20,741 nucleotides of DNA from a virus: IMG/VR virus record IMGVR_UViG_3300021364_000513, positions 1 to 20,741 of that record; one strand, given 5' to 3'. The notes beneath the pieces were generated by a model. The model had not been told where the DNA came from, did not search any database, and saw nothing but the letters and a program-made list of their open reading frames with translations. Positions within the stretch are counted from its first letter, which is position 1. Each line of letters begins with the position of its first letter. The position numbers and the translations under genes were made by a program. Of the stretch, positions 1-20,741 are shown in pieces.

Positions 1-791
1 TCACGAATGTCATATCCTTCCTCAAGATATTCACTCCATTGACAGATATAGACTTTGACCCCTCTACTTTCTGTCTTAATTCGTTTCGCGAGTCGTTCTG
101 CGCCCTCTCTACCAGGGGTGTCATTATCGTATGCAATATAAATGTGCTTAAATTCAAGAATGGGACTGATATCATCAGGAATAGACCCTGCACCCGCACT
201 AAAGCTAATGGCATTGTTTGGGCATACAAGCATATCAGTCTCACCCTCACATATAATGAGTGGTTGATCCCGATGATAGTCTTTTAAAAGGTTTAACCCA
301 TATATCTGACAACTCTTATCCCCATCTACCCAGTACGATTTATGTATTTTAATTCCAGTAACCTTACCCTGAGCATTTAAGTAGTTAAATACTTTTAACC
401 CATCATCAGTATAGCCTACCTTCATTGTTTTTAGTCTTGGTAGTGATTCTAAGTGTTGCGCGGGTACATTCTTGATATAGTCACCCGCGATAGACTCTAA
501 ATCGGTACTTATTTGCGGTTTTTTAGGGGCAATATGACCATTTTTTACGGGAGCTTCACCATTAATCATCTTCTCAGGATCTCGCATGTCTAAAGCCTTT
601 GCGAGTAAGTAGGCATTACCTTTCCAACCGCAACTGAAACACTTACATTGACCGTTGTGAAGATTAAAAGAAAAACTAGGCTTCTTATCTTCATGTGTTC
701 CTAGCGGACAACTGGCTTTGCCCTGATCCCCGCGATACCTGACTCGCTCCAGTCCTACTTCGTATTCGTAGAAATATTTAAAATCAGGCAT
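1..791 (-). CDS. DNA primase (CHC2 zinc finger + TOPRIM), 3' end outside window
   Basis: The first 263 residues are visible; the gene runs off the window edge. It would make RNA primers for phage replication. A CHC2-type zinc-binding site is seen as C28, H33, C51 and C54, with the pattern C-x4-H, then CFSC. A TOPRIM domain follows: the acidic motif CEGETD (E182, E184) and the metal-binding AYDNDTPG (D222, D224). The ATG at 789-791 overlaps the end of the upstream gene by 8 bases, so translation is probably coupled. Whether a DnaB-like helicase domain follows, as in T7 gp4, cannot be seen. The primase call is firm from the two motifs in order; the fusion state is unknown. Confidence 0.92.
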   Translation of the reverse strand, partial: MPDFKYFYEYEVGLERVRYRGDQGKASCPLGTHEDKKPSFSFNLHNGQCKCFSCGWKGNAYLLAKALDMRDPEKMINGEAPVKNGHIAPKKPQISTDLESIAGDYIKNVPAQHLESLPRLKTMKVGYTDDGLKVFNYLNAQGKVTGIKIHKSYWVDGDKSCQIYGLNLLKDYHRDQPLIICEGETDMLVCPNNAISFSAGAGSIPDDISPILEFKHIYIAYDNDTPGREGAERLAKRIKTESRGVKVYICQWSEYLEEGYDIR

Positions 792-1116
792 CTTTGGTCA
801 AATTTTCAAATGCCTTTTCCTCATGATCCATAGCCCATAGCATAATTGCATAGTTCACCAAGTCCTGACATCTACTCTTAATACCCTCTGAACCTTCTTT
901 ACCTGATAGTACATAGGCACGAATAGAGTCCATGTGTTTTAGCATGTATGTCAAAGCCACTACTTTAGGATCTAGTTTTAGTCGTGCAGCGATAGATTTA
1001 AAATTTTTAAACTTATCAGCATCGTCTACTGTGTATTCACGACCCTTTTCTATCTGTATGTTCTTACATTCCTCAAGAAATTCATCACTTAGCTTAAAAA
1101 ATGTGTCTACTTTCAT
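784..1116 (-). CDS. DUF1599-like (nucleotide modification associated) protein
   Basis: A 110-residue soluble protein. The central pattern resembles my memory of the DUF1599 / nucleotide-modification-associated domain 1 family: an Asp-Lys-Phe-Lys-Asn-Phe segment, then a helix with LKHMDSIRAYV, then a C-terminal helix with DLVNYAIML. Proteins of this kind sit in phage nucleotide or DNA-modification neighbourhoods, but their reaction is not settled. The start is well supported: GGAGGT lies a few bases before the ATG at 1114-1116, just after the stop of the 58-residue gene upstream. The 3' end overlaps the primase start by 8 bases. A MazG-like all-alpha pyrophosphohydrolase is an alternative reading. 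Confidence 0.6.
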   Translation of the reverse strand: MKVDTFFKLSDEFLEECKNIQIEKGREYTVDDADKFKNFKSIAARLKLDPKVVALTYMLKHMDSIRAYVLSGKEGSEGIKSRCQDLVNYAIMLWAMDHEEKAFENLTKDA

Positions 1117-1125
1117 TGTACCTCC

Positions 1126-1302
1126 TTATTTATATCCTACTTTCATAAAATGTTTATTACCAAAACTTTGTATCTTTTCACGAACTACTGGTTTTTTACC
1201 AATACACTTGCCCCAATAGATTGCTCCATCTTTCATTTTTGTTAAGAGTTCCGATGGAGATAAACCCTCTTCTAGTTCTAGGTTAATCGTGAAGTGAGTC
1301 AT
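1126..1302 (-). CDS. Small protein, 58 aa, function unknown
   Basis: Read from the ATG at 1300-1302 to the TAA at 1126-1128. The protein begins MTHFTINLELEEG and has a basic C-terminal half with a single Cys in WGKCIGKK. I do not recognise a family. It fills the gap between the zinc-ribbon gene and the DUF1599-like gene exactly: its start lies inside the end of the zinc-ribbon gene (20-base overlap), and its stop is directly followed by the strong GGAGGT ribosome site of the next gene. That tight fit is the main reason to call it. Confidence 0.7.
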   Translation of the reverse strand: MTHFTINLELEEGLSPSELLTKMKDGAIYWGKCIGKKPVVREKIQSFGNKHFMKVGYK

Positions 1303-1459
1303 TATCTATCGGTTTATATACTAAAAAAAACGCTCCACATTGATTATTGGGACATGAAAGGTTACTGACAATACCCTCACCTTCTAGTCCATAGTCCTCA
1401 AATGAGAAGTCTCCTCCCCAAATAAGTTCTTTATTGCAAAAACAACAATTCATATTCAT
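1283..1459 (-). CDS. Small zinc-ribbon protein, 58 aa
   Basis: A short protein with two Cys pairs, CCFC near the N-terminus and a CPNNQC knuckle about 30 residues later, separated by an acidic, Gly-rich stretch (WGGDFSFEDYG). This pattern is familiar from small phage zinc ribbons of unknown function, which probably bind nucleic acid or protein. A start three codons upstream would be TTG. I prefer the ATG at 1457-1459 because its first bases overlap the TGA of the resolvase gene as ATGA, the coupling signal used repeatedly in this operon. Confidence 0.75.
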   Translation of the reverse strand: MNMNCCFCNKELIWGGDFSFEDYGLEGEGIVSNLSCPNNQCGAFFLVYKPIDNDSLHD

Positions 1460-1749
1460 GCTAACCAATCCTTCATTTTCATTAATACAATAGTCTCTCC
1501 TCTATCTTCTCTACACATGACTATATCACAATTACCAAAGGCAAGCCACTTGGGGATATTTTTCCGTCTTTTCGCCTGAATCTTTAGATTCTTCTTACCT
1601 TTCTTTGCTACAATATCCACATCTTCTGTATATCCCATACTTCTACCATCCGATCCCCAAGCGCGCTTAACCTTAAATCCCGCCTTTGATAGTTGTTCTA
1701 CCAACTCTCTTTCATAGGCATTGCCCTTTGTCTTAGATTTACTTGGCAT
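1456..1749 (-). CDS. Hjc-like Holliday junction resolvase / PD-(D/E)XK endonuclease
   Basis: A 97-residue nuclease of the compact archaeal-type resolvase group. The N-terminal basic segment leads into GNAYERELVEQL, with E13 as the first acidic residue. Then come a basic strand (VKRAWGSDG), the DVDIV metal-ligand motif (D45), and the IQAKRRK strand, giving the Q-x-K form of the core at Q58 and K60. The length is slightly below archaeal Hjc. It probably cleaves branched recombination or replication intermediates. It overlaps the GIY-YIG gene by 11 bases upstream and the zinc-ribbon gene by 4 bases downstream. The fold call is strong; junction specificity is inferred from family resemblance. Confidence 0.82.
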   Translation of the reverse strand: MPSKSKTKGNAYERELVEQLSKAGFKVKRAWGSDGRSMGYTEDVDIVAKKGKKNLKIQAKRRKNIPKWLAFGNCDIVMCREDRGETIVLMKMKDWLA

Positions 1750-2143
1750 CTTCTGCTGCCTTTAAAAAACCATTAATGATATCATTAAGTAATTGTTTTG
1801 TTTTTAGGTTACGTTGATAGCAAAATGCTCTAAATCTTTTATAGGTATCTGGATAGATGGTAAGCCTATGCCTGGTAGAGAGTCTGGTGCGCTCCGCACC
1901 TTGACTATTCAGCGTTGGTTTTAATTTTTTAATTAATTTTGCTTCTAAATCATGAGCATATCCAAAAGTAGGTGCAGGCTTTAGCTTTACATAGTCCCAA
2001 TCTTTGATTTCATGCTTGGAAAAACGCTTTCTAATATTGTTGCTTACCCCTACATAGATTATGTTCTTATCCTTATACATGACATAGACACCACAACATA
2101 TAGGTAGATCTTTCTTTTGATTATAGACTTGCCACTTGCTCAT
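1739..2143 (-). CDS. GIY-YIG endonuclease with C-terminal ribbon-helix-helix-like segment
   Basis: A 134-residue protein. Residues 17-80 are a GIY-YIG nuclease domain: GVY at 18-20, YVG at 30-32, the conserved basic run IRKRF near 38-41, E67 in the metal-binding helix and N79 at the domain end. Residues 92-130 read as one strand (RLTIYPDTYKRF) followed by two helices, resembling an Arc/MetJ-type DNA-binding unit. Longer in-frame starts exist, but I chose the ATG at 2141-2143 because it overlaps the TGA of a small upstream gene as ATGA, and because the upstream codons are used by that gene in another frame. It may be a homing-type nuclease or a repair nuclease. Confidence 0.85.
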   Translation of the reverse strand: MSKWQVYNQKKDLPICCGVYVMYKDKNIIYVGVSNNIRKRFSKHEIKDWDYVKLKPAPTFGYAHDLEAKLIKKLKPTLNSQGAERTRLSTRHRLTIYPDTYKRFRAFCYQRNLKTKQLLNDIINGFLKAAEDAK

Positions 2144-2277
2144 GATACCTTTCCCCATAAGTGTTCCATCCATTTCAAATAAAAATGAGTAAATAAAGCA
2201 AACCCTACTCCAATATATAAGACTGACTTTGCTACCTTTTCTAAAATAAACAACCAATCAGGATAAAACTGTATCAT
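2140..2277 (-). CDS. Small single-pass membrane protein, 45 aa
   Basis: Read from the ATG at 2275-2277. A very strong ribosome site, AAAGGAGAT, lies four bases upstream, better than at most genes here. Residues 14-34 form a plausible membrane helix (VAKSVLYIGVGFALFTHFYL), followed by a short tail ending in Trp-Gly-Lys-Val-Ser. The stop overlaps the GIY-YIG start as ATGA. I do not recognise a family. Being first after the only sizeable gap in this operon, it may also serve to load ribosomes onto the nuclease gene. Confidence 0.72.
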   Translation of the reverse strand: MIQFYPDWLFILEKVAKSVLYIGVGFALFTHFYLKWMEHLWGKVS

Positions 2278-2300
2278 TGTATCTCCTTTAGTTAATAGTT

Positions 2301-2372
2301 ACCCTGCGAACATGAACGCCAACCCATGTCATCCTTAATCTCATTTATGTATTAAGTATTATTTCGCAGGGT
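2301..2372. repeat. 10-bp perfect inverted repeat, 52-nt loop, in the operon gap
   Basis: ACCCTGCGAA at 2301-2310 is the exact reverse complement of TTCGCAGGGT at 2363-2372. On the minus-strand mRNA the first arm falls in the last codons of the 56-residue gene, and the second arm ends about ten bases before the strong ribosome site of the 45-residue membrane protein. The loop holds two very short reading frames (18 and 11 codons, both on the minus strand) that run through the second arm. No U-run follows, so it is not a simple terminator. A processing site or leader-type control element is possible. Confidence 0.5.
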
Positions 2373-2522
2373 TTTATAAAATTTTTTCTCCATTTTATCT
2401 AATCTATTCAATAGATCTTCAATACGATCTATAGATTTTTGATCTCTATCTACTCTCATCTTCAGCATTTGGCAGCTAAGACCTTTTCTTATTTCACTAA
2501 GATCTTCAGGCGTAATCTTCAT
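2352..2522 (-). CDS. Small coiled-coil protein, 56 aa
   Basis: A charged, helical protein with a heptad-like pattern in its second half (RIEDLLNRLDKMEKKF). No family is recognised. A start four codons upstream is possible, but the ATG at 2520-2522 is preferred: GGAGG lies at the right distance just before it, and the ATG overlaps the stop of the 43-residue upstream gene as ATGA. It is the last gene before the 74-base gap that holds the inverted repeat. Confidence 0.68.
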   Translation of the reverse strand: MKITPEDLSEIRKGLSCQMLKMRVDRDQKSIDRIEDLLNRLDKMEKKFYKTLRNNT

Positions 2523-2650
2523 GCTTTCCTCCATCTTTTTTCTGTTGATTTAAAGTATGCTTCGTAATACCATACTCCATTCTCTTTAAAAAACTCATCT
2601 CTCATCTTTAGCATTTCTTCTTCACTGTGCGGTTTACTTTTTGTTTTCAC
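2519..2650 (-). CDS. Small charged protein, 43 aa, GTG start
   Basis: Read from the GTG at 2648-2650 to the TGA at 2519-2521. The protein is rich in Lys and Glu with several aromatic residues in the middle (NGVWYYEAYF). No family is recognised. Support comes from context: GGAG lies seven bases before the GTG, the start is inside the end of the PD-(D/E)XK gene (17-base overlap), and the stop overlaps the next ATG as ATGA. Without this gene there would be an unexplained 100-base gap in an otherwise seamless operon. Confidence 0.6.
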   Translation of the reverse strand: MKTKSKPHSEEEMLKMRDEFFKENGVWYYEAYFKSTEKRWRKA

Positions 2651-3083
2651 TTAAAGACTCCACTTTGGTTGCGATTGAATAAATCTCTTGCGTAGGTATC
2701 AGATAGCATCGTTTCGCGGTGTCATCACCTTTTCCAGTAATCAGTCGTTGCTGATACCCACGCTCGAGAATCAGGTCTTTGATATCGTTTGGTAAGACCC
2801 ATATAAGATTTATTGAATCATAGAATACCCAAATGTCTGCTTCAGTAGATAGCAGTGCAGACCGTTTACCATACATATATACTTCAATGAGGAAGTTGTT
2901 TGTTTCTTGGGATTTTATGTCCGATTTGATCTCTACTCTGGTGTTGCTCAAAGGACTATATAAATCAAATTGCTTAAACTTACCTGGAATAAGTAAAGCA
3001 TAAGGATCGCTCTCGCGCACTCGCTCTAAGACGAGGTTTTCTACTTTTTTACCGTATGATAATGCTTCTTTGAATGTTGGCAT
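2634..3083 (-). CDS. PD-(D/E)XK-fold nuclease-like protein, 149 aa
   Basis: The visible core fits a PD-(D/E)XK nuclease: a helix with E15 (KKVENLVLERV), D40 on a strand (KQFDLYSP), then VEIKSD with E51 and K53, followed by NNFLIEVYM and an ADIWVFYD strand. The last 50 residues are outside the core. It is probably an endonuclease acting on phage or host DNA, but no specific family comes to mind. Start choice is uncertain. The ATG at 3081-3083 has no good ribosome site, while GGAG further up is placed for an out-of-frame ATG at 3097-3099 that opens only a 16-codon frame. No in-frame alternative start precedes 3083 because a stop lies close upstream. Confidence 0.75.
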   Translation of the reverse strand: MPTFKEALSYGKKVENLVLERVRESDPYALLIPGKFKQFDLYSPLSNTRVEIKSDIKSQETNNFLIEVYMYGKRSALLSTEADIWVFYDSINLIWVLPNDIKDLILERGYQQRLITGKGDDTAKRCYLIPTQEIYSIATKVESLSENKK

Positions 3084-3101
3084 GGTATGTGGTTTCCATA
3101 A

Positions 3102-3344
3102 TTACTCCTGATCGGTACAGTCACAGGGTTCAAAATATTCGTGAGATACTTCGTAGTATCCACAATCTTCAAAGTCACTTTCGACTACTCCACCATTTCC
3201 TGAACAATATTGACAAGAATCTTCCGCAAGGTTCTTGTAATACTCCGCTTGTTCACATACGGTGTAGTGATCTAACTGCTTAGGGCGGGGATGCGCCCGC
3301 CCTTTGCAGTTTTCTGTGACGTACTCAGAAGGGTAAACCATCAT
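3102..3344 (-). CDS. Small Cys-rich zinc-finger-like protein, about 80 aa
   Basis: The C-terminal half has a DnaJ-like CQYCSGNGG knuckle and, 27 residues later, a CDC pair after a further Cys, so one zinc site is likely. The frame is open further upstream, but that part lies within the SSB-like gene, so I place the start at the ATG-ATG pair near 3339-3344, overlapping the SSB-like stop by about 20 bases. The ribosome site is weak. The N-terminal codons pass through a strong GC-rich hairpin at 3275-3310. Function unknown; nucleic-acid or protein binding is an inference from the Cys pattern. Confidence 0.6.
   Translation of the reverse strand: MMVYPSEYVTENCKGRAHPRPKQLDHYTVCEQAEYYKNLAEDSCQYCSGNGGVVESDFEDCGYYEVSHEYFEPCDCTDQE
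3275..3310. repeat. Strong GC-rich hairpin inside the Cys-rich gene
   Basis: A perfect 8-bp stem (AGGGCGGG at 3282-3289 with CCCGCCCT at 3296-3303) encloses a 6-base loop. After a symmetric two-base internal loop it continues as a second 5-bp stem (ACTGC at 3275-3279 with GCAGT at 3306-3310). The sequence is strikingly GC-rich for this AT-rich region. It begins 15 bases past the SSB-like stop codon on the mRNA. No U-run follows in either direction, so classical termination is unlikely. Confidence 0.75.
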
Positions 3345-3543
3345 CCTGTTGTTTTGATTTACCCTGAAACTCACTGACTTTGAGAGAAAGATATTTATCA
3401 CCTTTCTTTGATTCATTTGACCAAGCTGATAAGTTATAGTCCTTACCATTCAGATTGATCTTTCCAGTCATGTGTGGGTGCTTTTCTGTTTTCCTATCTT
3501 GATTTGAAAACAATGCACCTTTATTTGTATTGTCGTAAGCCAC
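3325..3543 (-). CDS. Small SSB-like protein with acidic DDGLPF tip, 72 aa
   Basis: A short protein with two predicted beta segments around a Gly turn (TGKINLNGKDYNLSAW and DKYLSLKVSEF) and a flexible C-terminus ending DDGLPF. That tail resembles the acidic tip of bacterial SSB proteins (DDDIPF in E. coli), which recruits recombination and replication proteins. The body resembles DUF736-type or small OB-like proteins more than full SSB, and is much shorter than the usual 110-180 residues. It starts with GTG at 3541-3543, overlapping the TAG of the nuclease gene by one base, with GGAG eight bases upstream. Its position after the RecB-type nuclease suggests a recombination pair. Confidence 0.7.
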   Translation of the reverse strand: MAYDNTNKGALFSNQDRKTEKHPHMTGKINLNGKDYNLSAWSNESKKGDKYLSLKVSEFQGKSKQQDDGLPF

Positions 3544-4415
3544 TAGGCTGACTCCTTTAATTCCTGCTCTTCTTCTTCTTTTGCTAATGTGAAGGTTGTA
3601 GGTAGGTCTTTTGGAAAAGACGGAGCAGGATTATTATTCGCCCAATCCGAGACTTCTACAACCTTTTTCCAAGTCTGTTCATCTGCTTTGTATTTCTTGA
3701 AGGTATAGTTAGGTTCTTTACGCCATCCTGACTTCAAGTACAAACATGCGATGCCATCAATGGGATGCTCTGGAAATAGAGATTCCCATAAAATCTTATA
3801 TGAGGTTAACTGCAACTGATGTGTGTTATATGGTTTGCCAGTTTTCCAGTCTACAATCCATCTCTCTTCTTCACCTTTCTTATTGACCAGTCTTACTACC
3901 CAATCAGCAGTTCCCGCCCAGGGGTGCAGTTGATTCCCTGATGAGTCTGCTGCAAGATCAAACATACATATCTCTGTAGCTTCGGTTATAAATTCTCCAT
4001 TGATTTGTGAATCTTCACAGAACTTCATAAAAGACATGATATACTTAATCATCTCTCTAGTGATTGGTATCAGTTCATCGGTGTCTTTATTGTGCCATTT
4101 AGGTTGTGCTTCAAAGTCTATCTTTAACCCTAGAAGTAGTCGTTCACAGTAATCATGTACGATTGTTCCAATGGATGCTCGCTTATTTGCGTACTCCATC
4201 GCTGCTTCATAAGTTGGCGAGTTACCTAACCAAGTGTGAAACCCTATACCTTTATCAAGTACATTTTCAAATGTAGTAGATGACCGCTTATATATCATCG
4301 GTGCACCCTTAAAATGTTCTTCCCAATAAGATTCTAATGGTGAATACCACCTTCCATTTGACAGATCATGTCTCTCAACAGGTATAGGTGACTGTAGTAG
4401 TTCCTGCTCTAACAT
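3543..4415 (-). CDS. RecB/Cas4-type PD-(D/E)XK exonuclease
   Basis: A 290-residue nuclease with the RecB-type motif set: GTIVHDYCERLL (H87, E91), GTADWVVRL (D171), IVDWKTGK (D189 and K191, the D-x-K strand) and HQLQLTSYKIL (Q200, Y206, the QxxxY-type motif). It likely acts as a phage recombination or end-processing exonuclease. The start at 4413-4415 has AGAGG about eight bases upstream. It is the second gene of the early operon, 13 bases after the excisionase-like gene, and is translationally linked to the SSB-like gene by a one-base overlap. No annealing protein such as Bet or Erf is seen in the window. Confidence 0.88.
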   Translation of the reverse strand: MLEQELLQSPIPVERHDLSNGRWYSPLESYWEEHFKGAPMIYKRSSTTFENVLDKGIGFHTWLGNSPTYEAAMEYANKRASIGTIVHDYCERLLLGLKIDFEAQPKWHNKDTDELIPITREMIKYIMSFMKFCEDSQINGEFITEATEICMFDLAADSSGNQLHPWAGTADWVVRLVNKKGEEERWIVDWKTGKPYNTHQLQLTSYKILWESLFPEHPIDGIACLYLKSGWRKEPNYTFKKYKADEQTWKKVVEVSDWANNNPAPSFPKDLPTTFTLAKEEEEQELKESA

Positions 4416-4428
4416 ACTATTACCTCTA

Positions 4429-4590
4429 TTATTGTATTATTAAATCGCTTATATCGTATCTCTTTGTCCTGTATCCAAGATTGATTTCTTTGATCTTTCC
4501 TGTCTTTACCCATAGTCTAATTGTTTTAACATGAACACCTAACTCATCAGCAATTTGTTGTGTTGTTAAAAATTTATTTGCTCTTTTCAT
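4429..4590 (-). CDS. xis: Excisionase-like MerR/HTH_17 DNA-binding protein, 53 aa
   Basis: Read from the ATG at 4588-4590 (ribosome site AAAGG a few bases upstream) to the TAA at 4429-4431. The protein is essentially one winged helix-turn-helix: LTTQQIADELGVHVKTIRLW is the helix pair, then the wing with GKIKEINLGYRTKRYDISDL. This is the standard form of small phage excisionases and AlpA-like regulators. It is the first gene of the leftward operon, facing the repressor across 71 bases, so it may direct excision with the integrase or act as the early-side regulator (Cro-like role). The family is clear; excision versus transcription control is inference. Confidence 0.85.
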   Translation of the reverse strand: MKRANKFLTTQQIADELGVHVKTIRLWVKTGKIKEINLGYRTKRYDISDLIIQ

Positions 4591-4603
4591 TACCTTTCCG
4601 TAT

Positions 4604-4640
4604 GTTATTTATCGTTATTTGGATCAATGACTACAAATAA
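4604..4640. promoter_or_regulatory. Operator-like half-sites between repressor and early operon
   Basis: GTTATTT occurs at 4604-4610 and again at 4614-4620, ten bases apart, or one helical turn. TTATTTG at 4615-4621 pairs with CAAATAA at 4634-4640 as a perfect 7-bp dyad with a 12-base spacer. Together they give three half-sites on one helical face in the 71-base divergent region. This is what a repressor operator should look like, and the CI-type HTH gene starts only 21 bases away. Binding is inferred. Confidence 0.6.
4608..4636 (-). promoter_or_regulatory. Candidate leftward early promoter
   Basis: On the minus strand TTGTAG (4631-4636) and GATAAA (4608-4613) are 17 bases apart, each matching four of six sigma-70 consensus bases. 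The pair sits 17 bases from the excisionase-like ATG and is covered by the half-sites at 4604-4640, so repressor bound there would block it. The match is moderate. No convincing rightward promoter for the repressor was found, and its start lacks a ribosome site. Confidence 0.4.
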
Positions 4641-4661
4641 ATTAACTAACAAAAAGTCACA

Positions 4662-5366
4662 ATGCAAGAGAAAAAGTCAGATTTAGATAGAGCGATATAC
4701 AAGTTATATGCCTATTATGATGTTTATACAGATACTGCTTTATCCGAGAAAATGAATATTTCTCGCAGTGCAATATCTCAATGGCGTTATAAAGGGGTTA
4801 TACCGAAAAAGATATTATCAAAGTATGATCAAATAATTTCAGGGGAGAATGAGGAGATAGTAGTTGAGGCAGAGACAATACACATAGCAAAAGGAGAAGA
4901 AAAAGTGGATGCGAATTACATCATAGGACTTCAAAAAGAGAAAATAGAATATCAAAAGGCAGAAATAGATCGATTAAATGCTATTGTTCAAAAAAAACAA
5001 GAAGTGAAAAGTAAACCAGCGTTTCATTTTAAAACAAAATGTACTTACGATTGCGAAACTAAATCTTTTGGTAAAAATACAGTAACTGGAGATACGTCAA
5101 TGACTGGATATACTGAAAGAGAATTATCAGGACTTACAGGCAAGGAATGGTCTATGATGTACCACCCCGATAGTTTAGAAATTTTAATGTCCTCAATTCC
5201 AGATGAAATACCAGACCACTCTCATAATATATGGAAACATATTATGTGGAAAGCAAAGGATGGTTCTTATAAGATGTACAACATTGAATCCTATTACGAT
5301 AAAACAGAAGGGGTTGTTCGTTCTTATTACTACTGGGTCAATGGAGATATTGAAGGGAAGAGTTGA
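4662..5366 (+). CDS. CI-type phage repressor with PAS-like sensor domain
   Basis: A 234-residue regulator. Residues 6-55 match the phage CI repressor helix-turn-helix type (LSEKMNISRSAISQW is the core). Residues 86-112 form a coiled coil (KIEYQKAEIDRLNAIVQ). Residues about 118-230 resemble a PAS_3-type fold: GYTERELSGLTG, then YHPDSLEIL, then a WKAKDGSYKMY strand turn and a final YYYWVNGDIEG strand. No S24 Ser-Lys peptidase motif is present, so RecA-stimulated self-cleavage is not expected. The gene is coupled to the integrase by a four-base overlap. The HTH call is strong and the PAS call good; what it senses is unknown. Confidence 0.85.
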   Translation: MQEKKSDLDRAIYKLYAYYDVYTDTALSEKMNISRSAISQWRYKGVIPKKILSKYDQIISGENEEIVVEAETIHIAKGEEKVDANYIIGLQKEKIEYQKAEIDRLNAIVQKKQEVKSKPAFHFKTKCTYDCETKSFGKNTVTGDTSMTGYTERELSGLTGKEWSMMYHPDSLEILMSSIPDEIPDHSHNIWKHIMWKAKDGSYKMYNIESYYDKTEGVVRSYYYWVNGDIEGKS

Positions 5367-6313
5367 GTCGTATTTCCAAAAGATCTGGCTCAAAATACTA
5401 CTGGTACACTACAGGCACGCCACCAAACAGAATTAGAATATCTACTGGGCAAACCAATCATCATGCTGCTAAAATAAAACAAAAAGAGCTTGATGAAAAA
5501 TATGAAAGGCAGGGTTTGATCGCATCTCCAAACCTTGCCAAGTTTATAGACTCCTATCTTATATGGCACAAATCCAACAAGAAAAAGAACTGGAGTGAGC
5601 GCGTAGAATTTGGTTTGAAACACTTTAAAGAAATGTATTCATCAATGGATATATCCAATATGGACATTGAGCATATACAAGCCTTTAAGGATCATCGCTA
5701 TCAAACTGTTTCTGGTAACACTGTTAACCATGAGTTGTCCATGATCTCTGGATTATTCAAGTATGCACAAATGAGAAGAATGGCATTTAGTAATCCTGCT
5801 GATCCATTCTTTGTTGCGCGCATTGACACTTCTGAGGATGTGAGAAAACCAATACCGATTGATATTATAAAAGAGATTATTCAAACTACAACAGACATCA
5901 AAGATAAAGCGATGTTTAGTCTAGCCTTGTACGCAGGATTTCGCGCACAGGATGCGGGAACGATTACAGAAGATGAGATTCAAGATGAATACTTTGTATG
6001 GAAGCAAGGCAAGGTAGGAAGAAAGTGTGTAGTACCCAAACACCCTATCTTTAATACAATGGATTTAGTTAACCTGAAACCAGAGAAATCAAAGCGTAGA
6101 TCAGTAACACAAAGACTACAAAGGAGATTGCAGGAGTTTGGTGAAAAAGGAGATTATCACAGTATTCGACATACATACGGTGAAAGACTTGAAGAACAGG
6201 GATTAGAATTTCTTGAAGTAAAGTTCCTTATGGGTCATAGGATAGATGATATTACCTGGAGATATATTCACAAAAGTGTAGACAAGTTTAAGCCTGCTAT
6301 ATATAATATATAA
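5363..6313 (+). CDS. int: Tyrosine recombinase (phage integrase)
   Basis: A 316-residue integrase of usual length. The N-terminal 50 residues are a basic arm-binding type region, residues about 55-145 the SAM-like core-binding domain, and 165-310 the catalytic domain. Active-site residues: R194 (AGFRAQD), a Lys at 214 or 217 in the beta hairpin, H266 and R269 (HSIRH), H292 (MGHR) and Y301 (WRYIH). The start is TTG at 5363-5365, overlapping the repressor TGA with an AAGGGAAGAG ribosome site just upstream; the next Met is far inside the fold. It ends immediately before the attP-like region, the normal position for a phage integrase. Confidence 0.95.
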   Translation: MSRISKRSGSKYYWYTTGTPPNRIRISTGQTNHHAAKIKQKELDEKYERQGLIASPNLAKFIDSYLIWHKSNKKKNWSERVEFGLKHFKEMYSSMDISNMDIEHIQAFKDHRYQTVSGNTVNHELSMISGLFKYAQMRRMAFSNPADPFFVARIDTSEDVRKPIPIDIIKEIIQTTTDIKDKAMFSLALYAGFRAQDAGTITEDEIQDEYFVWKQGKVGRKCVVPKHPIFNTMDLVNLKPEKSKRRSVTQRLQRRLQEFGEKGDYHSIRHTYGERLEEQGLEFLEVKFLMGHRIDDITWRYIHKSVDKFKPAIYNI

Positions 6314-6332
6314 TGTGTCATAATTGTGTCAT
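6314..6332 (+). repeat. Left arm-type integrase site pair
   Basis: TGTGTCAT at 6314-6321 is repeated at 6325-6332, an 11-base period. It starts at the integrase stop region. The same pair recurs on the other side of the core. Confidence 0.75.
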
Positions 6333-6417
6333 ATTTATCACAACCTTCCACTACTTATCATGATGAATGAGATGGTGTTTTGTGAGGAGAAATGAAGTGT
6401 TGCGAGGGGGGTTGTAT

Positions 6418-6462
6418 CGGTTTTCAAGACCAGTGCATTCAGCCAGACTCTGCCACCCCTCC
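6418..6462 (-). pseudogene. 5' half of a tRNA-Ser(UGA) gene, the attP core
   Basis: Read leftward from 6462, the sequence opens with GGAGGGG (acceptor 5' strand), TG, a D-arm closed by GCA and TGC, then an anticodon arm with loop CTTGAAA, giving anticodon TGA at 6426-6424. The similarity to bacterial tRNA-Ser(UGA) stops after the anticodon 3' stem; no normal variable arm, TTCGA T-loop or full acceptor 3' strand with CCA follows. The anticodon stem carries a C-A mismatch and a T-G pair. It is therefore not a standard complete tRNA but fits the tRNA identity block of an attachment core. Confidence 0.7.
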
Positions 6463-6491
6463 GAGTAAAGATTAATGAAAAAAAAGACTAC

Positions 6492-6510
6492 TGTGTCATT
6501 TTTGTGTCAT
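6492..6510 (+). repeat. Right arm-type integrase site pair, overlapping lysozyme gene end
   Basis: TGTGTCAT at 6492-6499 is repeated at 6503-6510. The pair overlaps the last codons and stop of the lysozyme-like gene (coding Met-Thr-Gln-Lys-stop), so the late operon ends inside the attachment site. Confidence 0.75.
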
Positions 6511-6993
6511 TTTATACTTTTCAATAAACTCTTTCGGATCACCCTTTCCAAACTTGGTATTATAAAATTCTTTCCATTGACCTGCCATTTCTTCTACAGT
6601 TTTTGGAAGTTTTTTAGGTACTCTCCGATACTTTAATCTACACATAATTATCGCATAAGCGATATTGTATTCTAACAACTCTGACAGATCCTCTTCTTTC
6701 ATAATTGGTAAAAACGCATCTTGAGGTACTCTTGCAGCTATGGCACATTTTCTAATGAGCTTTGGTCTATACTTTAAATAGTTAACAATCGTATCTTGTG
6801 CGCCTGTCATGCCTGGTTCTATCTGCCACCAGCTTCTGGCGATACCATCATTCCATTGTCTGAGATAATCGTAATTACTTTCTATTAAGCCAGTTCCGAA
6901 AATCAAATCCTCCGCTTCTTGGGAGTACATATCTATCTTGGTTATAACTTCCTTGATTAAGGAACGGATCTGTTTCTGTTTTCTCTTGTTCAT
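6496..6993 (-). CDS. Lysozyme/transglycosylase-like endolysin candidate, 165 aa
   Basis: After an N-terminal helix with EVITKIDMYSQEAEDLIF comes FGTGLIESN, with E38 as the likely catalytic Glu, then a run with GIARSWWQIEPGM resembling the lysozyme/SLT active-site strand region. I have seen this pattern in phage and plasmid proteins annotated as transglycosylase-like or hypothetical. There is no signal peptide, so release would need a holin. AAGG lies about ten bases before the ATG. It is the last gene of the late operon, and its stop lies within the right attP arm. Membrane proteins upstream support a lysis role. Confidence 0.65.
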   Translation of the reverse strand: MNKRKQKQIRSLIKEVITKIDMYSQEAEDLIFGTGLIESNYDYLRQWNDGIARSWWQIEPGMTGAQDTIVNYLKYRPKLIRKCAIAARVPQDAFLPIMKEEDLSELLEYNIAYAIIMCRLKYRRVPKKLPKTVEEMAGQWKEFYNTKFGKGDPKEFIEKYKMTQK

Positions 6994-7144
6994 ATCTCTT
7001 CACCTTATATTCAATGACATAGACGTATTGACCTGACTCTTCCCGAATCATTCCTTCTTGAACTACAACCCCGCTATCCCAAAGAATAATTGCTGCTAAT
7101 ATAAAAATGATTGCTAGAAGAACTTTGTTCCATAAGTTGTTCAT
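6875..7144 (-). CDS. Single-pass membrane protein, 89 aa, overlapping endolysin gene
   Basis: Residues 7-23 form a clear N-terminal membrane helix (KVLLAIIFILAAIILW), followed by a polar domain with basic and acidic patches and an Arg-rich C-terminus. The topology fits a small inner-membrane protein with a periplasmic tail, such as a lysis accessory or inner spanin-like protein; no family is recognised. The last 119 bases overlap the start of the lysozyme-like gene in a different frame, unusually long for this phage. The ribosome site is weak. The endolysin start has the better site, so both frames may be read. Confidence 0.6.
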   Translation of the reverse strand: MNNLWNKVLLAIIFILAAIILWDSGVVVQEGMIREESGQYVYVIEYKVKRYEQEKTETDPFLNQGSYNQDRYVLPRSGGFDFRNWLNRK

Positions 7145-7193
7145 TAATAATAATTTAATAAAACCTGCGGAACACTCTCAATAGAGAGAATAA

Positions 7194-7346
7194 TTACTTT
7201 TTATGTGCTTTTTGAACTTTAAATGATGCAGTTAAACTTGCGCCCTTATGAGGCTTATAGCCACCTCTAGGGTTTTTCATTAATTTGACACCCTTACCTG
7301 ACTTCATCCAGTGATAGCCTTTGGGTGCTTTTACATTCTTATTCAT
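7194..7346 (-). CDS. Small basic protein, 50 aa
   Basis: Read from the ATG at 7344-7346 to the TAA at 7194-7196. The protein is rich in Lys and Gly, with a motif GYHWMKSGKGVKLMKN, and has almost no acidic residues. It belongs to a run of four very basic late proteins. Its start lies two bases after the stop of the 27-residue gene, whose last codons hold a GGAGA ribosome site, although at longer spacing than usual. No family name is known to me; nucleic-acid binding is inferred from charge. Confidence 0.65.
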   Translation of the reverse strand: MNKNVKAPKGYHWMKSGKGVKLMKNPRGGYKPHKGASLTASFKVQKAHKK

Positions 7347-7347
7347 G

Positions 7348-7431
7348 TTAATAACCCATTCTCCTTTTTATGGATCTTTTCTTCTTCATGGGTTTTTTCT
7401 TCATGCTTTTTTTCTTCTTGTGATATGGCAT
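7348..7431 (-). CDS. Lysine-rich micro-protein, 27 aa
   Basis: Read from the ATG at 7429-7431. The peptide is mostly Lys and Arg, with repeated KKK blocks separated by Met or Pro, and ends Met-Gly-Tyr. A strong ribosome site (AGGAGAG) lies just upstream within the end of the DUF5872 gene, and the start shares its A with that gene's stop (TAATG). Similar tiny polycationic proteins occur in other marine phages as far as I recall. It could neutralise packaged DNA or be a protamine-like peptide; this is inference. Confidence 0.6.
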   Translation of the reverse strand: MPYHKKKKSMKKKPMKKKRSIKRRMGY

Positions 7432-7820
7432 TATTTTGCTCTCCTTACTTTTCTTGCTATAGATTTACTATATTTTGCTTTACCCTTTCCCCTGGCAGAT
7501 GCTGCTCGTTTTCTTTTGTTCGTAGCAGCTTTTTGACTGGAACTGAGACTTTTCCTAACTGACTCAGGTAGGTAACGCCCTCTTTTCTTTTTTGGTTTTT
7601 TCTTATCGCCTTTACTGACATAATCCCACTTTTGTTTTGACCATTTAGTAAGTTTATTTTTTGAAGATTTCTTTCCAGAGTATCTTCCTCCCATTTCCTT
7701 GTAATACTTTACTGCAAGTTGCATTGCTCTTGCAGAGTGTTTACCACCCATCTTACGCTTTGCTTTTGCTTTTGCTCTTGCCCACTTGGCAGGATCTCTC
7801 TTTCTTGCAGTTGTAGCCAT
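7431..7820 (-). CDS. DUF5872-family basic protein, 129 aa
   Basis: A highly basic protein matching my memory of DUF5872: DPAKWARAKAKAKRKMGGKH near the N-terminus, then YYKEMGGRYSGKK, TKWSKQKW, the RGRYLPESVRKSLS motif, and a Lys/Arg-rich end with KYSKSIARKVRR. The family has no known function; the charge suggests DNA binding. A GTG two codons upstream is possible, but the ATG at 7818-7820 is preferred because it overlaps the upstream stop as TAATG and has AAGGTGAAG in front. It sits next to the DUF6321 protein. Confidence 0.82.
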   Translation of the reverse strand: MATTARKRDPAKWARAKAKAKRKMGGKHSARAMQLAVKYYKEMGGRYSGKKSSKNKLTKWSKQKWDYVSKGDKKKPKKKRGRYLPESVRKSLSSSQKAATNKRKRAASARGKGKAKYSKSIARKVRRAK

Positions 7821-8107
7821 TACCACTTCACCTTATGCGACCAATACCTTGCTGATAGCTTACTAGGCTTTGCATCTTGTGCATTATGTCTTGCATAATA
7901 CGATCTACGTCTTGCTTTTTCCTTTGCTGATTTAGGGTTTTTACCCGCACCTTTAACACCTTGTTGACCAAAGCGTATGGTTTTGATCTTATCCCCTACC
8001 TTTGCAACCACTACATGTGATTTTTTAGGATGATTTGGTGTTCTTTTTGGTTTATTGTAACCAGTAACACCTACTCTGGCAAGTCGTGGATCTTTCTTTT
8101 TACGCAT
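7820..8107 (-). CDS. DUF6321-family basic protein, 95 aa
   Basis: The protein fits the DUF6321 pattern well: RVGVTGYNKPKRTP, then HPKKSHVVVAKVGDKIKTIRFGQQGVKG split over a short strand pair, a RRRSYYARH segment and the C-terminal ARYWSHKVKW. The family is found in phages and has no assigned function. The His, Lys and Arg content and its basic neighbours suggest nucleic-acid binding or DNA condensation. It begins at the ATG of a TAATG overlap with the 58-residue gene and ends in a second TAATG overlap with the DUF5872 gene, so the genes are read as one translational unit. Confidence 0.85.
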   Translation of the reverse strand: MRKKKDPRLARVGVTGYNKPKRTPNHPKKSHVVVAKVGDKIKTIRFGQQGVKGAGKNPKSAKEKARRRSYYARHNAQDAKPSKLSARYWSHKVKW

Positions 8108-8283
8108 TACAAACCAATCTTTTTAAGCAGTACACCTTTAATCACTTTCCAAAGTGCTTCTAATATTTTGGCTTCAGTTTTTTCAGATATAATTGGTATA
8201 TCAACTGCTTTGTTTATTTCAGCAATAACTTCTTTACCATTTTCATCTGACAATAAGTCGTCTGCGATTAACTTTGCTAACAT
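8107..8283 (-). CDS. Small late protein, 58 aa, function unknown
   Basis: Read from the ATG at 8281-8283 to the TAA at 8107-8109. It begins MLAKLIADDLL, has an amphipathic middle with AEINKAVDIPIIS, and a C-terminal hydrophobic and basic helix (LWKVIKGVLLKKIGL). It lacks a full membrane helix but may associate with membrane. Both ends form TAATG overlaps with their neighbours. I recall similar small proteins beside holin-like genes in marine phages, without an assigned role. Confidence 0.7.
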   Translation of the reverse strand: MLAKLIADDLLSDENGKEVIAEINKAVDIPIISEKTEAKILEALWKVIKGVLLKKIGL

Positions 8284-8495
8284 TATACTATCCTCATTAT
8301 TACGTTTATTATTATTGGTATACTAATTACAGCTACTGCTCCTATAGTTTGCAGCTTAGTTATAGCAGTATCGTGATCAGCTACCTTTCCATTAAGTCTA
8401 TCTAAATGTTTTTCTATTCTACCTAAAGAAGAATAAATGTTTTTTAGTCGTTCATCGTGCTTGACTAATAATTGATAAATATCTTGATTATTCAT
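8283..8495 (-). CDS. XhlA/holin-like protein: coiled coil plus C-terminal membrane helix, 70 aa
   Basis: Residues 10-45 form a heptad-rich helix (HDERLKNIYSSLGRIEKHL and on), and residues 47-70 a membrane helix (AVAVISIPIIINVIMRIV). This arrangement, with a cytosolic coiled coil and one C-terminal membrane pass, is that of haemolysin XhlA-type proteins that work with phage holins. A holin-assisting or holin role is therefore plausible. The start overlaps the MscS-like gene by eight bases and the end makes a TAATG overlap with the 58-residue gene. Similarity is by architecture, not by motif. Confidence 0.6.
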   Translation of the reverse strand: MNNQDIYQLLVKHDERLKNIYSSLGRIEKHLDRLNGKVADHDTAITKLQTIGAVAVISIPIIINVIMRIV

Positions 8496-8853
8496 CTTCT
8501 ATACCTGTTATACTGTGAAACTTCCCACCATTCTTAGGCAGTTGTTTTTTAATAACCATCGTCTTTAATGCTTCATTAGGAACTGCCATCTTTATGTTCC
8601 ATCTTCCGTCACCGTCTTTCATATAAAACACCGTCTTTCTTATACCCATTCTAACAATCCTTGCAGGTCGCTCTTCAGCCCCCAAATAGACAACATCATC
8701 AGCATTAAAGTCATTGCCAATAAACACCATAAGACCTTCGTACACATTAAGTATGAGTCCCTTAAAGATAGATATGCCCAAATACGCAAAAGCCAGCCAT
8801 ACTGCTTTTCCGAATAATTCCTCTGCAATAATCTGAAATTCATTATGATTCAT
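8488..8853 (-). CDS. Miniature MscS-like mechanosensitive channel protein, 121 aa
   Basis: Residues 14-45 form a hydrophobic segment like the pore-lining helix of MscS (AYLGISIFKGLILNVYEGL), followed by a beta domain: NDFNADDVVYLGAEERPARI, then IRKTVFYMKDGDGRW and AVPNEAL. These align by eye to the E. coli MscS features FRAGEYVDLGG, the TTMR strand and IPNGKI. The upstream helices and the C-terminal alpha-beta cage of MscS (286 residues) are missing. It would sit in the inner membrane and might form or modulate a channel during lysis or infection. It starts with an ATGA overlap and lies between coiled-coil membrane genes. Confidence 0.72.
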   Translation of the reverse strand: MNHNEFQIIAEELFGKAVWLAFAYLGISIFKGLILNVYEGLMVFIGNDFNADDVVYLGAEERPARIVRMGIRKTVFYMKDGDGRWNIKMAVPNEALKTMVIKKQLPKNGGKFHSITGIEDE

Positions 8854-9167
8854 TTCCGCTTTTTCTTACCCCAACTAAATGGATTTAGGTTTAACTCTTT
8901 TTCGTAGAATGAAATTCTACTCTCCAATTCCTCTCTACGCCTTTCTTCTTCCACGCTATGTTTATCAAGTAGACTCCTAATCGTGCTATCTGCTTCGACC
9001 AGTTCCGACTCAAGTTTACCCAGTCTTGACTCAATACGATAGTACCCGTACACAATAGCACCCACAAGAACACATAACTGTATAATCCATTTGATGTTAA
9101 TGCTAAGAACCATATTATCGTCAACCAAAGCACCACGATAACTCCTTGCAGTTTTGACATCACTCAT
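8850..9167 (-). CDS. Membrane-anchored coiled-coil protein (inner spanin candidate), 105 aa
   Basis: A short cytoplasmic N-terminus precedes one membrane helix at residues 25-43 (KWIIQLCVLVGAIVYGYY). A long charged coiled coil follows (residues 44-93, LGKLESELVEADSTIRSLL and on) with a basic C-terminus. This resembles inner-membrane spanins in shape, and similar proteins occur in marine phages without a firm name. The gene upstream encodes a lipoprotein and overlaps its start by eight bases, as an outer-membrane partner would. A holin-associated or virion membrane protein is possible instead. Confidence 0.65.
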   Translation of the reverse strand: MSDVKTARSYRGALVDDNMVLSINIKWIIQLCVLVGAIVYGYYRIESRLGKLESELVEADSTIRSLLDKHSVEEERRREELESRISFYEKELNLNPFSWGKKKRK

Positions 9168-9393
9168 GCTCTATATCTTCAAACTGATGGTGCAACCAGC
9201 ACCAGTTTGATTTTGTATATACTCTTCCATGATAATAATGAATGGTAGAATCAGCACCCATTATCTCGATAAACACCGTATTTGAAACAGTATCCTGTGG
9301 AGTGATTACAACACCTCCTACGCTCCACCCCTGACTGCATCCCAGAAAACTGGTAAGCAACAAAATAGTTGTAACTCGTACTAATGTTCTCAT
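9160..9393 (-). CDS. Small lipoprotein (outer spanin candidate), 77 aa
   Basis: A signal peptide with a lipobox is seen: a basic start (MRTLVRV), a hydrophobic core (TTILLLTSF) and LGC, with the lipidated Cys at position 19. The mature part is about 58 residues, polar, with a WCW motif near the end. It is probably secreted and anchored in the outer membrane. Paired with the following coiled-coil membrane protein (eight-base overlap), it could form a two-component spanin. Unlike lambda Rz1 it is not Pro-rich. A superinfection-exclusion lipoprotein is the other reasonable reading. Confidence 0.68.
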   Translation of the reverse strand: MRTLVRVTTILLLTSFLGCSQGWSVGGVVITPQDTVSNTVFIEIMGADSTIHYYHGRVYTKSNWCWLHHQFEDIEHE

Positions 9394-9923
9394 TCTTCAT
9401 CTTGCCATGATTCGCTGGTTGCGATGTACTCTTTGCATTCTTCATTTGTATAAATTCTAAAATCATTTGGCATTGCATCCAGTTCAGTTATTGTCCAATC
9501 TCCTTTGATACATATCTCGCTATCATCTGGTGATATTCTTGGTGCAAAGTACAAAGGATGTCTATCTAATAAATCTTGTATAGTTGCTTCATGGTCAGTT
9601 GTGGTGTCTACTACATCTTCCATGTAAGTGTAACTTACTTCTTCTGTTGGTACACCATTCTCTATCACATGAGCATCTATCTTTTCAATTAACTCTGCTT
9701 TGGTATCACTACTGTTGTAATCAATGCTGTGAGTGTCCATAAATGCCTGTATATCGCTCTTTAAATCATCTTCGACAGGTAACACCACCTCTACAGTTTT
9801 TGTGCCTGTACGTTCCTCCTCACGATAGGTAAATGTTTGCCAATCGTATCTACTTGTGATTCGTTTCGCTTTATTAGTATCGGTATTACCGAATATTAAA
9901 TAATGTGTGTATTGTCCTTTCAT
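9390..9923 (-). CDS. Phage protein with HeH/LEM-like domain, 177 aa
   Basis: An acidic soluble protein. Residues 57-90 resemble the HeH/LEM helix-extended-helix motif often found at the end of phage structural or assembly proteins (DIQAFMDTHSIDYNSSDTK, then AELIEKI). The rest is unrecognised; the C-terminal half may be a small beta domain. Its start (9921-9923) follows the LamG adhesin stop by nine bases, with GGAACAAATT upstream. The position between the adhesin and the lysis genes suggests a tail, fibre-assembly or chaperone role, but this is inference only. Confidence 0.6.
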   Translation of the reverse strand: MKGQYTHYLIFGNTDTNKAKRITSRYDWQTFTYREEERTGTKTVEVVLPVEDDLKSDIQAFMDTHSIDYNSSDTKAELIEKIDAHVIENGVPTEEVSYTYMEDVVDTTTDHEATIQDLLDRHPLYFAPRISPDDSEICIKGDWTITELDAMPNDFRIYTNEECKEYIATSESWQDEE

Positions 9924-9932
9924 AATTTGTTC

Positions 9933-12900
9933 CTATTGATGGGATGATTTTCCATTGTTGTAATTTTTTAATACTTCTGATGCTGATAGTTCTTTTGAGT
10001 ATACTCGAGCCTCATCGATAATACCTTTTGTATAAACCGCTCCATCTTTTCCAATCATTAAATCTGCACCAAGATTTTCCATTGACACATAAGAGCCACC
10101 TGAAACATCTGTATCACTTACGACTGAACCATTTATATATAGATTTATACCATTTTGAGCATTTGTGCCACCAGTTCCATCATAAGTTGCTACCACATGA
10201 ATCCATTGACCTGAAGATAGTGCAGTATTAGATTTTTTTCCTCGATATGTAGCAGACAGACTTTCATCATAGATAGTAAGATTTAATTTATCGCTACCAT
10301 CTGTATAAAAATTATATTCAGCACTAATATTGTATTGCCCTTTTGTAAAAATCATAAAACTTGATGGGTCATCCATTTTTATCCATGCTTCTAAACTAAA
10401 TGGTCTATCATCAGTACCATCTCCAAAACTCAATATCTCTGAATCTTGTATTTCTATATACTCACTTCCATGTAATCGTATGCCATTACTAATCGTAGTT
10501 GTATCTGATAGATAGTAGCCTTGATTATCTCTGCCTTCTGTGCTTCCTTCTGGGATGAGTATACTTACTGGTGAACCAGATGCAGTACCATCGTTGTAAC
10601 CTATTATACTTGCACCACTTACCGTACCGTCATTGTTATTAGATGTCTGGTCTTGTATAGTAGATGCAGTATCTCCTGTTCCAGCACCCATTAAGTAACT
10701 GGCTACACAATTGCTAAACTGTGAATGTCCAGATATACTGGAGCGTTTATCTATAGCATATAGTTCAGATATTTCACTTGCTGTTAATGCAACATTAAAA
10801 ATATTACATCCAGCAATTTGACCATTAAAATATTCACCTGGAGTTGCATCTCCATGCCTTCCTACAGATATAACACTTAACGAAGATGGATAAGTAGTTG
10901 CACCTATTCCATCTGTTACAGTTGCTATTAAACTACCATCAACATAAACCTTTCTATCTGTATCGGAGGTATATACAACAACAGCGTGATGCCAATTACC
11001 ATCATCATATCCAGAGCCTTGTGCACCCGCATTTGTTCCACTATTGGTTCGTATCCATGCTCTAATTCCTCCATCTTCAATACCTATTGCTAACCAATTA
11101 TTAGCACTTGATGGGTTATATACTCCAAAAATAGCATCACTTATTCCAGTAGTTGATGCCCGAGTCTTAAACCATGCAGATAGAGTTATTGGATAATCAG
11201 TTGGTATTCCAGTTGCAGATGTTTTTGCTATATAATCATCCGTATTATCAAAACTCGCTACTCCTGTATTTGCTCTATCAGTCCAAGTAGTATTGCCATC
11301 ATTACGCCAATACCCTACAAGGCTATCAGAATTATCGTAGTTGCCAGAATCAGATGTAGGTAGTAAAGGTACACCAGAGTTATATAGTTGAGACATAGCA
11401 TCGGAATCAAGAACTACATCCCAATATGCTACTTCATTGATTATACCATCGAATCTATTACCAGTCTGTGCTCTACCTATAATACCTGTACTGACAGTAT
11501 AATCACTATTATCACTTGTCGTTCCAGATGCAACTCCATCAATATAATATGTCCCTGTTGAAGTTGAATAATCTCTTGTGTAAGCAATATGATGCCAAGT
11601 ATTTACTGATACTGTTCCTGTACTATCAGTCTCATCTAAAACACTTTGCTTACTTGCTTGTATCTTTCCATTTGTTTCAATAAAAAAACAAAAACTATTG
11701 GTATTTCTTCCTACAACTCCCAACCTATTATCAAGGTCATTGATATAAATCCATGCAGAAAAAGTAAAATCATTTGTTCCAAATGTTAATGCTGAACTTG
11801 CTACGTCATCTAAAACAAATTCATCATCTACATCATCAAACACCATCGGAGTATTAGAGCGTACCAAACTTGCTTGGTAGCCATATTCTTCACCAGTTAC
11901 CCAAGTTGCTCCAGATATCGTTCCATGATTCTGATTACCACTACCATCATATATATAACTGCCAGAACCTTCTTGCATTGGTAGGTGTAACTTTAGATTA
12001 GATGCAGATACTCCAGTAGGCAATACTGTTTCTGGTTTGGTGTATAGTTCTCGTACTTGGTCTTGAGTTAATTCACTATTAAATATTTTTACATGATTAA
12101 TTTTTCCATCAAATGGTCTATATATATTTGAAGTAGCACCATAACTACTAATTCTTAATCGTTGTGGTGAGGGAACGCTATTATTAAGCCAAGTAAGGCT
12201 GTTTGTTCCTACATTTAAACCATCTAAATATATAGTTGAACCAGAACTTGTAGATACGACCACAAGATGATGCCACTTTCCAAGAGTTATTGCAGTATCA
12301 GAAAGCCAATAACGGGTAGTTGTATCAAAAAAGTAATATTGTATCTTATTATTGGTACTATCTAATTGAATACCCCAATAGATTGTATCATAACCCATTA
12401 AAGTATCTTTTTCAAATACCGAAGTACCATTAGCAGTAATGGAATCACAATTAAACCACATTGATACTGTTTTTGGCATATTCCATTCACTACTATTTGG
12501 AATATCTACTTTATCGTTTGCACCATCAAAATCCAATGCCCTTCCAGAGTACACCTCGCCAAAGTTTAATGGGTCTACTACGCCATGTGGTGAATATGTG
12601 TATCCTGTGTTAACAGTAGCACCATTGTTTGTACCATGATTACTACCTTCTAAATCATTATGAGGATTTGAACTACTACCCATATCATACCAAGATACCA
12701 GATTAGTCTTTAGGTCTGCTGATAAGCCAGAGTATTTCTCTGCAAACATCAACTCTTGTATTTGAGATTGGGTTAGTGCGGATGAGTGGATAGCGACATT
12801 TGCCATTTTTCCATTAAAATGCCTATCCATTCCACCTTCCCTTGCTCCAATAGTAAAAGAAACATTATCATTGTCTATTGCTCCAGTTCCAGAATTTGTA

Positions 12901-14591
12901 GAATCAAGCGAACCATTTACATAGGTTTTTAAATTAGAACCATCATAAGTCGCTGTAATATGATACCATACATTATCAGATAAAGCACTACCAAGACCAC
13001 TTCCGCCTTTAGCAACACCACCAGAATAAATATTCCAGAATAACTTATTTGATGATATACCTAATTCAAAATTGCGATTAACATCATCATCTCTACCCAT
13101 TAGGAATTGTGTTGCTGAACCTGAATCAAATTTTACCCACATACTCAATGAAATATTGCTTGTAATATCTAAAGAAGAATCATCTCCTAAATCTATATAA
13201 TCATTACTTCCATCGAAATCAGTAGAACCATCGGCTAATTGAACAGCCATCTTTGGATTTGCCTTGTCTTGAATACGAGGTTTAAATGGTGATTCTCCAG
13301 AGTAGGAATCGGAGTTTGTGGTTGCCCCTTCTATCGTACCATCATTACTACCTTGAGAATCAGGCGCACCAGCACCAATACGCTTTAGAGAAACATTATC
13401 TATATAATATGAATTTCCTGATACATTACTTCCAAGTTGTAAAACAGTACCAGTAACTGTTCCACTTCCAGTTGTTGTAAAATCAAGTGTTATCTTCTCC
13501 CACTCGCCTATTCTAACGCTTTGTTCATAGTCAAGCAATGTACCACCACCATCTAAAGTAGATGCAGTTCCACCTCCTGTTTGATGAGTAATCTGTATTG
13601 TGTTTCCAGTTACTCCATAAACATAAAATTCAAGTCTATAGGAAACGCTTCCAGTTACGGAAAAAGTCTGTGCTACTCCACTTCTACTACTTGCATTAGT
13701 TTTAAATAGTAATGAATGAGTACCAGCAAATGCTTGTGTAGAACTCCTTTCATGGATTGAAAGTGTACCGTAACCTGTTGTCCAATCTTCAGGGAAACTG
13801 GAATATCCACCCAAACTGGATGCAGTTTCCATTGTACCATTTGAGATGACTTCAGCACCTAAACCAGTGGTGCTACTTAAGTCATACCAGGAAACAAGGT
13901 TAGTTAGTTCTGTATCTTTCAGTTCTGAATGGCTACCTCTCCAGTAGATAGATTCTACCTCACTTGCTGATAAGGCTCTATCCCATATACCTACGTTTGA
14001 AATACGACCTTTTGCATAATGATTATTATATCTTCCTATATATGCAACAGCACTTGTATTTACTAATGCTGTATATGAACCAAAACCACCTTTATCATTT
14101 GGTTCATAATAAACTCCATTTACATATAATTTTATACCATTATGAGCAGAAGTACCGCCACTACCATCATAGGTTGCTATAACATGAGTCCATTTATTCA
14201 ATGTATTAGACATTGCACTATTATGACTTCCATATTGATAAGAAGAACCACTATATAGATACAAAGTTATACCATTACCACTTGCTACAAATCTAATTTC
14301 TCCAGTTGATGGGTAAATTCCCTTACTAAATATTGCAAAATTGTTTGTATCTCCTGTTTTTACCCAAGCAGATATTGTAAATGCTGAATCAGTAGTACCA
14401 TCTCCAAATGATAAATTATCTGCATCTGCTATAGATATAAAATCATCAGTCCCATCAAAGGATGTACTACCATCTAATAGGAAGTCTGGAGAGTTATCTT
14501 TGAAAGGATAGTATAATTTTAATCCATTGCGTACAAAGGATGCTGCTGCCCTGCCTAATCTAACAAGACCTAAACCAAGTCCTAAACGCAT
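9933..14591 (-). CDS. Giant LamG-repeat adhesin, probable tail fibre/receptor-binding protein, 1552 aa
   Basis: Six concanavalin-like LamG_3 domains are seen, starting near residues 40, 455, 685, 910, 1110 and 1370. Each has an opening FDG..D(Y/F)I-type strand, a W(V/F/I)K or WI strand near residue 30, a W(T/H)H(V/L) strand, (L/Y)Y(V/I)NG or equivalent, and a closing alpha turn with a SA/TQ-S-E/Q pattern. Residues about 243-408 look like a carbohydrate-binding jelly-roll domain (CBM_4_9 type). The N-terminus is short and likely the virion attachment end. It probably binds host surface glycans. It follows the spike base gene. Domains 1 and 6 are most alike. Confidence 0.85.
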   Translation of the reverse strand: MRLGLGLGLVRLGRAAASFVRNGLKLYYPFKDNSPDFLLDGSTSFDGTDDFISIADADNLSFGDGTTDSAFTISAWVKTGDTNNFAIFSKGIYPSTGEIRFVASGNGITLYLYSGSSYQYGSHNSAMSNTLNKWTHVIATYDGSGGTSAHNGIKLYVNGVYYEPNDKGGFGSYTALVNTSAVAYIGRYNNHYAKGRISNVGIWDRALSASEVESIYWRGSHSELKDTELTNLVSWYDLSSTTGLGAEVISNGTMETASSLGGYSSFPEDWTTGYGTLSIHERSSTQAFAGTHSLLFKTNASSRSGVAQTFSVTGSVSYRLEFYVYGVTGNTIQITHQTGGGTASTLDGGGTLLDYEQSVRIGEWEKITLDFTTTGSGTVTGTVLQLGSNVSGNSYYIDNVSLKRIGAGAPDSQGSNDGTIEGATTNSDSYSGESPFKPRIQDKANPKMAVQLADGSTDFDGSNDYIDLGDDSSLDITSNISLSMWVKFDSGSATQFLMGRDDDVNRNFELGISSNKLFWNIYSGGVAKGGSGLGSALSDNVWYHITATYDGSNLKTYVNGSLDSTNSGTGAIDNDNVSFTIGAREGGMDRHFNGKMANVAIHSSALTQSQIQELMFAEKYSGLSADLKTNLVSWYDMGSSSNPHNDLEGSNHGTNNGATVNTGYTYSPHGVVDPLNFGEVYSGRALDFDGANDKVDIPNSSEWNMPKTVSMWFNCDSITANGTSVFEKDTLMGYDTIYWGIQLDSTNNKIQYYFFDTTTRYWLSDTAITLGKWHHLVVVSTSSGSTIYLDGLNVGTNSLTWLNNSVPSPQRLRISSYGATSNIYRPFDGKINHVKIFNSELTQDQVRELYTKPETVLPTGVSASNLKLHLPMQEGSGSYIYDGSGNQNHGTISGATWVTGEEYGYQASLVRSNTPMVFDDVDDEFVLDDVASSALTFGTNDFTFSAWIYINDLDNRLGVVGRNTNSFCFFIETNGKIQASKQSVLDETDSTGTVSVNTWHHIAYTRDYSTSTGTYYIDGVASGTTSDNSDYTVSTGIIGRAQTGNRFDGIINEVAYWDVVLDSDAMSQLYNSGVPLLPTSDSGNYDNSDSLVGYWRNDGNTTWTDRANTGVASFDNTDDYIAKTSATGIPTDYPITLSAWFKTRASTTGISDAIFGVYNPSSANNWLAIGIEDGGIRAWIRTNSGTNAGAQGSGYDDGNWHHAVVVYTSDTDRKVYVDGSLIATVTDGIGATTYPSSLSVISVGRHGDATPGEYFNGQIAGCNIFNVALTASEISELYAIDKRSSISGHSQFSNCVASYLMGAGTGDTASTIQDQTSNNNDGTVSGASIIGYNDGTASGSPVSILIPEGSTEGRDNQGYYLSDTTTISNGIRLHGSEYIEIQDSEILSFGDGTDDRPFSLEAWIKMDDPSSFMIFTKGQYNISAEYNFYTDGSDKLNLTIYDESLSATYRGKKSNTALSSGQWIHVVATYDGTGGTNAQNGINLYINGSVVSDTDVSGGSYVSMENLGADLMIGKDGAVYTKGIIDEARVYSKELSASEVLKNYNNGKSSHQ
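10144..10206. repeat. Degenerate long direct repeat with 14131-14193 (adhesin domains 6 and 1)
   Basis: The stretch aligns without gaps to 14131-14193. By hand I count 51 of 63 identical bases. It encodes the same part (the ATYDG(S/T)GGT segment) of the last and first LamG domains, so these two arose by duplication more recently than the other copies. Confidence 0.7.
14131..14193. repeat. Partner copy of the 10144-10206 repeat
   Basis: Same orientation, in the first LamG domain of the adhesin gene. See the partner entry for the alignment. Confidence 0.7.
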
Positions 14592-14594
14592 GAT

Positions 14595-14855
14595 CTAGTA
14601 CAGAAATATGATTGCAGTTCCAGTTGCTGACCCACCACTGGTTTTTGCTCCAGTAGCTCTAATCGGCAACACTGACCCAGCTAATGTTCCTGTAAATGTA
14701 ATCCAACCACCGTTGATGTAGAATTGATAGTCACCATCTGAACCCACATATACTGACCTAGATTCGTCATGTGTGGTATTGGTATCGTTAATGACAGTTG
14801 CGCTTGCTGCTGGAGTGACTGCCTTCTGTACTGAAAAATCTCGGAATGTACCCAT
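14595..14855 (-). CDS. Spike base protein, RCAP_Rcc01079-like, 86 aa
   Basis: A small beta-rich protein matching the pattern of the gene-transfer-agent Rcc01079-type spike base family: an N-terminal extended segment with TPAASATVINDT, a SVYVGSDGDYQF strand pair, the GGWITFTGTLAGSVLPI motif and an ATGTAIIF ending. Such proteins usually form the base of tail spikes or fibres. It lies directly before the LamG adhesin, with only three bases between stop and ATG, consistent with forming the platform for that protein. The family call rests on pattern memory. Confidence 0.8.
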   Translation of the reverse strand: MGTFRDFSVQKAVTPAASATVINDTNTTHDESRSVYVGSDGDYQFYINGGWITFTGTLAGSVLPIRATGAKTSGGSATGTAIIFLY

Positions 14856-14883
14856 ATTTCCCTCGCTATTAATTTATTGCAAC

Positions 14884-14914
14884 GCTCTAAGCCTATGGTA
14901 AGGCATGACTGAGC
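14884..14914. repeat. Hairpin in the gap after the 1271-aa gene
   Basis: In the 83-base gap between the large internal protein gene and the spike base gene, GCTC at 14884-14887 pairs with GAGC at 14911-14914, and GCCT at 14891-14894 with AGGC at 14901-14904, a two-step stem. No U-run follows on the minus strand. It could be an RNA-processing element; a weak attenuator is the other option. The gap contains no reading frame worth calling. Confidence 0.45.
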
Positions 14915-14938
14915 TATTAGTTCAATATTAATAACTAC

Positions 14939-17900
14939 TTAGGGATTGTTTTGTTCCAAATATTGTTTGGATAATATATTCCACCTCTGGATAAATGGTT
15001 TAGATGCGAAACCTTGAACTGATTTCATTTCTTGAACAAGTGTTTTTCTCTCTTCATTATCTGCATTAGCATATTTTCTGAAAAAATAATCTGCTCTTGT
15101 TACTGGATCTAAATCTTTTCCATCATAGAAGAAACCAGGATTTCTTACATTTCGTGTCTGCACTGAATAAACAAACCTTTTTAAAATTTTACCTTTATCC
15201 TCGGTGCTGTAATCAGAACTTCCTATAGATCTTCTAACTTCTGATTTACTCATTTCACCATTTCTGTACTGCTGATACAGATTATCTCCAAACTCTCTTC
15301 TTGATTTATCTCTAGTATTTTTTTCAATAATAGTTCTTTTTAACTCTTTATCATCTTTGTAAGGATTTGTAAAAGAAATAAACCTTCTTGCTCCTGGTAT
15401 CTTATTTAGCATTTCTCTAGTAAACTCTTCTGTTGCTGCCTCATCCTGACCTTCTGTTAACATCTTATAACCACCACCAACTAAATCAGTCCATATATTT
15501 CTATTGGTAGTAAACTGCTTTACAGCATACTCTGTTCTAGCAGGACTCATCCCAGTAATTGCACCAAGATCAATAAATGCCTTTCCTGTATTTTTATTAA
15601 ATTCTGCTTTCGGTTCAACAGGTCTGCCTTGATCATTAAAAATAGGTTTACTCCTAAAAAAATCTACATTATGGTTATAGCCTAAATAGGCATCTAGTAG
15701 TGGGGGTAGTGGGTCGCTTGTAGGCACAACACTTGCAAGATCCTTTAGTCCTTTCAAAACTTGATCAGATGGAATTTTATTATTATATGTATAGTCAAGA
15801 AGAGCATCAGTGGAAGAAGCAACAATACGCTGACCCTGATCTTTAGGTATTCTATAGTACATATAACGCTTATTACCTCTTTCATCATTATAAAAAAATG
15901 GAGTAGTAATAATCCAGTTATCATTTCTTATTCTTTCATCAATTTCTTCATACGCTTCTGGATTTACTGAATTATTTGCCAACCAAAGACTGGATGCTGT
16001 ACCAGCGATCCATGCAGTTTTAGTAGCAAATGCCTTTGGATCTTTTTTGGGAGCGCGTAATAAACCCCTAGTTGCTTGTGTTGAGGCGTTGATATAAGGC
16101 AAAAATGAATCTGCTGCCTTAATCAAAGAACCCCCTTGAGCAAAATCTAAATAATTTCGTGCTTCATAAGTTGCGTTTAATGGAGATTTGCCATTTCGTA
16201 AAGCTCGCTCTCTTAAAGCTAGTCTTACCCATATCTCACTTGTTTCTCCAGCATACTTTGCTACTTCCTTAAATGCCTCAAAAGGATTTGTAACTTTGCC
16301 AGTAGGTTTATAGAACTTTCCTAGACCGCCTTGATGAGTTAAAAATTCCATTCCACCTCCTTCCATTACATAGTCACGATACCTACCACTTCTGCTAAAA
16401 GCATCTTTTGCAGTTGAAGTAAGATCTCTTCCTAATTGTAATGCAAACTTTGGAAGGTGTGGTGAATACTCAGTTGTTGTATACCACATGTAAGGTATAT
16501 CACGAAAAAAGTTTGTTATCGCAAACTCTGGATTATATCCTGTTGCCATCGCTTTTAACATCTTTGTACCAGAAACATAGCTTGCTATCGTTGACCATTG
16601 TGCTGTTACTGCTGGATCGGCTAATACCCATTCACTAGCTAAAGAGTTTTCTAAGTAAAACTCTTTTTTCTTCCCCTTTTCAAAATAAGAAATAGGACTA
16701 TACCCAGCAGGTGCTTTTTCACCTGATTTTAATTCAACAGCAATACCATTTTTAGGATTTTCTCTAATCATATCTCGCATTGCAATATTGGCTTTATTCT
16801 TTGCTATACGAGATTGAACAATACTAATGTTTCTAAATAATTTACTTGCTTGATCAAGATTAACGGTCTTTTCAGACCCCTCCTCAAGTCTTTTTAAACC
16901 ACTACTACCAACATTAATCTTCCTGCCTCCAGAAGTATAGCTTGCTAGTGGATTGACAGGATCTACATAATCAATAAACTCTTTTCTTGTGTAATCCTTA
17001 TCTTTCAACAAGTTATATGCTTTATCATTAATTAGACCATTATCATATAATTCTTTTAGATTTATTCTCATTTCATCGAAGAAAACATCTGCTCTTTTAT
17101 TTAACTTGTCATAAAGTCTCGGATCACTACTTTTAATTTGGTTTAAATAGGCGATATTAGATTGATAACCTCCAGGTATTTTATAATTTGGCTTATATTC
17201 TTTAATTGTAATATTTCTTCTTGTTTCAATCATGGTATCAAGAAGTTGTCTCTCTCTTTTACTTAAACCATTGAAAATATTTTTAGCTGCATCCTCAAAA
17301 ATCATAACTGACTTTGAATTTGAGCCTAATGCTAAATCATGTAATACAACCGCCTGTTCACCTAAAGCACCTTGTTCTTTTAAAGATTTTTTGATATTGC
17401 CTGAAACATCTACTACTCCTCTTACAAACGATTCTTTTAAATCTTTAAATGATTTCTTACCAAAAGATTGCATATCTTTAAAAGACTGTTCATAAAAATC
17501 CTGTACAGGCTTATGTAAACCTTTTGATTCTGGTAAGAGTATAACATCACTACTTGATTCCAGATATAACTTATCTAGCTGTTGCTGATTCAAGACCTGA
17601 CCAGGTTTTCTATCGGTAAAGTATTCAGGTTTATCATTTGGAGTAATGTCAATTTTTACATTATAACCCAGTTGTTGTCCTTTAATTCTATTTTCTTCAA
17701 TCAACTCCTCTATTTTACTTATAGATTTAGTTATCTGCTGTCTTTGAGTTGCAGTAAGATTTTGATTTTGTAATTGTAGATTTTGACTCTTTAAAGTTTC
17801 TTGAAGATTCACAATCTCAGAATTTATTTTTTCAATCTTTGCAGTTGATTTAGGAGCTATTAAAGGAGTTTCTAATGGCTTTGGCTTCATTTTAAATCGT

Positions 17901-18754
17901 TCTTTGACTAACTGATTAAACTCAGCATTTTTAACTTTATCTCTAGCTAACTGCTGTAATGTTTCAGCAAGTTGAGGATTATCCTTTAATACTGTTTCTG
18001 CTGTATTTGTAAACTCTTTTATTTCTTTATCAATACTCTTAATAGTATCTGCATCCTTACTCCTACCTTTAGCTGCTTTTCTAGCTCGATTGATACCACT
18101 CAAAAATGTCGCATGAAACAGTGGAGATCGCTTAATTTCATTCCATCCTTCTTCGCGTTTATCAGGATCAACTAATTTGAGCCAATCTGTAGCCATATCA
18201 CTCATAAACTTTGCCATTTCTGATAGACCCTGAATAGGAGATTCTGCTAAAGTCATACTCATAACAGGAGCTATAGCTGTAAGCATTACCAGTTCTTTTG
18301 CCACCCTTCGGGTAATTGGATCTTCTTCTTTTGGCTCTAAATACCGCAATAATGGCTCATATTGATATGCAGTAGCTTGTCCTTTTATATCTTCAGCTCT
18401 TTCAGGATTTTCTTTAAAAAACTGAATACGCTGTTTAGATTGATTCCATGACTCTCTCAACCCGTCTAAGAATCCATCATCTTCCTGTTTAGGTGGCTCA
18501 TCTGCTGCTGCTGTAAAATAGTATTGAGGTTGTTTAACACCTCCAATTTTATTAGGCAGATTAATACCAATAGATTCAATCTGTACTTGCTCTTGTTTAG
18601 AAGGATTTTGCTTTAATACCTGAAATGAATCATCTTGCGGTTTGGGAAATAACTCAGGTTGTGTTTTCTGTAAAAGCTGAGTTAGCTGACTGTCACTAAA
18701 ATTTTCAAGACCTGGATTATTTAAACGAAATGCCTCAATTAATTTGTCGGACAT
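14939..18754 (-). CDS. LPD38-like large virion/polyvalent protein, 1271 aa
   Basis: A very large protein. Residues about 300-362 are coiled coil. Around 865-905 lies a helix segment with FAQGGSLIKAADSFLPYINAS, resembling the Large Polyvalent-protein-associated Domain 38 (LPD38) pattern. A hydrophobic patch occurs at about 147-165. Proteins with LPD domains are thought to be carried in the virion and injected into the host. The position among three large proteins before the fibre genes parallels T7 gp14-gp15-gp16, and the length is close to gp16. No lysozyme motif is seen. The ribosome site GAGGT is good, two bases after the preceding stop. Confidence 0.72.
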   Translation of the reverse strand: MSDKLIEAFRLNNPGLENFSDSQLTQLLQKTQPELFPKPQDDSFQVLKQNPSKQEQVQIESIGINLPNKIGGVKQPQYYFTAAADEPPKQEDDGFLDGLRESWNQSKQRIQFFKENPERAEDIKGQATAYQYEPLLRYLEPKEEDPITRRVAKELVMLTAIAPVMSMTLAESPIQGLSEMAKFMSDMATDWLKLVDPDKREEGWNEIKRSPLFHATFLSGINRARKAAKGRSKDADTIKSIDKEIKEFTNTAETVLKDNPQLAETLQQLARDKVKNAEFNQLVKERFKMKPKPLETPLIAPKSTAKIEKINSEIVNLQETLKSQNLQLQNQNLTATQRQQITKSISKIEELIEENRIKGQQLGYNVKIDITPNDKPEYFTDRKPGQVLNQQQLDKLYLESSSDVILLPESKGLHKPVQDFYEQSFKDMQSFGKKSFKDLKESFVRGVVDVSGNIKKSLKEQGALGEQAVVLHDLALGSNSKSVMIFEDAAKNIFNGLSKRERQLLDTMIETRRNITIKEYKPNYKIPGGYQSNIAYLNQIKSSDPRLYDKLNKRADVFFDEMRINLKELYDNGLINDKAYNLLKDKDYTRKEFIDYVDPVNPLASYTSGGRKINVGSSGLKRLEEGSEKTVNLDQASKLFRNISIVQSRIAKNKANIAMRDMIRENPKNGIAVELKSGEKAPAGYSPISYFEKGKKKEFYLENSLASEWVLADPAVTAQWSTIASYVSGTKMLKAMATGYNPEFAITNFFRDIPYMWYTTTEYSPHLPKFALQLGRDLTSTAKDAFSRSGRYRDYVMEGGGMEFLTHQGGLGKFYKPTGKVTNPFEAFKEVAKYAGETSEIWVRLALRERALRNGKSPLNATYEARNYLDFAQGGSLIKAADSFLPYINASTQATRGLLRAPKKDPKAFATKTAWIAGTASSLWLANNSVNPEAYEEIDERIRNDNWIITTPFFYNDERGNKRYMYYRIPKDQGQRIVASSTDALLDYTYNNKIPSDQVLKGLKDLASVVPTSDPLPPLLDAYLGYNHNVDFFRSKPIFNDQGRPVEPKAEFNKNTGKAFIDLGAITGMSPARTEYAVKQFTTNRNIWTDLVGGGYKMLTEGQDEAATEEFTREMLNKIPGARRFISFTNPYKDDKELKRTIIEKNTRDKSRREFGDNLYQQYRNGEMSKSEVRRSIGSSDYSTEDKGKILKRFVYSVQTRNVRNPGFFYDGKDLDPVTRADYFFRKYANADNEERKTLVQEMKSVQGFASKPFIQRWNILSKQYLEQNNP

Positions 18755-18755
18755 T

Positions 18756-19688
18756 TTACCTCACCACATCCCAACTGTTTTCAAAGTCACTTATATCCCC
18801 ACCTATATATCTAAGTTTACCAAAAACAGGATCATTGATAACATCACCAACTTGAACAGTAACTCTTCCACTGGATACATCTTGTAGCATAACTTCCTTT
18901 TCAGATGGTACTTGCGGTGAAATAATATCAGGCGACTCATCAAATAGTGTTAAAAATGCAGGCTGATTTTTTGTAGGAACAAGATTTCCCTTTGCGTTTG
19001 CGATTTGTTCTTCGGTAGCAAATTCCTCCTGATTAGTAGTTTTATTTAAAACTTTCTTTGTTGCAGGTCTTTTTGGAGTACCAAAAGCGATATTAGGATC
19101 ATTTTCAACCTCAGATTCTGTAGCTCGTATTACTTCGCCTGTTGTTTTATTATATGCTTCATACTTCTTTTCTTGCGTAACTACTCTTGGAGCTGTAGAA
19201 ACTTCCTTCCAACTAGGCTTCCCAGTAGATTCATCAATCGAGTAAGATTCTGTAATGATTTTATCACCTACTTTTCTCTCTCTTGTTTCTCCAATTTCAA
19301 ACTTTTTAACTGGATACCTTTCTTCTGGTATCATTGCACCAAAGTTATCTTTTCCAATATTTCTTAGTGTAACATCATTAAACACTCCAGTATTAATAAC
19401 TGCATCATCCAATGCTTCTACGCTTGGATACTTCAACCCCTTAACCTGTAACTGCCTTAAATTTGATGCTATTTCAGTATCATCAACCAAATTAGCTAAT
19501 TGACCTATTTCATCTGTCTTGGACTTTAGTTCTTTATTTAGCAATTTTTGCTTCTTTTTATCCTCTTCAGCCTGTTTCATCGCATTCTGCAACGCAGTAT
19601 TTGCTCCTTGTGAAACTCCTGCTGCAAATGAAGCAGCGACAGCTTCTACCATATTTGGTCTTTTCTTTACTTTAAATTTGAACGCCAT
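18756..19688 (-). CDS. Virion-associated protein, 310 aa, function unknown
   Basis: The N-terminal 60 residues are an Ala-rich helix (EAVAASFAAGVSQGANTALQ) running into a Lys/Glu-rich coiled segment. The rest is a mixed-charge, probably beta-containing region with repeated strand pairs (ERKVGDKIITESYSIDESTG). I do not recognise a family. Placed between the S74-like protein and the LPD38-like protein, it is probably an internal virion protein of a podovirus-like particle. It starts in a TAATG overlap with the upstream gene. Confidence 0.65.
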   Translation of the reverse strand: MAFKFKVKKRPNMVEAVAASFAAGVSQGANTALQNAMKQAEEDKKKQKLLNKELKSKTDEIGQLANLVDDTEIASNLRQLQVKGLKYPSVEALDDAVINTGVFNDVTLRNIGKDNFGAMIPEERYPVKKFEIGETRERKVGDKIITESYSIDESTGKPSWKEVSTAPRVVTQEKKYEAYNKTTGEVIRATESEVENDPNIAFGTPKRPATKKVLNKTTNQEEFATEEQIANAKGNLVPTKNQPAFLTLFDESPDIISPQVPSEKEVMLQDVSSGRVTVQVGDVINDPVFGKLRYIGGDISDFENSWDVVR

Positions 19689-20602
19689 TACTGCACCGCC
19701 TTTTCATAGTTCACCATTTTAATTCCATTGATTTCAATGACTGCATCCTGATTTACCTTTTCAACATCTTGTGCCATTACACCAATCTGAGGCTTTGTAC
19801 CTCCTTTATAAGTAAACACATATACTGGTAAGCCATTATGCAACCTTCCTACTTCAGATATACTTTTCTTCATTCTACGATCAGATAATGCTGCTACTGC
19901 TTTTGCACCTAATGCTGCACCTGCTGCTGTACCTGCTGATCCAAGTATAGATTCCCACCACTCTGGTTGAGAATCTAACTGTGCTTGAATTTGAGCGCGT
20001 TGTGTCTCCTCATTCATCATAAACTGACTCATTGCATCTTGTAATCGAGCCTGATTGTATTCTGCGCCAATCTCTGTAGGAACAAACTGTGCTAACTGTT
20101 GCTGTGTAGTTGCTTGACTTCCAGTGATATAATCCTGTAAAGATCTTTGATTTGCTTCCTGAATTCGTGGAGTAAGTGCCTCTACCTGACTCATCTCACC
20201 GCCAGAACCTAGAATTGCTCTTGTTAACTGGTTTAAAAGTTGACCTTGAGTCCTTGCTCCTCGGTTTGCAGCTAACTCTTCCCTTAGTCTACCTGCTTCA
20301 GTAATCCTATCTTCAAATTTGGAGACATCCTCTTCTAATCCAGCTACACGATCTGATTCAGTTTTTGCAGCCATTGCTTCTTCTAAAGTAGCGTATGACT
20401 GACCAGTATTTGTGTCCTGAAAGTTTCCAAAGCTCGTTTGAACGATTCCTTCAGGTATTCTTTCAGCTTCAGCAGCGAATTTATCTGCTATTTTTTTTAC
20501 TGATGACTTATTAAATGATGCAAATGGGAATCGTCTTAGTATATCACCAGTCTGATTATTAACGACTACCCAACTATCTCCTCTTTGCTCAACTATTATC
20601 AT
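19688..20602 (-). CDS. Virion protein with C-terminal S74-type chaperone domain, 304 aa
   Basis: The first 60 residues form a small strand-rich domain; residues 85-210 are helical with Gln-rich stretches. A Gly/Ala-rich hydrophobic stretch (SAGTAAGAALGAKAVAAL, 222-239) leads into LSDRRMKKSI (S240, D241) and the strands PVYVFTYKGG and IGVMAQDVEKV. That end matches the peptidase_S74 intramolecular chaperone, in which the Ser-Asp pair marks the self-cleavage site. S74 domains normally sit on trimeric fibres. The ribosome site GGAGAAAC precedes the ATG. It may be the first of three internal proteins. Confidence 0.75.
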   Translation of the reverse strand: MIIVEQRGDSWVVVNNQTGDILRRFPFASFNKSSVKKIADKFAAEAERIPEGIVQTSFGNFQDTNTGQSYATLEEAMAAKTESDRVAGLEEDVSKFEDRITEAGRLREELAANRGARTQGQLLNQLTRAILGSGGEMSQVEALTPRIQEANQRSLQDYITGSQATTQQQLAQFVPTEIGAEYNQARLQDAMSQFMMNEETQRAQIQAQLDSQPEWWESILGSAGTAAGAALGAKAVAALSDRRMKKSISEVGRLHNGLPVYVFTYKGGTKPQIGVMAQDVEKVNQDAVIEINGIKMVNYEKAVQ

Positions 20603-20612
20603 AATGTTTCTC

Positions 20613-20741
20613 CTATAAATCTTTTGCCTGTTTTAATTCTGAAAAATGCCAATTACCTTTAATCTTTGTAGAGATGTATGCTTTTCCATTAACCATACAC
20701 ACTCCCATATCTCCATCCTCACCTTCGCTGTTAATAAAAAA
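20613..20741 (-). CDS. C-terminal end of a small virion-type protein (partial)
   Basis: Forty-two residues are seen before the TAG at 20613-20615; the 5' end is outside the window. The visible part has an acidic GEDGDMGV turn, a VNGKAYISTK strand pair and a KGNWHFSEL ending, a pattern I associate with short C-terminal domains of phage tail or fibre proteins. The stop leads straight into the GGAGAAAC ribosome site of the S74 gene, so both are in one operon. Confidence 0.6.
   Translation of the reverse strand, partial: FFINSEGEDGDMGVCMVNGKAYISTKIKGNWHFSELKQAKDL

Follow-up and report, generated by a model that had tools for sequence, protein, structure and literature searches.

A putative CI-type repressor with a PAS-fold sensor in the slot of the S24 peptidase, in a virus most likely infecting Candidatus Marinimicrobia

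The window, i.e., the whole stretch of DNA analyzed here (20,741 bp, linear), comes from an incomplete virus record. It contains a gene for a putative immunity repressor located between two divergent operons, with an excisionase-like HTH_17 gene and an exonuclease gene on one side and an integrase gene on the other, which is the position of a lysogeny switch (Table 1). The succession of divergent HTH_17 gene, repressor and integrase was recurrent across the relatives of this locus, which were gathered by integrase search. Counterparts of the small divergent gene matched HTH_17 in L047, L070 and L049 (7e-8 to 2e-7). The first-pass annotation had placed the repressor in a translationally coupled operon with the integrase, and the overlap is real: the TTG start at 5363 falls within the TGA stop of the repressor (5364-5366). 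This overlap was found in many relatives and was replaced by a short gap in others, and the conserved integrase N-terminus of the relatives begins at the equivalent of this TTG. An inverted-repeat search for operators in the AT-rich intergenic region revealed nothing prominent.

Table 1. Features of the repressor locus and their coordinates in the window.
Feature	Position	Strand	Basis
HTH-coil-PAS putative immunity repressor (234 aa)	4662..5366	+	ORF including stop; profile and model evidence
CI-type helix-turn-helix, residues 1-59, variable immunity module	4662..4838	+	Pfam, AlphaFold model
Coiled-coil linker, residues 84-116, junction region of module exchange	4911..5009	+	Model helix, alignments
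PAS domain type A, residues 119-228	5016..5345	+	Pfam PAS_3, AlphaFold, Foldseek, VIA
Tyrosine integrase, TTG start overlapping repressor stop	5363..6313	+	Pfam Phage_integrase 7.5e-11; PHROG integrase 1.7e-29; start conserved in relatives
Divergent 53-aa HTH_17/MerR-type protein, excisionase/Cox-like	4429..4590	-	ORF; counterparts match HTH_17
Divergent intergenic region (71 bp), presumed promoters/operators	4591..4661	.	Changes together with HTH; operator unresolved
PD-(D/E)XK exonuclease of divergent early operon	3543..4415	-	Pfam PDDEXK_1 3.6e-6; PHROG exonuclease 2.8e-16
attP core (44 bp), downstream of integrase	6419..6462	tRNA sense on -	Identical to 5' half of Marinimicrobia tRNA-Ser(UGA)

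Some other genes were observed around this locus. The window encodes a GIY-YIG nuclease-like protein at 1739-2257 (-) (Pfam E 8.1e-8), two adjoining small and very basic proteins rich in Lys and Arg at 7431-7826 and 7820-8107 (-), and a protein of 1552 aa at 9933-14591 (-) in which several LamG-like repeats can be seen by eye, possibly a host-contact protein. A DNA methyltransferase-like gene present nearby in L010 (2952-4037) is missing from the window.

The attP core was searched against genome contigs with two positions left free. This search returned 17 contigs, mostly of Candidatus Marinimicrobia or marine MAGs with the identical sequence; among the 17 were also four Coriobacteriia contigs, three with other letters at the free positions, and one labelled Dehalococcoidia. 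Based on this tRNA match, the host of the phage is most likely a member of Candidatus Marinimicrobia, which are uncultured ocean bacteria. The attP is common to the window, L013 and L054, with one difference in L054. Also, TGTGTCAT occurs at 6314-6332 and 6492-6510 of the window as an 11-bp-spaced pair on either side of the attP core, and comparable pairs surround the cores of L013 and L054; these are likely arm-type sites of the integrase.

The repressor itself had been read at first pass as a CI-type helix-turn-helix joined by a coiled coil to a PAS_3-type fold, and the domain analysis agrees with each part of this description. In the AlphaFold model of the window protein (mean pLDDT 75.5), the N-terminal half forms a four-helix HTH (residues 2-18, 24-31, 35-44 and 49-59), and the joint is a single long helix. 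The window protein matched Pfam Phage_CI_repr only weakly (E 0.014); the curated cut-off of this family was passed by the relatives L005 (E 2.1e-5) and L006 (E 1e-5), so that the CI/Cro-type HTH expected of CI-type repressors can be considered present. The HTH of L019 and L020 is instead of the HTH_3 type (E 1.3e-7 and 6.7e-10); therefore type A sensors, as we call the PAS_3 group of the window protein, sit on more than one HTH family.

Residues 121-225 were modelled as an alpha/beta domain in which two strands are followed by helices and then by three more strands, the order of PAS domains, and the mean pLDDT across residues 121-220 was about 84-94. The predicted structure thus shows the arrangement by which a PAS fold is recognized, a sheet of five strands in which helices separate strand 2 from strand 3. 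Nearly all of the best 50 Foldseek matches listed against the PDB were PAS or LOV proteins, and VIA-align superposed the domain on PAS structures with Z up to 11.7 and an rmsd of 2.0 over 98 aligned residues. The best structural match of the window protein in BFVD was A0A516M3Q0 (E 1.5e-7). At the sequence level the signal was fainter. A Pfam scan of the whole window protein gave no PAS match; the C-terminal half alone matched PAS_3 with E 1.4e-4 and 22.5 bits, below the curated cut-off of 25.6. Six of eight relatives also matched PAS_3 (best E 2.9e-5), all scans remaining under the Pfam cut-off, and a PDB sequence search with the window protein found nothing significant. The dN/dS of type A sensors was 0.10-0.25, which indicates purifying selection and argues that this domain is not there by chance, although the Nei-Gojobori values are rough at high dS. 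The PAS domain showed no motif for a ligand or a cofactor. Light and redox state had been listed at first pass among the possible signals. No Cys is conserved in type A sensors, so that the flavin-binding Cys of LOV photoreceptors is lacking; light sensing of the LOV type and redox sensing of the Fe-S type are both disfavored on this ground.

As for the peptidase, the absence of an S24 Ser-Lys dyad inferred at first pass held: PF00717 was not detected in the window or in seven related virus records (up to 38 kb), in a search whose control was positive in 10 of 14 genomes. The window protein consequently lacks the Peptidase_S24 domain with Ser-Lys dyad that marks the LexA/CI family, and this domain was found in the repressor slot of two relatives. 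In L054 the slot protein carries Peptidase_S24 (PF00717, E 3.6e-10) where the window has PAS, and in L086 the corresponding match has E 7.2e-13. Synteny between the L054 locus and the window extends to either side of the repressor, where the DNA is 70-74% identical. The catalytic Ser and Lys positions of the L054 peptidase align with LexA (we infer that the LexA chain in this alignment is a Ser-to-Ala mutant), whereas in L086 the Lys position looks, by eye, like a Gly. As judged from these alignments, "PAS in place of S24" is literally true at the window/L054 locus, because a syntenic relative with the same attP has a genuine Peptidase_S24 at the PAS position; which of the two came first is undetermined. 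An S24 protein, mostly of LexA-like size, was over cut-off in 192 of 245 Marinimicrobia genomes. The SOS machinery is thus probably available to the host, and the PAS domain is not used for lack of it.

The search for homologues with the HTH-coil-PAS order in other integrase operons, suggested in the first-pass annotation, did yield relatives, and their C-terminus proved variable. The repressor-slot gene has a constant HTH-coil base on which the C-terminal domain differs. Apart from type A, comprising the window protein and its relatives, we distinguished type B (L047, L049, L050, L053, L070, L072, L073, L075, L076, L078, L079, L080, L089, L092), type C (L051, L052, L068, L069), type D, which is Peptidase_S24 (L054, L086), a tentative type E (L074, L084), and type F, consisting of HTH and coil only (112-116 aa, upstream of the integrase; L087 2166-2501, L088 1447-1794). 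A PAS fold was likewise predicted for type B (mean pLDDT 86.4; best VIA Z 9.6, against a PAS domain; best Foldseek E 1.5e-3). Profile comparison linked type B to type C (prob 95). With the coil removed, it gave no significant similarity between types A and B (prob 4.4), whose sequence identity of 22% is close to that of shuffled controls (21%). That types C and E are PAS domains as well is an inference made without models. No sensor relative was found by tblastn of cultured phages and plasmids, nor by a search of genome contigs; in the data examined, the sensor family comes from uncultivated virus records alone, with distant cousins in host genomes.

Comparison of the relatives revealed identical HTHs carrying unlike sensors (100% identity for L016, type A, vs. 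L075, type B, and for L051, type C, vs. L070, type B). The HTH identity was 95% for L004 (A) vs. L051 (C) and for L018 (A) vs. L068 (C), 92% for L005 (A) vs. L050 (B), and 81% for the window (A) vs. L049 (B). Conversely, related sensors were found on unrelated HTHs. Within type A, the sensor was more conserved than the HTH in 52 of 55 pairs, and the median HTH identity was at the level of shuffled sequences (22%). DNA alignments place the boundaries of these exchanges. Between the window and L011, identity was 88% upstream, dropped to 48-51% over the start of the excisionase-like gene, the intergenic region and the HTH, and rose again to 90% in the sensor and to 99% in the integrase, which on the DNA level is an exchanged immunity part between conserved flanks. 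The reverse was seen in window/L049, L013/L050, L051/L070 and L016/L075, where the immunity part is 80-99% identical and the sensor has been exchanged (30-44%); for example, the two parts are 80-90% and 33% identical between the window and L049, and 95-99% and 30% between L013 and L050. Taken together, these comparisons show that the HTH and the sensor are, at the sequence level, two separately exchangeable modules in this group of phages.

Sensors related to these were also detected in host genomes. With the type A profile (E about 1e-7), an XRE-HTH-coil-PAS protein was found in 3 of 245 Marinimicrobia genomes (L040-L042), the HTH of L040 being of the HTH_19/HTH_3 type. The type B profile matched host proteins more strongly, down to 1.7e-23. 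L098, L100, L102 and, more weakly, L103 contain host HTH-coil-sensor proteins of type B. In L099 (1465-2577) and L101 (1501-2583), the type B sensor is appended C-terminally to a NarL/LuxR-type response regulator beside a histidine kinase, as assigned by reading the sequence; these would be unusual two-input regulators. No integrase was present beside the host sensor proteins in the short loci that were fetched, and these HTH-coil-sensor and response-regulator proteins therefore look chromosomal, prophage remnants not being further excluded.

The reading that we favor, and consider probable, is that the window gene encodes the immunity repressor of a temperate Marinimicrobia phage, with an exchangeable PAS sensor in the S24 slot. 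It is supported by the predicted folds, the locus architecture, the exchange of modules, the S24 domain in the same slot of relatives, purifying selection and the host relatives of the sensors, all of them established by computation; repression, dimerization, ligand binding and induction are inferred, and an influence of the signal on integration, raised at first pass, is conjectural. According to this model, the CI-type HTH would recognize operators within the 71 bp that lie between the promoter of the repressor-integrase operon and the divergent early operon of excisionase and exonuclease, and the coil and the PAS domain would dimerize the repressor. A host-derived signal bound by the PAS domain would then alter the grip of the repressor on DNA, in a direction that remains undetermined. 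Such a signal would do the job of RecA-triggered S24 cleavage in classical repressors, the ligand leading to induction.

PAS domains can also serve solely as dimerization modules. The protein could thus be an immunity repressor whose PAS domain is only a dimerization or docking part, induction being due to its binding by another protein, encoded by the phage or the host, such as a Tum- or Qtip-like antirepressor, with no small ligand. As far as the sequences tell, sensing is not obligatory in the slot, since L087 and L088 have the HTH and coil only, and an A-B identity at the shuffled level is what one would expect of a domain that has to maintain no more than its shape or a docking surface. 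Also, the PAS domain of VqmA is needed for dimerization as well as sensing (PMC8284805). However, the type A sensor is far better conserved than its own HTH, beyond the need of a plain dimerizer, both sensor types have relatives in host regulators, including response regulators for type B, and no linked antirepressor gene was identified, albeit without a systematic search. We hold this alternative to be unlikely, without dismissing it.

More doubtful still is the possibility that the gene only regulates integration and excision through the integrase and the excisionase-like gene, immunity being conferred by another gene beyond the 20.7-kb record. The tight overlap with the integrase, the adjoining HTH_17 gene and the incompleteness of the record would suit such a regulator, and a second repressor outside this linear record cannot be excluded. 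Nevertheless, L054 and L086 have the classical architecture of a repressor, HTH plus Peptidase_S24, at this slot; neither the window nor the related records of up to 38 kb yielded an S24 protein; and the exchanged unit (HTH, intergenic region and start of the divergent gene) behaves as immunity regions do. Finally, an accidental resemblance to PAS of some unrelated alpha/beta fold of unknown use would be compatible with PAS_3 scores that all stay under the Pfam cut-off, but the profile, the predicted topology, Foldseek and VIA concur, and the sequence-unrelated type B likewise models as PAS, so that this idea retains hardly any credit.

Retaining the repressor with an exchangeable PAS sensor, we further propose a combinatorial lysogeny switch, in which two modules are shuffled independently, one for immunity (HTH, operators, start of the excisionase-like gene) and one for induction (S24, PAS A, PAS-fold B, C and others). 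Phages of the same immunity would then answer different signals, through sensors borrowed from, or sharing signals with, host regulators. For this broader hypothesis the balance is even at present. The signal that rouses the virus from dormancy may itself have been exchanged in the course of evolution. To our knowledge, the triggers of open-ocean prophages are largely unknown, and most knowledge comes from SOS induction. The interchange of S24 and PAS-type sensors on one DNA-binding base offers a natural experiment on induction signals, the sensor domains common to host regulators point to candidates for the inducing signal, and the question of what a prophage "listens" to would become testable by domain swaps in a laboratory phage. 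Induction cues other than SOS are recognized for prophages (PMC10194989). In the open-licence literature searched, we came across no description of a CI-type phage repressor with a C-terminal PAS domain, and VqmA was the only phage PAS regulator.

Compared with known systems, the window repressor resembles lambda-type CI and LexA by its N-terminal CI-type HTH (for CI), its C-terminal regulatory domain and its lysogeny-switch position. It differs in carrying, like most of its relatives, a PAS-fold domain but no S24, and RecA-stimulated self-cleavage is for this reason not expected. In P2 and 186, the repressor and the integrase share one operon, divergent from a small HTH gene (cox or apl). The window likewise sets a repressor-integrase operon against a divergent excisionase-like HTH gene, as in the C-int/cox layout of P2. 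However, the C protein of P2 lacks a distinct sensor domain and 186 CI is switched off by Tum, whereas the window repressor has a PAS domain attached. With VqmA of phage VP882, in which PAS both dimerizes and senses (PMC8284805), it shares the features of a phage-encoded transcription factor with PAS and HTH and, as inferred for the window repressor, a non-SOS route to induction. Nevertheless, VqmA has its PAS first and a LuxR-type HTH last, an order reversed in the window protein, where a CI-type HTH comes first and the PAS is fused to the same protein. Also, VqmA is not itself a repressor: it activates the antirepressor Qtip, which acts on a separate CI (PMC12802170). The XRE-coil-PAS regulators of Marinimicrobia hosts (L040-L042, and L098, L100, L102 and L103 for type B) have the same HTH-coil-sensor order and related sensors, but they are apparently chromosomal and without an integrase alongside, unlike the window repressor. 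The kind of protein is a known one, a CI-type repressor, and the new element is its exchangeable induction module.
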